This document shows positions 1 to 64,000 of a DNA stretch of 64,000 nucleotides, piece by piece. Below the pieces are notes generated by a model, which saw only the letters and a list, made by a program, of their open reading frames with translations, made no database searches and was not told the DNA's origin. Positions within the stretch are counted from its first letter, which is position 1; every line of letters begins with the position of its first letter. Both the position numbers and the translations under genes were made by a program. Source of the DNA: Terriglobia bacterium (lineage in GTDB: Bacteria > Acidobacteriota > Terriglobia > Acidiferrales > UBA7541); assembly GCA_020072785.1 (NCBI GenBank), contig JAIQGG010000002.1, positions 930,001-994,000 on the forward strand. The letters run 5' to 3'.

Positions 1-837
1 CCGGTGGTCCTGGACAATATCGCGGCGCTCAAGCTGGACTGCCTGATCGTGATCGGCGGCGACGATACCCTGAGCTTCGCCCAGGTGCTGGAGGGCAAAG
101 GGGTACCGCTGATGGGCATTCCCAAGACCATGGACAACGACGTCCAGGGCACCGAGTACTGCATCGGGTTTTCCACGGCCATCACCCGCGCCAAGGACCT
201 GATCACGCGGCAGCGTACGACCATCGGGTCGCACGAGCGCATCGGCATCTTCCGCATCTTCGGGCGCGATGCGGGCTTTACGGCGCTGTACACGGCCTAT
301 GTCACGGCCACGCGCTGCGTGATCCCGGAGCTGGAGTTCGATCTGGAGCGGCTGATCGGGCTGCTGGTGGAGGACAAGAAGAACAATCCCAGCAAGTATT
401 CGCTGGTGATCGCTTCCGAAGGCGCAGTGTGGAAGGGCGAATCGGTGCGCGAGTACGGCGAATCGGACGCCTACGGGCACCGCAAGAAGGTGGATATTGG
501 GCACGCGCTGGGCGAGGAGATCCGCCGGCGTACGGGCGAAGAGACCATCATTAGCGACCTGACCTACGATCTGCGCAGCGGCGAGCCCGACGCGCTGGAC
601 CAGATGGTGGCCATCACGTTTGCCAACGTGGCCATGGACCTGATTCGCGACGGCGTGCACGGGCGGCTCATCGCCGTGCAGAGCGGAAAATATACGCATG
701 CGCCGCTGCCCGACCCGAAGATGGGGCCGCGCAAACTGGATATCGCCAATCTTTACAATAGCGACCGCTTCCGCCCGCAGTATTCGCGCAAGCTGGGCAT
801 GCCGCTGCTGCTGAGCGCGGTCGAGACCGACGGATAG
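1..837 (+). CDS. 6-phosphofructokinase family, predicted PPi-dependent; 5' end outside window
   Basis: Phosphorylates fructose-6-phosphate in glycolysis. The reading frame is already open at base 1, so the N-terminus with the first phosphate-binding loop lies outside the window; 278 codons remain. The visible part starts near the GGDDTLS motif, then PKTMDND (proton-acceptor Asp region) and FGRDAG (sugar-phosphate binding). In this superfamily an Asp as the fourth residue of GGD(D/G) together with Lys in PKT(I/M)DND marks pyrophosphate users, because both occupy the ATP alpha-phosphate space. Both residues are present, so PPi use is predicted, not shown. A second paralogue with GGDG lies 0.6 kb downstream. 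The end, TAG at 835-837, converges on doxX. Confidence 0.88.
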   Translation, partial: PVVLDNIAALKLDCLIVIGGDDTLSFAQVLEGKGVPLMGIPKTMDNDVQGTEYCIGFSTAITRAKDLITRQRTTIGSHERIGIFRIFGRDAGFTALYTAYVTATRCVIPELEFDLERLIGLLVEDKKNNPSKYSLVIASEGAVWKGESVREYGESDAYGHRKKVDIGHALGEEIRRRTGEETIISDLTYDLRSGEPDALDQMVAITFANVAMDLIRDGVHGRLIAVQSGKYTHAPLPDPKMGPRKLDIANLYNSDRFRPQYSRKLGMPLLLSAVETDG

Positions 838-851
838 GAAGAGTCGATTTT

Positions 852-1283
852 TCAGACCTTCTTGCTGCTGCGCGGTGTGCGCGATTTTCCGCCGAAGAGG
901 GCGCGGTCCAGGGAGAGCGCGCCGGCTCCAATGCTGGCCAGGGCCAGGCAGGCCGCTGCGAGGGCCAGCGGGAACTCATATTCGTGGACGGCGAGATAGC
1001 CCTTTGCGAAGTGTACCTTCCAAATTGCCACGCCCATCTCAGCCGCCAGAAAAAACGCGGCCCCCCGCGTGAAAAGCCCCAGGATCAGCAGCCCCCCGCC
1101 GAAGAATTCGATGACCCCCGCGAGATAGACGAACCACCCGGGCAGGCCGTGCTGCATAAAGAAGGACTGCATGGCCGGACCCGAGCCGGCGAGCTTGGGA
1201 TAGCCATGCGTCAGAAAGACGAGGCCCAGCGCAGCCCGCAGCAGCAGTAGCGCCAAGGATTGCAGCGAGTCGAGAAATTTCAC
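852..1283 (-). CDS. DoxX family membrane protein
   Basis: A 143-residue integral membrane protein of the DoxX/SURF4-like family. It has four hydrophobic segments (about residues 8-26, 50-70, 75-92 and 104-125), the usual early Leu/Ala-rich helix and the 'THGYPKL' stretch typical of DoxX. Family members are linked to thiol/redox stress or act as quinone-reductase-like membrane partners, but the exact role is unknown. The gene is convergent with the upstream phosphofructokinase (14-bp gap) and divergent from the next one. It has no obvious operon partner. Confidence 0.8.
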   Translation of the reverse strand: MKFLDSLQSLALLLLRAALGLVFLTHGYPKLAGSGPAMQSFFMQHGLPGWFVYLAGVIEFFGGGLLILGLFTRGAAFFLAAEMGVAIWKVHFAKGYLAVHEYEFPLALAAACLALASIGAGALSLDRALFGGKSRTPRSSKKV

Positions 1284-1393
1284 GGGATAGGTCTCCGCAG
1301 CGCCGGGAGCGAGCCGGCCGTCGAATCGTCCGCATTCTAGCAGAAAAAGCGGATATGGCGCTGCGGCGGGGGCGGAAGCCGGCGGGTTTCAGG

Positions 1394-1399
1394 TACAAT
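1394..1399 (+). promoter_or_regulatory. Candidate -10 element for the second phosphofructokinase
   Basis: TACAAT (5 of 6 matches to the sigma-70 -10) lies 27 bp before the ATG at 1426, in the only gap (1284-1425) between doxX and this gene. No convincing -35 box is seen 16-18 bp upstream. A purine-rich ribosome site (gggaaggaag) directly precedes the ATG. Confidence 0.4.
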
Positions 1400-1425
1400 C
1401 GGGTGCAGTTTGGCAGGGAAGGAAG

Positions 1426-2511
1426 ATGGCGGAAATCCACACCATCGGGGTGGCCAACGGCGGCGGAGACGCGCCGGGGCTGAACGCGGTGATCCGCGGA
1501 GTGGTGAAGTCCGCGATCCGGCGCCATGGTTGGCGGGTGATCGGCATCTGTAACGGGTTCGACAGCCTGATCTGGCCGGAAGGGTGCATGCCCCTGACCT
1601 GGGACGCGGTGAGCGGCATCCTGCCGCGCGGCGGCACCATCCTGGGCACCACCAACCGCGGCAATCCCTTCGCCTACCGGCGCATCGAGAACGGCAAAGA
1701 GCGGGTCAGGGACTATTCGGAGGTGTGCCTGGAGAACGCGCGCCGTCTGGGACTGGATGCCATCGTGGTGATTGGCGGGGACGGCACACTGAGCATCGCG
1801 CGGGATTTTTTCCGCCGCGGCCTCCCGGTCGTAGGCGTGCCCAAGACCATCGACAACGACTTGTCGGCCACGGAGACCACCTTCGGCTTCGACACCGCGC
1901 TGCACGTGGCCACGGACGCGATCGACCGCCTGCACACCACCGCGGAGAGCCACCACCGCGTGATGTTCGTCGAGGTCATGGGCCGCGAGGCCGGCTGGAT
2001 CGCTCTGGAATCGGGAATTGCGGGCGGCGCGGACGTGGTGCTGATCCCCGAAATCCCCTTCCGCTTCGAGGCCATCTGCGCGGCGGTGTGCGCGCGGGAA
2101 GAAAAAGGAAGAAAATTCAGCCTGGTGGTGGTGGCGGAAGGCGTGAAGCTGCCGGAAAAGGATCCCATGGGCAAGCCGATCCCCGCGGCGGGGCCGGGAG
2201 ATGTCTCGAACAGGATCGCTGCCGTCCTGCGGGAAATGTTGCAGAAGGAGATTCGCGTGACGGTGCTGGGACACGTGCAGCGTGGGGGATCGCCCAGTCC
2301 GTTTGACCGCATCCTGGCGACGCGCTTCGGCGTGGCCGCGACGCAGATGGTTGCCCGCGGGGAATTCGGACGCATGGTCTGCCTGCGCGCGGGCAAGATC
2401 GATTCCGTGCCACTGGAAGACGCACTGGCCAGGCTCAAATGCGTGGATCCGCGGGGCGAGCTGGTGGAGGTGGCGCGCTCGCTGGGCATGACCTTCGGGG
2501 ACGAATCGTGA
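1426..2511 (+). CDS. 6-phosphofructokinase family, predicted ATP-dependent
   Basis: A complete 361-residue phosphofructokinase. Motifs in order: the N-terminal 'GVANGGGDAPGLNAVIRG' phosphate loop (residues 5-22), GGDGTLS (about 119-125), PKTIDND (about 141-147), MGREAG (about 185-190) and the C-terminal HVQRGG fructose-phosphate contact. The Gly in GGDG favours ATP, while the Lys in PKTIDND is the residue usually seen in PPi enzymes. This mixed pattern occurs in the 'group III' branch, which includes ATP enzymes. With the paralogue ending at 837 the organism may have both donor types. The stop overlaps the GTG start of the next gene (GTGA). Confidence 0.9.
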   Translation: MAEIHTIGVANGGGDAPGLNAVIRGVVKSAIRRHGWRVIGICNGFDSLIWPEGCMPLTWDAVSGILPRGGTILGTTNRGNPFAYRRIENGKERVRDYSEVCLENARRLGLDAIVVIGGDGTLSIARDFFRRGLPVVGVPKTIDNDLSATETTFGFDTALHVATDAIDRLHTTAESHHRVMFVEVMGREAGWIALESGIAGGADVVLIPEIPFRFEAICAAVCAREEKGRKFSLVVVAEGVKLPEKDPMGKPIPAAGPGDVSNRIAAVLREMLQKEIRVTVLGHVQRGGSPSPFDRILATRFGVAATQMVARGEFGRMVCLRAGKIDSVPLEDALARLKCVDPRGELVEVARSLGMTFGDES

Positions 2512-3554
2512 GGCAGCGCCTGCTGCTGGCTTTCCTGCTGCTGACGCTCGTGGCCCTGCTGGCGTGGGTCTTCCGCCCGCGGCACGAGCCGCTGGGCTTC
2601 GCCTACGTGAGCGAGCGCAACGTCACCTTGTGGAACACGGTGGCGCAGGTGCGCGAGCCGCTGGCCACGCTGCACTACGGCGACAAAGTGGAAGTGCTCA
2701 ACCGCCGCAATGAGAACGTCAAGGTGCGCACGGCCGCGGGCGTAGCGGGCTGGGTGGACGGCCGGGTGCTCATGGAGCCGGGGATCTGGCAGCGCAGCAT
2801 CGAACTGCTGGCCCGGGCGCGGGCAATTCCCCTGCAGGCCCGCGGGCGCACCAAAGTATCCACCAATCTGCGCATTGCGCCGGGGCGTAGCGCGCCGCGG
2901 CTTTATCATTTTGGTCGCGGGGTTCCCGTGGAGATCGTGGGCCGTGCCGTGGCCGAGCGAACGCCGGCCACGGACGAGAAGGAAGGCCCTGACGAGCCCC
3001 AGGAAAACAAGAAAGAAGACTGGTTTCTGCTCCGCGCCATGGCCCTGGGCGTTCCGAACGAAGCGGCGGCGCGTGCCGATATGGCGGTGGAGTCGCAGAT
3101 GAGCGACCAGCCGGTGCCCATCGCCGGCTGGGCCGTGGCGCGCTTCGTGGAACTCGATCTGCCGGATGCCATCCGTGAGGGCATCACCGGCGCGAATATG
3201 CGTCCGCTGGCGTGGTTCGAACTGAACCGCGTGCCCGATCCCTCCGGCGCTAAGCCGCAGTATCTGGTGGCGGGGGCGCGCGGAGCGGAAGGGCAGCCGT
3301 GCGACATCACCGCCCTGCGCGTCTATACCTGGAGCGAGAAGCGCTCCCGCTATGAGACGGCGTTTATCGAGAACGATCTGTGCGGGGCCCTGCCCATCCG
3401 CCTGGGCAAAGGACCGAAGGGCGAGCCGGAATTTCGCTTCCGGGAAATGGGCGGTAAGGACGAGGAACGCGTCTACCGGCTGCAGCAGACCGTGGTGCGC
3501 CGCGTGCGCGAAAGCGCCGCGCGGGAAACGAAGCCGGCGCGGGGCGCCCGTTAG
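2508..3554 (+). CDS. Membrane-anchored protein with two SH3-like segments
   Basis: A 348-residue protein of unknown function. I chose the GTG at 2508, which overlaps the phosphofructokinase stop by 4 bp, because it gives a clean N-terminal signal anchor (MRQRLLLAFLLLTLVALLAW). Residues about 28-85 look like a bacterial SH3 domain ('YGDKVEVLNRRNENVKVRT...GWVDGRVL'). A second SH3-like stretch starts near residue 115 ('STNLRIAPGRSAPRLYHFGRG') and is interrupted by a charged Glu/Lys insertion near residues 160-180. The remainder has no recognisable domain. It is probably periplasmic. Tight coupling to the phosphofructokinase gene looks like operon packing, not a functional link. Confidence 0.7.
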   Translation: MRQRLLLAFLLLTLVALLAWVFRPRHEPLGFAYVSERNVTLWNTVAQVREPLATLHYGDKVEVLNRRNENVKVRTAAGVAGWVDGRVLMEPGIWQRSIELLARARAIPLQARGRTKVSTNLRIAPGRSAPRLYHFGRGVPVEIVGRAVAERTPATDEKEGPDEPQENKKEDWFLLRAMALGVPNEAAARADMAVESQMSDQPVPIAGWAVARFVELDLPDAIREGITGANMRPLAWFELNRVPDPSGAKPQYLVAGARGAEGQPCDITALRVYTWSEKRSRYETAFIENDLCGALPIRLGKGPKGEPEFRFREMGGKDEERVYRLQQTVVRRVRESAARETKPARGAR

Positions 3555-3611
3555 GTGCCGCAGGGAGTAGCTCTTGTGCGGATGCCGCCGCAACGGAATA
3601 TTGCCGGTTCC

Positions 3612-4574
3612 ATGAAAGGCCCATTTCCGCGGACCTTGCGCTTCTTTCGATTCTCCACATCTCTGCTCCTTTTCGTTGTTTGCCTCGCTGGATTCGCTTG
3701 GGGTTGCGGGCGGTCCGCGCCGCCCACCACGGCGGCCGCTGCGCCGCAGCCGGTCCTGGAATACCTGGGGTTCTGGGGAACACGCGGCAACGGGCCGGGA
3801 CAACTGGCCGCGCCGGTGGCGCTGGCCGTGGACGCCTCCGCAAACGCCCTGGTGGCCGACGCCGGGAGCGGATTTGTGAATAAATTTTCGCTGGCCGGAG
3901 AACCGCGGCTCTCGTTTCAGGATGACCGCCTGGATCTGCACCCGACGAGCCTCGCGGTGGACGACGGCGGGGCGATCTACGTCGCGGAGGGCCGGCGTGG
4001 CAGCGTGCTCATCTATTATCCGGATGGCAAGAGATACCGCGAGATGCGCGTGGCGCCGGCGAAGGCATTTCGCGGAACGCTGCGCGTGGCGGTGAATGAC
4101 GACGGAAATCTCTACGTTGCCGGAAAGCGCCCTTTCGGCGTGCGCCTGTACACGCGGCGGGGCCGCCTGGTGCGCGCGTGGGCCAGGGGCGCGGTTCGCG
4201 AGGCGGCCCTGGAAGAGCCCGCGGGGCTGGCGGTCGGGCCGGATGGGCTGATCTACGTGAGCGAAGCGGCGCAGGCGCTGGTGCGCGTGTACCGCGCGGA
4301 CGGTACGCTTCTGCGCACGCTTACGGCGCCGGGCGAAGGCGCGCAATTTGCGGGCATCGCCGTGAACGGCGGCCTGGTCCTGGCAGCGGATCCCCGCAAC
4401 CACGCGCTGCACGTCTGGTCGCGCGACGGCAGCTACCGGCTGCGCGCCGATCTTTCGCCATGGATTGCGGGGAGCCAGGCATCCCCCGTGGCCGTGGCCA
4501 TGACGCCCGCGGGGGAATGCCTGGTGCTGGATACGCCCGGCGCGCGCGTGCTGCGCTTCCGGTTGCATTTGTAA
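3612..4574 (+). CDS. NHL/beta-propeller-like lipoprotein
   Basis: A 320-residue exported protein. The ATG at 3612 is preferred over an upstream GTG (3555) because it starts directly on a basic/hydrophobic signal peptide ending in AWGC, a near-consensus lipobox (Cys about residue 32). The mature part carries repeated blocks of about 45 residues of the type 'PVALAVDASANALVADAGSG', 'LAVDDGGAIYVAEGRRG' and 'LAVGPDGLIYVSEAA', as in NHL-type propellers. Roughly five to six blades are visible. Such proteins usually act as scaffolds or ligand binders on the cell surface. No partner gene is obvious. Confidence 0.72.
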   Translation: MKGPFPRTLRFFRFSTSLLLFVVCLAGFAWGCGRSAPPTTAAAAPQPVLEYLGFWGTRGNGPGQLAAPVALAVDASANALVADAGSGFVNKFSLAGEPRLSFQDDRLDLHPTSLAVDDGGAIYVAEGRRGSVLIYYPDGKRYREMRVAPAKAFRGTLRVAVNDDGNLYVAGKRPFGVRLYTRRGRLVRAWARGAVREAALEEPAGLAVGPDGLIYVSEAAQALVRVYRADGTLLRTLTAPGEGAQFAGIAVNGGLVLAADPRNHALHVWSRDGSYRLRADLSPWIAGSQASPVAVAMTPAGECLVLDTPGARVLRFRLHL

Positions 4575-4603
4575 AGCCCGGCGCGGGCCGGAAAGGGAAA
4601 ACA

Positions 4604-5596
4604 ATGACACTGCACATCAGTGAAGCCGAGGTTCGCTCCGTACTGACCATGCCCATGGCTATCGAAGCCGTCGAAGAAATTTCCAGGAGGCAGGCTACGG
4701 GCGAAGCGGTTGTCCATCCGCGGCGGCGCATCGAGCTGCCGGGCGGGGGATTTTTTCATTACATGGCCGGGGCGGATTTCACTGCGGGCTTCGTGGGCAT
4801 GAAGCTGTACACCTACGTGCGCGGGCGGCTGCGCTTTGTCGTGCCGCTCTACCGCGTGGCCACGGGCGAGATGGCGGCGCTGATCGAAGCCGATGCCATG
4901 GGGCAGTTGCGCACCGGCGCGGCCTCCGGGGTGGCCACGAAGTATCTGGCGCGGCGCGACGCGCGGACCGCGGCGATCATCGGTACGGGCGGACAGGCGC
5001 GCACGCAGCTCGAAGCGGTGGCCGCGGTGCGCAAGCTGACTTCGGCGCGGGCCTATGGGCGCAACGCCGAGCGCCGCGAGAAATTCTGCCGCGAGATGAG
5101 CGAGCGGCTGGGCATTCCGGTGCAGGCGGCGGCGTCCGCGGCGGAAGCGGTGCGCGGCGCGGAGATCGTGTGCACGGCGACGACGGCGTCGCAAACCGTG
5201 CTGTACGGTGCGGACGTTGCGCCGGGGACGCACATCAATGCGATTGGTGCGAATCACGCGCACAAGCGCGAGTTGGATGATGAGGCCGTGGCGCGCGCAG
5301 GTGTCATTGCCGTGGATTCCATCGAGCAGTCGCGCCAGGAGGCCGGCGACCTGATCCTGGCGTTCGCGGGCGACGCAGCGCGCTGGGGCGTCGTCGTGGA
5401 GCTTCCGCAGGTGCTGGCCGGGAAGGCGCGCGGGCGGGAGAATGATGCGCAGATCACGCTGTTCAAGTCCAACGGGATCGCCGCGTGGGATATCGCTGCG
5501 GCTGTGCGCGTCTTGCACTTGGCACAGGAAAGGAAGCTGGGGCGGGAGCTTCCATTGTGGGCCGGGGAAGCCGGGGAACCAGCCGGAAGCTATTGA
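4604..5596 (+). CDS. Ornithine cyclodeaminase / mu-crystallin family protein
   Basis: A 330-residue NAD(P)-dependent enzyme of the OCD/mu-crystallin family. The N-terminal substrate domain has the family run 'GFVGMKLYTY...PLYRVATGEMAALIEADAMGQLRTGAASGVATKYLAR' (about residues 63-123). The Rossmann domain follows with 'AAIIGTGGQARTQLEAV' (about 126-142), then 'NAIGANHAHKRELDD' and a C-terminal 'ITLFKSNGIAAWDIAAA'. Family members include ornithine cyclodeaminase, alanine dehydrogenase, Delta1-pyrroline-2-carboxylate reductase and ketimine reductase; the substrate cannot be assigned from sequence. The start is the ATG at 4604. The stop overlaps the -35 box of the downstream tetR promoter. Confidence 0.85.
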   Translation: MTLHISEAEVRSVLTMPMAIEAVEEISRRQATGEAVVHPRRRIELPGGGFFHYMAGADFTAGFVGMKLYTYVRGRLRFVVPLYRVATGEMAALIEADAMGQLRTGAASGVATKYLARRDARTAAIIGTGGQARTQLEAVAAVRKLTSARAYGRNAERREKFCREMSERLGIPVQAAASAAEAVRGAEIVCTATTASQTVLYGADVAPGTHINAIGANHAHKRELDDEAVARAGVIAVDSIEQSRQEAGDLILAFAGDAARWGVVVELPQVLAGKARGRENDAQITLFKSNGIAAWDIAAAVRVLHLAQERKLGRELPLWAGEAGEPAGSY

Positions 5597-5621
5597 CAGC
5601 GGGCCGGGGGCAGGCTAAAGT
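5593..5621 (+). promoter_or_regulatory. Promoter of the TetR-headed cluster
   Basis: A perfect TTGACA -35 box (5593-5598) is followed after exactly 17 bp by TAAAGT (5616-5621, 4 of 6 matches to the -10). Transcription would start near 5628, inside the palindrome at 5625-5638. Confidence 0.65.
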
Positions 5622-5624
5622 TTC

Positions 5625-5638
5625 CGAACGAACGTTCG
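5625..5638. promoter_or_regulatory. Palindromic TetR-type operator
   Basis: CGAACG-AA-CGTTCG is a perfect inverted repeat with 6-bp arms and a 2-bp centre. It sits immediately downstream of the -10 box and 9 bp before the tetR start codon. GAACGnnCGTTC-type sites are typical for TetR regulators of acyl-CoA and aromatic-acid genes. Position and symmetry suggest autorepression by blocking the start site. Confidence 0.6.
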
Positions 5639-5646
5639 ACAAGCCT

Positions 5647-6303
5647 ATGACCGCTCGCCTGCCCATTCCGCGCGACACCGAAGCCAAGCTCCAGCACATC
5701 CTTCGTCATGCGGCTCAGATCTTCGCCGAGCGCGGCTTTGGCGCCTCCTCCATCCGGGATATCAGCCGGGCCACGGGGGTCTCTCTCTCCGGCCTCTACT
5801 ACTACTTTGAAAGTAAGCAGAAGCTCCTCTATTTGATTCAGATTCATGCGTTTACCAGTATCCTGCAGGAACTGGAGCGGCGCCTGGAAGGAGTCGCGGA
5901 CCCCGAGCGCCGGCTGACTATCTTTATCCAGAATCACCTGGAATACTTCATGGACCATCCCGCGGAGATGAAGGTCCTCTCGCACGAGGAAGAGGCGTTG
6001 GAGGAGCCCTACCGCAAGGAAGTCGCGGGGATCAAGCGGCGCTACTACAACCTGGCGCGCGGCATCTTCGAGGAGTTGAGCCGCCGCGGGCGCACCGAGG
6101 GACTGAACTCCCGCGTGGCCGTGCTGAGCCTCTACGGGATGATGAACTGGATCTACAAATGGCATAACCCCAAGGTGGATCCGCATGCCGCGGAGCTGGC
6201 GGAAACCATGGCGGGAATTTTTCTACGCGGCGTGCTCAATGGGCCGAACGGACGCAACGGCCGGCAGGCCGCGGAGCGCCCTTCGCTGGAACGCGCGGGC
6301 TGA
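5647..6303 (+). CDS. TetR/AcrR family transcriptional regulator
   Basis: A 218-residue repressor. Residues about 14-60 form the TetR helix-turn-helix domain ('HAAQIFAERGFGASSIRDISRATGVSLSGLYYYFESKQKLL'). The larger C-terminal part is the ligand-binding and dimerisation domain. The ATG at 5647 is chosen because it lies just after the promoter and operator; an upstream in-frame start at 5485 would lie inside the preceding gene. Position ahead of enoyl-CoA hydratase, aldehyde dehydrogenase and aryl-CoA reductase genes suggests an acyl-CoA or aryl-CoA ligand, which is inferred from context only. Confidence 0.87.
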   Translation: MTARLPIPRDTEAKLQHILRHAAQIFAERGFGASSIRDISRATGVSLSGLYYYFESKQKLLYLIQIHAFTSILQELERRLEGVADPERRLTIFIQNHLEYFMDHPAEMKVLSHEEEALEEPYRKEVAGIKRRYYNLARGIFEELSRRGRTEGLNSRVAVLSLYGMMNWIYKWHNPKVDPHAAELAETMAGIFLRGVLNGPNGRNGRQAAERPSLERAG

Positions 6304-6353
6304 GAACGGTTTACGGGAGCAAGCGGGAATTTCGCAGCGAGGAAAAACGAGGC

Positions 6354-7163
6354 ATGGCTACTTCGCAGGCGGCCGGAACAAAAGAGCTGGTGCACTACCG
6401 GGTGGAAGAGGGCGTAGCCATCCTGGAGCTGGACGATGCGCCGGCGAATACCTACAGCTACGAGATGATGCAGCAGCTGGACGCGGCCATTTTGCGGGCG
6501 CGCATGGACGAAAGTGCGCACGTGATCGTGCTGCGCGGCGCGGGCGATAAGTTCTTCTGCGCCGGCGCGAGCATTGCCATGCTCACCACGGTCGGGCCGG
6601 AGTTCAAGTACTACTTTTGCCTGCACGCCAACGAGACCCTCAGTCGTCTGGAGCAGACGCCCAAGCTGGTGATCGCCGCGCTCAACGGCCACACCGTGGG
6701 CGGCGGGCTCGAGGTGGCGCTGGCCTGCGACATCCGCATCGCGAGGAAGGGCGGCGGAAAGATCGGCCTGCCGGAAGTGAATTTGGGCGTGCTGCCCGGG
6801 ACCGGCGGAACGCAGCGCCTGTGCCGCCTGCTGGGTAATGCTCGGGCGATGGAGTTGATGGTGACGGGGCGCACGTTGGGCTTCGACGAAGCGCTGGCCC
6901 TGGGGCTGGTGCACTACGTCTATGAGGGCGGGACGTTCTGGCAGGATGTGCTGACCTATGCCCGCCAGTTCTGCCCCCCGAACAAGGCTTCGCGCGCGGT
7001 GGGGCGCATCAAGCGCGCGGTGGTAACCGGCTCGGAGATGGGCTTCGGCGAGGCCCTGGGCTTCGAGCGCGAACTGCAGCAGTTGCTCTTCACCAGCGAA
7101 GACGCCAGGGAAGGTCTCGCGGCTTACGTCGAGAAGCGGCCGCCGCGGTTCAAAGGGAAGTGA
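6354..7163 (+). CDS. Enoyl-CoA hydratase/isomerase family, both catalytic Glu present
   Basis: A 269-residue crotonase-fold protein. It has the oxyanion-hole segment 'FFCAGASIAML' and 'NGHTVGGGLEVALACDIRIA'. The two glutamates that catalyse water addition in true hydratases are both present: Glu in GGGLEVALACD and Glu in LPEVNLGVLPGTGGTQRL. Trans-2-enoyl-CoA hydration is therefore the most likely reaction. It is the first structural gene after tetR (50-bp gap), and a typical C-terminal 'FVEKRPPRFKGK'-like tail is present. It probably acts in beta-oxidation-like steps of the aromatic/acyl-CoA pathway encoded downstream. Confidence 0.85.
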   Translation: MATSQAAGTKELVHYRVEEGVAILELDDAPANTYSYEMMQQLDAAILRARMDESAHVIVLRGAGDKFFCAGASIAMLTTVGPEFKYYFCLHANETLSRLEQTPKLVIAALNGHTVGGGLEVALACDIRIARKGGGKIGLPEVNLGVLPGTGGTQRLCRLLGNARAMELMVTGRTLGFDEALALGLVHYVYEGGTFWQDVLTYARQFCPPNKASRAVGRIKRAVVTGSEMGFGEALGFERELQQLLFTSEDAREGLAAYVEKRPPRFKGK

Positions 7164-7200
7164 CAGAGAGCTGGCTGCGAGTGAATTTCTGAGGAGCGTT

Positions 7201-8658
7201 ATGGCGACGGTGCAGATTAAGCCCGGCAAATTGTTCATCGGTGGCAAATGGGTGGATGCCGCGTCGGGGAAGACGTTTACGACGAGCAATCCGGCGACGG
7301 GCGAAATCCTGACGCACCTGGCCGAGGCCGGCGAACGCGACGCCGGCGGCGCGGTGGCCGCCGCGCGCCTGGCCTTCGAATCCGGGCCGTGGCTGGAGAT
7401 GAGCGCTTCCGACCGCGGGCGCCTGCTGTGGAAGATCGGCGACCTGATCGACAAGTACAACGAAGAGCTGGGCACGCTGGAGACGCTGGACAACGGCAAG
7501 CCCATCTTCGAATCGCGCCAGGTGGACGTGCCCATGGTGGCGGAAGTCTTCCGCTATTACGCGGGCTGGGCGACCAAGATTCACGGGGAGACGGTGCCGG
7601 TGAAGGGGCCGTTCCTGAACTACACGCTGCGCGAGCCGATCGGGGTGGTGGCGGCGATCGTGCCCTGGAATTTTCCGCTGCTGATGGCTTCCTGGAAGCT
7701 GGCTCCGGCGCTGGCCGCGGGGAACACCGTGGTGCTGAAGCCTGCGCCGTGGACTTCGCTGACGGCGCTGCGCTTGGCGGAGATCTTCGAGGAAGCGGGC
7801 GCCCCGGCGGGCGTGCTGAACGTGGTGACCGGCTCGACGCGCGACCTGGGCCGCGCCCTGGTGAAGCATCCTGGCGTGGACAAAATCGCCTTCACCGGCT
7901 CGACGGCGACGGGGCAGGAGATCATGCGCGAGTCGGCCACATCGGTGAAGCGCGTGACGCTGGAGCTGGGCGGAAAGTCGCCCAACATCGTCTTCGCCGA
8001 CGCGGATCTGGACGCCGCGGTGCGGGGCGCGACCATCGGCATCTTCTATGGCAAGGGCGAGGTCTGCGCCGCGGGCTCGCGGCTCTTCGTCGAGAAAAAA
8101 ATCAAAGATGAGTTCATGCAGAAGCTCGTGGACCGCGTGAAGAAGATGCAGCCCGGAGATCCCCTGGACCCCAAGACGCGCTTCGGTGCGCTGGTGAGCC
8201 AGGAGCAGATGGACAAGGTGCTCGGCTATATCGCCAAGGGCCAGGCCGAGGGCGCGCGGCTGGTGGCGGGCGGCGAACGCGCCGCCGTCGGCGGCAAGGG
8301 CCTGTTTGTGCAGCCCACGGTCTTCGACGGCGTGAGCAATACGATGACCATTGCCCGCGAGGAGATCTTCGGGCCGGTCCTGGCGGCCATCGAATTCGGG
8401 GACGTGGACGAGGCCGTCCGCGCCGCCAACGACAATCCCTATGGCCTGGCCGCGGCGGTGTGGACCCGCGACGTGGCCAAGGCCCACCGGGTAGCCCGCC
8501 GCCTGCAGGCCGGCACGGTGTGGATCAACACCTACAACAATTACGATCCTGCGGCGGCTTTTGGCGGGTACAAGATGAGCGGCTACGGGCGCGAGCTGTC
8601 CGTGCATGCGCTTGAGCACTACACGGAATTGAAGAGTGTGTGGGTGAATCTGGCTTAA
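7201..8658 (+). CDS. NAD(P)-dependent aldehyde dehydrogenase
   Basis: A 485-residue aldehyde dehydrogenase of usual length. Cofactor and catalytic landmarks: 'PWNFPLLMASWKLAPALAAGNTVVLKPA' (about residues 155-182), 'FTGSTATGQEI', the general base Glu in LELGGKSP (about 257) and the nucleophile Cys in GEVCAAGSRL (about 290). The gene has a strong ribosome site (gaggag) before ATG 7201. The substrate is unknown; the family includes phenylacetaldehyde, betaine aldehyde and other dehydrogenases. It lies between two enoyl-CoA hydratase genes of the same cluster. The stop codon directly abuts the start of the broken DNA glycosylase (TAAATG). Confidence 0.9.
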   Translation: MATVQIKPGKLFIGGKWVDAASGKTFTTSNPATGEILTHLAEAGERDAGGAVAAARLAFESGPWLEMSASDRGRLLWKIGDLIDKYNEELGTLETLDNGKPIFESRQVDVPMVAEVFRYYAGWATKIHGETVPVKGPFLNYTLREPIGVVAAIVPWNFPLLMASWKLAPALAAGNTVVLKPAPWTSLTALRLAEIFEEAGAPAGVLNVVTGSTRDLGRALVKHPGVDKIAFTGSTATGQEIMRESATSVKRVTLELGGKSPNIVFADADLDAAVRGATIGIFYGKGEVCAAGSRLFVEKKIKDEFMQKLVDRVKKMQPGDPLDPKTRFGALVSQEQMDKVLGYIAKGQAEGARLVAGGERAAVGGKGLFVQPTVFDGVSNTMTIAREEIFGPVLAAIEFGDVDEAVRAANDNPYGLAAAVWTRDVAKAHRVARRLQAGTVWINTYNNYDPAAAFGGYKMSGYGRELSVHALEHYTELKSVWVNLA

Positions 8659-9113
8659 ATGCGCACACTGCCAGACTATTTGCGGAAGGGAATGCGGCTC
8701 GTGATCGTGGGCTGCAATCCGAGCGAATCCTCGGTGCGCGCGGGCCACTACTATGCCGGGCGCGGAAATCAGTTCTGGCCGCTGCTGCGCGATTCCGGCG
8801 TGCTGCCGGAGCCGCTGGACTGCCACGACGACAAGCGCGTGATCGAGTTCGCAGGGATTTTGCGGAGGGGCGGATCCTGCTGGCGCAAAAGCTCGAGGAA
8901 TTCGTGCCGCACATTGTGGCCTTTCACGGGAAGATGACTTACGAGCACTTTGCGCAGCGAACCTGCAACCTCGGCGCCCAGAAAGAGAAGCTGTACGGTG
9001 CGCAGGTGTTCGTGCTGCCCTCGGCCAGCGGCGCGAACGCTCGCGGGCGCGGCCAGAAGCTGAAATATTTCCGGCAGCTGGCCAAATTCATGGAGCGCAG
9101 GGAGTCGCGATGA
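8659..9113 (+). pseudogene. Broken mismatch-specific (Mug/TDG-type) DNA glycosylase
   Basis: The first frame (from ATG 8659) encodes the N-terminal half of a G/U mismatch DNA glycosylase, with 'LVIVGCNPSESSVRAGHYYAGRGNQFWPLL', the catalytic motif I region. After about codon 66 (near 8850-8860) it loses homology. The +2 frame takes over with 'RRDFAEGRILLAQKLEEFVPHIVAFHGK' and the motif II-like 'LPSASGANARG', ending at 9113. The expected linker with the GLTD segment is missing, so a small deletion (about 15-20 codons) with frame change best explains the break. Both active-site motifs survive, so the lesion is probably recent. A sequencing or assembly error remains possible. The end overlaps the next start (ATGA). 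Confidence 0.75.
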
Positions 9114-9925
9114 GTAACGCAGGACAACCGGCGGCGGGTGGACCGATAGTTTTGGCGGAGCAGCACGACGGCATCGCCACGCTGGTGCTGAACCGCGCCG
9201 ACCGCCTGAACGCCCTGAATAACGAGTTGGCCACGGCGCTCAACGAGGCGCTGGGCCGCGTGGCCGCGGACGATTCCGTCCGCGTAGTTGTGCTGACCGG
9301 CGCGGGCCGGGCGTTCTGCGCCGGGGGCGACCTCAGCCTGATTCGCGCGGGGCGCGAGAAGAACGATCCCGGGCAGCTCGAGCCGCTGCTGCGCGCGGGC
9401 ATGCAGGCGGTGCTGCGCATGCGCACGATGGCCAAGCCGGTCATCGCGGCCATCAACGGCGCGGCGGCCGGCGCGGGGATGAATATCGCTCTGGCGGCGG
9501 ACATCCGCATCGCCGCGGAAGAAGCCAGCTTCGGGCAGAACTTCGCCAAGGTCGGGCTGTTCCCGGACTATGGCGGAACGTATTTTCTGCCGCAGCTGGT
9601 GGGGCCATCGCGCGCCGCGGAGATGTTCTACACCGGCGACATGTTCAGCGCGCAGACCGCGTTGCAGCTCGGGGTAGTCAACCGCGTGGTTCCGGCGAGC
9701 CAGCTCGAAGCCGAAGCCAGGGCCCTGGCGCAGAAGATCGCGCAGGGACCGCCCGTGGCCATCCGTGCGGTGAAGAAAGTGCTCTTCGGCGCGGAGCGCG
9801 CGGCGCTGGAGGCCGCGCTGGAGAGGGAAGTGCAGCAGCAGCTCTCCTGCTTTCTTTCCGAGGATTGCAGCGAGGGCATGCGCGCTTTCTTCGAAAAGCG
9901 CGCTCCAAACTTTCAGGGGCGTTGA
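9110..9925 (+). CDS. Enoyl-CoA hydratase family, PaaG-like isomerase type
   Basis: A 271-residue crotonase-fold protein with 'FCAGGDLSLI' and 'NGAAAGAGMNIALAADIRIA'. Neither hydratase Glu is present (Asn in GMNIALAAD; 'QNFAKVGLFPDYGGTYFLP' instead of QPEI). The Asp in FPDYGGT matches the catalytic Asp of PaaG-type isomerases, which rearrange epoxyphenylacetyl-CoA and isomerise dienoyl/enoyl-CoA. Isomerase activity is therefore more likely than hydration. The start overlaps the stop of the glycosylase remnant by 4 bp. Confidence 0.82.
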   Translation: MSNAGQPAAGGPIVLAEQHDGIATLVLNRADRLNALNNELATALNEALGRVAADDSVRVVVLTGAGRAFCAGGDLSLIRAGREKNDPGQLEPLLRAGMQAVLRMRTMAKPVIAAINGAAAGAGMNIALAADIRIAAEEASFGQNFAKVGLFPDYGGTYFLPQLVGPSRAAEMFYTGDMFSAQTALQLGVVNRVVPASQLEAEARALAQKIAQGPPVAIRAVKKVLFGAERAALEAALEREVQQQLSCFLSEDCSEGMRAFFEKRAPNFQGR

Positions 9926-9958
9926 GCAGACGGTGCGGGCGGTAGCGGAGGTCTTCGC

Positions 9959-10720
9959 ATGAGCGAAATGATTCAGGTGCAGATGGACGGGCGGACGGCG
10001 CGTGTGACGCTGAACCGTCCGCCGCTCAACGTGCTGGACATCGCCATGATGCGCGAGCTGGATGCCGCGCTCGCCCGCGTGGCCACGGAATGCGACCTCC
10101 TGGTCCTGCAGGGCGCCGGGCCCAAGGGCTTTTCCGCCGGCGCCGAGGTTGCCGATCACGTGCCGGAGCGCGTGGGGGAGATGCTCGGCGCGTTCCACGG
10201 CGTCTTTCGCCGCCTGGCGCGCGTGGAATGCGTGACCATCGCCGCGGTCAGCGGCCTGTGCCTCGGCGGCGGGATGGAGCTGGCGACCTTCTGCGACTTC
10301 GTGGTGGCCACGGAAGCGGCGAAGTTCGGCCAGCCGGAGATCAAGCTGGCCTGCTACCCGCCGGTGGCCATGGTGACGTTTCCGCAGCTCTGCGGCATGC
10401 GCGCCGCGATGGACCTGATCTTCACGGGCCGCACGGTGGACGGGCGCGAGGCGCACCGCATGGGTCTGGTGACGCGCCTGGCTCCCGAAGGCGAGCTCGC
10501 AGCCAGCGTGGAGAAATTGCTCGATGAGTTGCGCGGGCTGAGCGGCACCGTGCTGCGCCTGACGCGCAAGACGCTGTGGCGCCTGCACGCCGATGTGTTC
10601 GAAAAGCAGCTCGACGAAGCCGAGCGCATCTACCTGGACGATTTGATGCAGACCAAGGACGCGCCGGAGGGCATCCGCGCATTTCTGGAAAAGCGGCCCC
10701 CGGTCTGGCAGGGACGCTGA
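9959..10720 (+). CDS. Enoyl-CoA hydratase family, possible cyclohexa-1,5-diene-1-carbonyl-CoA hydratase
   Basis: A 253-residue crotonase-fold protein. The N-terminal 'RPPLNVLDIAMMRELDAAL' and the segment 'KFGQPEIKLACYPPVAMVTFP' resemble the dienoyl-CoA hydratases of anaerobic benzoyl-CoA degradation (Dch/BamR), which have a Tyr/Phe-Pro-Pro-Val-Ala stretch there. Both catalytic Glu are present (GGGMELATFCD and GQPEI), so it should hydrate. The assignment to the dienoyl-CoA substrate rests on motif resemblance and on the 4-hydroxybenzoyl-CoA reductase genes 0.8 kb downstream. A generic enoyl-CoA hydratase is the alternative. A good ribosome site (cggagg) precedes ATG 9959, and the stop abuts the rhodanese ATG. 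Confidence 0.68.
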   Translation: MSEMIQVQMDGRTARVTLNRPPLNVLDIAMMRELDAALARVATECDLLVLQGAGPKGFSAGAEVADHVPERVGEMLGAFHGVFRRLARVECVTIAAVSGLCLGGGMELATFCDFVVATEAAKFGQPEIKLACYPPVAMVTFPQLCGMRAAMDLIFTGRTVDGREAHRMGLVTRLAPEGELAASVEKLLDELRGLSGTVLRLTRKTLWRLHADVFEKQLDEAERIYLDDLMQTKDAPEGIRAFLEKRPPVWQGR

Positions 10721-11044
10721 ATGGACGATCTGCAGATTACACCCAAGGAAGTGCAGGAGCGGCTGGAGCGCGGGGAGAAGTTGGTGCTGGTGGATGTGCG
10801 CGAGCAGTGGGAATACGATCTCTGCCGGATCGCGGGCGCGAAGCTGATCCCGCTGAAGACGCTGCCGGCGAACGCCGGCGCACTGGAGGAGGCGGAGGAA
10901 GTGATCTGCTACTGCCACCACGGAATACGCAGCCTGGATGCAGCGGCGTGGCTGCGGGGGCAGGGGATTGCCGGAGCCAAATCGCTGGCGGGCGGGATCG
11001 AACGGTGGTCCCGCGAAGTGGATGCCAGCGTGCCGCGGTATTGA
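10721..11044 (+). CDS. Single-domain rhodanese-like sulfurtransferase
   Basis: A 107-residue rhodanese domain with 'VLVDVREQWEYDLCRIAGAKLIPL' and the active-site loop CHHGIRS (Cys about residue 66), so the persulfide-forming Cys is present. It starts directly at the stop of the preceding hydratase (TGAATG), so translation is probably coupled. Single-domain rhodaneses hand sulfur (or selenium) to acceptors. Position just before a predicted selenoprotein and a molybdenum hydroxylase, whose cofactor needs a terminal sulfido ligand, makes a role in either process an attractive but untested idea. Confidence 0.85.
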   Translation: MDDLQITPKEVQERLERGEKLVLVDVREQWEYDLCRIAGAKLIPLKTLPANAGALEEAEEVICYCHHGIRSLDAAAWLRGQGIAGAKSLAGGIERWSREVDASVPRY

Positions 11045-11117
11045 AGTTGTCTGCCCAGGGGCACGGGCGATGCGGCCCCGGGACGGAACATCGATTGCTC
11101 GTTGCGGGAGGAAATTG

Positions 11118-11471
11118 GTGGCTAAGGCGAAGATCCAGTTTCTGCAGAAGCCGACTTGAACGTCGTGCCGCAAAGCAAGAGGTCTCTTGCTGGAGCAGGG
11201 AGCGGAACTGGAGACGCGCGATCTGGACAAGGAACGCCTGAGCGCGGCTGAACTGGACAAGCTGATCGGCGCGCGGGATTACACGCAGTTTCTGAATACG
11301 CGCAATGAGCTGTACCGCGAACGGAACATGAAAGAAAAGCCGCCGTCGCGCGCCGAGGCCATCCAATTGATGGCCAGGGAGCCAAACCTGATCCGCCGGC
11401 CGGTGGTGATTCGCGGCGGGCAGATGGTGCTGGGTTATGACGAGGAAGCGCTGAAGAAGCTGGTGAAGTAA
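11118..11471 (+). CDS. ArsC/Spx/YffB-like thioredoxin-fold protein with predicted selenocysteine (in-frame UGA)
   Basis: Read from GTG 11118 (strong site gggaggaa at 11106-11113), the frame gives VAKAKIQFLQKPT, then TGA at 11157-11159, then TSCRKARGLLLEQGAELE and an intact ArsC-family protein up to TAA 11471. The family has CxxC (…PTCxxCRKA…) at this point, so the UGA stands exactly where the N-terminal active-site Cys belongs and would give UxxC (Sec14, Cys17; 117 residues). A hairpin with a GGUC loop lies 15-32 nt downstream. The C-terminal 'RRPVVIRGGQMVLGYDEEAL' matches the family, whose members are glutaredoxin-like reductases. No selA/B/C/D gene is in the window. Without Sec decoding, the piece from TTG 11187 would be a useless fragment. 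Confidence 0.8.
11174..11191 (+). promoter_or_regulatory. Predicted bacterial SECIS hairpin
   Basis: AGCAAGA-GGTC-TCTTGCT forms a perfect 7-bp stem with a GGUC loop closed by A-U. This is the same loop and closing pair as the SelB-binding apical loop of the E. coli fdhF SECIS. The first loop G lies 22 nt after the UGA (21 nt between; 18 in fdhF), within the accepted spacing. No bulged U is visible in the 5' arm. Confidence 0.72.
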
Positions 11472-11525
11472 CGCAGTCGGCGGGAAAAGGATGACGGGCA
11501 AGAATGCCTGTCCTGGCGAGGAACC

Positions 11526-12017
11526 ATGCATCGGGAACTGATCCATCTCACGGTAAACGGCGAACGTTACGAAGTGGCGGTGCCGCCGCAGAAGTTGCTG
11601 CTGGACGTGCTGCGCGAAGACCTGGGGCTGACCGGGGCCAAGCGCGGCTGCGACGATTCGAGTTGCGGCGCGTGTACGGTGCTGGTGGACGGCCTGCCGG
11701 TGCTGGCGTGCACGGCGATCGCCTCCTGTCATCAGGAGGCGCAGATCACCACGGTCGAGGGACTGGCCGCGGGTGGCGAACTGACGCCGGTGCAGGTGGC
11801 GTACGGGGAAGCGGGCGGCTCGCAGTGCGGCTTCTGCACGCCGGGCTTCATGATGACGATTCACGCGCTGTTGGCGCAGAACCCCAATCCCACCGATGCG
11901 GAGATCCGCGAGGCGCTCTCCTCGAACCTTTGCCGCTGTACGGGCTACATGCAGATTTACGAAGCGATCCGGCTGGCGATGAAGCGCGCGCCGCAGCCGG
12001 CGGAAGCGAGGAGCTGA
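11526..12017 (+). CDS. hcrC: 4-hydroxybenzoyl-CoA reductase-type molybdoenzyme, 2Fe-2S (gamma) subunit
   Basis: A 163-residue small subunit of the xanthine oxidase family. The plant-type [2Fe-2S] site uses C42, C47, C50 and C62 (GCDDSSCGAC…AC). The second [2Fe-2S] site uses C101, C104, C136 and C138 (QCGFCTPG…CRCTGY). It passes electrons between the molybdenum site of the large subunit and the FAD/Fe-S medium subunit. The length matches the Thauera HcrC (about 161). HcrA follows 3 bp after the stop. The enzyme class is identified mainly by the medium subunit. Confidence 0.86.
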   Translation: MHRELIHLTVNGERYEVAVPPQKLLLDVLREDLGLTGAKRGCDDSSCGACTVLVDGLPVLACTAIASCHQEAQITTVEGLAAGGELTPVQVAYGEAGGSQCGFCTPGFMMTIHALLAQNPNPTDAEIREALSSNLCRCTGYMQIYEAIRLAMKRAPQPAEARS

Positions 12018-12020
12018 GCC

Positions 12021-14348
12021 ATGTCCACCCATTCGATTATCGGCAAATCGATTCCCCTGACCGATACCCCGGGGAAGGTGACGGGTCTCGGCCTCTACGC
12101 CAACGACATCGCCGTCCCGGGCATGCTCTTTGGAAAGATCCTGCATTCGCCGCACGCGCACGCGCGCATCGTGCGCATCGACACGTCCAAGGCGGAAGCC
12201 CTGCCGGAAGTGAAGGCGGTGGCCACGGGACGCGACACCGCGCGGCCCTACGGCGTGCTGCCTATCGGGCACGATGAAAACGCGCTGGCGTTCGACAGGG
12301 CGCGCTACATCGGGGACAACATCGCCGCCGTCGCCGCCACCAGCGAGGAAGCGGCGGAGCGCGCCCTCGAGCTGATCGAAGTGGAATACGAGGTGCTCAC
12401 CCCGTGGACCGATGCTCTGGAGTCCATGAAGGCGGAGAAGGACTGGATTCACGAGAACCGCCCGCACAACATCGAGAAGGAGTACAAACACGAGTTCGGG
12501 AATCTGGAGCAGGGCTTCGCTCAGGCGGCCTTCATCCGCGAAGAACGCTACGTCGCCGCGGAGATCAACCACGCGGCGATGGAGCCGCACTCCACGCTGG
12601 CCGTCTGGGAGCCCGACGGGCGCATCACCGTGCACTCCTCGACGCAGGTGCCCCACTACCTGCACCGTACCATTGCCGACGTGCTGGAACTGCCGATGAG
12701 CCAGGTGCGCGTGATCAAGCCCATGGTCGGCGGCGGATTTGGCGGCAAGAGCGAAGTGATCCCGCTGGAGGTGATCACGCCGGTGCTGGCGAAGAAGGCC
12801 CGGCGCCCGGTGAAGATCACCTACACGCGCGAGGAGGTTTTCTACGCGCACCGCGGCCGGCCGATCACCATCGTGGACCTGAAGATGGGCCTGACGCGGG
12901 AAGGCAAGATATCCGCGGTGGCGGCGCACGTAGTGCAGGATGGCGGGGCGTTTGGCGGATACGGCCCGGTGACGGTGCTCTATTCCGGGGCGCTGCTCGG
13001 CGCCATCTACGACGTGCAGAATCTGCGCTTCGAGGGCTGCCGCGTGCTGACCAACAAGCCGGCCTGCGGGGCGATGCGCGGCCACGGCACGGTAAACGTG
13101 CGCTTCGCATTCGAGTCCATGCTGGATATGCTGGCGCGCGACGCGCAACTGGACCCGGCCGAAGTGCGGCGCAGAAATCTGTTGCCGGCGCCGTGCATCA
13201 CCGTGAACGGGCTGCGCGTCACCAGTTACGGCCTTCCCGAATGCATCGAGAAAGCCGTGGAGCGCTCCGGCTGGCGCGAGAAGAACGGCAAGCTGCCTTA
13301 TGGCCGCGGAATCGGCATCGCCTGCAGCCATTACGTCAGCGGCGCGGCCAACCCCATCATCCGCTCGAACATGCCGCACACCACGGTGAACATGAAGATC
13401 GACCGCGACGCGGCGGTGACGGTGTTCACGGGGGCGTCCGATATTGGGCAGGGGTCGGACACCATACAAGTGCAGATTACCGCGGAGGTGCTGGGCGTGC
13501 GGCCGGAACGCATCAAGCTGGTGGCCGCGGATACGGAGCTGACTCCGGTGGATCTGGGCAGCTACTCGAGCCGGGTCACGTTCATGGCCGGAAACGCCTG
13601 CTTGGAAGCGGCAAAAAACATGCGCGAGCAGATTTTCGCCGCGGTGGCGAAGAAATTCGGCTGCGCGCCGGACGCCCTGGAAGCGCGCCACGAGCAGATC
13701 TTCGTGAAGGCCGATCCGGCGCAGAGCATGCCCTTTGACGAAGCGGTGGTCCGGGCCATCGATTTCCACGGCACCCTGGTGGCGCGCGGCAGCTACGCGC
13801 CTCCGGAAGAGTCGCGCGGCGGAAAGTATAAAGGCGCGGGCGTCGGGCCGTCGCCGTCTTACAGTTACGGGGCGCAGACCGCGGAGGTCTCCGTGGACCC
13901 GGAGACCGGCGAGGTCACCATCCACCGGGTGGTCGCGGCGCACGATTGCGGCAAGGCGCTCAATCCCGTGTCGGTGGACGGGCAGGTCATCGGCTCGGTG
14001 TATATGGGGCTGGGCCAGGCGATGCAGGAGCAGATGGAGTGGAACGAGGGCCGGCTGATGAATCCCTCGCTGCTGGATTACCGCATCCCCACGACCCTCG
14101 AGACGCCGCCGATCGAATCCATCATCGTCGAGAGCGAGGACCCCGAAGGGCCCTTCGGCGCAAAAGAAGCGGGAGAAGGCTCGCTGGCGGCGGCGATCCC
14201 CGCGGTGGCCAACGCCATCTATGACGCGGTGGGCGTGCGCATCAACACGCTCCCGCTTTCCCGGGAAAAAATTCTCGCAGCCATCCGCGAGAAGCAGAAA
14301 CGCGAGCAGGCAGCGGGCGGCTCGAAGAAGACCGGAGGTGCGGCATGA
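12021..14348 (+). CDS. hcrA: 4-hydroxybenzoyl-CoA reductase-type molybdoenzyme, molybdenum (alpha) subunit
   Basis: A 775-residue large subunit of the xanthine oxidase family, close to the 769 of Thauera HcrA. It starts with 'GKSIPLTDTPGKVTGLGLYANDI' (the substrate/cofactor entry domain) and has 'GGGFGGKSEVIPLE' (about residues 237-250), 'CGAMRGHGTVNVRFAFE' (cofactor contact), 'ASDIGQGSDTIQVQI' and 'GAKEAGEGSLAAAIPAVANAI' with the family's catalytic Glu (GEG). The predicted reaction is reductive removal of the phenolic hydroxyl from 4-hydroxybenzoyl-CoA to give benzoyl-CoA. Other hydroxylases of this family cannot be fully excluded from this subunit alone. The stop overlaps hcrB by 4 bp (ATGA). 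Confidence 0.83.
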   Translation: MSTHSIIGKSIPLTDTPGKVTGLGLYANDIAVPGMLFGKILHSPHAHARIVRIDTSKAEALPEVKAVATGRDTARPYGVLPIGHDENALAFDRARYIGDNIAAVAATSEEAAERALELIEVEYEVLTPWTDALESMKAEKDWIHENRPHNIEKEYKHEFGNLEQGFAQAAFIREERYVAAEINHAAMEPHSTLAVWEPDGRITVHSSTQVPHYLHRTIADVLELPMSQVRVIKPMVGGGFGGKSEVIPLEVITPVLAKKARRPVKITYTREEVFYAHRGRPITIVDLKMGLTREGKISAVAAHVVQDGGAFGGYGPVTVLYSGALLGAIYDVQNLRFEGCRVLTNKPACGAMRGHGTVNVRFAFESMLDMLARDAQLDPAEVRRRNLLPAPCITVNGLRVTSYGLPECIEKAVERSGWREKNGKLPYGRGIGIACSHYVSGAANPIIRSNMPHTTVNMKIDRDAAVTVFTGASDIGQGSDTIQVQITAEVLGVRPERIKLVAADTELTPVDLGSYSSRVTFMAGNACLEAAKNMREQIFAAVAKKFGCAPDALEARHEQIFVKADPAQSMPFDEAVVRAIDFHGTLVARGSYAPPEESRGGKYKGAGVGPSPSYSYGAQTAEVSVDPETGEVTIHRVVAAHDCGKALNPVSVDGQVIGSVYMGLGQAMQEQMEWNEGRLMNPSLLDYRIPTTLETPPIESIIVESEDPEGPFGAKEAGEGSLAAAIPAVANAIYDAVGVRINTLPLSREKILAAIREKQKREQAAGGSKKTGGAA

Positions 14349-15358
14349 GCCTTCCCACGTTGCGCGTAGTTCGGCCAAAGGCCGTGGACGAGGCGGTGCG
14401 CATTCTGGCGCAGCACGGCCCGCAAGCGATGATTCTTGCAGGCGGCACGGACATCCTGCCGAATCTGCAGATGCGGCTGTATGCGCCACAGGTGCTGGTA
14501 GGGCTGAAGGAGATTTCCGGGCTGCGCGGCGTCCGCACGGTGAAGGATGGCGCACTGCACATCGGCGCGCTGACCACCTTGAGCGAGTTGCTGGCGGAGC
14601 CGGTGGTGCGGCAGAAATATCCGGTCCTGGCCAGCGCCGCGGCCACCGTGGCCGGCCCGCTGCAGCGCAACATGGCCACCCTGGGCGGCAACCTGTGCCT
14701 GGAGACGCGCTGCCGCTGGTACAACCAGTCGTACTTCTGGCGGCAGTCGCTGGGCGGCTGCCTGAAGAAAGAGGGCACGGTGTGCCACGTCGCGCCCGGC
14801 GGCAACCGCTGCTGGGCGGTCTGGTCGGGGGACACGGCGCCGGCGCTACTGGCGCTGGATGCGGAGATCGAGATCGCCGGTCCGGCAGGCGAGCGGCGCA
14901 TCCCGCTGGAGTCGTTCTACCGCAACGACGGAATGGACCGGATCGCGCTGCGGCCGGGCGAGATCCTGACGGCGGTGCTTTTGCCTGCGGCCAAGGCGGG
15001 CTGGCGCGGCGTCTACAACAAGCTGCGCCTGCGCAATTCCATCGATTACCCGCTGGCAGGCGTGGCCGTGGCCATGAACGTGGACGGCGGCGGCATCTGC
15101 CGCGACGTGCGCGTGGCCATTTCCGCGGTGAATCCAGCGCCGCTGCTGGTGCACCAGGCCGGCGAATCGCTCATCGGCAGGAAATATTCGCAGGAGCTGA
15201 TTGAGCGCGTGGCGCACGCCGCGATCCAGAGAGGCAAGCCGCTCACCACCTCGGGCTCCACGCCCGTCTACCGCCGCGAGATGCTGCAGCTGTACACGCG
15301 CCGCGCTCTGGAAGAAGTGTGGGACGGGCGCACGCACTCTATGGACGGGAACGACTGA
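14345..15358 (+). CDS. hcrB: 4-hydroxybenzoyl-CoA reductase-type molybdoenzyme, FAD and 4Fe-4S (beta) subunit
   Basis: A 337-residue FAD subunit. 'MILAGGTDILPNLQMRL' (about residues 29-45) and 'TVAGPLQRNMATLGGNLC' (101-118) are the FAD-binding motifs. It also has an insertion with four cysteines, C123, C139, C147 and C156. Their spacing (16-8-9) is the one I recall for the extra [4Fe-4S] cluster that distinguishes 4-hydroxybenzoyl-CoA reductase from xanthine oxidase relatives. That cluster lets electrons run from ferredoxin to the aromatic substrate. This is the strongest evidence for the enzyme assignment of the whole hcrCAB operon. Confidence 0.85.
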   Translation: MSLPTLRVVRPKAVDEAVRILAQHGPQAMILAGGTDILPNLQMRLYAPQVLVGLKEISGLRGVRTVKDGALHIGALTTLSELLAEPVVRQKYPVLASAAATVAGPLQRNMATLGGNLCLETRCRWYNQSYFWRQSLGGCLKKEGTVCHVAPGGNRCWAVWSGDTAPALLALDAEIEIAGPAGERRIPLESFYRNDGMDRIALRPGEILTAVLLPAAKAGWRGVYNKLRLRNSIDYPLAGVAVAMNVDGGGICRDVRVAISAVNPAPLLVHQAGESLIGRKYSQELIERVAHAAIQRGKPLTTSGSTPVYRREMLQLYTRRALEEVWDGRTHSMDGND

Positions 15359-15362
15359 ATTC

Positions 15363-16211
15363 GTGCAGCCGGTCATCGATATTCACATCCACATTCAGCC
15401 GCTGCACATGTTCCGGCCCCAGGCGCTGGCGATGATCAAGCGCGGGAGAAAGGATTATGCGGACGTCGAGCGTTACTCTGCCGACCCCAGGCTATTCCTG
15501 AAATTTCTCGACGGGCTGGGAATCGAGCGCGCCGGTCTCATCAATTATGTCAGCCCGGAGATCATGGGTTTCACGCCGGAGGTAAACGATTGGATCGTGA
15601 ACTATTGTGCAGCGGCTCCGGACCGTTTGCTGGCGTTCGGGTCGGTGCTTCCGCGAACGGTGGCGGATGCGGGTGCGGAGGTGGATCGCCTCGTGAAACT
15701 GGGGATCCGCGCGCTGAAGCTGCATCCTTCCCACCAGGTGATCACGCCGAATTCCTACCGCGACGGCTGCGCAGCGCTCGCGGCGGTCTACGAGCGGGCG
15801 CAGGCCAATGGCCTGCCGCTCATGATCCACACCGGAACCTCCATTTTCCCCGGTGCCCGCAACGTGCACGCCCAGCCCATCCTCTGCGACGATGTATGCA
15901 TCGATTTCCCGAATCTCACGGTCATCCTGGCGCACGGCGGGCGGCCCCTCTGGATGGAGGAAGCATTTTTTCTGGTGCGGCGGCACAAGAACATGCACAT
16001 GGACATTTCCGGCATCCCGCCCCAGAAGCTCCTGGAATACTTTCCACGCATCGCGGAGATCGCGGACAAGGTGCTGTGGGGGACCGACTGGCCCGGCCCG
16101 GGCGTCCCGGAGATCCAGGGCAACATGGAAAAGTTTCGTGCGCTTCCCATCCGCGAGGACGCCAAGCGCAAGATTCTCTACGACAACGCAGCGCGGATGT
16201 TCCCGCGCTGA
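15363..16211 (+). CDS. Amidohydrolase-2 family metal-dependent hydrolase/decarboxylase
   Basis: A 282-residue TIM-barrel protein of the ACMSD/gamma-resorcylate decarboxylase-like amidohydrolases. Metal-ligand motifs: HIHIQP at the N-terminus (HxH, about residues 8-10), His in 'LPLMIHTGTS', 'VILAHGGRPLW' and Asp in 'VLWGTDWPGPG'. The start is taken as GTG 15363, 5 bp after the hcrB stop, because the HxH motif follows directly; the ribosome site is poor, so translation is probably coupled. The substrate is unknown. Decarboxylation or ring-cleavage-product hydrolysis in aromatic metabolism would fit the context. Confidence 0.78.
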   Translation: MQPVIDIHIHIQPLHMFRPQALAMIKRGRKDYADVERYSADPRLFLKFLDGLGIERAGLINYVSPEIMGFTPEVNDWIVNYCAAAPDRLLAFGSVLPRTVADAGAEVDRLVKLGIRALKLHPSHQVITPNSYRDGCAALAAVYERAQANGLPLMIHTGTSIFPGARNVHAQPILCDDVCIDFPNLTVILAHGGRPLWMEEAFFLVRRHKNMHMDISGIPPQKLLEYFPRIAEIADKVLWGTDWPGPGVPEIQGNMEKFRALPIREDAKRKILYDNAARMFPR

Positions 16212-16225
16212 AGACAGGAGAGCCC

Positions 16226-17104
16226 ATGGACGTGAAGAGCATTGCCGTGATCGGTGCAGGAACGATGGGGAGGGGAATCGCCTACGCCGCGGCGCTGGGC
16301 GGCTACCGCACCATTCTCGAAGACATGATGCCGGAGTCGCTCGAACAGGGCATGGCGTGGATCCGCAAGGCCTTCGACGAAGGCGTCGCTCGCGGCAAGG
16401 TCGAAGCCGCGGTGCGTGACGCGGCGCTCCAGCGCATCGAGACCGTGCGCTCCGTGGAAGACGCCTGCCGCGAAGCCGACATGCTCATCGAGGCCGTGCC
16501 CGAGGAGATGGAGTTGAAGCTCGAGCTCTTCACCCTCTTCGACAAGTTCGCCAGGCCCCGCGCCATCCTCGCCAGCAATACCTCCGGCCTTTCCATCACC
16601 GAGATGGCGGCCATGACCTTCCGCCCCGAGCTCTGCGTGGGCATGCATTTCTTCAATCCCGTGCCCAAGATGAAGCTGCTGGAACTGGTGCGCGCACTGG
16701 AAACTTCGGAGGAGACCATCGCCGCGTGCCGCGAGGTGGGGCGGCGCATGGGCAAAGAGGTGGTCGTGGTGCGCGAGTCGCCGGGCTTCATCACCAGCCG
16801 CGTGAACGCACTGATCGGCAACGAGGCCTTCGCCATGCTCGAAACGGGCATCGCCTCCGCCGAGGACATCGACAAGGCGCTCAAACTGGGGCTGAACCAT
16901 CCCATGGGGCCGTTCGAGCTGGGGGACCTGGTGGGCCTGGATGTCCGCCTGGGCGTTCTCGAGAATCTGCACAAAACGCTCGGCGATAAATACCGCCCCA
17001 ATCCGCTGCTGCGCCAGTACGTGAGCGCCGGACGCCTGGGGCGCAAGGCCGGACGCGGGGTCTTTGACTATTCGGAGGCCAAGCCGGGCGAGAAAAAGGG
17101 ATAA
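16226..17104 (+). CDS. 3-hydroxyacyl-CoA (3-hydroxybutyryl-CoA-type) dehydrogenase
   Basis: A 292-residue NAD-dependent dehydrogenase. The N-terminal Rossmann motif is 'IAVIGAGTMGRGIAYAAALGG' (residues 5-25). The catalytic His lies in 'VGMHFFNPVPKMKLLELV', after 'ASNTSGLSITEMA'. The C-terminal dimer domain has 'SPGFITSRVNALIGNEAFAMLE' and 'GLNHPMGPFELGDLVGLD'. The length is typical of the stand-alone Hbd/PaaH form. ATG 16226 is chosen (site acaggag); a longer upstream reading frame runs through the amidohydrolase gene. It oxidises 3-hydroxyacyl-CoA after the hydratase step of the cluster. Confidence 0.92.
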   Translation: MDVKSIAVIGAGTMGRGIAYAAALGGYRTILEDMMPESLEQGMAWIRKAFDEGVARGKVEAAVRDAALQRIETVRSVEDACREADMLIEAVPEEMELKLELFTLFDKFARPRAILASNTSGLSITEMAAMTFRPELCVGMHFFNPVPKMKLLELVRALETSEETIAACREVGRRMGKEVVVVRESPGFITSRVNALIGNEAFAMLETGIASAEDIDKALKLGLNHPMGPFELGDLVGLDVRLGVLENLHKTLGDKYRPNPLLRQYVSAGRLGRKAGRGVFDYSEAKPGEKKG

Positions 17105-17133
17105 TGGAAGCGCCGCCGGGGGGAGGCTTGCCC

Positions 17134-17682
17134 ATGAAGAAGCTGGCAGAGCGCATTGTGATCCGCCGGGGCGACCTGACGGAGATGGACGCGGACGCGA
17201 TCGTCAACGCCGCCAACAACGATCTGTGGCTGGGCGGCGGCGTGGCCGGGGCCATCAGGCGCAAGGGCGGCGAGGAGATTCAGAAGGAGTGCGACGCCAT
17301 CGGCAGCATTCCCGTGGGTGGCGCGGCGATCACCGGCGGGGGCAAGCTGAAGGCGCGCCATGTCATCCACGCCGCCAGCATGGAGCTGGGCGGACGGGCC
17401 ACCGCGGAAGCGCTGCGCCGCTGCACGGCGCATTCCCTGCGCCTGGCTTCCGAGCGTGGCCTCAAGACCATCGCCTTTCCCGCCGTCGGCACGGGGATTG
17501 CCGGCTTTCCCATCGCCGAGTGCGCGGAGATCATGCTGCGGGAAGCGGCGCAGCATCTCGCCGGCAACAGCGCCATCGAAACGATCTACTTTGTGCTCTT
17601 TGACGAAGAGGCCCGCCGCGTCTTCGAGCGCGCTTGGGAGAAGCTCCGGGCGAGCGACGCCGGGGGAGCCGCCACGGCGTGA
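17134..17682 (+). CDS. Macro domain protein (ADP-ribose binding/processing)
   Basis: A 182-residue single macro domain. 'DAIVNAANNDLWLGGGVAGAI' holds the catalytic/binding Asn and the GGG loop, and 'FPAVGTGIAGFPIAECAEIML' holds the second phosphate loop. Such proteins hydrolyse ADP-ribose esters or bind ADP-ribose derivatives. Start ATG 17134 has a strong site (ggggggagg); an in-frame ATG at 17104 overlaps the upstream stop (TAATG) and would add ten Pro/Gly-rich residues. The link to the upstream CoA genes is positional only. Confidence 0.88.
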   Translation: MKKLAERIVIRRGDLTEMDADAIVNAANNDLWLGGGVAGAIRRKGGEEIQKECDAIGSIPVGGAAITGGGKLKARHVIHAASMELGGRATAEALRRCTAHSLRLASERGLKTIAFPAVGTGIAGFPIAECAEIMLREAAQHLAGNSAIETIYFVLFDEEARRVFERAWEKLRASDAGGAATA

Positions 17683-17713
17683 GCGCGGCTCTCGAGAAGG
17701 ACCTGACTCCGCC

Positions 17714-18859
17714 ATGACCGAATCCCGCCGGCAGACCCCGCTAGCTACTCTGCTCGTGGAACGCATCCGCCGCCAGGGCCCGCTGACCTTCGCCGACTAC
17801 ATGCGCGAGTGCCTCTATCACCCGCTGCACGGTTACTACAGCCGGAGCGAGGCGCGGCGCTTTTCCGACTACTACACCAGCGTGGACGTGCACCCCATCT
17901 TCGGGCGCCTGCTGGCGCGCCAGCTCGCCGAGATGTGGGCGCAGATGGGCGGGCCACAGGCGTTCTCCGTGGTGGAAGCGGGAGCGGGCGTGGGCCGCCT
18001 CGCGGGCCACATCCTGGATTTTGCGGAGACGCGCCTGCCGGAGCTGTATGGCGCGCTGCGCTACGTCGCCGTGGAGCGTTCGAAGGCGCGGCGCGAGCAG
18101 GCTTCCGGGGGCCTGGCCCGGCACATCGCGGCTGGCCGCTGCGCGGTAGCCCTCGAAATTCCCGCGCGGCTTCTCCAAGGCTGCCTCATTTCCAACGAGC
18201 TCGTGGACGCGCTGCCGGTGCATCGGGTCGTCATGCAGGGCGGCGCGCTCCAGGAACTGTTCGTCACCGAGCGCGCGGGCGCACTCGCGGAACAACTGGC
18301 GCCGCTTTCCACCTGCGCCATCTCCGAATACTTCGTGGCGCTGGGCATCCAACTCCGCGAAGGCCAGCAGGCCGAGGCCGGTCTGGAGGCCTGCGACTGG
18401 ATCACCGAGATCGGGCGGCGCATCGAGCGCGGTTTCCTGCTTACCGCGGATTACGGCCACGCGGCCGCGGAGCTGTACGACCAGCGGCACATGCGCGGCA
18501 CGTTGCTGGCGTACGAGAGGCACCGCGCCAGCGAAGACTACTACGCGGCGCCGGGCGAGCAGGACCTCACGGCGCATGTGAATTTCACGGCCCTGGAGCA
18601 GTGGGGCGCCAGGGCCGGCCTCGAGCGCGTGGGCCGCGTCTCGCAGACGGAATTTCTGCTGGCGCTGGGGCAGGGCAACGACTTCGCGGATCTCTACGAA
18701 CCCGGCGCCAGCGAAGCCGACCGCGTGCGCGCCCGCCTGCTCCTCAAGAACCTGATCTTCCCGGAAGGCATGGGCGAGCGCTTTTCCGTCCTCATCCACC
18801 ACAAGCGTGTCCCGGGCGCCCAGCTGACTGGGCTCGCAGGCATCCCCGGCCCGCGATAG
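17714..18859 (+). CDS. MidA/NDUFAF7-like class I SAM-dependent methyltransferase
   Basis: A 381-residue protein of the COG1565 (MidA) family. The N-terminal 'ITFADYMRECLYHPLHGYY'-like segment (about residues 24-42 here) is the family hallmark. The SAM site is 'FSVVEAGAGVGRLAGHIL' (about 84-101), followed by 'ISNELVDALPVHRV' and 'LLTADYGH'. In mitochondria the homologue methylates a complex I subunit; the bacterial substrate is not established. The start is ATG 17714, and longer frames upstream overlap the macro gene. This is the last gene of the plus-strand run. Confidence 0.87.
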   Translation: MTESRRQTPLATLLVERIRRQGPLTFADYMRECLYHPLHGYYSRSEARRFSDYYTSVDVHPIFGRLLARQLAEMWAQMGGPQAFSVVEAGAGVGRLAGHILDFAETRLPELYGALRYVAVERSKARREQASGGLARHIAAGRCAVALEIPARLLQGCLISNELVDALPVHRVVMQGGALQELFVTERAGALAEQLAPLSTCAISEYFVALGIQLREGQQAEAGLEACDWITEIGRRIERGFLLTADYGHAAAELYDQRHMRGTLLAYERHRASEDYYAAPGEQDLTAHVNFTALEQWGARAGLERVGRVSQTEFLLALGQGNDFADLYEPGASEADRVRARLLLKNLIFPEGMGERFSVLIHHKRVPGAQLTGLAGIPGPR

Positions 18860-18896
18860 AGCGGGCAGAAAATTTCCGGATAAGTTTTTGCCAAAA

Positions 18897-18931
18897 GATC
18901 TTGTAGCGCGGGACGCTTGAGCTACTAGATC
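18897..18931. terminator. Bidirectional hairpin between convergent genes
   Basis: GATCT-t-GTAGC … GCTAC-t-AGATC is a 10-bp stem with one T-T mismatch, plus an inner AGCG/CGCT stem. Read on the minus strand it is followed by TTTTGG, so it fits a terminator for one of the two converging genes. On the plus strand the T-run is weak. Confidence 0.5.
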
Positions 18932-18948
18932 CGTCTTGCCTGTGGCGG

Positions 18949-21126
18949 CTACGGCTGCGGCGGCTTTTTCAAGACCGGGCGGTCGCCGGGCGGCGGCGGT
19001 GGCGGCGCGGTGGGTGTGGGTGCGGTAGTGGCTGGAGCGGCGGGCGCGCTGCCGGGTTCCGCGTAGGCCTTCTTCAGCATGCGCTCGATTTCCGCCTGCG
19101 CCCCTCCGGTGTCGTCGTTGGTTTGCTTGGCCTTGCTGTATTCGTTGACGGCGCGTTCGCGCTGTCCCATCAGGTCGAAAATCTTCCCCAGATAGATGTG
19201 CGACCACACCTCGGTCCACTTCTCCGCGGGCTCCGGGACGGCCTGCGTAGCTTCGCGGAAGGCGTTGGCCGCGGCTTGGTAGTTTTTCTGGTAGAAGAAG
19301 GCCTCGCCCATGCGGAAATTGGCGAGCGACCGGTTGGGCTGGATGGCCAGCGCCCTCTGATACTGCGTGATCGCGTCGTAGTAGCGGCCCGCTTCCGCGA
19401 GCTCTTCGCCCCGCGCGATGGCCGCGCGGGCGCGCAGCGACGTGCTGGCCTTAAGGATCACGTTGTTCGGATCGATCTTGATTCCCCCGGGCTTGGGCCG
19501 CCCGAAGGTCTCCACGGTGAAGTCCGATTCCGTCCCGACCACTTGGATGGTCTTCTCCTCGGGGTTTCCTTCGGTGTCGATGCGCAGTTCCACGGGCATG
19601 CTGAAGGTGTCCAGAGGCTGCTTGATCTTGCCCACCACGCGAAAGCCTTTCGGCGTGCGGTAGACCACGTACTCCATGTTGAATTCCGGGATGCCCGTGG
19701 AGTTGAGCCACTGCGCGAAGAACGGCCGCAGATTCGGCGCCGGCTTTCCGGGCAGCGCCGCGGCCTGCGCTTTTTCGATGGCCAGGGCCTCGAAATCCTC
19801 GAGCCGCGCGGTCTTCCCGGCGTAGCGCGCGTAGAACTCGTGCAGCAGCGACTTGAAGGCCAGATCGCCCATCTGCGCGCGCAGCATGTGGAAGATCATC
19901 GCGCCCTTGTTCACCACCACACTGCGGTAGTCGCTGGAGTAGGGAGCGAGGTGCTGCGCCTGGGCCACCGGCGCGGCGTCCTCGTACATCAGCGCGCCCA
20001 CGGCGAACTCGTCCACCGTGCGCAGCCCCGCTTCGCGGCCCGCGTTCTGCTCTGCATAGAGCGCCTCGGAGTAACGCGCCAGGCCGTCGCTGATCCATAC
20101 ATCCGCGGGGCTCGCCGGGAGCACGCTATTGCCCCACCACTGCGCAGCCACCAGCCCGGCGATGGTGCGGTCGCTGCCTTTCGGGTCCCACAAGCGCTGG
20201 CTGAGCAGCAGCACGCCGGGCGCGGCGAACGAGCGCAGCGTGCCATCGGGGAGCTGGATAATCGTCAGGCTGGGATCGGGCAGCGGCCCGAAGAGATCGG
20301 AGAAGATGGTTACGGCGCGCGCAATGCTCCCGGCGAACTCTTTGGCGTTTGCGGATGCCGCGCGCGGCGCGTATACCGCGACGTCCAGCCCCTCGGCCTG
20401 CGTCGGCGAATACTGCAGGTTGCCGGCGACAAACGTGCCCACGGGACCGGGTGTGTCGCACTGAAAAACATAGAGCAGCCGGCCACCCGTGGCGCCGCTC
20501 TTGTGGGGCAGCGGCGTGGGGGACTCCGACTTGCCCGTGCCGGCCACGGCGTAGCTGTCCGGCACCTCCAGGCGGAATTTCGCGGTGTAGCGGCTGGCCG
20601 GATAGCCGGTCAGGGGAAACCAGCGCGCGGGAAGCAGCAGATACGCGCCCTCGGGCGTGATGGAGGCCAGGCGTACGCCGGGGACCGGGCTGTTCTCCTC
20701 GTTGGCCAGAATTCCCGTATAGGAATAGGTGAGCGTCACGCGGCTGCCCGCTGCCACGGGCGCCGGGAGTGTCACGTGGAGCAGCAAGGGGCTCTGCTGG
20801 TCACGTTCGAACGGGAGTTGCTTGCCGTTTTCCTCCACAACGGCTGTGACGTTCAGATTCGGATGCAGCTCCACATCCACGAGCCGCGAGGCTTCCGCCG
20901 CGAGGAAGGTGACGCGCGCGGTGGCCGACAGCGTCTGGCCGGCGCCGTCCAGCGAGGCGGCCACGTCGTAGTGCTCGGCACGGAAACTTTGCGGGCGCGG
21001 CTGCTGTGCGGGGAGGGCAGCGGCGAGCCCCAGGAAGCTGGTCAGCAGCAGAGGCAGCGAGAAAAACGAGATTGGTCGGCGCAAGGACCTTCCTTCCTTA
21101 TTCTTCAGGTGCGAATGGCACTCCAT
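18949..21126 (-). CDS. Secreted M1-peptidase-like protein with lost zinc site and C-terminal TPR
   Basis: A 725-residue exported protein. The signal peptide lies around residues 17-41. Residues about 45-240 resemble the M1 N-terminal beta domain, and 250-480 the catalytic domain. At the position of HExxH…E the protein has G324-L325-V-A-A328-QWWG and D347 ('VWISDGLARYSE'). All three zinc ligands (H, H, E) and the catalytic Glu are thus replaced, and the GAMEN-like exopeptidase loop reads 'SFAAPG'. It should therefore be inactive as a protease. Residues about 580-680 contain TPR-like repeats ('YYDAITQYQRALAIQPN'), and the tail is Pro-rich. It may be a scaffold or binding protein. It is the distal gene of a minus-strand run with lpxB (15-bp gap). 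Confidence 0.8.
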   Translation of the reverse strand: MECHSHLKNKEGRSLRRPISFFSLPLLLTSFLGLAAALPAQQPRPQSFRAEHYDVAASLDGAGQTLSATARVTFLAAEASRLVDVELHPNLNVTAVVEENGKQLPFERDQQSPLLLHVTLPAPVAAGSRVTLTYSYTGILANEENSPVPGVRLASITPEGAYLLLPARWFPLTGYPASRYTAKFRLEVPDSYAVAGTGKSESPTPLPHKSGATGGRLLYVFQCDTPGPVGTFVAGNLQYSPTQAEGLDVAVYAPRAASANAKEFAGSIARAVTIFSDLFGPLPDPSLTIIQLPDGTLRSFAAPGVLLLSQRLWDPKGSDRTIAGLVAAQWWGNSVLPASPADVWISDGLARYSEALYAEQNAGREAGLRTVDEFAVGALMYEDAAPVAQAQHLAPYSSDYRSVVVNKGAMIFHMLRAQMGDLAFKSLLHEFYARYAGKTARLEDFEALAIEKAQAAALPGKPAPNLRPFFAQWLNSTGIPEFNMEYVVYRTPKGFRVVGKIKQPLDTFSMPVELRIDTEGNPEEKTIQVVGTESDFTVETFGRPKPGGIKIDPNNVILKASTSLRARAAIARGEELAEAGRYYDAITQYQRALAIQPNRSLANFRMGEAFFYQKNYQAAANAFREATQAVPEPAEKWTEVWSHIYLGKIFDLMGQRERAVNEYSKAKQTNDDTGGAQAEIERMLKKAYAEPGSAPAAPATTAPTPTAPPPPPPGDRPVLKKPPQP

Positions 21127-21141
21127 AGGATAGCAAACCCT

Positions 21142-22302
21142 TCAGGAAGCGTTGCCTGGCCTGGTGCGCAACATGCGCACAATGGCATCGGCGGCGCGCT
21201 CGATGGCCCCCGGCGGCCCCAGGCGCTCGCGGACTTCCGCCAGCCCGCGGCGCAGCTCGGTTCGCGCAGCCTCCTGCTGCAAGAGGCGCAGGGCCTCCTG
21301 GGCGACGCGCTGCGGGGTAAAATCCTTCTGGATCAGCTCGGGCACGACGCGGCGCCCGGCGATGAGATTGACCATGCTGAAAAAGGGCGTGCGCACGAAC
21401 GGCTTGGCCAGCAGCGCGGTAAGCGCGCTGACGCGGTAGATCACCACCATGGGGGCGTCGAGCAGCGCGGCCTCCACCGTGGCCGTGCCGCTGGAGACGA
21501 TGGCCGCATCCGCGGCGGCCAGCGCGTCGTAAGTCTGGCCCTCGACCACCCGCAGGGGGAACTCCTGCGGCCAGCCCCGGCGCAACGCCCCGCAATCGCT
21601 TTCCGGAGCCGCCGCCAGAACGAACTGCGCCCCGGGAACGCTCTTCCGGATGAGCGCGCAGCCTTCGCGGAGCACGGGCAGATGCCGGGCCATCTCGCTG
21701 CTGCGGCTGCCCGGCAGCAGCGTGACGATGGGCCGCGCCGCATCCAGGCCGTTGCCGCGGCAAAACGCCTCGCGGCTCTGCGCCGCGCGCACCTCTCCCA
21801 CCAGCGGGTGGCCGATGAACTCCACGGGCACCCCGGCATCGCCGAAAAACTTCTCTTCGAAGGGAAAGATGCACAGGCCCAGCGCGAATCGCCGCCGGAG
21901 GAGGCGCACTCGCCAAGGCCGCCAGGCCCAGAACTGCGGGCAGACGAAATAGATATTGCGAACGCCCTGTGGGAGGAGCTTGCGCGCCAGCCGCAGATGG
22001 AAGCCGGGGAAGTCGGTGAGCACGGCGAGGGGCGGTCGGCGGCGGCCGGCTTCGGAGACCAGGCGCTGCATAGCGCGCAGCAGGGACGGCAGGTGCCGCA
22101 AGACTTCGGTGATGCCCACCACCGCGACTTCGGAGTAGTCGGTGACGGTCTCCACTCCGGCTTCGCGCATGCGCGCGCCGCCCATGCCGAATAGCGCCAC
22201 GTCCGCGCGCTGCCGCAGTGCCGTGGCCAGTTTCGCCGCGTACATCTCCCCGGAGGCTTCGCCGGCGGAGAGCAGGATGGGCGTGGGCGTCATGGAGGTC
22301 AT
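21142..22302 (-). CDS. lpxB: Lipid-A-disaccharide synthase
   Basis: A 386-residue glycosyltransferase of usual length. It condenses UDP-2,3-diacylglucosamine and lipid X to the lipid A disaccharide at the inner membrane. Family motifs: 'ILLSAGEASGEMYAA' (residues 8-22), 'LTDFPGFHLRLA', 'YFVCPQFWAWRPWRVR', 'FPFEEKFFGDAGVPVEFIGHPL' and 'VTLLPGSRSSEMARHLPV'. It shows the organism makes lipopolysaccharide-type outer membranes. No lpxA/D/K is nearby. It lies 45 bp downstream of the ABC exporter genes on the same strand, so an envelope-lipid substrate for that exporter is conceivable. Confidence 0.93.
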   Translation of the reverse strand: MTSMTPTPILLSAGEASGEMYAAKLATALRQRADVALFGMGGARMREAGVETVTDYSEVAVVGITEVLRHLPSLLRAMQRLVSEAGRRRPPLAVLTDFPGFHLRLARKLLPQGVRNIYFVCPQFWAWRPWRVRLLRRRFALGLCIFPFEEKFFGDAGVPVEFIGHPLVGEVRAAQSREAFCRGNGLDAARPIVTLLPGSRSSEMARHLPVLREGCALIRKSVPGAQFVLAAAPESDCGALRRGWPQEFPLRVVEGQTYDALAAADAAIVSSGTATVEAALLDAPMVVIYRVSALTALLAKPFVRTPFFSMVNLIAGRRVVPELIQKDFTPQRVAQEALRLLQQEAARTELRRGLAEVRERLGPPGAIERAADAIVRMLRTRPGNAS

Positions 22303-22347
22303 CGCGCGCGCAACCTCGCGCGGCGGGCCGGCGAGTGCGCGGCGGCG

Positions 22348-24222
22348 TCAGTCATTGGCCGGGAGCTGAGCTGCGGGCGCGCCGGGCGAACCGGCGGGCA
22401 GGCGCAGCTCCTGTTCCTTGTACTGGAGCTGATAGAGGCGGTAGTAGATGCCGCGCTGTGCCAGCAGCGCCTGGTGCGCGCCCTGCTCGCGCAGCCGGCC
22501 CTTGTGGAAGACCAGGATCTGGTCGGCGTGCTGGATGGTGCTCAGGCGGTGCGCGATGACCAGTGCCGTGCGCCCGGCCAGCAGGCGGTCCAGCGCTTCG
22601 CGGATCAGCAGCTCGGTCTTGGTGTCCACGCTGGAGGTGGCTTCGTCGAGGATCAGGAAGCGCGGGTTGTGCGCCAGCGCGCGCGCAAAGCTGATCAGTT
22701 GCCGCTGGCCCACGGAGAGCGTCGAGCCCCGTTCGTTGACCGGCGTGGCCACGCCTTCGCTGAGCGAGCGGAGGAAGGCCCCGAGGCCGATCTCGTCGAG
22801 CGCGCGCTCCGCTTCCTCGCGCGAGATCCCGGAAGTGCCCAGGCGCACGTTGGATTCGATCGTGCCCGTGAAGAGGAAGGGGTCCTGCAGCACGATGCCG
22901 AAATGCCGCCGCAGATCCTGCAGGTCCAGGAGCCGGATGTCCACTCCGTCCAGCAGGATGGCCCCGCGCTGGATGTCGTAGAAGCGCAGCAGCAGGGAGA
23001 TGAGCGTGGTCTTGCCGGCGCCGGTGTGCCCGACGATGGCCACGGTCTGTCCGGGCGCGACGCGGAAGGAGACGTCGCGCAGGACCCAGTCCGTGTCGGT
23101 AGGCTCAACGGCGGAACTGTAGGAGAACCAGACGTTGCGGAACTCGATCTCGCCGCGCGGCGCTGCGAGATGCCGGGCATCGGCTGCCGTCTGGATGGTG
23201 ATCGGCTCGTCCAGCAGCTTGAAGATGCGCTCGGAGGCGGCCATGGCCGATTGCAGAATGTTGAATTTCTCGCTGAGATCCTGGATCGGCCGGAAGAAGC
23301 GTTGCGCGTACTGCATGAAGGCGATGAGCACGCCAAGCGTCAGCTTGTCGGCGAAGATGCGCAACCCGCCGATCCAGAACAGCAATGCGATGGCCGCGAC
23401 ACCGAGAAATTCCACCGTCGGATAGAAGAGGCCGAAGGCCAGGATGGCGTCTTTGTAGGCCAGCATGTGATCGCGGTTGCGCCGCTCGAATTCGGCCTTG
23501 GCCTTCCGCTCGCGGTTGAAGAGCTGCACCACGCTCATCCCGCTGATGTATTCCTGGAGGAAGGAGTTGATGCGGGCGATGGCCGTGCGGATGCGCCGGT
23601 TGGCATCGCGCACGAAATTGCGGAAGACGAACGTGACGAGAAGAATGAACGGCAGCACCGCCAGCGCCGCCAGCGCCAGGCGCCAGTTCAGATAAAGCAG
23701 CAGGCCGGCCATCACCGCGAGCAGGAAGAAGTCGTTGATCATGGTGACGACGCCGGCGGCGAATAGGTCGTTGAGGGCGTCCACGTCGGTCGTCACCCGG
23801 GTCACCAGGCGCCCCACCGGATTGCGGTCGAAATAGCTCATCGGCAGGCGTTGCAGGTGCCCGAAAATCTCCCGCCGCATGTCGAACATGGTTTGCTGGC
23901 CCACGCGCTGCATGATGCGGATCTGGATGTACTGCGCGAGGAAATTCACCGTCAGGACCAGCAGAAAGATGACGCTGATCCAGACGATCCCGTGCCGCGC
24001 CTGGGCGGCCGTAAGCAGGCTGTTCGCGCCGGGAAGGATGTAGCGGTCCACCGCGACCTGGAAGAGTTTTGGCGGGGCCAGCTCCAGGGGGATGACGATT
24101 GCGGCCAGGGTGAGCGCAAAGATAACCCGCCACCTGTACGGCCGCAAGTACTGCAGCAGCCGCCGCATCAAACGCGCGTCGTAGGCTTTGCCGAGTGCTT
24201 CTTCTTCGTGCTGATTGCTCAT
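22348..24222 (-). CDS. ABC exporter half-transporter, consensus Walker B, altered signature
   Basis: A 624-residue half-transporter: N-terminal six-helix domain (about residues 20-330), then the ATPase domain with Walker A GHTGAGKTT, Walker B 'FLILDEATSSVD' (catalytic Glu kept) and H-loop 'VIAHRLSTI'. The signature reads LSVGQ instead of LSGGQ. The start is ATG 24222, overlapping the upstream partner's stop by 4 bp. The longer frame upstream runs through the partner gene. Together the two form a typical asymmetric heterodimeric exporter in which one ATP site is degenerate. The substrate is unknown (drugs, lipids or peptides are all possible). Confidence 0.9.
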   Translation of the reverse strand: MSNQHEEEALGKAYDARLMRRLLQYLRPYRWRVIFALTLAAIVIPLELAPPKLFQVAVDRYILPGANSLLTAAQARHGIVWISVIFLLVLTVNFLAQYIQIRIMQRVGQQTMFDMRREIFGHLQRLPMSYFDRNPVGRLVTRVTTDVDALNDLFAAGVVTMINDFFLLAVMAGLLLYLNWRLALAALAVLPFILLVTFVFRNFVRDANRRIRTAIARINSFLQEYISGMSVVQLFNRERKAKAEFERRNRDHMLAYKDAILAFGLFYPTVEFLGVAAIALLFWIGGLRIFADKLTLGVLIAFMQYAQRFFRPIQDLSEKFNILQSAMAASERIFKLLDEPITIQTAADARHLAAPRGEIEFRNVWFSYSSAVEPTDTDWVLRDVSFRVAPGQTVAIVGHTGAGKTTLISLLLRFYDIQRGAILLDGVDIRLLDLQDLRRHFGIVLQDPFLFTGTIESNVRLGTSGISREEAERALDEIGLGAFLRSLSEGVATPVNERGSTLSVGQRQLISFARALAHNPRFLILDEATSSVDTKTELLIREALDRLLAGRTALVIAHRLSTIQHADQILVFHKGRLREQGAHQALLAQRGIYYRLYQLQYKEQELRLPAGSPGAPAAQLPAND

Positions 24223-26186
24223 GCCCGTTCGAGCTCTTCTTCCAGCAGTTGTTTCTGGTACAAGTCCGCGTAATAGCCGCCGCGCGCCAGCAGTTCCTCG
24301 TGCGTCCCGCGCTCGACGATGCGCCCGTCGCGCAAGACCACAATCTGGTCGGCGTTGCGCACGGTGGAGCAGCGGTGCGAGATCAGCACCGTGGTGCGGC
24401 CGTGAAAAATCCCGCGCAGCCCGGTGAGGATGCGCTCCTCGGTCTGCGTATCCACGCTGGAAAGCGAATCGTCCAGGATCAGGATGCGCGGATCGCGGAT
24501 CACCGCCCGGGCGATGGCCGTGCGCTGCTTCTGCCCGCCGGAGAGCGTGATGCCGCGCTCGCCCACCATCGTTTCGTACTTTTCCGGAAAACCCTGGATG
24601 TCGCCGTCCAGGCTGGCGATCTGCGCGGCGCGCTGCACGCGCTCCGGATCGGCGCTGTCGATGCCGAAGGCGATATTCTCGCCGATGGTCTCGCTGAAGA
24701 GGTAGGTGTCCTGCGGCACGTAGCCGATGGCGCGGCGCAGCGTCTCCAGCGGCCATTCGCGCAGCGGCTTTCCGTCCAGCAGCAGGCTGCCTGCCGGCGC
24801 TTCCCACAGCCGCGCGATGAGCGTGGCCAGCGTGGTCTTGCCGCTGCCTGTGGGGCCCACGATGGCCACTGTTGTGCCGGCGGCGATGCGCAGGTTGATG
24901 TCGTGCAGTACCGCTTCATTTTCCGTTCGGCCCGTGCCGCCGTTCGCTCCGTTCCCGGACAGCGCCGGCCGCTCCGCGGCCGCCTGAAACGTCGTGGGAT
25001 AGGCAAAGGTCAGGTTGCGAAACTCGATCGCACCGTCGGGCACGGTGCCGGCGGGGACCGTCGCTGCGCGGTCGTTGATCTGGGGCTCGGCGGTCAGGAT
25101 GAAATTCAGACGGCCCATGGAGGCGGCGCCGCGCTGGAAGATGTTGGTCACCCAGCCGAGCGCGATCATCGGCCACACCAGCAGCCCCAGGAAGGTGAAG
25201 AAGGAGACGAAGGCGCCGATCGAAATCTGATGCCGGATCACCTGGGAACCTCCTTTCCACAGGACGATCAGAAAGGTGGTGCCGATCAGCGCCTGCAGCG
25301 AGGGCATGAACATGCTCCAGGTGCGGATCAACTCCACGTTGCGTGCGACGTATTCGCGGTTGGGCGCATCGAAGCCGCGGAGTTCCGCCTCTTCCTGCGC
25401 GTAGGCCCGGATGACGCGCACCCCGGAGAGATTTTCCTGGACGCGCGCGGAGAGAGTCGCGAGCGAGGCCTGAATCTGTTCGTAGAGGTCGTGGATGACC
25501 TTTCCGAAATGGCGCACGGCCAGGGCCACCGCAGGAACCGGCAGGAGCACCCACAGGGTCAGGGAGGCCGACAGCTTCAGCATGATGGCGATGGCCAGCA
25601 TCATCGTCACCAGCGTCGTCGCGCTGTACATGATTCCCGGGCCGAGCACCATGCGCACGGCATTGAGGTCGTTCGTGGCCCGGGACATCAGCTCGCCGGT
25701 CCGGTTGCGCACGTAGAACTCCGGCTCCAGCAGCAGCAGGCGGCCGAGCAAGTCGTTGCGCAGGTCGAATTCGATGTCCCGGGAGACGCCGATGAGGATC
25801 ATGCGCGTGCAGAATGAAAAAATTCCTTTGAGGGCGATGAAGGCGATCAGCACAAGGCAGTAGAACGCCAGTGTCTGCCTGCTGTGCGGCGCATAGAAGG
25901 GCACCATGCGGCTCAGCCAGCCCCCGCTGACGGCCGTGGCCGCCCCTGGTGCCGCGCCATGCGCGAAGGGCAGCGGACTGCCCGCCAGGGTATCGGTGAT
26001 GATGCCGGTGGAGAGCGGCACAAGGCTGCCGAGAATGCCCATCAGCGCCAGCGTGAACATCCCCAGCGCAATCATTCCGCGATAGCGCCGCAGGTAAGGA
26101 AGCAGTCCCACCAGGTTTTTCCAAGCGGAGCCCGGCGGCGGCGCCTGGCGTGTGCCCCCGGCGGCAGTTGTGGCCGGCTTGCTCAT
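24219..26186 (-). CDS. ABC exporter half-transporter, degenerate Walker B partner
   Basis: A 655-residue half-transporter with membrane helices in about residues 35-350 and an ATPase domain with Walker A GPTGSGKTT, canonical signature LSGGQ and Walker B 'ILILDDSLSSVD', where the catalytic Glu is replaced by Asp. This substitution plus the partner's LSVGQ falls on the same composite ATP site, as in BmrCD, LmrCD and TM287/288-like heterodimers. Start ATG 26186 overlaps the lipoprotein stop by 4 bp, so lipoprotein and both half-transporters are translationally coupled. A Gly/Asn-rich insertion near residue 400 links the two domains. Confidence 0.9.
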   Translation of the reverse strand: MSKPATTAAGGTRQAPPPGSAWKNLVGLLPYLRRYRGMIALGMFTLALMGILGSLVPLSTGIITDTLAGSPLPFAHGAAPGAATAVSGGWLSRMVPFYAPHSRQTLAFYCLVLIAFIALKGIFSFCTRMILIGVSRDIEFDLRNDLLGRLLLLEPEFYVRNRTGELMSRATNDLNAVRMVLGPGIMYSATTLVTMMLAIAIMLKLSASLTLWVLLPVPAVALAVRHFGKVIHDLYEQIQASLATLSARVQENLSGVRVIRAYAQEEAELRGFDAPNREYVARNVELIRTWSMFMPSLQALIGTTFLIVLWKGGSQVIRHQISIGAFVSFFTFLGLLVWPMIALGWVTNIFQRGAASMGRLNFILTAEPQINDRAATVPAGTVPDGAIEFRNLTFAYPTTFQAAAERPALSGNGANGGTGRTENEAVLHDINLRIAAGTTVAIVGPTGSGKTTLATLIARLWEAPAGSLLLDGKPLREWPLETLRRAIGYVPQDTYLFSETIGENIAFGIDSADPERVQRAAQIASLDGDIQGFPEKYETMVGERGITLSGGQKQRTAIARAVIRDPRILILDDSLSSVDTQTEERILTGLRGIFHGRTTVLISHRCSTVRNADQIVVLRDGRIVERGTHEELLARGGYYADLYQKQLLEEELERA

Positions 26187-26794
26187 CGCAGTCGCGACCG
26201 CGCATTCTCGAGCGACGCCGCCTCGGGAAGAAAATTCTCAAAATTGCGGTCCAGCGACTGGTAACGCTTCGTCGCCGGGTTCCAGCGCACCCCGATGGGC
26301 AGGACGTGCGGCGAGCTGGCCAGCTGCAGCGGCGTGAAGTACAGCACCAGACCCTGCACGGCGCTCTGCTCGAACTGCAGGCGCCAGCCGGTCACCGGCT
26401 CCAGCGGCGTAAGCGCCAGATAGCCCTTGCTGTTTTTCAGGTGCTCATCGCAGCGCAGCAGTTCCGTCCATTGGCCGTCCTTCTTTTCCGCGACGACTGC
26501 GCGCGTCACGATCGTCCCCGGCAGATTATGCGTCGGCGTTTTCGGCACCACGTTGGCGGCCAGAAATTGCTGGTTCCCGGTCTTGGCCAGGTCCCCGAAC
26601 GCCAGCACCTGCGTTTCCGTACCTAGCAGCTCCTGCGCCGCGCTCTGAATTTCCGCCGGCACGGCGGGCTTGGCCGGCGCTTCCGCCGCCGGCCTCGGCG
26701 CAGGCGTCTCCGCGCCACCGCAGCCGGCGAAAAGCCCGGCGGCCGCCGTGGCGCACAATAAAACCAACATGGTTGGTCTTCTGATCATATTCAT
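26183..26794 (-). CDS. Predicted lipoprotein, first gene of the ABC exporter operon
   Basis: A 203-residue protein with signal peptide 'IRRPTMLVLLCATAAAGLFAGC', a good lipobox (FAGC, Cys about residue 25), then an Ala/Pro-rich linker (about 27-46) and a globular domain without a family I recognise. Possible starts are ATG 26821, 26794 (chosen) and 26788; all keep the lipobox. The 4-bp overlap with the exporter gene suggests it works with that transporter, for example as a periplasmic or outer-membrane accessory, but no homology supports that. Confidence 0.68.
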   Translation of the reverse strand: MNMIRRPTMLVLLCATAAAGLFAGCGGAETPAPRPAAEAPAKPAVPAEIQSAAQELLGTETQVLAFGDLAKTGNQQFLAANVVPKTPTHNLPGTIVTRAVVAEKKDGQWTELLRCDEHLKNSKGYLALTPLEPVTGWRLQFEQSAVQGLVLYFTPLQLASSPHVLPIGVRWNPATKRYQSLDRNFENFLPEAASLENARSRLR

Positions 26795-26876
26795 TCGAAA
26801 CCCGCTGCCGCGAATATGCATTCTAACGGCAGATCATCCCCGGTGGAAGGACCGCGCGTCCGGCGCCCCAAGCCCG

Positions 26877-27563
26877 TCAGCGCACGGCCAAAATCTCATC
26901 CAGCCGGGCTTCAAAATTCTCTTCGCCTTCCGACCACAGTTCCGTGCGCTCCACCGGCAGCGCGCGCTCGATGGCCGCCATCCAGCCGAACAAGGATTGG
27001 ATGTTCTCGCGCGTCTTCTGGTGATATTCGCGCAGGTTGGCTTCGGTGGACATCCAGCGCAGAAAGGTGTGTTCGACCGCGTCTTCGGCCGCGAGGGGCT
27101 CGCCGGCCAGCGCGGGCAGCGCGCGGGTGAGCAGGCCGGCATGCCCGGTGAAAAAATGTTCGAAACCCAGGTCCGCGGCAAAATGCCCCGCAGAGGCCGC
27201 CAGGCCGTCGTCGTAGTCCGGGCCGTGGCAGAGCAGCATCAACGGCGCGGGCGCGCTCTGCCACTTCATGGTTTCCAGCTGGAATTGCCAGAGATCCCAG
27301 CGCGCGGAGACGAAATAGGCGGTGTCCCCGTACAGTTGCTGCGCCGCCAGCGCGGCAACCTCCGCCGCGCCATAACCCTGCCCGCGCAGGTCCCACTCCG
27401 CCACCGGCGGCGTCGCGGCGTCGATGGACTGCACGACAAGCTGCGTGAAGTGCGGCTCGGACGCGGAATGCGGCACGGTGGCCAGGAAGCGCACCAGTTG
27501 TTCCAGGAGCGTGGACTCGGAGAACTCGCGCGTCCAAAGACGCAGATAGGCTCGGTTGGCCAT
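26877..27563 (-). CDS. Hypothetical protein
   Basis: A 228-residue soluble protein that I do not recognise. It has no signal peptide or membrane segment. Acidic and aromatic composition, with segments such as 'FVSARWDLWQFQLETMKWQ' and 'GFEHFFTGHAGLLTRAL' in the middle and a charged helical C-terminus. Codon use and frame openness match the neighbours, so it is a real gene. It lies 82 bp upstream of the lipoprotein/exporter operon and 65 bp downstream of the PilZ gene on the same strand. Confidence 0.62.
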   Translation of the reverse strand: MANRAYLRLWTREFSESTLLEQLVRFLATVPHSASEPHFTQLVVQSIDAATPPVAEWDLRGQGYGAAEVAALAAQQLYGDTAYFVSARWDLWQFQLETMKWQSAPAPLMLLCHGPDYDDGLAASAGHFAADLGFEHFFTGHAGLLTRALPALAGEPLAAEDAVEHTFLRWMSTEANLREYHQKTRENIQSLFGWMAAIERALPVERTELWSEGEENFEARLDEILAVR

Positions 27564-27628
27564 CGCGCCATTATACCGGGGAGGATGCGGTGGAAGCGAA
27601 CGCGCCGGGGAGGCGCGAGTGCGGCCGA

Positions 27629-30436
27629 TCAGTGCGCGGGGCGCCCGGATTCGGGAGGCTTGAAGCCCGCGGCGATCTCCTTCAGACGGTCGCGCAGGGT
27701 GTCGCCGACATTGGCAAAGACGTTGGCGCAGGTTTCGCGCAGTTTTTCCTCGGCGGCATGGGCCACGCCGGAAAGCACGTCGCGGGACTGCCGGTCCAGT
27801 GTGGTGACGGTGGCCAGCATCCAGGAGTTGGAGACGTTTTCCAGCCGCCCGCGGAATTGCTCCACAGATTGGTCGCCGATCCGCCCGTAGGTCTCGCGCA
27901 GCTTGTCCTGGTGTTCCTGGGTCATGGCGTGCCAGGAATCGAGCACTTGCTTCAAACCGCCCTGCACCTGCTGCTGGGCCTCGCTCACCCCGGCTTCCAC
28001 GGCGGTGCTCATGCCCGCGCGGAAGCGGCGCAGGAAGGCTTCCTGCTCGGCGGTCATGTGCCGCCCAAGCTCCTGGCGGACGGCTTCAGCCTGGGTCCGC
28101 GTATCGTCCAGCGATTTCCGCAGCCCTTCGTCAAATCCGTCGATCTCCTGCCGGGCGTGGCGCTGAATCTCGTCGGTAAAGGCGGCGGAGGTGGTCTCCG
28201 CGGCCTCGGAGAAGAGCGCGCGGGAGCGTTCGAAGGCGTCGCGCACCACCTCTTCCATCTGCTGCTGCGCGTGTTCCACGAAATTGCGGCTGTAGGCGTC
28301 CACTTCGGAGGCAAACACGCCGGAAACCTCTCCGGCGCGCTCGCGCAGCTGCGCCCCGGCCTGCTCCACGCCCTTTTCAATCAGGTGCTGCAGTTGCGTC
28401 TGGGCCTTCTTCTCGTACCATTCGGCGGACTTGTAGAGCGATTCGATGGTGGTGTGTTTCAGGTCGCTGCTCTTGGCGTCGAGATCGGCGAGTTGCCGCG
28501 AGACGACGGCTTGCGCGGCCTCCTGCAACTCTTTCTCCGCGGTGCCCAGGGTTTCCCGGATGCGCTCCTGGGCCCCGGCCAGCACTTCATCGGTCATGCT
28601 GCGCACGCGGTCTTCCTGCAGCGTGGTGGCCGCTTCCAGCAGCGAGCGGCTGCCCGTCAGGCGGTGTAGCGCCTCCTCCGCGCTGGTAATCTGCGGCTGG
28701 ACCAGCGAACGCATCTGCTCTTCAAAGCTGCTTGCGGCTTCGCGGCTGGAATCCTGGAAAGCGGAGCGCACGCGGTTGCCGGTTTCCTCCAGCAGCGATT
28801 CCGAGCGCTGCTGCAGATCTTCGCGGTAGCGCGCGAGTATCTCGTCGAGATGGCTCTGGAATCCTTCCAGCGCCTGTTTCTGCGCCGCTTCCAGCCGGGA
28901 AGAGAACTGTTCCATGTGCGCCACCGGCGCCGACGAAGCGGCAACGGATTCTTCCAGGCGCCGGGTAGTGGCCTCGGCGGTGTCTCGGAGCGCCGCGAGG
29001 CGCTGTTCGGTTTCCTGCGCCGCGGCCGCGGATCGTTCCCCCAGCGCGGCCAGCTGCCGGCCCGCCTCTTCCTGCAGCCGGGCCTGCGCTGCGGCGGCCT
29101 GCTGCGCCAGGGCCTGGGCGCTCTGCTGCGCCGCGGACTTCACGGAATCTTCCAGGGTGTGCTGCAGCTGGGCGTGCGCCGCGTCCAGCCGCCCCGCCAG
29201 GCGTTCCTGCCAGGAAGCCTCCGCGGCGCTGAAGGTGGCCGCCAATTGCTGCCGCAGCTCTTCGGCGGAGCGTGCCAGCGCTTCGCGGTCCTGTGTGGCG
29301 CTCTGGGCCAGGCGTTGTGCGCTCTCTTCCAGCGTGCGCCCGGCTACTTCCACGCGCGCGGCCAGCAGCGCTTCGGACTGGCTGGCCGTGGCCCGCAACT
29401 GCTCCGCGGATTCCTCGGCGCTCTGCCGCGCGGCTCGCAACATTTCCGCGATGCTCTGCGCCTGCTGGTCCTGCGCGCTCTTCTGCGCGGCGCTTTCCCG
29501 CTGAAACTGTTCGGTGAGTGTGCGCGTCAGCTGTTCCACCTGCGGGGCGATCCAGCGGGGCAGCTCCGCCTGCAGGGCTTCGCCCGCCGCGCTCTGCGCC
29601 GCGCGCGCGCGGGCTTCGCTCTCTTGCTGCAGCGTTTCCCCGGCGCGCACGATTTCCGCGGAAAGCTCCTCGCGCGCCGCCGCAAACTGCGCTTGCCACT
29701 CGTGCCTCGACACGCGGGCCTGCTCGGCCACCGCCTGGCGTGCGGCTTCGTGCGCCGCCGCCTGAATCTGCTGCTTGGCGTCGCTGAGCAGCCGGGTCAT
29801 CTGCCGCGCCAATTGCAGCGAGGCGTCGGTGCCGGTCGGAGCCGGAAAGACGCGCAGATTGTCCATGGGCAGTTCGACTTCGGGGTGCTCGGGTACCGCC
29901 GCTGCGGCAGAAACGCCGGCTTCCTCCGTGGGCTGCGTCTCCGCAGGGGGCATGCCGCCTGCCGGCGCGGCACTTGCCGGAAGGGCGGGCACGGCCGCGG
30001 CGCTGGCCGCAGAGTCCGGAAAAGCAAACCAGTCATCGGGGGGAAAGGCGATGCCCCAGACGTTGCCGGTCACGTCCAGCTCGATGGCCACTTGGAACAA
30101 TTGCCGCACGGTGCGCGGTCGCTGGATCCACGCCACCCGTCCACGCACCACGCGCGGGGCATGGCCGGTCTCCGGGTGCGGGATCTCCAGCGTCACCCAC
30201 ATATTTTTCAAAACGTAATGCTTGGACTGGTAGCGGCAGCCGTGGCAGTTGATGATCAGCGTGGAAGTGCGTTCCTGGAACGGCCGGCCGAGCGCGTCCA
30301 CACCCGTAACCACCAGCGGCACGGCCTGGACAATCCGTGTGCTCCGCCGTTTGCTCAGTTCCGCGGCCGGGTTTGGTGCAGTAGGTGACACAATCTCGCC
30401 CTTATGTCCAGCAAGATTGCTTCCACTCTTATCCAT
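27629..30436 (-). CDS. PilZ-like domain fused to a very long coiled coil
   Basis: A 935-residue protein. Residues about 28-135 resemble a PilZ domain ('KRRSTRIVQAVPLVVTG…RVAWIQ…QVAIEL'). The RxxxR start is recognisable, but the (D/N)xSxxG part reads 'INCHGCRY', so c-di-GMP binding is uncertain. A Pro/Ala-rich linker (about 150-200) leads into roughly 700 residues of Ala/Gln/Glu-rich heptad-like coiled coil without membrane segments, resembling chemoreceptor or apolipoprotein-like helices. It could be a cytoskeletal or filament-like scaffold that senses a nucleotide. It is not part of a type IV pilus cluster here. Confidence 0.75.
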   Translation of the reverse strand: MDKSGSNLAGHKGEIVSPTAPNPAAELSKRRSTRIVQAVPLVVTGVDALGRPFQERTSTLIINCHGCRYQSKHYVLKNMWVTLEIPHPETGHAPRVVRGRVAWIQRPRTVRQLFQVAIELDVTGNVWGIAFPPDDWFAFPDSAASAAAVPALPASAAPAGGMPPAETQPTEEAGVSAAAAVPEHPEVELPMDNLRVFPAPTGTDASLQLARQMTRLLSDAKQQIQAAAHEAARQAVAEQARVSRHEWQAQFAAAREELSAEIVRAGETLQQESEARARAAQSAAGEALQAELPRWIAPQVEQLTRTLTEQFQRESAAQKSAQDQQAQSIAEMLRAARQSAEESAEQLRATASQSEALLAARVEVAGRTLEESAQRLAQSATQDREALARSAEELRQQLAATFSAAEASWQERLAGRLDAAHAQLQHTLEDSVKSAAQQSAQALAQQAAAAQARLQEEAGRQLAALGERSAAAAQETEQRLAALRDTAEATTRRLEESVAASSAPVAHMEQFSSRLEAAQKQALEGFQSHLDEILARYREDLQQRSESLLEETGNRVRSAFQDSSREAASSFEEQMRSLVQPQITSAEEALHRLTGSRSLLEAATTLQEDRVRSMTDEVLAGAQERIRETLGTAEKELQEAAQAVVSRQLADLDAKSSDLKHTTIESLYKSAEWYEKKAQTQLQHLIEKGVEQAGAQLRERAGEVSGVFASEVDAYSRNFVEHAQQQMEEVVRDAFERSRALFSEAAETTSAAFTDEIQRHARQEIDGFDEGLRKSLDDTRTQAEAVRQELGRHMTAEQEAFLRRFRAGMSTAVEAGVSEAQQQVQGGLKQVLDSWHAMTQEHQDKLRETYGRIGDQSVEQFRGRLENVSNSWMLATVTTLDRQSRDVLSGVAHAAEEKLRETCANVFANVGDTLRDRLKEIAAGFKPPESGRPAH

Positions 30437-30481
30437 AATCCCGCTTCTTCCGTCTCCCGTAACTTTAAGTTATAAAAGCCC

Positions 30482-30811
30482 TTATGTTGGCGGTCCCCCG
30501 GACTTTCCGGGAGTGTCCGCACGCACTGTACCAGTCAGGAACATCCATGCTTCTTTTGCCACCCAGATTGGCCCTACCAGCAAATAGATTGGCCCCTGAA
30601 AAAATGCCGGATTATTGCCTTCGATACGGTGCCCAGAAAATAACAACACCCACCCGCCCACGAACAAACCGCCTCCCAGGGACCACTTCCTGAGAAATAG
30701 ACACACGATTCCCGCAAAAATCAGGGGAATGCCAATGCCGTGGAACAATTTGTTCCATGGGGAAGAATGCTCATGGTCATATTGCGCCATGTAACTCGCC
30801 AAGCTGGGCAT
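30482..30811 (-). CDS. DUF962/Mpo1-like membrane protein
   Basis: A 109-residue membrane protein of the DUF962 family. The hallmark 'HSSPWNKLFHGIGIPLIFAG' region (about residues 15-34) supplies conserved His/Asn, and 'GHRIEGNNPAFFQG' a second conserved set, with hydrophobic helices around both. The yeast relative Mpo1 is an Fe-dependent dioxygenase in alpha-oxidation of 2-hydroxy fatty acids, so a fatty-acid role is possible. ATG 30811 is chosen over 30826. The gene is visibly lower in GC than its neighbours. Confidence 0.75.
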   Translation of the reverse strand: MPSLASYMAQYDHEHSSPWNKLFHGIGIPLIFAGIVCLFLRKWSLGGGLFVGGWVLLFSGHRIEGNNPAFFQGPIYLLVGPIWVAKEAWMFLTGTVRADTPGKSGGPPT

Positions 30812-30913
30812 CGAACCTCTCCGCAAGGCAAGAGATATTCTCGGAACACGGACTGTACACCGAAATGCGCAGAGTGGGCTAGAGGAATGCGTTGAAAAGT
30901 GGTACTAGAACTA

Positions 30914-31513
30914 CTAAAGCTCCCTCCGTCCTTCCATCGCCTTCAGCATCGTGATCTCGTCGGCGTATTCCAGGTCTGCTCCCACCGGAATGCCCACCCC
31001 GATGCGCGTCACGCGCACCCCCAGGGGTTTGAGCAGTTTGGAGAGATAGATCGCAGTGGCTTCGCCTTCGGCGGTGGGATTGGTGGCGATGATGATCTCT
31101 TCGACCGTGCCGCCCTTGAGCCGTTCGATCAGGCTCTTAATGAAGAGCTGGTCTGGGCCGCGCCCTTGCAGCGGGGAGAGTGAGCCGCCCAGGACGTGGT
31201 ACAAACCGTTGTAGGTGCGGGTCTTCTCGATAGCCATGATGTTGTGCGGCTCTTCGACGACGCAGATCGTGCGCCGGCTGCGATTGGCACCGGTACAGTA
31301 CAGGCAGGGATCGGTGTCGGTGATGTTGTGGCAGACCGAGCAGGGGCGGATATTCTGCTTGGCGTCGCGGATGGCGTCGGCGAGCGCCAGGGCGTCTTCG
31401 GCGGGAATGCGCAGGAGATGGAAGGCCAGGCGCTGCGCCGTCTTCTGGCCGATTCCCGGAAGGTGTTTCAGCTGCTCAATGAGGCGTTCAATGGGTGCGG
31501 CGAAATCCGGCAT
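30914..31513 (-). CDS. recR: Recombination mediator RecR
   Basis: A 199-residue protein of typical RecR length. It has an N-terminal helix-hairpin-helix ('[24 protein letters not shown]'), a Cys4 zinc finger ('[16 protein letters not shown]'), the TOPRIM domain ('[17 protein letters not shown]…[15 protein letters not shown]') and a Walker-like C-terminus. It loads RecA with RecF/RecO during gap repair. The start is ATG 31513. A longer frame to 31603 merely translates the tandem palindromes (TAKRSTASV units) and is not coding. It is the third gene of the dnaX-ybaB-recR order. Confidence 0.95.
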
Positions 31514-31531
31514 GGGTCTCGTTTCCTGAGT

Positions 31532-31602
31532 TGACCGCTTCGCGGTCACGCTTGCAGTTAACCGCTTCGCGGTCACGCTTGCAGTTGACCGCTTCGCGGT
31601 CA
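31532..31602. repeat. Three tandem 27-bp units, each with a 17-nt palindrome
   Basis: TGACCGC-TTC-GCGGTCA occurs at 31532-31548, 31559-31575 (one base changed, TAACCGC) and 31586-31602, exactly 27 bp apart. The 10-bp spacers are near identical (cgcttgcagt). The repeat lies between ybaB and recR. The same unit recurs at 38763, 54181 and 58470. Confidence 0.9.
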
Positions 31603-31698
31603 CATATACTAACGTCGCGACGCAGCTTTACGTGAACCTGCGCGGAAGAGAATTTAACACACGGAACACTGAGAGCGCTTGGGAAGAAAGCCTGCAGG

Positions 31699-32025
31699 CT
31701 AGAAGAGGCCGGGGATTTTCAGGCCGGCCATGCCCGGCACGCTGCCGGCGAGATTTTTCATTTGGCTGGCGAGCTCTTCGTCCACGCGGCGCGCGGCTTC
31801 GTTGACGGCCGCGCGGATCAGATCTTGCAGCATCTCCTGGTCCTTGCTGGCGAAGACCTCCGGCTCGATGCGCACATCCAGCACCTGCTTCTGCCCGTTC
31901 ATCTTTACGGTGACCATGCCGCCGCCGGCCGAGGCTTCCACCGTGACCGCGTTCACTTGGCGCTGCAGATCTTCCTGCAGCTGCCGGAACCGCGAGAGCA
32001 TCTGTTGCAAAGCGCCTACTTCCAT
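31699..32025 (-). CDS. YbaB/EbfC family nucleoid-associated protein
   Basis: A 108-residue DNA-binding protein. It has an N-terminal helix '[19 protein letters not shown]', the family core '[31 protein letters not shown]' (about residues 28-58) and a C-terminal helix '[18 protein letters not shown]' followed by a Gly/Pro tail. It coats DNA as a dimer. It sits 2 bp after the dnaX stop and upstream of recR, the conserved order across bacteria. Confidence 0.92.
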
Positions 32026-32027
32026 GA

Positions 32028-33809
32028 TTATTCCTCTTGCCGCCGCTTCACTTCGGAAATTTTTCCGCCAAAGCGTTGCAGCATCGCCCGCACCATCGGA
32101 TCGCGCTCAAACTGCTCGCGCAACTCCTGCGTTCCGGACGGCGCGCGCGGAGCGGAAACTCCCGCCGCCCCGCTTTCGAGTTTAACACAGACGCGTACGG
32201 ACCGGCCGAGCACTTTGCTGGAAGCGGCACGCACCTTCTCCAGCGATTCGCGCCCTTCGAGAAGTCCGGCGAAGGAACGGCTTTCCGGCGCAAAGTACAG
32301 GCGCAGCTCCGCGCCTTCCAGCTCCCAGCGCCGCGCATGTTCCAGGAGCTCGCCGATAAATTTCTTCTCTGCCTGCACGGCGGCCATGATCTCCGCGACT
32401 TGCGCATCGCCCAGGCCCGCAGTCAGCACGGCGGCGCTGTCAGGCCATGTATCGTCCTGCAATTCAGCGCGCGCCGGAGGATCCGGCGGCGCAATGCTGC
32501 GCGGTATCGGCGTTGGAGCAGTGAAGGAAGCTACCGCTGGCGCAGAAGCTGATGCCGCGGCCCCGGCCGCCATCTTCGCGGGTGGTGCGGGCGGCGCCGC
32601 GGGAAGTTCGTGTACTCGGGAAGCGCTGCCCGCCGTGCTGCCCGATGAGCTACCCGATGAGCGCGGAGTTGCCGGCGCGCCATCGCGCAATTCCGCGAGC
32701 AGCGTTTCCAGCGGCGCGAGCCGCGTGGCATTCACCAGGCGCAGCACGCCCATCTCCAGATGCACCCGGGGATCGAGCTTGCGCCGCAGATCTTCGTCGG
32801 TCTCCAGCAGTATCTGAAAATAGCGCGTGAGCTCTTCCTCGCTGAAACGGGCGGCGGCTTCCGCAAGCCGCGGGCGCTGCTCGGGCGTGGCGGCGATGAG
32901 TTCGGAATCCGCGCCGGAGACGCGGGCGATCAGCAGATTGCGCATGTGCCGGATCGCTTCGCGGCAGAAGTGCTGCAAGTTGCGGCCTTCCTTCTGGAAG
33001 CGGTGCACCAGCGCCAGCGCGCGGTCGGCCGAGCCTTCGGCGATGGCCCCCACCAGTTCGTCCAGGGCGTCCTCGGGAACGATGCCCAGCAGCTCGCGCA
33101 CCTGCTTGTCGGGGATCACGTCGCCGCAGAATGCCCGCGCCTGCTCCAGCAGGGAGAGCGCGTCGCGCAGGCTGCCCTCCGCGGCGCGAGCGATCACACC
33201 CAGCGCGTCCGTTTCGATCTGCAGGCCTTCCTTGCCGGCGATCTCCTGCAGGCGCCCGGTGATTTCTCCGAAGGTCAGGGCGCGGAAATGGAAATGCTGC
33301 GCGCGGGAGCGAATGGTGTCCGCAAGTTTTTCCGGCTCGGTGGTGGCCATCACGAAGATGACCCGGTCCGGCGGCTCCTCAAGCGTTTTCAGCAGGGCGT
33401 TGGAAGCCTCGTCGGTGAGCATGTGCGCTTCGTCGAGGATAACCACCTTGGTGCGCGCGGCGGCGGGTGCGTAGCGGACCATGTCGCGCAGTTCGCGGAT
33501 TTGGTCGATGCCGCGGTTGGAGGCGGCGTCGATTTCGATCACGTCCAGGGAGCTGCCCGCGGCGATCTCCGTGCACGAAGTGCACACCCCGCAGGGCTCG
33601 GCGATCGGCCCCTTCTCGCAGTTCAGGGCCTTGGCCAGGATGCGCGCGGCGGTGGTCTTTCCGACGCCGCGCGCTCCGGAAAAAATGTACGCGTGCGCGA
33701 CGCGGTTGAGCTGGATGGCGTTGGCCAGTGTTTCGGTGACGTGCGCTTGGCCGGCGAGATCGCGGAAAGTCTGCGGGCGGTATTTGCGGGCGATAACCTG
33801 GTAGCTCAT
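32028..33809 (-). CDS. dnaX: DNA polymerase III subunit gamma/tau
   Basis: A 593-residue clamp-loader ATPase. '[21 protein letters not shown]' opens the protein. It has Walker [10 protein letters not shown] (about residues 44-52), a Cys4 zinc module ('[16 protein letters not shown]'), Walker B '[10 protein letters not shown]' and sensor motif '[20 protein letters not shown]'. After about residue 370 a Pro/Ala/Ser-rich linker and a tau-like C-terminus follow. I place the start at ATG 33809. A longer open frame to 33977 reads through the SRP RNA gene and is not coding. Confidence 0.95.
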
Positions 33810-33850
33810 ACGGCCGCAGTGCTCCGGAAGCGGAAGAATTTGTGAAGCGA

Positions 33851-33954
33851 GGAACTTCGGGTGATCTGCGGCACCCGAGGCGTTCCCGGTACCGTTGCTC
33901 CCTTCCGGGCCTGGCGGGGTTCGCGGGACCTCGTTGCACAGAGCCCGAAGTTCC
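33851..33954 (-). ncRNA. ffs: Signal recognition particle RNA (small bacterial type)
   Basis: The minus strand carries the conserved SRP apical domain around 'CCAGGCCCGGAAGGGAGCA' (plus 33889-33914), the Ffh-binding asymmetric loop and GGAA-type tetraloop. The ends GGAACTTCGGG and CCCGAAGTTCC pair perfectly over 11 bp and define a transcript of about 104 nt. It lies 41 bp upstream of dnaX, an order also known in Bacillus (scr-dnaX-yaaK-recR). A -10-like TAGACT with TTGCGC 19 bp upstream lies further 5' on the minus strand (about 33992-34023). Confidence 0.93.
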
Positions 33955-33962
33955 ACGCTCCG

Positions 33963-33985
33963 GCAGTCGCGCAGCACGCGACTGC
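33963..33985. other. Perfect hairpin just upstream of the SRP RNA
   Basis: GCAGTCGCG-cagca-CGCGACTGC is a 9-bp perfect stem with a 5-nt loop, ending 9 bp before the 5' end of the SRP RNA. It lies between that RNA and its candidate promoter, so it would form in the precursor and could be a processing signal. Confidence 0.5.
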
Positions 33986-34135
33986 ATGCCTGAGTCTAGC
34001 ACAGGCTTCGCGAACCGGCGCAAGCCGGCGCGATCCGCGAAAAGCCGCATCTCCGTTTTTCTTCCGCAATGGAGCGCTGCTGACACTCGCGGCACACCTC
34101 TGCGAATTGCCTGGTGCGTTTTCCCGCGCTTGCGG

Positions 34136-34280
34136 TACACTTTTCGTGGACGGATTCCTCCCCGTCCGCCCGGTGTCCTGCCGCAACAGGGCACGGGGTC
34201 CGCGGCGCCAGCGGAAAACCTCCGGAGCCAGCTCCGGAGTTGCCTCCCGATACGAGGCCGACCTGCACGCACCGTGCAGG
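34136..34280 (+). promoter_or_regulatory. Candidate promoter and structured leader with four hairpins
   Basis: A weak -10 (TACACT, 34136-34141) is followed at the expected start site by four successive stem-loops. They are GGACGG/CCGTCC (34148-34167), CCC-GTGTCCTG/CAGGGCAC-GGG (34169-34198), CTCCGGAGC/GCTCCGGAG (34220-34239) and CCTGCACG/CGTGCAGG (34262-34280). The Shine-Dalgarno (aggagga, 34282-34288) lies 2 nt after the last stem. The arrangement suggests a folded leader RNA; it matches no riboswitch I know. Confidence 0.5.
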
Positions 34281-34293
34281 CAGGAGGATTCTC

Positions 34294-34977
34294 ATGAAAG
34301 CAGTATTGTCTCTTGTTCTTGCCGCGAGCCTGTCTTTCGCCGCGGTGCCCGCATCTCTGGCTCAGCCGCATCAGGTGCTGCAGGGCACACAGGTGCATCT
34401 TACCCTGCTCAACAGCATCAACACCGCCACGGCCCGCGATGGTGACCCCTTCGTGGCCGTCGTGGCCGAGCCCGTCTATCTGGGCGCGCAGATGCTGATT
34501 CCCGCCGGTGCGCGCATCCAGGGCGTCATCGGCACGGTGAACAAGGCCCGGCGCTTTTCCCTCTTTCGCGGGCAGGCCTATTTCAACCTCACCTTCCGCA
34601 CGCTGGAGATAGACAGCCGGCTCGTTCCCGTGCAGATGAGCCTGCTGGCCATCGAGCAGCCGCATGGGCAGTCCAACGGCAAGAAGCGCAAGGACGTGCG
34701 CATCGAGGAAGGGCAGGTCGTCGAGGCTAAGCACGACGTGAAGGGCGATATCACCGCTGGCGCCATCGGCACGGGCGGCGGCACGCTCATCGGCCTGGTC
34801 TTCAGCCACGCCTTGCGCGGTTTCGGCCTCGGCATGGCTGGCAGCGCGGTCTACATCGTGGCGCGCAAGGGCAAGGAAGTCGAACTGCCGGCGCAGACCG
34901 GCATGCTCGTGCGCATGGACAATACCGTCAGCGTCCCGTCCATTGTGGCCAGCAACGGCAACTACGGCAGCAAATAG
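34294..34977 (+). CDS. Exported protein of unknown function
   Basis: A 227-residue protein with a clear signal peptide (MKAVLSLVLAASLSFAAVPASLAQ). The mature N-terminal part ('LQGTQVHLTLLNSINTATARDGDPFVAVVAEPVYLGAQMLIPAGARIQGVIG') resembles the TrbI/VirB10-like beta-barrel seen in several exported acidobacterial proteins, though the match is weak. A Gly-rich hydrophobic stretch (about residues 152-190) may insert in a membrane. Start ATG 34294 has an excellent ribosome site. It is transcribed alone, divergent from the SRP RNA operon. Confidence 0.68.
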   Translation: MKAVLSLVLAASLSFAAVPASLAQPHQVLQGTQVHLTLLNSINTATARDGDPFVAVVAEPVYLGAQMLIPAGARIQGVIGTVNKARRFSLFRGQAYFNLTFRTLEIDSRLVPVQMSLLAIEQPHGQSNGKKRKDVRIEEGQVVEAKHDVKGDITAGAIGTGGGTLIGLVFSHALRGFGLGMAGSAVYIVARKGKEVELPAQTGMLVRMDNTVSVPSIVASNGNYGSK

Positions 34978-35596
34978 CGGCGCCCGGCGCAGCGCGCCTT
35001 CTTGCGGAAACACGAAAAAGCGCTCCAGCGAGACCGGCCCAGTCTGGCATGGCTGGGCCCGTGGGGACGCTCGAAAGCCGCGAGTTACGAGCCACGAGCC
35101 GCATCTTTCGAGGGAGGAGCCCCGCGCAACGCTTAGGGAATCGTTGCGCGGTGCTGTTGAGGATTCTGGCGGGCTGGTTGTGAGTTACTGGAGTGGTCGT
35201 GGCAGGAATTTGCTGCGGCGAAGACCAGCGGCGATCTCCCCAGCCGGTCGTTTGGCTGCGGAGAAGTTCTTCTCGAAATAGAGCGTTGCTTCGATCGCCG
35301 GATCCTTGCCGCTGCTTTGTTTTACGTACTAGAATCGGTCCCCCAAAACATTTCCTTCAGGAATCGATCCCCCGTTGCCCATTGCTTGTGCACCGCGGAT
35401 GCCAGTCTGCGCGCAAGTAAACCCTGTGCTTGCAGTGGGATAGGGATGTGCAGCCGAAGGGCGCTGGGCTAAGTCGGGAATTTGTGCCGGAGTGGCACAA
35501 AACGCAAGGCCAGACAGATGTGACTCCCCGCAGAAAAACTATTCTTGGAGCTGCGTAAATCTCCCGCCGAGGCCGCGCGGCGAAGCGCGGCGGAGT
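34978..35596. other. Non-coding stretch with three hairpins
   Basis: No convincing gene on either strand. Inverted repeats seen: GGCCCAG/CTGGGCC (35036-35059), CCGCGCAACG/CGTTGCGCGG (35122-35151, perfect 10-bp stem, 10-nt loop) and TTTGTGCC/GGCACAAA (35481-35501). Near the regulator stop, CCGCGC/GCGCGG (35573-35590) may terminate the minus-strand gene. None has a strong T-run. Confidence 0.5.
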
Positions 35597-37030
<1,434 letters not shown>

Positions 37031-37336
37031 TCCATAGGCAAGGACTGTGCCAACCTGGCCAATCTGTCGCGGTTTCTCCGTGAGCATCCCGCGGGTGCGG
37101 TCCTCGGCCGGAAATTGCGGCCAAGGACTTCGATTCACATAGCTTAGAGGTATAGAAGGGAAGGGATCGTACGCGGGGAAAGGAAATGAGGCCGGAAGCA
37201 GAGGCAAAAACTGGCGCAGAACAAAATTCAAAACGGTTCACTGTGCCGTTTTGGCGCGAACTCCCAAATGATTCCCCGCTACCCCGCTCCCGGCAGGCCG
37301 TGCTGGTTTAGTCCGCAGGTTTACTGCCTGGCCTTC

Positions 37337-37654
37337 TCAGTGGATGTTCTTGCCCATCGGCTTGCTGCGCTTTTGCACCTGGCGGAGCCGGTATTCGCAG
37401 TAGCCGTTCGGCTCGGCTTGCAGGGGATCTACTTCATAGGCCATCGGATAGGCGCGCTCGACCGAAGTGGTCTGGAGCAGGCGCACGAAGACGACCGATC
37501 CCTTGCGCAGCGGCCGGCGCAGCTTGACGCGCTTGCCCGTCTCCTCATCCCATGCGATCTCGGCCTTTTCGACAAAGAACATCTCGTCCATGTCCCAGCC
37601 GGAAACTTCCACGCGATAAAGACCGAACGCGGGGTACTTCTCCGTCAAAAGCAT
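37337..37654 (-). CDS. Hypothetical protein
   Basis: A 105-residue soluble protein without signal peptide or membrane segment that I do not recognise. It is rich in Glu, Arg and Tyr, with beta-rich stretches such as 'GLYRVEVSGWDMDEMFFVEKAEIAWDEE' and 'GSVVFVRLLQTTSVERAYPM'. It lies alone between the response regulator and the site-2 protease on the same strand. A purine-rich site precedes its ATG. It is probably real because frame openness and codon use fit. Confidence 0.6.
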   Translation of the reverse strand: MLLTEKYPAFGLYRVEVSGWDMDEMFFVEKAEIAWDEETGKRVKLRRPLRKGSVVFVRLLQTTSVERAYPMAYEVDPLQAEPNGYCEYRLRQVQKRSKPMGKNIH

Positions 37655-37853
37655 GCATTGCCTCCGGGGTGACCGGATGCAGGCGAAGGACCAGGCGGCG
37701 AAAGCTAACGTCTTGATTCTATATGTGTTATCTGAGGATTAAGAGGCCTCACTGTGCATGAATGGGACGCCTGCGCCATCGTGGGGCACCGCGCTCCAAA
37801 ACTGCGCGAACCCGCGGGCAAATCCCGAAACGGCAGCTGGGCAGCGCAGCCCT

Positions 37854-38528
37854 CTAATGCAGGCCGTAATAGAGGACATACAAGGCGAACGCGTAGATGT
37901 AGTCGTAAACGCGCCCAAAGAAGAAAAAGGCCACCACCAGCCCCAGCATGGCGAAATTGTTCTCGCGGAGCCAGTCGAGATAGCGCAGCGCCTTGCTTTC
38001 CGGCAGAAGGAGCATTAGCGCGGAGCTGCCGTCGAGCGGAGGAAAGGGCAGGAGATTGAAAGTGCCGAGAAGGAGATTCAGCGAGAAGAAAATGCCCAGT
38101 ATGGTCCCCGGAAGCCCCGGCCCGCCCGAGGAAACGGCGCCATGAAACCAATGGTGGGCCACCCCCAGGCGCAGACAGATCCCCGAGAGCAGCATCAGCG
38201 AGAAATTGGCGCCGGGGCCCGCCAGGGCCATCCACGCCGCGCGGTGGGGGTGCCGCCGCTGCCAGTTGGGGTCGAAGGGCGCACTGGCCCAGCCGATCAT
38301 CGAGCCGGAAAAGAGATACGACAGGATGGGGACAAGTACCATGCCGAACAGCTCGCGCCGGATGTGCGGCAGGGGATTCAGCGTGACCTGGCCGCCGAGC
38401 GCGGCCGTTTCGTCCCCGCCCAGCTTGGCCGCCAGCGCGTGGGCGGCTTCGTGGCAGGTGGTGGAAAAGAGAAAAGCGATATACCAGAGAAAGCCAAAGA
38501 CCAGGAGTTCGGGTGTGAGATCAGGCAT
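37854..38528 (-). CDS. Site-2 protease family (M50) membrane metalloprotease
   Basis: A 224-residue integral membrane zinc protease. The first helix carries HEAAH (about residues 26-30), the zinc-binding HExxH. 'NLLPFPPLDGSSAL' (about 158-171) supplies the third ligand (the LDG-type motif) on a later helix. Five to six hydrophobic helices are visible. The compact form without PDZ or CBS domains is common in bacteria. It cleaves substrates within the membrane; the partner is unknown, but such proteases often release anti-sigma factors or process signal-peptide remnants. Confidence 0.87.
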   Translation of the reverse strand: MPDLTPELLVFGFLWYIAFLFSTTCHEAAHALAAKLGGDETAALGGQVTLNPLPHIRRELFGMVLVPILSYLFSGSMIGWASAPFDPNWQRRHPHRAAWMALAGPGANFSLMLLSGICLRLGVAHHWFHGAVSSGGPGLPGTILGIFFSLNLLLGTFNLLPFPPLDGSSALMLLLPESKALRYLDWLRENNFAMLGLVVAFFFFGRVYDYIYAFALYVLYYGLH

Positions 38529-38570
38529 AAAGGATCACTGTCGTGGCTCTCCGGCGGCCGGAAAACGATC

Positions 38571-38645
38571 TGGCTCCGGGGCCTGGACTCGAACCAGGAT
38601 ACCCAGATTCAAAGTCTGGTGTGCTGCCAATTGCACCACCCCGGA
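38571..38645 (-). tRNA. tRNA-Gln (anticodon TTG)
   Basis: On the minus strand the acceptor TCCGGGG pairs with CCCCGGA, the D arm is GTGC/GCAC, the anticodon arm CCAGA-CTTTGAA-TCTGG gives anticodon TTG, and the T arm is CCTGG-TTCGAGT-CCAGG. The 3' CCA is encoded. 75 nt. Confidence 0.95.
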
Positions 38646-38762
38646 GCCGCGCCCAGAAGTTTAGCAGAGGCCTGCGCCGTTCGCACAATGGGGGAGAGAG
38701 AGGCAGCCGGGAAGTAAGCAGGCGGAGACGAGAGTGCCGGACTTTTCGGGAGATAGCTGGGT

Positions 38763-38806
38763 TGACCGCTTCGCGGTCACGCAGACAGTTGACCGCTTTG
38801 CGGTCA
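38763..38806. repeat. Two tandem 27-bp units of the dispersed palindrome family
   Basis: TGACCGC-TTC-GCGGTCA at 38763-38779 and TGACCGC-TTT-GCGGTCA at 38790-38806, exactly 27 bp apart, between tRNA-Gln and tRNA-Ser. Same orientation as the copies at 31532. Confidence 0.9.
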
Positions 38807-38887
38807 CACAAACAGAGGATCGCCTGCCGCTGCCGATTTCGCGCCCGCGGCGAGTTCTGCTAATCTTGTACGGTTCGCAAGGCCAGT

Positions 38888-38977
<90 letters not shown>

Positions 38978-39157
38978 TTTCGCCGGTTGCGCAGCCAGGC
39001 GCGCCCCGCAGGCATCGCCGCGAAGCAAACTACGCACGCAGCCAAATACCAAAGTCAAAAGCTTGAAGAGTCCAAGAGTCCGAAAGTCTGAGAGAAGAAA
39101 AATTCTCCGGTCGAAGGGAGAGACTCTGCGGCTCTCTCCGCCGGTCGTGAATCTTTT

Positions 39158-39631
39158 CTAAAAATGGCAGCTGGCCGCTCCGCGCTTTTCCAGGTAGCGC
39201 TGATGATACTCCTCGGCGCGGTAAAAGGGCCCGGCCAGGGTGATCTCCGTAGCGATCGGCCGCGCCAGCTTGCCGCTGGCCTCCAGCGCCGCCTTGGATT
39301 TCTTCGCGGCGGCTTCCTGCTCCGGGGAATGGAAAAAGATCGCAGAACGGTACTGCGTGCCGAAGTCCGGCCCCTGGCGGTTGCGCTGCGTCGGATCGTG
39401 GATCTCCCAGAAAACGTCGAGCAGCCGCTCGTAGCGGATCTGCGCCGGGTCGAACGTCACGCGCACCACTTCGGCGTGCCCGGTTTCGCCGGTGCACACG
39501 TCCTGATAGGTAGGGTTCTCGGTGCGCCCGCCCGCGTAGCCCGCCTCCGCGTCCAATACCCCGGGAACGCGGCGCAAGGCCGCCTCGATCCCCCAGAAAC
39601 ATCCCGCTGCAAACGTCGCCGTCTCCGTCAT
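39158..39631 (-). CDS. msrA: Peptide-methionine (S)-S-oxide reductase MsrA
   Basis: A 157-residue MsrA. It has the catalytic GCFWG (Cys11) near the N-terminus, '[33 protein letters not shown]', '[26 protein letters not shown]' and a C-terminal Cys in 'RGAASCHF' that can serve as a resolving cysteine. It repairs oxidised methionines, using thioredoxin. It is expected in the cytoplasm because no signal peptide is seen. Confidence 0.95.
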
Positions 39632-39722
39632 TTTCCTTCTCCCCGCACGGGCGCAAAACGCGCCATGCGTCTCGCGGCGCCCAATTGGATGCCGCGGACA
39701 ATTCTTTCGTTCCGCCGGGATT

Positions 39723-40874
39723 TCAGTGCTTCTTCCGCACAGGTTTCGCCGCCGCCACGGATTTCAGCTTCTCCTGCGCCAGCGCCTGATAGGGATTCGG
39801 CATGGATGCGGCCTCGGTCAGCGCGGCTTTCGCCTCGGGAATGCGCTGGAGATTCAGCAGCGCGAATCCCAGCCGGTACTGATTGCGCCCGTAAGTCGCC
39901 GGGTTGGCCTTCAGGAGCGGCGCCGCGGCCTTCAGGTTCTCGACGGCCTGCGCATTCTTCTTGTTCACGATGTTCACTTGCCCCAAAGCGCTCAGCGCCA
40001 GCCCTTTTTCGAGCGCCGCCTGCTGCGCCCATTGTTCGTCCGTGAGGCCCTCGGGCTTTTTCGCCGTCCCGATCAGCGCGATCGCTTTCGCCGCGCTGGC
40101 CTCCGCCCGATCGAGATGCTCGCCCTTCTCGCTGTAGTAATCCGCCAGGAGAATCAGCATGGCGCGGTCGTTGGGCTCCTTCTCCAGCAGTTTGTTCGCC
40201 ACCGCGATCATGCGCGGATAGTTCTGCGCCTGCTGATAGGCCGTGGCCGCGACCTCCTGCGCTTGCACCGCGGACCCCGAATCCGGAAACGCCGCGGCGA
40301 ACCGCAGCAGGTAACCCGCGCGCTCCGCCGCGCCGGGAAGGTGATAGGCGCCAAGGAACAGCAGTTGCTCGACGTAGTTGCGGTTGTCCCGCTGATCCGC
40401 TAGCACCTGGGTCTGTTCTTCCTCCCAGGCCTTTGCGCTCATGCCTTCCGGCGCCGGCCGGGCCTTGAAGCGCTGCAGGATGGCGCCGGCTTTTTCCCCG
40501 TAGAGAAAAAGCTTCTCCAGATCTCCCTTTTCCTGCGCCGCGCGCACCAGGTTCACGCCGTTTGCGAAATTGTCCGGGTCCAACGCCCAGAGCTTTTCGC
40601 CGTATTCGAAGGCCTTTTCGTAGTTCTTCACCGCGAGGTAGTAGTTGACGTAGAGGTCGTCGGCCACAATGGCCATATCGCCTTGGCCCAGCTGCGCCGC
40701 GAATTGATCGATCAGCGCGAGTTTTTTCGCGGGGTCGGTCGCCGCATTGATTTCGCTGAGGGCCCGGTCCTCCGGCGTGCCGGCCTTGATGGGCACGCTC
40801 TTGCCCAGTTGCGCATGTGCCGGAAGAGCGGCACAGAAAAGCAGAACCCCGGTGAGCCAGATCGTCTGCCGCAT
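39723..40874 (-). CDS. Secreted TPR-like helical repeat protein
   Basis: A 383-residue exported protein (ATG 40874, signal peptide [22 protein letters not shown]). The mature part is alpha-helical with TPR-like pairs, for example '[27 protein letters not shown]', '[39 protein letters not shown]' and '[28 protein letters not shown]'. It is probably a periplasmic protein-binding scaffold. An earlier ATG (40931) would place residues ahead of the signal peptide and is less likely. Confidence 0.7.
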
Positions 40875-41029
40875 GGAAGCCTCCGTGGATGGGATAGTTC
40901 GCATCTTAGTGCCGCGCCGCGCCCCAGGCAAACCGATTTTCGCGCCCCGCTTCGCGCCGGCGGCTCTTTCGGTAGTGGATCAGTTTTTGATTACCGCGTT
41001 AATCAGGACTTAGGCGACAGGGTCGGGCC

Positions 41030-41524
41030 CTATTCTCTTGTCCCGTAGAAGAATCCGCGTCCCTCTGCCCAGTCAATTGCAAAAAGGTCTACCCACGTGG
41101 AGACAGAATCCGCGGGCGTTTCAACGACGTAAAGTTCGAACCCCGCCCTGTGAATCTTCTCTACGTCAAGATTCCCCTTAAGCAAGGCTGGCCACCACGA
41201 CACACCAGGGCTTGGCACGCGCCTCACCGACGGCGGTAGCGCATCAACACTCTTGAGGTTCTTTCGAAGGCTTTGCGAATCAGTAGGAAGAAACTCAAAA
41301 GCACACCATTCCTTTGATGGCGAGACTTCTTGAACCGAATGAATGGCCCGAGAACTCTCCGGCAGATAATCTGGTATCCATCCGCGAGTAATTGCCCCGT
41401 CTTTGTCTGCATCGGCAAAAGCGGGATAGAACAACTCACGACGGTCGCCACAGCCCACAACAAGGATACAAGCCAGGCCGACACAGAGTACAGCCATGAG
41501 GAGAAACGCCTTCGACGAAATCAT
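41030..41524 (-). CDS. Small lipoprotein in a lower-GC patch
   Basis: A 164-residue protein with signal peptide 'SSKAFLLMAVLCVGLACIL' and lipobox VVGC. It contains an acidic EF-hand-like stretch ('FADADKDGAITRGWIPDYLP', about residues 35-55) as in calcium-binding loops, followed by a domain I do not recognise. Start ATG 41524 is chosen; 41563 is possible. GC content and codon use are lower than in the neighbours, which suggests more recent acquisition. Confidence 0.6.
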   Translation of the reverse strand: MISSKAFLLMAVLCVGLACILVVGCGDRRELFYPAFADADKDGAITRGWIPDYLPESSRAIHSVQEVSPSKEWCAFEFLPTDSQSLRKNLKSVDALPPSVRRVPSPGVSWWPALLKGNLDVEKIHRAGFELYVVETPADSVSTWVDLFAIDWAEGRGFFYGTRE

Positions 41525-41578
41525 GCTACGAAGGATACGCCAGTTGCGAGTGGCTGTCGCCATTTGGTCGGCAAACTC

Positions 41579-41606
41579 CCGATAACCCGGCGGTTATCAG
41601 GACTTA
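41579..41606. repeat. Inverted and direct repeats bounding the lower-GC patch
   Basis: GATAACC-cggc-GGTTATC is a perfect hairpin (41581-41598). CCGATAACCCG (41579-41589) returns inverted as CGGGTTATCGG at 41957-41967. ATCAGGACTTA (41596-41606) occurs in direct orientation at 41002-41012. The two small genes of the patch therefore sit between repeated ends. Confidence 0.6.
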
Positions 41607-41668
41607 AGTCAAATTGACAGAGCAAAACGCGGGGGTGATACACTCATTAGCGCGTTAAGAATGAAACG

Positions 41669-41944
41669 ATGCTGCGTGAGATTCAATCCCGTATGAAGGA
41701 TCCCTTCTACATAGGCTTGCGCGATACTGTGCTCGCTCGAATCAAATCAGGTAAGTTGACCGAGGATATGGAATTGTCGTCGGCTTTGGATTCCTTGGAT
41801 ACAGTGCAGTTGCAGATGGAACTTGAGGAGCTTGGCATTGAGCCGACCGTCCCAATTAAGTCGGTCGGAGATTTGCTCTGGCTGTTCAAAGCCATTGAAC
41901 TTAAGCGCGAGCACAACGATAAAAGGCCTCCGCAAACACAATAG
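41669..41944 (+). CDS. Acyl-carrier-protein-like small protein
   Basis: A 91-residue acidic helical protein. 'ALDSLDTVQLQMELEELGIEP' (about residues 43-63) matches the phosphopantetheine attachment motif of acyl carrier proteins (DSL, Ser about 46). The next part, 'IKSVGDLLWLFKAIEL', resembles helices III-IV. The N-terminal 'LRDTVLARIKSGKLTEDMELSS' fits helix I and the loop. It is divergent from housekeeping AcpP and no synthase gene is adjacent, so its partner is unknown. It lies in the lower-GC patch. It could also be a non-carrier relative. Confidence 0.6.
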   Translation: MLREIQSRMKDPFYIGLRDTVLARIKSGKLTEDMELSSALDSLDTVQLQMELEELGIEPTVPIKSVGDLLWLFKAIELKREHNDKRPPQTQ

Positions 41945-42050
41945 TAGACGTGTAGTCGGGTTATCGGAAACTACCGTTTTTTCCGCCCCGTTGACGCGCC
42001 CACGCCATTCGCGAGACGATATCCAACTTTACTGCAGAGGGGGAATTGCA

Positions 42051-42842
42051 ATGGACCTGGGACTTCGCGGCCGCGTGGCCATCGTGGCGGCCGCCAGCAA
42101 GGGGCTGGGCCGCGCCGTGGCTGAGGAACTGGCCCGCGAAGGCGCGGAAGTGGCCATCTGCGCGCGCACCGCGCGCGACCTCGAACAAGCCGCAGCCGCC
42201 ATTCGCGCCGCCACCGGCCGCGACGTCTTCTGGCAGGCGCTCGACGTCACTGACCCAGCGGCGGTGGCCGGCTTTGTCGCCGCCGTCGAACAGCGCTTCG
42301 CCCGCGTGGATATCTGCATAACCAATTCCGGGGGTCCGCCGTCTAAACTCTTCAGTGAAACCACCGTCCAAGACTGGCGCGCCGCCACGGATCTCCTGCT
42401 GATGAGCGCCGTTTCCTTCGCCCGGGAAGTTCTGCCGCGCATGCGGAAGAATCGCTGGGGCCGCTTCCTCACCATCACTTCAGTGGCGGTCAAGCAGCCC
42501 GTGGACGGCCTGCTGCTCTCCAATTCGCTGCGCGCCGCGGTGGCCGGACTGGCGCGCACCCTGGCCAACGAATATGCGGCGCACGGCATCACCGTCAACA
42601 ACGTCTGCCCCGGCTACACGCGCACCGAGCGTCTCGACGATTTGGCGGGAACTCTTTCCTCGCGCAGCGGCAGCGCGCCCGAGGACGTCTTCGCCGATTG
42701 GAGCAAACAGATTCCCGCGGGACGTCTCGGCCGCCCCGAGGAGTTCGCGGCGCTGGTCGCCTTTCTCGCCTCCGAGCGGGCCAGCTACATCAACGGCACG
42801 TCCATTGCCGTGGATGGCGGGCTGTCGCGGGGCCTGCTCTAG
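42051..42842 (+). CDS. Short-chain dehydrogenase/reductase with non-canonical active site
   Basis: A 263-residue SDR. The cofactor motif 'IVAAASKGLGRAVAEELA' (residues 11-28) replaces the usual TGxxxGxG Thr/Gly by AAASKGLG. The 'NSGG' strand (NNAG equivalent) and the terminal 'INGTSIAVDGGLSRGLL' are typical. The catalytic YxxxK is absent: the position reads 'LLSNSLRAAVAGLA', with Ser/Arg instead of Tyr/Lys, a pattern known in a subgroup of FabG-like proteins. Its activity is therefore uncertain. Start ATG 42051 has site gaggggg; a longer upstream frame runs through the acyl-carrier-like gene. Confidence 0.82.
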   Translation: MDLGLRGRVAIVAAASKGLGRAVAEELAREGAEVAICARTARDLEQAAAAIRAATGRDVFWQALDVTDPAAVAGFVAAVEQRFARVDICITNSGGPPSKLFSETTVQDWRAATDLLLMSAVSFAREVLPRMRKNRWGRFLTITSVAVKQPVDGLLLSNSLRAAVAGLARTLANEYAAHGITVNNVCPGYTRTERLDDLAGTLSSRSGSAPEDVFADWSKQIPAGRLGRPEEFAALVAFLASERASYINGTSIAVDGGLSRGLL

Positions 42843-42853
42843 GTGCGCACACC

Positions 42854-43252
42854 ATGAAAAAAGTCCTGAAGCTGGCGCTGCTTCCCGGGCGCTTCGCCAT
42901 CGCCCGGCTGGCCCCCAGGGCGGAGGTCCCCGCCTGGGCCTGGAAAGGCTCTTTTGTTTGCGTCACGCGCACCGCGGAGGAGCTTTCCATCCTTTGCGAG
43001 GAAGCGCAGGTTCCCGCGCACGTCCACTCCGAGCGCGGCCGCCGCCTGCTTCGCGTGCAGGGGAAGCTGGCGTTTTCGATCAGCGGCATTCTCGCGGCAC
43101 TGTGCATTCCGCTGGCCGCCGCGGGAATCAGCATTTTTGTGGTGTCCACGTTTGACACCGATTACCTGCTGGTCTCCGACCCGCATCTGCAATCAGCCAT
43201 CGAGGCCCTCGAGAAGGCCGGACATTCGATTCACAGGAGCAATCCCGAATGA
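42854..43252 (+). CDS. ACT domain-containing protein
   Basis: A 132-residue protein with a C-terminal ACT-like domain of the CASTOR type ('GKLAFSISGILAALCIPLAAAGISIFVVSTFDTDYLLV', about residues 73-111). Such domains bind amino acids and regulate enzymes or serve alone as sensors. An N-terminal part of about 55 residues ('FVCVTRTAEELSILCEEAQVP') completes the double-ACT-like fold. It lies between the SDR (11-bp gap) and the M1 aminopeptidase (4-bp overlap ATGA), so an amino-acid-sensing link to peptide degradation is imaginable. Confidence 0.75.
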   Translation: MKKVLKLALLPGRFAIARLAPRAEVPAWAWKGSFVCVTRTAEELSILCEEAQVPAHVHSERGRRLLRVQGKLAFSISGILAALCIPLAAAGISIFVVSTFDTDYLLVSDPHLQSAIEALEKAGHSIHRSNPE

Positions 43253-45858
43253 CATCTGCACACAGTTCTATCCGCCCCCTGCGCTTGCCGGCCGCGCGGC
43301 ATCTCGTGGCGCTGCTGCTCCTGGTCTGCGCCGCGGCGCTTTCCGCGCGCGGCGATCAGCCCTATGCGCGCAGCCGCGACTACGACCTGCAGCATTCCAA
43401 GATCGCGCTCCAGTTCGATCTCAGCGCGCGCAAAGTCCTTGGCGATGTGACCCACACGCTGGCCATCCTCCGCGAAGGCATCGCGCGCCTGGCCTTCGAC
43501 TCCGTGGGCTTGACGATTCGGAGCGTCACCGTAAACGGGGAAAAGGCCAAATTTGAATCCACCGCGGACCAGCTCCTCGTGCCGCTTCCCGCGCCCGCGC
43601 ATGCCGGGGATAAATTCACGGTCGAGATCCGCTATGAAGGCCAGCCCAAGAAGGGCCTCTACTTCATCCTCCCCGACAAGAACTATCCCCACCGCCCCAA
43701 ACAGATCTGGACCCAGGGGGAAAGCGAGGACACCCGCTATTACCTGCCGACCTACGACTACCCCAACGACCGGCTGACCACGGAAATGATCGTCACCGTG
43801 CCGGGAGACTGGCTCACCGTTTCCAACGGCAAGCTGGTGAGCGTGCGCGACGCAGGCAAGGGCCAGAAGTCCTGGCGCTGGGTGGAGTTGGTGCCCAGCT
43901 CGACGTATCTGATCACCCTGGTCGCCGGGGAGCTCGACGAAGTGAAGGATGCCTGGCACGGCAAGCCGGTCACCTACTATGCGCCGCGTGGCCAGGGCGA
44001 GCGCCTCGCCGTCAATTATTCCCGCACGCCCGCGATGCTGGACCTGTTCACCAAAAAACTCGGCGTGGACTATCCCTGGGAGAAATACGCGCAGGCCATG
44101 GTGGACGATTTCGTCGCCGGGGGCATGGAAAACTCCAGCGCCACGACCAACACCAGCTCCTCCCTGGTGCATCCGAAACTTGCGGTGGAATACATCACCA
44201 ACGAGGACAATCTGATCTCTCACGAGCTCGCCCACCAGTGGTTCGGCGACCTGGTCACCTGCAAGGACTGGGGCAACGTCTGGCTCAACGAAGGCTTCGC
44301 CACCTTTTTCGAATATCTGTGGATCGAATCCCATTACGGCAAGGAGCAGGCCGACTACGAGCGCTGGAACAATGCCCGCGGATGGTTTTCCCAGCCGGAC
44401 CTTTTCACCAAGCCCATCGTGCGCTACGACTTCAGCGATTCCAGCGAATTTGACGGCAATGCCTACGGCAAAGGCGGCTGGGTTCTGTACATGCTTCGCC
44501 AGCAGATCGGCGAGGAAGCCTTCTTCCGCGGCATGCAGCACTACTTGGAAGCCAATCGCGGGAAAAACGTGGTCACCGCGGATTTCGCGCGGGCCATTGA
44601 GGAAGCTACCTCCGACAACATCGACCAGTTCTTGGAGCAGTGGGTTTATGGCGCGGGCGCTCCGCAGTTCGATCTGCGCTACAACTACGACGCGGCGAAG
44701 AAGCAAGTACGTCTGGAGGTCAAGCAGACGCAGAAGCCCGAAGGCCGCGTGGGCCTGTTCCGCGTTCCGGTGGAAGTGGAAATCACCACCGCCTCCGGCG
44801 CGAAGAGTTTTCCCATTACCGTTGCGAAAGAAACGGAAACCTTTACCTTCGCAGCCGATGGCGCGCCGCTCCTGGTGCTCTTCGACAAGGGCGGAAAGAT
44901 CCTCAAGAGCGCGGAGTTCCACAAGGAAACCAAGGAGTGGATCTACCAGCTCAAGAACGCCGCCGAACTGGCCGACCGCGCCGATGCGGCCCTGGCCTTG
45001 GCGAAGATCAAGAATGACGACGCGGTCGTTGCCGCGCTCGGTGCAGCGCTGCAGGCGGATCGCGCCTGGGGTGTGCGTGCCACGGCTGCGGAATCGCTCA
45101 GCGAAATTGGCGGTCCGGCCGCCGCCAAGTTGCTCCTCGCCGCTCTGGAAAAAACTCCGGAACCCTGGGTGCGCAGCCGGATCGTCTCCGCCCTCGGCAA
45201 AATCAAAGAGGACACCGCCGTCGTCGCGAAGCTGGAAGCCATCGCTCGCGACGACCACTCTTTCCGCGCGCGCGCCGCGGCCTTGCAGGCCCTCGGCCGC
45301 CTGAAGACGCCGGGCGCCTACGCCCTGCTCACGGCCGCCGTCGCGGGCGACTCCCCCGATGATTTCCTGCGCCAGGCCGCACTCCGCGCTTACGGCTCGC
45401 TCGGCGACGAGAAGGCCGTGCCCGTTCTGCTGGAGTGGTCCGCGCCGGGCAAACCCTTCGGGACGCGCCAGGCCGCCATGAGCAGCCTGGGCCGCCTGCA
45501 GAAGAGCAACCACGATATCACCCGCACGCTCATCGGCTATCTGCGGGAGCCGTATTTCTCCGTGCGCTTCCACGCCGTCTTCGCCCTCGGCGAACGCGGC
45601 GACGCGGAAGCGATCCCGGCGCTGGAAGCCCTGCTCAAGAGCGACGACCTCAGCATCGCCTTCGCGCCCATGATCGAGGAACAGATTGCCCGGCTGAAGA
45701 AGCCGGAAGGCGAAAAGGGCGGAGCTGGAAAAGAAGAAACTGCCGCGGGCGATGCCAAGGCCGTGTTGCAGCGGCTCGAAAAGCTGGAGCGCACGCTCGG
45801 GGAGATGAACGAGCGGCTAAAAACCATCGAGTCGCGCCTGCCGCCGGCGAAGCAGTAG
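43249..45858 (+). CDS. Secreted M1-family zinc aminopeptidase with C-terminal HEAT-like repeats
   Basis: An 869-residue protein with a signal peptide (about residues 12-34). Zinc site: HELAH (H325, E326, H329) and E348 in 'WLNEGFATFFEYLW', with the exopeptidase motif GGMEN ('VAGGMENSSATTN'). All catalytic residues are present, so it should remove N-terminal residues from peptides in the periplasm. Residues about 570-810 form HEAT/PBS-like repeats ('DDAVVAALGAALQADRAWGVRATAAESLSEIG…'), followed by a coiled coil ('LQRLEKLERTLGEMNERL'). It contrasts with the inactive relative at 18949-21126. Confidence 0.93.
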   Translation: MTSAHSSIRPLRLPAARHLVALLLLVCAAALSARGDQPYARSRDYDLQHSKIALQFDLSARKVLGDVTHTLAILREGIARLAFDSVGLTIRSVTVNGEKAKFESTADQLLVPLPAPAHAGDKFTVEIRYEGQPKKGLYFILPDKNYPHRPKQIWTQGESEDTRYYLPTYDYPNDRLTTEMIVTVPGDWLTVSNGKLVSVRDAGKGQKSWRWVELVPSSTYLITLVAGELDEVKDAWHGKPVTYYAPRGQGERLAVNYSRTPAMLDLFTKKLGVDYPWEKYAQAMVDDFVAGGMENSSATTNTSSSLVHPKLAVEYITNEDNLISHELAHQWFGDLVTCKDWGNVWLNEGFATFFEYLWIESHYGKEQADYERWNNARGWFSQPDLFTKPIVRYDFSDSSEFDGNAYGKGGWVLYMLRQQIGEEAFFRGMQHYLEANRGKNVVTADFARAIEEATSDNIDQFLEQWVYGAGAPQFDLRYNYDAAKKQVRLEVKQTQKPEGRVGLFRVPVEVEITTASGAKSFPITVAKETETFTFAADGAPLLVLFDKGGKILKSAEFHKETKEWIYQLKNAAELADRADAALALAKIKNDDAVVAALGAALQADRAWGVRATAAESLSEIGGPAAAKLLLAALEKTPEPWVRSRIVSALGKIKEDTAVVAKLEAIARDDHSFRARAAALQALGRLKTPGAYALLTAAVAGDSPDDFLRQAALRAYGSLGDEKAVPVLLEWSAPGKPFGTRQAAMSSLGRLQKSNHDITRTLIGYLREPYFSVRFHAVFALGERGDAEAIPALEALLKSDDLSIAFAPMIEEQIARLKKPEGEKGGAGKEETAAGDAKAVLQRLEKLERTLGEMNERLKTIESRLPPAKQ

Positions 45859-45876
45859 CCGGAATTCCGCCTCCCG

Positions 45877-47187
45877 TCAATCCGCGAGCAGGATGCGCAG
45901 GTCGCGGAGGTTGTTGCCGGTGGGGCCGGTGACGAGGGCGTCGCCGAGCTGCGAGAAAAACGTGCCCGAATCGCTGCGCCGGAAGGCGTCTTCGGGGTCC
46001 AGGCGAGCCGCGCGCGCCCGCGCCAGCGTCTGGCCATCGGCCACCGCGCCCGCCGCGGAGCTGTTGCCGTCGATCCCGTCCGTGCCGGCGCTGAGCACCG
46101 CGACGCTCCGCCCGGCAAGTTTCTCCACGCAGGCCAGGACGAAGGCCGCATTGCGCCCGCCGGTTCCGCCGCCCGTCACCGGCGAACTCACTTCGCCGTC
46201 GGCGACGAGCGCCACGCGCCGTCCGGGATGCGCGGCGCGCAAGTTTTCGAGTTGCGCCAGGAGATGGTCCACGGCATCGCGCACCGGCCAATCGTCGGTC
46301 GAATTGTCGCAGCGCACGACGCAGCCCGCCGCTTCCGCCGCGGCCTGCGCGGAGTGAAACAAGTCGTCCATGCCCAGCAGCAGCGTGAAGTGCGAGCGCG
46401 CGAAGGCCGGGTCGCCCGGTTTGGGTGTTTCGACCAGCGGATTCCGCGCCAGCCATTCCTGTATGCGCGGGGGCAGCTTTTCCCGCAGTGCGTAATCTGC
46501 CAGAACGCGCTCGGCATCCGCGCAAGTGGTCGGATCGGGGATCGTGGGCCCGGAAGCCAGCGCCGATTCGCGGCCGGGCGGCACGTCGCTGACCCCGTAG
46601 GCGAGCTTCGTGGCGCGCGGCGCGGCCGCCGCCAGGCGCCCGCCTTTTACGGCGGAGAAGTGCTTGCGCACCGCATTCATGGCGTCAATCGGCGCGCCGC
46701 AGGTGACCAGGGCCTGGTGCAGCGCCTGCACGTCCGCGAGCGCCGCCCCGGGCATGAGCAGTTGCTCCACCAGCGCCGAGCCGCCGCCCGAAAGCAGGAA
46801 GATCAGCAGCGTGCGTTCCTCGCAGCCCGTAACCCGCGCGAGAATCTCCTGCGCCGCCGCCAGGCTGGCTTCGTTGGGCAGCGGATGCCCGCCCGTGAAA
46901 TAGCGCAGACCGGCGAGCGGCCGCTGCGGCGCGGTTGGCGCCGAGACGATCCCCGCGAAAGGAAACTCCGGGCCGAGGACGCCGGCCAACCCCTCGGCCA
47001 AGGCATGCGAGGCTTTCCCGTAGGCGATCACCTGCAGCGCACGGAACTCGCGCAGGTCCACGACGGCGCTGCCGCAGCGTATGCGGGTGTCTTCACGCTG
47101 CATCTTGCGGCGCATCGTTTCCGGGATGTCGATGGCCGCGAGGGTGTCCCGGAAAATGCGGCGGGCGAGCTGTTTCAGATCCGCCAT
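45877..47187 (-). CDS. Glycerate 2-kinase (GckA/MOFRL type)
   Basis: A 436-residue kinase forming 2-phosphoglycerate from glycerate and ATP. Family motifs: 'VIAYGKASHALAEGL', 'GGHPLPNEASLAAAQEIL', the phosphate loop 'LLIFLLSGGGSALVEQLL' (about residues 127-144), 'INAMNAVRKHFSAVKGGRLA'-like text (here 'IDAMNAVRKHFSAVKGGRLA'), 'YGVSDVPPGRESALASGP' and the MOFRL-domain end 'LADGEVSSPVTGGGTGGRNAAF', 'GTDGIDGNSSAAGAV'. It lies 13 bp downstream of a hydroxyacid dehydrogenase gene on the same strand, giving glyoxylate/hydroxypyruvate to glycerate to 2-phosphoglycerate. Confidence 0.93.
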   Translation of the reverse strand: MADLKQLARRIFRDTLAAIDIPETMRRKMQREDTRIRCGSAVVDLREFRALQVIAYGKASHALAEGLAGVLGPEFPFAGIVSAPTAPQRPLAGLRYFTGGHPLPNEASLAAAQEILARVTGCEERTLLIFLLSGGGSALVEQLLMPGAALADVQALHQALVTCGAPIDAMNAVRKHFSAVKGGRLAAAAPRATKLAYGVSDVPPGRESALASGPTIPDPTTCADAERVLADYALREKLPPRIQEWLARNPLVETPKPGDPAFARSHFTLLLGMDDLFHSAQAAAEAAGCVVRCDNSTDDWPVRDAVDHLLAQLENLRAAHPGRRVALVADGEVSSPVTGGGTGGRNAAFVLACVEKLAGRSVAVLSAGTDGIDGNSSAAGAVADGQTLARARAARLDPEDAFRRSDSGTFFSQLGDALVTGPTGNNLRDLRILLAD

Positions 47188-47200
47188 GGGGAGGGCGCCA

Positions 47201-48181
47201 TTAGCGCGCTTGCAGCACCTCCGGATTCAGGAGGTTCGGCGGGCGCTTGCCAGTGAGTCTGGCCACGACGTTCTCCGCGGCCATGCAGGCCATCTTGGTG
47301 CGCGTCTCGAGGGAGGCCGAAGCCAGATGCGGCGCGAGCACGGTGTTCGGGCGCTTCAGGCCGGGAAGAATGAACGGTTCGTTCTCGTAGACGTCCAGGG
47401 CCGCTCCGGCGATCTTGCCGGTCTCGAGGGCGTGCACCAGCGCGGCCTCGTCTATCACCGGCCCGCGCGAGGTGTTGATGAGGAACGCGGTGGGCTTCAT
47501 GCGCGCGAACTGCGGCCCGCTGAGCAGGCCGTGCGTCTCCGCAAGCAGCGGCACATGCACGCTCAGGAAATCGCTCTCGGCGAGCAGCGCGTTGAAGTCG
47601 CGGTATTCCACATGCAGCTCGCGTTCCGCCCCTTGCGGCGCGCGCATCGCGTCGTGGTAGAGCACTTTCATCTGGAAGCCCGCGGCACGGCGGGCCACCG
47701 CGCGGCCGATGCGCCCGAAGCCCAGAATGCCCAGCGTCTTGCCCCACACGTCGGTGCCGCAGAGCTGGTCGAGATCCCAGCCCTTCCAGTTTCCGGAGCG
47801 CGCGAGCTGCTCGCCTTCGCCGATGCGCCGGGCCACGGCCATCAGCAGGGTCCAGGCGAAATCGGCGGTGGTTTCGTCGAGCACCCCGGGGGTGTTGGTG
47901 GCGGCGACGCCGCGGCGCGTGCACGCCGGCACGTCGATGTTGTCGAAGCCCACGGCGACGTTGGCGGCGATGCACAGCTTGGGCGCGGCGGCCAGCAGTT
48001 CGTCGTTGACGCGCTCTGTCAGCAGGCACACCAGCCCCTCTTTGTCGTGCACCCGGCGCAGCAGCTCTTCGCGGCTGATGCGCTCGGGCGGGGTCCAGTA
48101 TTCCACGTCGCAGGTGGCATCCAGAATCCGGCGGGCCGTCTCGAACAAGGGCCGGGTAGAGAGAATTTTGGGTCGGGGCAT
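47201..48181 (-). CDS. D-2-hydroxyacid dehydrogenase (glyoxylate/hydroxypyruvate reductase-like)
   Basis: A 326-residue NAD(P)-dependent dehydrogenase. The cofactor motif 'TLGILGFGRIGRAVARRAAGF' starts near residue 148. Catalytic Arg lies in 'FLINTSRGPVIDE', Glu in 'ALDVYENEPF' and His in 'VLAPHLASASLETR'. The length and the pairing with glycerate kinase favour glyoxylate or hydroxypyruvate reduction to glycolate/glycerate; phosphoglycerate dehydrogenase or another acid is possible. The start is ATG 48181. A longer frame upstream is not supported by any domain. Confidence 0.9.
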   Translation of the reverse strand: MPRPKILSTRPLFETARRILDATCDVEYWTPPERISREELLRRVHDKEGLVCLLTERVNDELLAAAPKLCIAANVAVGFDNIDVPACTRRGVAATNTPGVLDETTADFAWTLLMAVARRIGEGEQLARSGNWKGWDLDQLCGTDVWGKTLGILGFGRIGRAVARRAAGFQMKVLYHDAMRAPQGAERELHVEYRDFNALLAESDFLSVHVPLLAETHGLLSGPQFARMKPTAFLINTSRGPVIDEAALVHALETGKIAGAALDVYENEPFILPGLKRPNTVLAPHLASASLETRTKMACMAAENVVARLTGKRPPNLLNPEVLQAR

Positions 48182-48898
48182 GAAATTCCTCGGCAAGAAC
48201 TGACGGTTTGTGAGAGTAGCACAGGTCCGCGCGGGGAAGCATGCGGCGGGAAAGCGACTGGTGATTCGCGATTGGTGAGCGGTGAAGGGTGCCGAATGCA
48301 AAAAGCGCAGATGGCCGATGAAGAAAAGAAAAGGCTTGCGGTTGAAAATGGCGGGGGTACCCCCCACCCCCGTTGTTTTTTGCAAAGAGTGCGCAGATGG
48401 TTGATTCTGAAAGGGTTGCTGAAATCAACGGGAGCAAGAGTGCGCAAGAGCAGGGAGGATAGGGACTTAAAGTCCTGCTTTTTGTCCGTTGTAGAGAAGA
48501 GTGAGCAAGCGTCAGAAAAGAAAGGAGTTAGAGAGGCAGTTAACAGTTGACAGTTGAAAGTTGAAAGCAAGAGGAGGCGGGAAGGACGCCGGGAAAGTTT
48601 TCGAACGGCAGATTGGCGTAACACGAAAAAGGATAGCAGATGGGTTACGCTATTTCAAGAGATTACTGAGTGGTATTCGAATGGTTTGTGGAAAAGTGTG
48701 CGAATGCTCGGCTCCGTTTCGCAGCCGAAGATCAAAGGCCCAAACAAAAAGAAAGACCCACCCTTGCAAAAACCGCAAGGATGGGCCACCCGCCGCTGAG
48801 ATCCTTCGGCGAACCTCATCGGTTCGCCTCAGGATGACACCTTGCGGTGCCGTGCTTCTACGCAGTCTGCGTTCGCGAGAAATCCGAGTCGAGGCGGG
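48182..48898. other. Non-coding region with several hairpins and short tandem repeats
   Basis: No gene on either strand; the base composition is AT-richer than in the neighbours. Seen in order: CGGGGGT/ACCCCCG hairpin followed by TTGTTTTTT (48352-48381), GGACTT/AAGTCC hairpin followed by GCTTTTT (48463-48483), a 7-bp tandem repeat acagttg/aaagttg (48543-48567), CCTTGC/GCAAGG (48762-48780) and an ATCCT…AGGAT hairpin with inner GGCGAACC/GGTTCGCC (48801-48835). They look like repeat-element remnants or terminators. Confidence 0.55.
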
Positions 48899-48928
48899 TT
48901 GCGCGAGTGGCGGGAGTCTCACTATAGT
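48899..48928 (+). promoter_or_regulatory. Candidate promoter of glcDEF
   Basis: TTGCGC (48899-48904), 18 bp, then TATAGT (48923-48928, 5 of 6 matches). The latter is part of the palindrome CACTATAGTG. The ATG of glcD follows at 48958. Confidence 0.5.
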
Positions 48929-48957
48929 GGCAGCAGACGGCCACGCGCCGTGTGCTC

Positions 48958-50391
48958 ATGCCTTCCCGCCTCACACGCGAACTCGAAGGCCTTCTTGGCC
49001 GGGCGGCGGTGCTCGCCCGGGCGGAGGATCTGATCCTCTATGAGTACGACGGGTCGGTGGAGAAGGCGCGGCCGGACGTCGTGGTATTTCCGCGCAGCAC
49101 GGACGAGGTGTCGCGCATCGTGCGGCTGGCCAACCGCTACGGCGTGCCCATCGTGGGGCGCGGCGCGGGCACGGGGCTATCCGGCGGGGCGCTGGCGCGT
49201 TCGGGCGGGGTGATGCTGGTCTTTGCGCGCATGGAGCGCATTCTGGAGGTGGACTACGAGAATCTGCGAGCAGTGGTGCAGCCGGGCGTCGTCAATTTCG
49301 ATCTGACGCGGGCGGTGGAGCACGCCGGGCTCTATTTCGCGCCGGACCCCTCGAGCCAGAAAGCGTGCACCATCGGCGGGAACGTCAGCGAGAACTCCGG
49401 GGGACCGCACACGCTGGCCTACGGCGTGACCACGAATCACGTGACGGGCCTGGAGCTGGTGCTGACCGACGGCGAAATCGTGCGCGTGGGCGGCAAGACC
49501 AGCGACGCGCTGGGCTACGACCTCACCGGGCTGCTGGTCGGCTCCGAGGGCACGCTGGCGCTGGTCACCGAAATCACCGTGCGGCTTTCGCGCAAGCCCG
49601 AGGCGGTGAAAACGCTGCTGGCCGTCTTCCACACCGTGGACGACGCCACGGAAACCGTGGTGGAGATCACCGCGCGCGCCATTACCCCGGCCGCCTGCGA
49701 GATGATGGACGGCTGGACGCTGGCGGCCATCGAAGACTATGTCCACGCGGGATTTCCGCGCGACAGCGGCGCGGTGCTGCTGATCGAAGTGGAGGGCATC
49801 ACGGAAGCGGTGGCCGCGCAGGCCGAAGCCGTCACCGAGGTCTGCCGGCAGCACAACGCGCGCGAAGTGCGCGTGGCCCGCGACGCGCAGGAGAGCGAGC
49901 TGCTCTGGAAGGGCCGCAAGAACGCTTTCGGCGCCATGGGCCGCCTGGCTCCCAGCAACTACGTGCTCGACGGGGTGATCCCGCGCTCGCGCCTGCCGCA
50001 GACGCTGCGCTACATCACGGCGCTGGGCCGCGAGCGCGGCTTCCAGATCGGCAACATCTTTCACGCCGGCGACGGCAATCTGCACCCCATCATTCTTTAC
50101 GACCCGCGCGACGCGGCGCAGTTCGAGCGGGCCGTGCGCACGGCCAACGACATTCTGCACTACTGCGTGGAGCTGGGCGGCGCGCTCACCGGGGAGCACG
50201 GCGTGGGCATGGAGAAGAACGAGCTGATGCCGCTGCTTTTCTCGGAAGCGGATCTGGAGCTGATGCGCCGCATGCGCGACGCCTTCAACCCCGCGGGCAA
50301 TCTGAATCCCGGCAAGATTTTCCCCACCGGAAAGGGCTGCGGCGAGGTGCGCATCAAAGCGCAGCAGACAGGAGCGGCGCCGCTGCTATGA
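48958..50391 (+). CDS. glcD: Glycolate oxidase subunit GlcD (FAD-linked)
   Basis: A 477-residue FAD-binding oxidase of the PCMH/VAO family, as expected for GlcD. It has 'VVFPRSTDEVSRIVRLANRYGVPIVGRGAGTGLSGGA' (about residues 41-77), 'ACTIGGNVSENSGGPHTLAYGVTTNHVTGLELVL' and the C-terminal 'NIFHAGDGNLHP' and 'GGALTGEHGVGMEKNELM'. It oxidises glycolate (possibly D-lactate) and passes electrons to GlcF. Start ATG 48958 or GTG 48952. The stop overlaps glcE by 4 bp. Confidence 0.93.
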   Translation: MPSRLTRELEGLLGRAAVLARAEDLILYEYDGSVEKARPDVVVFPRSTDEVSRIVRLANRYGVPIVGRGAGTGLSGGALARSGGVMLVFARMERILEVDYENLRAVVQPGVVNFDLTRAVEHAGLYFAPDPSSQKACTIGGNVSENSGGPHTLAYGVTTNHVTGLELVLTDGEIVRVGGKTSDALGYDLTGLLVGSEGTLALVTEITVRLSRKPEAVKTLLAVFHTVDDATETVVEITARAITPAACEMMDGWTLAAIEDYVHAGFPRDSGAVLLIEVEGITEAVAAQAEAVTEVCRQHNAREVRVARDAQESELLWKGRKNAFGAMGRLAPSNYVLDGVIPRSRLPQTLRYITALGRERGFQIGNIFHAGDGNLHPIILYDPRDAAQFERAVRTANDILHYCVELGGALTGEHGVGMEKNELMPLLFSEADLELMRRMRDAFNPAGNLNPGKIFPTGKGCGEVRIKAQQTGAAPLL

Positions 50392-51788
50392 GCGCTCCGG
50401 GCAACTCCGTCGTCGCGCGTCTCGAAGCTATCGCCGGCGCGGAGCACGTCCTGGCGCAGGCGGGCGAGCGCGCAGCTTGCGCCGTGGACGGCGCCGCGCC
50501 CGCGGCGGTGGTGCGCCCGGCGTCGCCCGAGCAGGTCGCCGAGGTTGTGCGCTTGGCCGGCGCGGAAAAACTCGCCGTCGTGCCCGTGGGCGCGCGCACC
50601 AAGCTGGGCATCGGACACCCGCCACAGCGCTACGACCTGGCGCTGGACCTCACGCGGCTCGACCAGATCGCACACTACGATCCCGGGGACCTCACGCTCA
50701 GCGTGGACGCGGGCATGCCGCTGGCGCGGCTGGCGGAGAGGCTCGCCGAGCACGGGCAATTCGTGCCGCTGGCGGCGCCGTGGTTCCAGCGCGCGACGGT
50801 CGGCGGCACCATCGCTTCCGGCGTGGATTCGCCGCTGCGCCAGTTCTATGGCACGGCGCGCGACTTCGTGATCGGCGCGGAATTCGTCACCGGCGCGGGC
50901 GCGCTGGGCAAGAGCGGCGGGCGGGTGGTGAAAAACGTGACCGGCTACGATCTGCACAAGCTGCTCATCGGATCGCTGGGCACGCTGGCGGTGCTCACGC
51001 GCGTCAATTTCCGGACGTTTCCCCTGCCGGCGTTGAGCCGCGGTTTCGTGGGCGCATTTGCCACGGCGCAAGGCGCGCTGGAGCTGCGCCGGCGCATTGC
51101 GGCCTCGCCACTGACGCCGGTGACGCTGGAAATTGTCAGTCCGGAGCTGGCGCGGCTGTTTGCCGAGAATAGTCCGGGCTCGCTGGACGCGCCGCTCGCC
51201 GCGCCGGGCGCATGGTTCCACGGAGAACAATGGCAGCTCTGCGCGGGTTTCGAAGGGAGCGAGGCGGTCGTGGCGCGCTATTCCCGCGACCTCACGCGGC
51301 TCGCCGGGGAGGCCGGCGCCGCGGGCGTGCAGATCCTCGACGAGGAGACGCAGCCGCTGGTCTGGACGCGCCTGCGCGAATGCATTCCGCTGGTGCTGGA
51401 AGCTTCGCCCGCCGCCGCGATTTTCAAGCTCAGCCTGCTGCCCGGGCAGTTCGCTGCGGCTTTCGAAACGCTGCGGGCCGCCGCCGCGCGGCACGCGCTG
51501 CCCTGCGCCCTGCTGGCGCGCGGCTCCGGCGCGCTCTATTTTGCGCTGTTGCCGGAGCGCAACGACGCCGATGCGCTGGCGCGCCTGGCCTCCGCCGCCG
51601 CAACGGTTTTCGAAATTGCCGCCGCGGGCGGCGGTCACGCCGCGCTTCCCTGGTGCCCCGCGGCGCTGAAACGAAGCGTCTCCGTATGGGGAGCGCCACG
51701 CGCGGATTTTGCGCTCCTGCCGCGCGTGAAGAGCGCGTTCGACCCGGCGGGGATTCTCGCGCCCGGCCGCTTTGCGGGAGGAATCTGA
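50388..51788 (+). CDS. glcE: Glycolate oxidase subunit GlcE (FAD-binding)
   Basis: A 466-residue FAD-binding protein with the PCMH fold ('VVRPASPEQVAEVVRLAGAEKLAVVPVGARTKLGIG', 'QRATVGGTIASGVDSPLRQFYGTARDFVIG', 'GGRVVKNVTGYDLHKLLIGSLGTLAVLTRV'). It is longer than the about 350-residue E. coli GlcE; the extra C-terminal part is Ala-rich with a berberine-bridge-like end ('RVKSAFDPAGILAPGRFAGGI'). It starts within the glcD stop (ATGA), 4-bp overlap. A much longer open frame upstream overlaps glcD and is a shadow. Confidence 0.9.
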   Translation: MSAPGNSVVARLEAIAGAEHVLAQAGERAACAVDGAAPAAVVRPASPEQVAEVVRLAGAEKLAVVPVGARTKLGIGHPPQRYDLALDLTRLDQIAHYDPGDLTLSVDAGMPLARLAERLAEHGQFVPLAAPWFQRATVGGTIASGVDSPLRQFYGTARDFVIGAEFVTGAGALGKSGGRVVKNVTGYDLHKLLIGSLGTLAVLTRVNFRTFPLPALSRGFVGAFATAQGALELRRRIAASPLTPVTLEIVSPELARLFAENSPGSLDAPLAAPGAWFHGEQWQLCAGFEGSEAVVARYSRDLTRLAGEAGAAGVQILDEETQPLVWTRLRECIPLVLEASPAAAIFKLSLLPGQFAAAFETLRAAAARHALPCALLARGSGALYFALLPERNDADALARLASAAATVFEIAAAGGGHAALPWCPAALKRSVSVWGAPRADFALLPRVKSAFDPAGILAPGRFAGGI

Positions 51789-51792
51789 GGCC

Positions 51793-53088
51793 ATGGTCCC
51801 GCAAGCACCGCGCCCGGCAATCTCCGGCCTCGTTCCCGCGTACGAAGACTACGCGCACTGCACGCACTGCGGCCTGTGCCTGAATCACTGCCCTACCTAC
51901 CGGCTGTGGAAGCTGGAAGCGGACTCGCCGCGCGGGCGCATCCGGCAGATGATCCTCGTCGAGCAGGGCGAGCTGGCCGCCGGCCCCATCTTCGTGCAGC
52001 ACATGGACCAGTGCCTGGATTGCCGGGCCTGCGAAACGGCGTGTCCCGCGGGCGTCGAGTACGGCAAACTCATCGAATACGCGCGCGCGCGAATTGAGAA
52101 GGAGTATCGCCGCCCGCTGCTGGCGCGGATGGCGCGCGAGTTCGTGTATCGCCGGCTGCTGCCGTTTCCGCGGCGCATCGCCGCCGCGGCGCGGCTCACG
52201 CGTTTCTACCAGCGCAGCGGGCTGCAGTGGCTGGCGCGCAGGAGCGGCGCACTGCGCCTGCTGGGCCTCGCCGACCGCGAGCGGCTCCTGCCGCGCATGG
52301 ACGACGATCCATTTTTCTTCGAGCAACTGGGCAAGGTTTTCCCCGCGCAGGGAACGCGGCGCGCGCGCGTGGCCTTTTTTGCCGGCTGCGTCGCGCAGGT
52401 CAGCTTCGCGCGGCTCAACGAAGCCACCATCCGCGTGCTCACCGCCAACGGCTGCGAGGTGGCCGTGCCCGGCGGACAGCTTTGCTGCGGCGCACTGGCC
52501 GCGCACGCCGGGGTGCGCGACGCCGCGCGCGATCTGGCCCGCCGCAACCTCGCCGTCTTCCAGAACGGCAATTTCGACGCCGTCATCACCAACGCCGCCG
52601 GCTGCGGCTCCACGCTCAAGGAGTACGCGCACCTGTTTTCCGCCGGCGAGCCGGAGCACGCCCAGGCACTCGCCTTTCAGGCCAAGATGCGCGACGTCAG
52701 CGAATTCCTCGCCGCGCTGGGGCTCTCCGCGCCCCTGAAGAGCATGCCCCTGCGCGTCACCTACCAGGACTCCTGCCACCTGCTGCACGGACAGAAGGTG
52801 AAAGACGCGCCGCGGCAGCTGCTGCGCGCCATCCCCGGCGTGGAATTCGTGGAATTGCCGTACACGGAGATCTGCTGCGGCTCGGCGGGGGTGTACAACG
52901 TCACGCAGACGGAAGCGTCGCTGGAGTTGCTGGCCGAAAAGATGAAGCACGCCGCGAAGACCAAGGCGCAAGCCATCGTCACCGCCAACCCCGGCTGCTT
53001 GCTGCAGCTGCGCGCCGGCGCCGAAATCCACAACACCGGGCAGGAAGTCCTGCACGTCGTCGAACTCCTCGACCGCGCCCTACGCTAG
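51793..53088 (+). CDS. glcF: Glycolate oxidase iron-sulfur subunit GlcF
   Basis: A 431-residue protein. Two [4Fe-4S] motifs lie at the N-terminus: 'CTHCGLCLNHCPTY' (about residues 19-32) and 'CLDCRACETACPAGVEYG' (about 74-91). Two CCG cysteine-rich domains follow ('FFAGCVAQVSF…QLCCGALAAHAG…NAAGCGSTLKEYAH' and 'YQDSCHLLHGQKV…EICCGSAGVYNVT…NPGCLLQL'). It transfers electrons from glycolate oxidation to the quinone pool. It follows glcE with a 4-bp gap. The predicted terminator at 53110 lies beyond its stop. Confidence 0.94.
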   Translation: MVPQAPRPAISGLVPAYEDYAHCTHCGLCLNHCPTYRLWKLEADSPRGRIRQMILVEQGELAAGPIFVQHMDQCLDCRACETACPAGVEYGKLIEYARARIEKEYRRPLLARMAREFVYRRLLPFPRRIAAAARLTRFYQRSGLQWLARRSGALRLLGLADRERLLPRMDDDPFFFEQLGKVFPAQGTRRARVAFFAGCVAQVSFARLNEATIRVLTANGCEVAVPGGQLCCGALAAHAGVRDAARDLARRNLAVFQNGNFDAVITNAAGCGSTLKEYAHLFSAGEPEHAQALAFQAKMRDVSEFLAALGLSAPLKSMPLRVTYQDSCHLLHGQKVKDAPRQLLRAIPGVEFVELPYTEICCGSAGVYNVTQTEASLELLAEKMKHAAKTKAQAIVTANPGCLLQLRAGAEIHNTGQEVLHVVELLDRALR

Positions 53089-53109
53089 TCCGGCGCTGTA
53101 AAAGCAAGA

Positions 53110-53150
53110 GCGCCCTCCCCGCGGCTCATGTTGTGCCGCGGACAGGGCGC
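53110..53150. terminator. Strong hairpin between convergent glcF and the next gene
   Basis: GCGCCCT/AGGGCGC outside and CCGCGGC/GCCGCGG inside pair around a 9-nt loop (internal bulge cc/ac). It lies 21 bp after the glcF stop and 28 bp after the minus-strand gene's stop, so it can serve both. The T-run is weak. Confidence 0.6.
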
Positions 53151-53178
53151 ATTGCCTTCAGGAGAGAAGCTCGCGTTC

Positions 53179-54114
53179 TTAGGGCTCCGGTGTGGGTGGC
53201 TGCTCCTGGCCTTGCCCAGGTCCCGGACCGCGCCCCATACCGGGCCTACGGCCACGCCGGCCGAAGCGGCCCATGGGCCGTGCGGGCGCGTCCTTGACCG
53301 TGTAGTCCGCCGGTACCTGGAAGAGCTTGGCGTCCGGTTCCTTGCGCTGGATGTTGGTGAGCTGATAGGTGGTTTCGCCGAAGCGCGGATCGCTGCGCTT
53401 GGTCATCACCACGGTTTGCAGATCTTTCGAATACCAGCGCTCGACAACGATTTCGATCGGTTTGTCGTTGCCGACCTGCCCGGCGGGAATCACGCGGGTA
53501 TGGCGAGTGCCTTCCGCGGAAACGCCGTCGATGGTCCTGGTGCCCAGGGAGACGGTCTTCAATTCGCCGGACGCTTCCATTTTCTTGCGGCGCTCCTCAA
53601 ACCTCTCCCTCATCGCCGGATGCCGGCCGTCGCGCGGAGGGGGCAGCTTGCGCGCGATTTTCTCCTCCGGTTGCAGCACGAAAGCCGTTCCCGCCGCCGG
53701 ATCGCGCAGCACGATGAACGAACGGATCTTTCCCGAGGCCGCAAACGGCCCGATCGCCGGAAGCGTGACCTCCCGGCGGAAGCGCCCTTCGCTGTCGCGG
53801 TAGAGCGCGGACTGCGTCGTGCGGTGGATGCGGTTGCCGTCGGCGAGAACGTGCGTCGTCTCGGAGACCGCCGTGGCGGAGAAGGGCGCGCCCTTTACCG
53901 TTTTCTGCCCGGGTGCTTCGTCGAAACCGAGCAATTCGACATTTTCGCCCAGCGGCGGGCCCGGCATTTCTTCGGGCATCTGCTCGGCCTGCGCGAAAAA
54001 CATCGTCTCCGGGGGCGCCGCGGGCGGGGGTGGTTCCTGAGCGCGGACCGCGCCGGCGCCGGCCAGAAGTGCACCGGCCAATAGGGCGTACAGCACATTC
54101 TTGTGTATCCTCAT
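53179..54114 (-). CDS. Exported protein of unknown function
   Basis: A 311-residue exported protein (ATG 54114; signal peptide 'NVLYALLAGALLAGAGAVRAQ'). The mature N-terminus is Pro/Glu-rich. The core ('SALYRDSEGRFRREVTLPAIGPF…IVLRDPAAGTAFVLQPEEKIARKLP') has beta-rich strands. The C-terminus is a Gly/Arg/Pro-rich tail. It resembles secreted proteins widespread in Acidobacteriota but has no function I can name. It lies downstream of the anti-sigma/ECF pair, separated by the 27-bp tandem palindromes, and is a possible target of that sigma factor. Confidence 0.68.
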   Translation of the reverse strand: MRIHKNVLYALLAGALLAGAGAVRAQEPPPPAAPPETMFFAQAEQMPEEMPGPPLGENVELLGFDEAPGQKTVKGAPFSATAVSETTHVLADGNRIHRTTQSALYRDSEGRFRREVTLPAIGPFAASGKIRSFIVLRDPAAGTAFVLQPEEKIARKLPPPRDGRHPAMRERFEERRKKMEASGELKTVSLGTRTIDGVSAEGTRHTRVIPAGQVGNDKPIEIVVERWYSKDLQTVVMTKRSDPRFGETTYQLTNIQRKEPDAKLFQVPADYTVKDAPARPMGRFGRRGRRPGMGRGPGPGQGQEQPPTPEP

Positions 54115-54180
54115 TTTCGTGTTGCCTCCTCTTCTCTCCTGCTGCGCTGACTCGCTACTCAGCAAACTCTTTGTTTTGGG

Positions 54181-54224
54181 CGACCGCAAAGCGGTCGATG
54201 TCTTGAGCGACCGCAAAGCGGTCG
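54181..54224. repeat. Two tandem 27-bp units of the dispersed palindrome family, inverted orientation
   Basis: CGACCGC-AAA-GCGGTCG at 54181-54197 and 54208-54224, exactly 27 bp apart. The AAA centre is the complement of the TTT/TTC centres at the first two loci, and the outermost base pair has changed from T-A to C-G on both arms. It lies between the exported-protein gene and the anti-sigma gene. Confidence 0.9.
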
Positions 54225-54236
54225 ACCCACTCGCAC

Positions 54237-54890
54237 CTAGCGCGAGAGGCGCACCGCTTGCGGCTGCCCGTCCGCGCTGACCAGCAGATCCACCAGCACC
54301 GGCTCGCCGGACTGCTCTTCGTTCACCGGCAGCCCCAGCGCGGCGAGCGCCGCGCGCGGCATGCGCACACTCACGATGGAATCGTCCTCCGTGGCCACCG
54401 GCAGGCCATCCGGCAAGAGTGTGAAGTCGTCCTGCGCCTGTGCCGCCGGTGCGGTGTTCTGCGTGGCGGAATTTTCCGGTGCGTTGGGCGGCACGGGAGG
54501 GTTTATGGCCACGACAGGTTCTGCGGGCCGCATCCAGTGGCGCACACCCACCGCCGCCACGAGCACCGCCGCGGCGGCCAGAATCGCGGCGGCGACGGCC
54601 GTCTTGCGCCGCTCCCCGCGCCGCTTGAATCCCAGTAATTGCACGTGCCGGCGCAGCTGCATTTCGATCCGCGGGGGGGCTTGGGCCGTCCGAGTCTCTT
54701 CGGCCAGGGTGCGCAGTTGCCCGCGCAGCACGCCCAGCGATTCGCTCTGCGCGGCGCAGCGCGCACAGGCGCGGCGGTGCGCTTCCCAGACGGCCCGCTG
54801 CATCGCGCTCATCTGCGCCGCGTCGCGCTCGGCGTCCAGTCCCAGCTCCGCAAACTCTTGGCAGCTCATCTCCGGAATTTCGTTGCTCAT
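54237..54890 (-). CDS. Membrane-anchored zinc-finger anti-sigma factor
   Basis: A 217-residue protein. The N-terminal zinc-binding anti-sigma-like domain has 'EAHRRACARCAAQ' (HxxxCxxC, about residues 36-44). A single hydrophobic helix follows ('AVAAAILAAAAVLVAAVGV', about 98-116), then a Pro/Asn/Ala-rich periplasmic part with 'IVSVRMPRAALAALGLPV', the sensory end. It should sequester the ECF sigma encoded upstream (4-bp overlap). Start ATG 54890. Confidence 0.82.
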   Translation of the reverse strand: MSNEIPEMSCQEFAELGLDAERDAAQMSAMQRAVWEAHRRACARCAAQSESLGVLRGQLRTLAEETRTAQAPPRIEMQLRRHVQLLGFKRRGERRKTAVAAAILAAAAVLVAAVGVRHWMRPAEPVVAINPPVPPNAPENSATQNTAPAAQAQDDFTLLPDGLPVATEDDSIVSVRMPRAALAALGLPVNEEQSGEPVLVDLLVSADGQPQAVRLSR

Positions 54891-55498
54891 GGAATCACCT
54901 CCTTGCGTGGCTGCTCGCGCAGGAGCTCCAGCCGGGCCAGCAGCAGCGCCCGTCCGCGATGCAGCCGCGAGCGCACCGTTCCGATGGGGCATTCGAGCAG
55001 CCGCGCCGCCTCCTCGTAACTCAATTCTTCGAGATCACACAGCACCACGGCTTCGCGGAACTCCTCGGGCAGCTCCAGCACCGCGCGGCGCACCTGTCCG
55101 GCCTGTTGGCGCTGCTCGGCCCAGGCCGCCGGGTTCATCGCACCGTTTCCGCTCCCGGCCGCCGCGGGCCTGGCTCCGGGAGGCAGCTCCCCCTCGGCGT
55201 CCAGGGGAATTTCGTTGGGCCGGCGCGAAAACTGTTTCCGCAGGTGATTGCGCGCAATGCCGAAAAGAAAGGCGCCCAGCTCGCCGCGCGCAGGGTCGAA
55301 GGAGCCGGGTTGGCGAAACAGCGTCAGAAAGACCTCCTGCACAATCTCTTCCGCCGTCCAGGCGCTGCCGGTCATGCGCAGGGCGAAGCGGTAGAGCGTC
55401 GCCTGGTGCGCCCGGTAAATCTGCGCAAAGGCCTCTTGATCGCCCCGGACGGCTCGCCGCAGCAGATCGTCTTCGCGTGGATGCTGTGGGATGGGCAT
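54887..55498 (-). CDS. ECF-type RNA polymerase sigma factor
   Basis: A 203-residue sigma factor. The sigma-2 region is 'LLRRAVRGDQEAFAQIYRAHQATLYRFALRMTGSAWTAEEIVQEVFLTLFRQ' (about residues 12-63). The sigma-4 helix-turn-helix is 'VVLCDLEELSYEEAARLLECPIGTVRSRLHRGRALL' (about 151-186). It overlaps the anti-sigma gene by 4 bp and is divergent from acetyl-CoA synthetase with 166 bp between. Its own target promoters cannot be read from the sequence. Confidence 0.92.
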   Translation of the reverse strand: MPIPQHPREDDLLRRAVRGDQEAFAQIYRAHQATLYRFALRMTGSAWTAEEIVQEVFLTLFRQPGSFDPARGELGAFLFGIARNHLRKQFSRRPNEIPLDAEGELPPGARPAAAGSGNGAMNPAAWAEQRQQAGQVRRAVLELPEEFREAVVLCDLEELSYEEAARLLECPIGTVRSRLHRGRALLLARLELLREQPRKEVIP

Positions 55499-55606
55499 CT
55501 CTCCTGTTTAGACGGTCCGTTGCGCTCTATCTGGTACTTGCCGGAATGGCGCCCAAAAGTTCCCGAACCGTTCCCGGATTCTCACTGTACTCTTCTGCGT
55601 CTCTTC

Positions 55607-55635
55607 TTGACCGCGTTCCTTCCAATGCGTACCTT
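55607..55635 (+). promoter_or_regulatory. Candidate promoter of acetyl-CoA synthetase
   Basis: TTGACC (55607-55612) and TACCTT (55630-55635, 3 of 6 matches) are 17 bp apart in the divergent gap. The Shine-Dalgarno cggagg follows before ATG 55665. Confidence 0.4.
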
Positions 55636-55664
55636 ATTCCTCTGTTTCCATCTCCGGAGGCCCC

Positions 55665-57617
55665 ATGGCCGAGTTTGACCCGCACGTACTGGAAGAGAAA
55701 GCCGTACCTCCTCCAGTGGAATTTTCCAAACACGCCCGCGTGCGCTCGCTGGGGGAATACCGCGCGCTGTGCCAGCGCGCTGAGGAGGACCCCGCGGGCT
55801 TCTGGAGCGAACAGGCCGAGCTGCTGCACTGGTTCACCCCGCCGACGGAGGTGCTGGTCTGGAACCCGCCGCACGCCCGCTGGTTTCACGACGGCACGCT
55901 GAATGTCAGCTACAACTGCCTGGACCGCCACGTCCAGCTGCACCCGAAAAAACCCGCGCTGCTCTGGGAAGCGGAAGACGGCAAACGCCTCGCGCTCACC
56001 TACACCGACCTCTATGAAAAGACCTGCCGCTGCGCCAACGCCCTGAAGAAGCTCGGCGTGAAATCCGGCGACTGCGTCACGATCTACATGCCCATGATTC
56101 CCGAGCTGGCCGTGGCCATGCTGGCCTGCGCGCGCATCGGGGCTATGCACTCCGTGGTCTTCGGGGGCTTCAGCGCCCCGGCGCTCTCCGACCGCATGCT
56201 GGACGCCAAGTCCCGCGTGCTGATCACCGCTGACGGCGGCTACCGCCGCGGCCGCATCATCCCGCTAAAAGAGACCGCCGACAGCGCCCTCGAGAAGTGC
56301 CCCGGCGTCGAGAAGGTCCTGGTGGTGCGCCGCACCGGTGAGAAGGTCAACTGGAACGAGGGCCGCGACGTCTGGTGGCACGAACTGGTCGACGCCTCTT
56401 CTTCGCTGGCCCCCGCCGAGCCCTTCCCGGCCGAGCATCCACTCTTCATCCTGTACACCAGCGGCACCACCGGAAAACCCAAAGGCGTCCTGCACACCTC
56501 CGCCGGCTACCTGATGCAGTGCATGTGGTCCACACGGATGGTTTTTGACCTGCGCGAGGAGGACGTTTACTGGTGCACCGCGGACATCGGGTGGGTCACC
56601 GGCCACAGTTACATCGTCTACGGGCCGCTGGCCAGCGGCGCCACGGTGGTGATGTACGAAGGCGCGCCGGACTATCCCGGGCGCGACCGTTTCTGGCAGA
56701 TCATCGGCCGCTACAAGGTGAGCATCTTTTACAGCTCGGCCACCGCCGTGCGCGCCTTCATGTCCTGGGGCAACGCCTATCTGGAGAAGCACGACCTCTC
56801 GAGCCTGCGCCTGCTCGGCACGGTGGGCGAGCCCATCAATCCCGCGGCGTGGAAGTGGTACCACGCCATCGTGGGCAAGGGCCGCTGCCCCATCGTGGAC
56901 ACCTGGTGGCAGACGGAGACCGGCTCGATCCTCATCTCCCCGCTGCCCGGCGCCACACCCGCCAAGGCCGGTTCGGCCACGCTGCCCCTGCCCGGGGTGA
57001 TCGCCCGCGTCCTGCGCATGAACGGCGAAGAGGTTCCGCCGGGGGAAACCGGCTACCTGGTTATCGAGCAGCCCTGGCCCTCGATGATGCGCACCATCTA
57101 CGGCGACGACGAGCGCTACCGCCGCGACTACTGGAGCCGCATCCCCGGAAAATATTTCACCGGGGACGCCGCGCAGCGCGACAAGGACGGCTACATCTGG
57201 GTCCTCGGCCGCGTGGACGACGTCATCAAGGTCGCCGGGCACCGCCTCAGCTCCATGGAGATCGAAAGCGCGCTAGTGAGCCACGCGGCCGTCGCCGAAG
57301 CCGCCGTGGTCTCCCGCCCCGACGACATCAAGGGCGAAGCGATCGTGGTCTTCTGCACGCTGCGCTCGGGGCACGTGGCCTCCGAGGAGTTGCGCGGCCT
57401 GGTGATCGAGCACGTCGCGAACGTCATCGGCACCATCGCCCGGCCCGCCGAAGTGCGCTTTGCCGATCTCCTGCCGAAGACGCGCAGCGGCAAGATCATG
57501 CGCCGGCTGCTGCGCGAGCTGGCGCAGAAGGGCAGCGTCACCGGCGACACCACCACGCTCGAAGATTTCAGCTCGATTGAGAAGCTGGCCCAGGAAATCG
57601 GCCACGACGAGGAGTAA
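55665..57617 (+). CDS. acsA: Acetyl-CoA synthetase
   Basis: A 650-residue ANL-superfamily enzyme that activates acetate to acetyl-CoA through acetyl-AMP. Motifs: '[23 protein letters not shown]' (AMP binding, about residues 261-283), '[12 protein letters not shown]', '[33 protein letters not shown]' (the acetate-pocket Trp and Thr region), hinge '[25 protein letters not shown]' and the catalytic, acetylation-regulated Lys in '[15 protein letters not shown]' (about 605). The usual length is present. Confidence 0.95.
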
Positions 57618-57619
57618 GC

Positions 57620-57641
57620 AGCGCCGGCTGAAGCCGGTGCT
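57620..57641. terminator. Hairpin between convergent genes
   Basis: AGC-g-CCGGCT-ga-AGCCGG-t-GCT forms a 9-bp stem with one G-T pair around a 2-nt centre. It starts 3 bp after the acsA stop and overlaps the last bases of the minus-strand SDR (57640). It is probably bidirectional. Confidence 0.45.
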
Positions 57642-58425
57642 ACTTTCCGGGCTTGAACATGCCGGCGGCGATGCGCGTCACGAAGCGCCGCGGCACCAGG
57701 CGCTGCCCGTGCGTTCCCAGGTAGTTGCCGGTGCCGGAGATGACGTAGCTCTTGCCCGCAGCCAGCGCGCGCAGGCCCGTGCGCGCCACTTTTTCCGCGG
57801 TCTCTCTCTTTTTCGAAGCCGCTAGATGCGCCTGCCCGGCCACGTCGTGGAACTCCGACTCCGTCGAGCCGGGGCAGAGGGCGCAGACGCGCACGCCGTG
57901 CGGCTTCATCTCCTCCGCCAGCCCCTCGGCGAAGAGCAGATCGAAAGCCTTGGTCGCCGCGTAGGTGGAGATGTACGGCACGGCCTGAAACGCCGCGGTG
58001 GAGGCCAGGATCAGGATGCCGCCCCGCCGCCGCGCGACCATCTCCGGCACGTAGAGCCGCGTCAGATGCACCACCGCGCTGCAGTTCACCTGCACCATTT
58101 CCAGCAGCCGCGGCAGCGCCAGCTTGTGCAGCTCGCCATAGGCGCCGAAGCCCGCGTTGTTGATCAGCAGCTCGACGTCGATATCTTTCTTTTTGGTGAA
58201 GGCGTGGATGGCCTCCGGCGCTCCGGGGTCGGCCAGGTCCGCCACGACGATCTCCACACGCACGCCCTTGACCGTGAACTTGCCGGCCAGTTCCTCCAGC
58301 CGCTCGCGGCGCCGCGCGGTCAGCACCAGGTTCGTGCCGCCCGCCGCCAGCTGTTCGGCCAGCGCCTTGCCGATCCCCGCGCTGGCCCCCGTCACCAGCG
58401 CCCACTTCCCCCGCCAGGTTTCCAT
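57640..58425 (-). CDS. Short-chain dehydrogenase/reductase (classical active site)
   Basis: A 261-residue SDR. Cofactor motif 'LVTGASAGIGKALAEQLA' (residues 10-27), 'INNAGFGAYGELHKL', active-site Ser in 'ILILASTAAFQ' and the intact YxxxK in 'YISTYAATKAFDLL' (about residues 151-164). The 'LALCPGSTESEF'-like tail follows. Substrate unknown; it resembles DltE/YdfG-type general oxidoreductases. Both catalytic residues are present, unlike the SDR at 42051. Confidence 0.9.
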   Translation of the reverse strand: METWRGKWALVTGASAGIGKALAEQLAAGGTNLVLTARRRERLEELAGKFTVKGVRVEIVVADLADPGAPEAIHAFTKKKDIDVELLINNAGFGAYGELHKLALPRLLEMVQVNCSAVVHLTRLYVPEMVARRRGGILILASTAAFQAVPYISTYAATKAFDLLFAEGLAEEMKPHGVRVCALCPGSTESEFHDVAGQAHLAASKKRETAEKVARTGLRALAAGKSYVISGTGNYLGTHGQRLVPRRFVTRIAAGMFKPGK

Positions 58426-58469
58426 GAATCGCGCCTCCTCTATTCCGCCTGCACCGTCGTCTGCCTGCG

Positions 58470-58513
58470 TGACCGCAAAGCGGTCAACTTCATGCGTGAC
58501 CGCAAAGCGGTCA
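58470..58513. repeat. Two tandem 27-bp units of the dispersed palindrome family, inverted orientation
   Basis: TGACCGC-AAA-GCGGTCA at 58470-58486 and 58497-58513, exactly 27 bp apart, upstream of the SDR and downstream of the PGPGW gene. Centre AAA as at 54181. Confidence 0.9.
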
Positions 58514-58586
58514 ACTGACCGGAAAATCTTCTGCCCATCGAGCGCCCGGGAATAGCTTTCTTGCCCACGGAAGCAAATCGCAAAGA

Positions 58587-58859
58587 CTACGTGGAATCGC
58601 CGTCTGTGGAGGAATTCCCGCTCTCCGGACCCCGCGGCTGGCGGCGCATCGCGTCACGCATACGGCCGCCCTGGCGTTTGAGGCGCTCCATGAGGCGGCG
58701 CGCCCAGACAAATTCCGCGGCCAGCAGCCCCAGCCCCAGAAATATGCTCAGCCAGCCCGGCCCCGGGGTCAGCAGCATCACCGCGCCGAGCGCCAGCAGT
58801 GTGAAGCCGAACACAATACGAAAGATGCGGCGAGCTTGTTCCAGGGTGCGTAGGATCAC
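58587..58859 (-). CDS. PGPGW-motif small membrane protein
   Basis: A 90-residue protein with two hydrophobic helices (about residues 13-30 and 37-50) around the PGPGW motif ('LLTPGPGWLSIFLGLGLLAAEF'), the hallmark of a widespread family of putative transmembrane proteins of unknown function. A basic cytoplasmic tail rich in Arg follows. It lies between the repeat at 58470 and tRNA-Ser. Confidence 0.8.
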   Translation of the reverse strand: MILRTLEQARRIFRIVFGFTLLALGAVMLLTPGPGWLSIFLGLGLLAAEFVWARRLMERLKRQGGRMRDAMRRQPRGPESGNSSTDGDST

Positions 58860-58948
58860 GGAGGTATTCTACCGCGAGAGTTCCGGTACGGGTGGGATTC
58901 GAAGGGGAGGTGCGCAGCGGGGCACAACTGCCTGCGCAACCGGCGAAT

Positions 58949-59038
<90 letters not shown>

Positions 59039-59222
59039 GCAGCGCGGTCAACCTTCCAATCGTAGCAGACCCCTTCGTTTTTCAGCAATGTGCGCGGCGA
59101 GTTCATTCCAACGTTTTGGAAGAACTGGGGCGTCTTGCGCCCGAGAACAGATGATCTGCGAGGGCCGCGGCCGGCGGCCGGCGGGCGGCGGTGAATTGCG
59201 CGCCGCGCACAAACCTTACGGG

Positions 59223-59228
59223 TATAAT
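59223..59228 (+). promoter_or_regulatory. Perfect -10 element before the TonB receptor gene
   Basis: TATAAT (59223-59228) lies 37 bp before the ATG at 59266. No good -35 at 16-18 bp; TTGCGC at 59196 is 21 bp away. The Shine-Dalgarno aggag lies at 59254-59258. Confidence 0.5.
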
Positions 59229-59265
59229 TCAGAGCCAATCCCCTGGCCATCCCCAGGAGCTCGGA

Positions 59266-61596
59266 ATGCGAATGTTTCCGGAAATGTTGTGTCTGCCGCG
59301 GACGCCCAGGGTGATTCTCCTGCTGGGCGCGCTCGCGAGCCTGTGCCTGGCGCCGCGCGAGGCGCGCGCGCAAGCGGTGCGCGTGGAGGGAACGGTGCGC
59401 GATGCGCGCGGCGCGGCGGTATCCGGGGCGGAAGTGAAACTGCGCTGCCAGTCGTACCAAAGTTCGCAGACGGCGGATGGCGCGGGGGGATTCTTCTTCG
59501 ACGGCGTTCCCGGGACATCCGGAACGCTGCTGGTGCAGGCCCGCGGGTTCGAGGCATCGGAAACACAGTGGAGCGCTACAGCAGGGGGCACAGCACAACT
59601 GCACATTACGCTCTCCCTGGAGACCATGCGCGAGCGCGTGAGCGTGACCGCCACGCGGACTGAGACGCGTCTCGGCGATACCCCGGCCAGCAGCCTGGTG
59701 CTGAATGCCGAGGACGTCGCCGCTACGCCGGCGCTGACGCTCGACGATCTGTTGCGCCAGGTGCCGGGCTTCGGCCTGTTCCGGCGTTCCGGGAGCCGCA
59801 CGGCGAATCCCACCGCGCAAGGCGTGTCGCTGCGCGGGCTGGGCGCGAGCGGGGCCAGCCGTACGCTGGTGCTCGAAGACGGGCTGCCCCTCAATGACCC
59901 GTTTGGAGGCTGGGTGTACTGGGGACGTGTGCCGCGGGCAGCGGTGGCCTGCGTCGAAGTGGTGCGCGGCGGCGCCTCGGATCTTTACGGCAGCGACGCT
60001 CTGGGCGGCGTCATCCAGCTCCGCACGCGCCGCGCGGAGCCCGGCGGGCTGCGGCTGGAGACGTCCTACGGAAATGAGCAGACGCCGGATGTTTCCGTGT
60101 GGGCCGGCGGAGAGACCCGGGGGTGGGAGGCGGCGATTGCCGCGGCCGCATTTCATACCGAGGGCTACATCCTTGTCCCGGACGACCTGCGGGGGAGTGT
60201 GGACACCCGCGCCGGCTCCGCGCACGAAACGGCGGACCTCATGGTGGGCCGCCGGATCGGGGCCGAGGGGCGGATTTTCGCGCGCGGAATCTTCTACTCG
60301 GAATCCCGGCAGAACGGCACTCCGTTGCAAATCAACGACACCGCAATGGGGGAAGGGGTTCTCGGAGGCGAGGGGCCGCTGGGGCGGTTCGGTGCGCTCG
60401 CCGTGCACCTGCGCATACAGGCGCAGACGCTGCATCAGAATTTCTCGGCGATTGCGGCGAACCGGATGAGCGAGACGCTCACCAACCAGCAATCCGTGCC
60501 GGCACAGAGCCTGGGCGGAAGCGTGCAGTGGACGCGCGCCGCAGGGAAACGCCAGACCCTGGTAGCGGGAATGGACGCGGACGAGGTGCAGGGCGCGAGC
60601 GAGGAGCGGATTTTCCTCGCCGGAAATCTTTCGGCGCTGACGCACGCCGGGGGAAGGCAGCGCACGGAGGGATTTTTCGCGGAAGACATCCTGCGCCTGG
60701 GCAGTAATTGGATCGTGACCGCGGCGGTGCGCTTCGATCATTGGCGTAATTTTGACGCGCAGGCCACGCGGATGCGGATCGCGCCGCCCGGGCCCACGAC
60801 CGTGAGCTCCTTCGCGGAACGCACGGAGAGCGCTTTCAATCCCCGGCTGTCGGTCTTGCGCCGCTTGTCGGCCAACCTCGCGCTCACCGCTTCGGCCTAC
60901 CGGGCCTTTCGCGCGCCGACGCTGAACGAGTTGTACCGCTCCTTCCGGGTGGGGAATGTGCTGACGCTCAGCAACGCCGGGTTGCGCGCGGAACGCCTGA
61001 CGGGGGGAGAGGCCGGGTTGCGCGCGACGGCATTCGGCGGGAAGCTGGACCTGCGCGGCACGTTCTTCTGGAACGAAATCGTCAATCCCATCGCCAACGT
61101 AACCCTTCTGGTGCAACCCACGCTGCTCACCCGGATGCGGGAAAACCTGGGGCGCACACGTTCCCTGGGAGTAGAACTCGATGGCGTGGCGCACGTGAGC
61201 CGTTCGTTGGATCTCTCCGGCGGCTATCAGTATGCGGCGGCGACGGTGCGCAGTTTTCCGGCGGATACGTCTCTGGTCGGCCTGTGGGTTCCCCAGGTGC
61301 CGCATCAGCAATTCACGCTGCAGGGGCAGTATGCCCACGGTTCGGGTTTGCGCCTCAGCGTCCTGGGCCGCTATGGAGGCGGGCAATTCGAGGACGACAA
61401 GAACACGCTCTTCCTGGACCCGTATTTCTCCCTGGACGTGCAGGCGGCGCGGCCTGTGGCGCGGGGCTTCGAAGCGTTTGTGGCGGTGGAGAATCTGCTG
61501 AATCGCCGGTACACGGTGGGGCTCACGCCGGTTCCGACGCTGGGTCCTCCGCTGCTGGCGCGTGTGGGCTTGCGCTGGCGGTTTCACGGCCGTTAG
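59266..61596 (+). CDS. TonB-dependent outer membrane receptor
   Basis: A 776-residue outer-membrane transporter. Signal peptide (about residues 14-36). The N-terminal carboxypeptidase-regulatory-like domain is 'VRVEGTVRDARGAAVSGAEVKL' (about 38-59), typical of Acidobacteriota and Bacteroidota. The plug begins 'VSVTATRTETRLGDTPASSLVLNAEDVAATPALTLDDLLRQVPGF' (about 125-170) and has 'SLRGLGASGASRTLVLEDGLPLNDPF'. The beta-barrel ends in 'VGLRWRFHGR', so the C-terminal aromatic signature is slightly modified (Phe as third last bulky residue). The ligand is unknown; siderophore or cobalamin-type plug homology is only generic. Start ATG 59266. Confidence 0.88.
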   Translation: MRMFPEMLCLPRTPRVILLLGALASLCLAPREARAQAVRVEGTVRDARGAAVSGAEVKLRCQSYQSSQTADGAGGFFFDGVPGTSGTLLVQARGFEASETQWSATAGGTAQLHITLSLETMRERVSVTATRTETRLGDTPASSLVLNAEDVAATPALTLDDLLRQVPGFGLFRRSGSRTANPTAQGVSLRGLGASGASRTLVLEDGLPLNDPFGGWVYWGRVPRAAVACVEVVRGGASDLYGSDALGGVIQLRTRRAEPGGLRLETSYGNEQTPDVSVWAGGETRGWEAAIAAAAFHTEGYILVPDDLRGSVDTRAGSAHETADLMVGRRIGAEGRIFARGIFYSESRQNGTPLQINDTAMGEGVLGGEGPLGRFGALAVHLRIQAQTLHQNFSAIAANRMSETLTNQQSVPAQSLGGSVQWTRAAGKRQTLVAGMDADEVQGASEERIFLAGNLSALTHAGGRQRTEGFFAEDILRLGSNWIVTAAVRFDHWRNFDAQATRMRIAPPGPTTVSSFAERTESAFNPRLSVLRRLSANLALTASAYRAFRAPTLNELYRSFRVGNVLTLSNAGLRAERLTGGEAGLRATAFGGKLDLRGTFFWNEIVNPIANVTLLVQPTLLTRMRENLGRTRSLGVELDGVAHVSRSLDLSGGYQYAAATVRSFPADTSLVGLWVPQVPHQQFTLQGQYAHGSGLRLSVLGRYGGGQFEDDKNTLFLDPYFSLDVQAARPVARGFEAFVAVENLLNRRYTVGLTPVPTLGPPLLARVGLRWRFHGR

Positions 61597-61599
61597 CCG

Positions 61600-62214
<615 letters not shown>

Positions 62215-62223
62215 CTACCACGC

Positions 62224-62679
62224 ATGCGAGAGCTTCTCGGCCGCATCTTCCAGTACGACTTTTTGAAGGGGCTGGCGGTCACCTTCCGGTACCAGCACCC
62301 CAAGAACATTTACACCGAACAGTATCCCCTGGAGCGCCCCAGGATCGCGGAGCGCTACCGGGGCGCGCCGCGGCTGAACAAGAATCCGGAGACCGGCGAG
62401 ACGCTGTGTATCGCCTGCAATCTGTGCGCGCTGGCGTGTCCGGAAAACCTGATTGTGGTTGGCTGGCAGCGCGATGACGCCACGCGCCGCAAGGTGCTCA
62501 CGCACTTCACCTACGACACCTCCCGCTGCATGTTCTGCGGCCTGTGTGAAGACGCCTGCCCCACGGATTGCCTGGAGCTCACGCAGGATTTCGAACTGGC
62601 ATATTACGGCCGCGAGGGCGCCATCTGGGACCGGCATCGGCTCGAAGAAGGCCCCACTCCGGCGCGCTATACTCGCTGA
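62224..62679 (+). CDS. NADH-quinone oxidoreductase subunit I-like ferredoxin, stand-alone
   Basis: A 151-residue protein with the NuoI signature: 'LKGLAVTFRYQHPKNIYTEQYPLERP' (N-terminal membrane-associated part) and two [4Fe-4S] sites, 'CIACNLCALACPENLIVV' and 'CMFCGLCEDACPTDCLEL' (about residues 61-78 and 101-118). In complex I it carries clusters N6a and N6b. No other nuo gene is in the window, so it is separated from the main operon or serves another oxidoreductase. ATG 62224 is chosen (a TTG at 62188 is possible). Confidence 0.88.
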   Translation: MRELLGRIFQYDFLKGLAVTFRYQHPKNIYTEQYPLERPRIAERYRGAPRLNKNPETGETLCIACNLCALACPENLIVVGWQRDDATRRKVLTHFTYDTSRCMFCGLCEDACPTDCLELTQDFELAYYGREGAIWDRHRLEEGPTPARYTR

Positions 62680-62688
62680 AGACCGGGC

Positions 62689-63669
62689 ATGGAAATCCGC
62701 AGAGATCCCATCACGCAAAGCTGGGTGGTTCTGGGGCATCGCGAAGAGCCCCCGGAGAATGACAAGGTGTGCCCGCTGTGCCGCGGGGAGGCGGAAAAGC
62801 AGCCGGCCTTGCTGACCTGGCCGGAGCAGGGCCCCTGGCAGATCCGCGTCCTGCCGCACATGGATCCGCTGTACCGCATCGAGGGGGAACTCGGCCGCCA
62901 GGCCGAGGGCATCTACGACAAGATGCTGCCCATCGGGGCGCACGAAGTGATCGTGGAATCGCCGCAGCACGACATGCGCTTGGGGCGGCTCAGCGACGAA
63001 CAGATCGAGCGCGTGCTGTGGGCCTACGGTGCGCGCATCACGGACCTGAAGAAGGACCCGCGCTTCAAATACGTGGCGGTGTTCAAGAACCAGGGCGTGC
63101 TGGCCGGGGAAGAGTGGGCGCACCCGCATTCCCAGGTGACGGCCACGGCGTTCGTGCCGCGCCGCGTCAAGTACGAGCTGCACTCCTCGCGCGACTGGTT
63201 CAAAGAGAAGGAGCGCTGCGTCTTTTGCGACATCGTGCGCCAGGAGGAGAAGCAGGGCAAGCGCATCGTGGACGTCCAGGGCGAATACTACGCGCTGTGT
63301 CCGTATGCTTCGCGCGTGCCCTACGAAATCTGGCTGCTGCACCGCAAGCACAACCATGCCTTCGAACAACCCCGCGCGGGCGCCAATCGCAGGAATCTGG
63401 CCGCCCTGCTGGGCCGCACCCTGCGCCGTCTGGAAAAGTTCGCCCCGGCTTTTCACCTTGTGGTGCACACTTCGCCCAATACGCGCAGCAAGAAGGGCGA
63501 GCTCTCCGGCTACTGGAAGACCCTGGCCGACGATTTTCACTGGCACATCGAGATCCTGCCCATCGTGCAGACGCGCAGCAAGTCCTACAGCATCAAAGAG
63601 GTCTATTACAACGGGGTGCTGCCCGAACAGGCCGCCGAATATCTGCGCAATCTGGATCCCAATTCATGA
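62689..63669 (+). CDS. galT: Galactose-1-phosphate uridylyltransferase family
   Basis: A 326-residue HIT-superfamily enzyme. Zinc ligands in 'CPLCRG' (about residues 28-33) and 'CVFCDI'. The active site WAHPHSQ (about 143-149) contains the nucleophilic His, and a second His region is 'HWHIEILPI' (about 284-292). It would exchange UMP between UDP-glucose and galactose-1-phosphate in the Leloir pathway. Relatives act on other sugar phosphates (ADP-glucose phosphorylase), so the substrate is not certain. It lies 9 bp after nuoI and overlaps the next start (ATGA). Confidence 0.85.
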   Translation: MEIRRDPITQSWVVLGHREEPPENDKVCPLCRGEAEKQPALLTWPEQGPWQIRVLPHMDPLYRIEGELGRQAEGIYDKMLPIGAHEVIVESPQHDMRLGRLSDEQIERVLWAYGARITDLKKDPRFKYVAVFKNQGVLAGEEWAHPHSQVTATAFVPRRVKYELHSSRDWFKEKERCVFCDIVRQEEKQGKRIVDVQGEYYALCPYASRVPYEIWLLHRKHNHAFEQPRAGANRRNLAALLGRTLRRLEKFAPAFHLVVHTSPNTRSKKGELSGYWKTLADDFHWHIEILPIVQTRSKSYSIKEVYYNGVLPEQAAEYLRNLDPNS

Positions 63670-64000
63670 AGGACGAACGCGGCGGCATTATCCTGCTGCT
63701 GATCGTGGCGCTGTTTCTGGCGGCCGTCTGCGGCGTGGCCTATCTTCTGCGCCGGCCCCTGCTGCAATGGGCCGGGAACGCCTGGATCGTCGAGGATCCG
63801 CTGGAGCACGCCGATGCGCTGATTGTGCTCAGCGACGACAATATGGACGGGGAGCGCGCCGCGCGCGCCGCGCTGCTCTATCAGCAGGGCCTGGCGCCAG
63901 TGGTCGTGGGCAGCGGGCGGCGTCTGCGCCGCTATGCAGGGATCGCGGAGCTGATGGAGCATGATCTGGAAGCGCACGGCGTGCCCCAGGGCGCGATCGT
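63666..64000 (+). CDS. YdcF/ElyC-SanA family (DUF218) membrane protein, 3' end outside window
   Basis: The start ATG 63666 overlaps the galT stop, and the frame remains open to the window end (111 codons). The N-terminal membrane anchor 'GGIILLLIVALFLAAVCGVAYLL' (residues 6-28) is followed by 'HADALIVLSDDNMDGERAARAALLYQQGLAPVVVGSG' (about 48-84), the DUF218 hallmark (the strand-loop after the membrane segment). Family members act in envelope barrier function and vancomycin sensitivity. Partial; the C-terminal part is unseen. Confidence 0.78.
   Translation, partial: MKDERGGIILLLIVALFLAAVCGVAYLLRRPLLQWAGNAWIVEDPLEHADALIVLSDDNMDGERAARAALLYQQGLAPVVVGSGRRLRRYAGIAELMEHDLEAHGVPQGAI

Follow-up and report, generated by a model that had tools for sequence, protein, structure and literature searches.

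The window, a 64,000-nucleotide stretch of an acidobacterial genome, carries a gene for a predicted ArsC/Spx-family selenoprotein of 117 residues at positions 11118-11471 of the forward strand. Its frame runs from a GTG at 11118 to the stop codon TAA at 11469-11471 and, on reading of the sequence and its translation, is open except for a single in-frame TGA at 11157-11159. This TGA is codon 14, read as selenocysteine (Sec), and occupies the first position of a UxxC motif formed by Sec14 and Cys17. The aligned start codon in the sister genome G007 is ATG, compared to GTG in the window. A Shine-Dalgarno-like GGGAGGA lies at 11106-11112 (forward strand), 5 nt 5' of the GTG, and was judged from the sequence to be a good ribosome site. 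Downstream of the TGA, positions 11174-11191 of the same strand form an apical hairpin with a perfect 7-bp stem (AGCAAGA/TCTTGCT) and a GGTC loop, with a spacing of 21 nt from the UGA to the first loop G. A preliminary description of this DNA had reported the same intact frame, a strong ribosome site and the same hairpin and spacing, and all of these were reproduced on re-reading, with the coordinates exact. It had also anticipated truncation by gene callers, and a standard open reading frame listing indeed breaks the gene at the TGA into a 73-aa frame ending at that codon and a 94-aa frame from TTG 11187. Reassignment of TGA was ruled out because neighbouring genes use it as a terminator, the two upstream genes ending with TGA at 10718-10720 and 11042-11044. 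On the basis of its sequence, this small gene almost certainly encodes a redox selenoprotein in which Sec replaces the active-site cysteine.

The genome that holds the window (G000; 3.73 Mb in 11 contigs, 98.9% complete) was searched for the selenocysteine machinery, as the preliminary description had proposed, and all of the components sought were found. Matches to selA (555.6 bits), selB (356.3 bits) and selD (348.7 bits) each exceeded the curated cut-off, and two full-length tRNA-Sec genes with the anticodon TCA are present (L061 7065-7159 and 10714-10808, equivalent to G000:C2:1112064-1112158 and 1115713-1115807). The two tRNA-Sec genes are spaced 3.65 kb apart and differ at 12 of 99 bases, and between them, on the opposite strand, lies a gene encoding a repeat-containing protein of 956 aa. 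One tRNA-Sec gene is shown in the sister genome G007 and two, 259 bp apart, in G032; multiple tRNA-Sec genes have been reported from a few other genomes (PMC5330540). The selD gene of G000 (L056, G000:C1:111200-112165) itself contains one in-frame TGA near the N terminus, with the hairpin GAGTCC-CGGGACGCT-GGACTC after it. An FdhA-like frame (L140, G000:C1:38350-38796) also contains an in-frame TGA and reads NRTUHAPS, the usual Sec-His-Ala-Pro site; its TIGR01553 match falls under the model cut-off, and the frame is probably a selenoprotein formate dehydrogenase.

The hairpin after the TGA is the sole occurrence of a GGTC loop on a perfect stem of at least 5 bp on either strand of the window, and base-shuffled windows gave a mean of 0.05 GGTC stems of at least 7 bp per strand. 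The fold energy of the UGA region is ordinary (z = -0.14) and was set aside as evidence; what counts is this particular hairpin and the degree to which it is conserved. Codons 5-10 after the UGA are the six-codon block with the least synonymous variation in the gene, with a mean normalised synonymous entropy of 0.14 compared to 0.74 in the 71 other columns (Mann-Whitney p = 5e-5), and 26 of 27 sequences use AGA for the stem arginine. Stem positions pair in 99.5% of cells across the 27 sequences, compared to 34-59% in slid controls. In four sequences of another family, f28, a G-C stem pair is replaced by A-U (AGA/CTC to AAA/CTT, exchanging Arg for Lys), and further stem pairs are preserved through wobble changes; most stem pairs are invariant, and formal covariation is confined to one pair, whose four cells may represent a single event. 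The proposal that this hairpin acts as a SECIS element is supported by this conservation at the DNA level and by the compensatory change across relatives. The stem is retained with the loop AGUU in L032, L053 and G057, hairpins differ or are unclear in L024 and in the distant L121, L128 and L136, and stems of the CCAGGA/TCCTGG type, one base out of register, occur in more distant families. No SECIS-type hairpin was seen in the Cys-form sequences. An Rfam search returned no SECIS match; an isrK match on the other strand was below the gathering score and was taken as chance. The window hairpin shares the GGUC loop, the A-U closing pair and the in-frame GGU CUN with the E. coli fdhF SECIS, but it has a different stem sequence and a UGA-to-loop spacing one codon longer than the 18 nt of fdhF.

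A search of 60 relatives together with G000 found a close homologue in 32 genomes. The UGA column contains TGA in 27 of these genomes and TGC or TGT (Cys) in the other five, and no other codon was found there among the close relatives, which agrees with the earlier suggestion that the UGA would align with the cysteine of related proteins. For 26 of the 27 TGA genomes this codon comes from a direct reading, the exception being a fragment in G037. A selA match was present in all 27 (that of G011 is a contig-end fragment under the cut-off) and tRNA-Sec in 24, the remaining three genomes being at most 86% complete. Neither selA nor tRNA-Sec was found in the Cys-form genome G054, and both are retained in four Cys-form genomes of the genus. 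Well-supported branches of the tree, which has few columns and a root that is a drawing choice, require at least three Sec/Cys label changes. The clustering of the genus Cys rows with the Sec-form G015 suggests a change from Sec to Cys within the genus, as read on few columns and an arbitrary root. A clade profile matched 52 of 396 sampled Acidobacteriota genomes at E ≤ 1e-20, with TGA in 23 of the 52 matches, and in the matches examined in detail the TGA stands at the same codon, except in L118. That sequence (from G186), in which the frame is disturbed ahead of the hairpin, was for this reason excluded from the counts. The TGA form recurs among families across the Acidobacteriota. A distant Sec relative, L131 (G334:C2:19784-20116), has a TAG in frame after the TGA and may be either a decayed copy or a sequence error.

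The product had previously been described as an ArsC-like thiol reductase. Membership of the ArsC family stands (PF03960, 67.8 bits against a gathering cut-off of 24), but proteins of the Spx/MgsR/YffB type are closer to it than true arsenate reductases are. Among the NCBIfam models, TIGR01617 (Spx/MgsR-related) scores best; its cut-off of 75.05 is barely exceeded at 75.1 bits and lies above the scores of several relatives. The predicted structure has a mean pLDDT of 91.4, and both sequence and fold searches of the PDB rank Spx first, followed by ArsC-related and YffB proteins. A plasmid search gave distant ArsC/Spx proteins only. Invariant residues include Lys11, the Sec/Cys14 column, Cys17, Arg18, Lys19, Arg62, Arg94 and Pro95.

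As TGA is one base away from both TGC and TGT, we weighed whether a cysteine codon had turned into TGA, either in a pseudogene or through an assembly error, next to a chance hairpin. However, independent assemblies of 27 genomes and several families share the TGA, the frame 3' of it is conserved, as is the hairpin at the DNA level, and we consider such an artifact extremely improbable. A true Sec arsenate reductase serving arsenate detoxification would be consistent with the PF03960 match, the TM-score of 0.82 against E. coli ArsC and the invariant equivalent of ArsC Arg94. This function nevertheless appears distinctly unlikely: the model for glutaredoxin-dependent arsenate reductase (TIGR00014) gave 43.7 bits against a cut-off of 106.05, the ArsC Arg60 column is Asn or Ser throughout, and genes for acyl-CoA metabolism and a rhodanese, rather than ars genes, surround it in the window. 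In the alignment with E. coli ArsC, the Arg107 column borders a large gap.

It is also doubtful that the protein is an Spx-like redox-sensing transcription regulator with a Sec-Cys switch in place of Cys-Cys, even though Spx tops the PDB matches in both sequence (E 2e-12) and fold (TM-score 0.80-0.84), the TIGR01617 cut-off is just passed and the UxxC aligns exactly on the Spx CxxC. The equivalent of Spx Gly52, the known contact to the RNA polymerase alpha subunit, is Tyr55 (phmmer) or a gap (MAFFT), the two aligners disagreeing and neither retaining the glycine, and Spx-specific models scored 58 bits against a cut-off of 123. Given the absence of both an arsenate-contact arginine and the Spx polymerase-contact glycine, this protein is best interpreted as a selenol-thiol reductase.

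The gene directly upstream of the selenoprotein gene encodes a rhodanese-like protein (10721-11044, forward strand; PF00581, 62.3 bits), a possible partner. This rhodanese-like gene (cluster c4) adjoins the selenoprotein gene at most loci of the genus, where the typical arrangement is enoyl-CoA hydratase genes, rhodanese, selenoprotein gene, 3-hydroxyacyl-CoA dehydrogenase, macro domain and methyltransferase-like, the last two labels being assigned by reading translations. The neighbours differ in family f10, and the rhodanese link is therefore not universal. Downstream in the window, a xanthine-dehydrogenase-type trio (2Fe-2S, molybdopterin and FAD subunits) is inserted at 11526-15358 and is absent from this order in most genus relatives. 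A functional link to these molybdenum-hydroxylase genes was considered and, given that most of the genus relatives do not have them next to the selenoprotein gene, abandoned. The window also contains a bacterial small SRP RNA (33852-33950, reverse strand; RF00169, 71.5 bits), a tRNA-Gln (38571-38645, reverse strand) and two tRNA-Ser genes (38888-38977, forward strand, and 58949-59038, reverse strand).

In the proposed mechanism, SelB bound to the GGUC hairpin would deliver Sec-tRNA-Sec to the ribosome at UGA 11157, placing Sec14 in a thioredoxin-fold ArsC/Spx selenoprotein with a Sec-x-x-Cys active site. The substrate attacked by the selenolate of Sec14 would most likely be an oxidised sulfur species (a disulfide, sulfenate or persulfide); Cys17 would resolve the adduct as a Se-S bond, and the enzyme would be reset by a thiol system such as glutaredoxin, thioredoxin or a low-molecular-weight thiol. 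The gene, its Sec codon, the SECIS element and the machinery are strongly supported by the sequence evidence; the thiol-reductase role is reasonably likely, with the redox chemistry taken from family and motif. On account of the conserved rhodanese neighbour, sulfane sulfur or a persulfide is one candidate substrate. More speculatively, the clade may be an undescribed, Acidobacteriota-wide Spx-like Sec subfamily that uses Sec-Cys in place of the Cys-Cys switch, has repeatedly been converted to Cys and acts with a rhodanese in persulfide handling or redox signalling.

The preliminary description had supposed that ArsC-like selenoproteins might have been predicted elsewhere, and they are already published: earlier predictions cover an arsenate reductase (UxxS) and ArsC-like selenoproteins (PMC1088965, PMC1794560), and Table 1 of a 2026 review contains arsenate reductase (UxxS) and the arsenate reductase-like NF041106 (UxxC) (PMC13188914). 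The window protein resembles ArsC_rel_Se_1 (NF041106) in its ArsC family, UxxC motif and UGA-encoded Sec, but at 35.5 bits it stays far under that model's cut-off of 85, as do the tested relatives with a match (28-38). The Sargasso Sea selenoprotein arsenate reductase (PMC1088965; under TIGR00014 in PMC13188914) likewise belongs to the ArsC family and has Sec at the catalytic cysteine; however, its motif is UxxS, whereas that of the window protein ends in Cys, and the window protein falls below the TIGR00014 cut-off. The ArsC-like selenoproteins of Desulfotalea and Desulfuromonas (PMC1794560), likened here by description rather than by sequence, also have a predicted Sec but come from Deltaproteobacteria. 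With the Spx/MgsR and ArsC-related proteins of TIGR01617, the window protein shares the best family score, the best PDB matches, the position of the CxxC and an Arg-Arg-Pro motif, and it differs from them in that Sec takes the place of the first Cys, Gly52 has no equivalent and the Spx-specific cut-offs are not reached. No description of a Sec form of the Spx/MgsR-related branch or of the acidobacterial clade was found in the open-licence literature, and the model libraries searched hold no dedicated selenoprotein family model for this branch. Since the clade lies far under the NF041106 cut-off while ArsC-like UxxC selenoproteins are published, it is, by sequence comparison, a new branch among selenoproteins of a known kind.

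A 2006 survey gave just four selenoproteins in three families for the phylum (PMC1794560). With the present clade this phylum, which is common in soils, gains a well-supported selenoprotein branch, and, as standard gene calling splits the gene, it is probably mis-annotated across many soil genomes. Finally, one genus contains closely related Sec and Cys forms and provides a natural setting in which to ask about the benefit of Sec in this fold.
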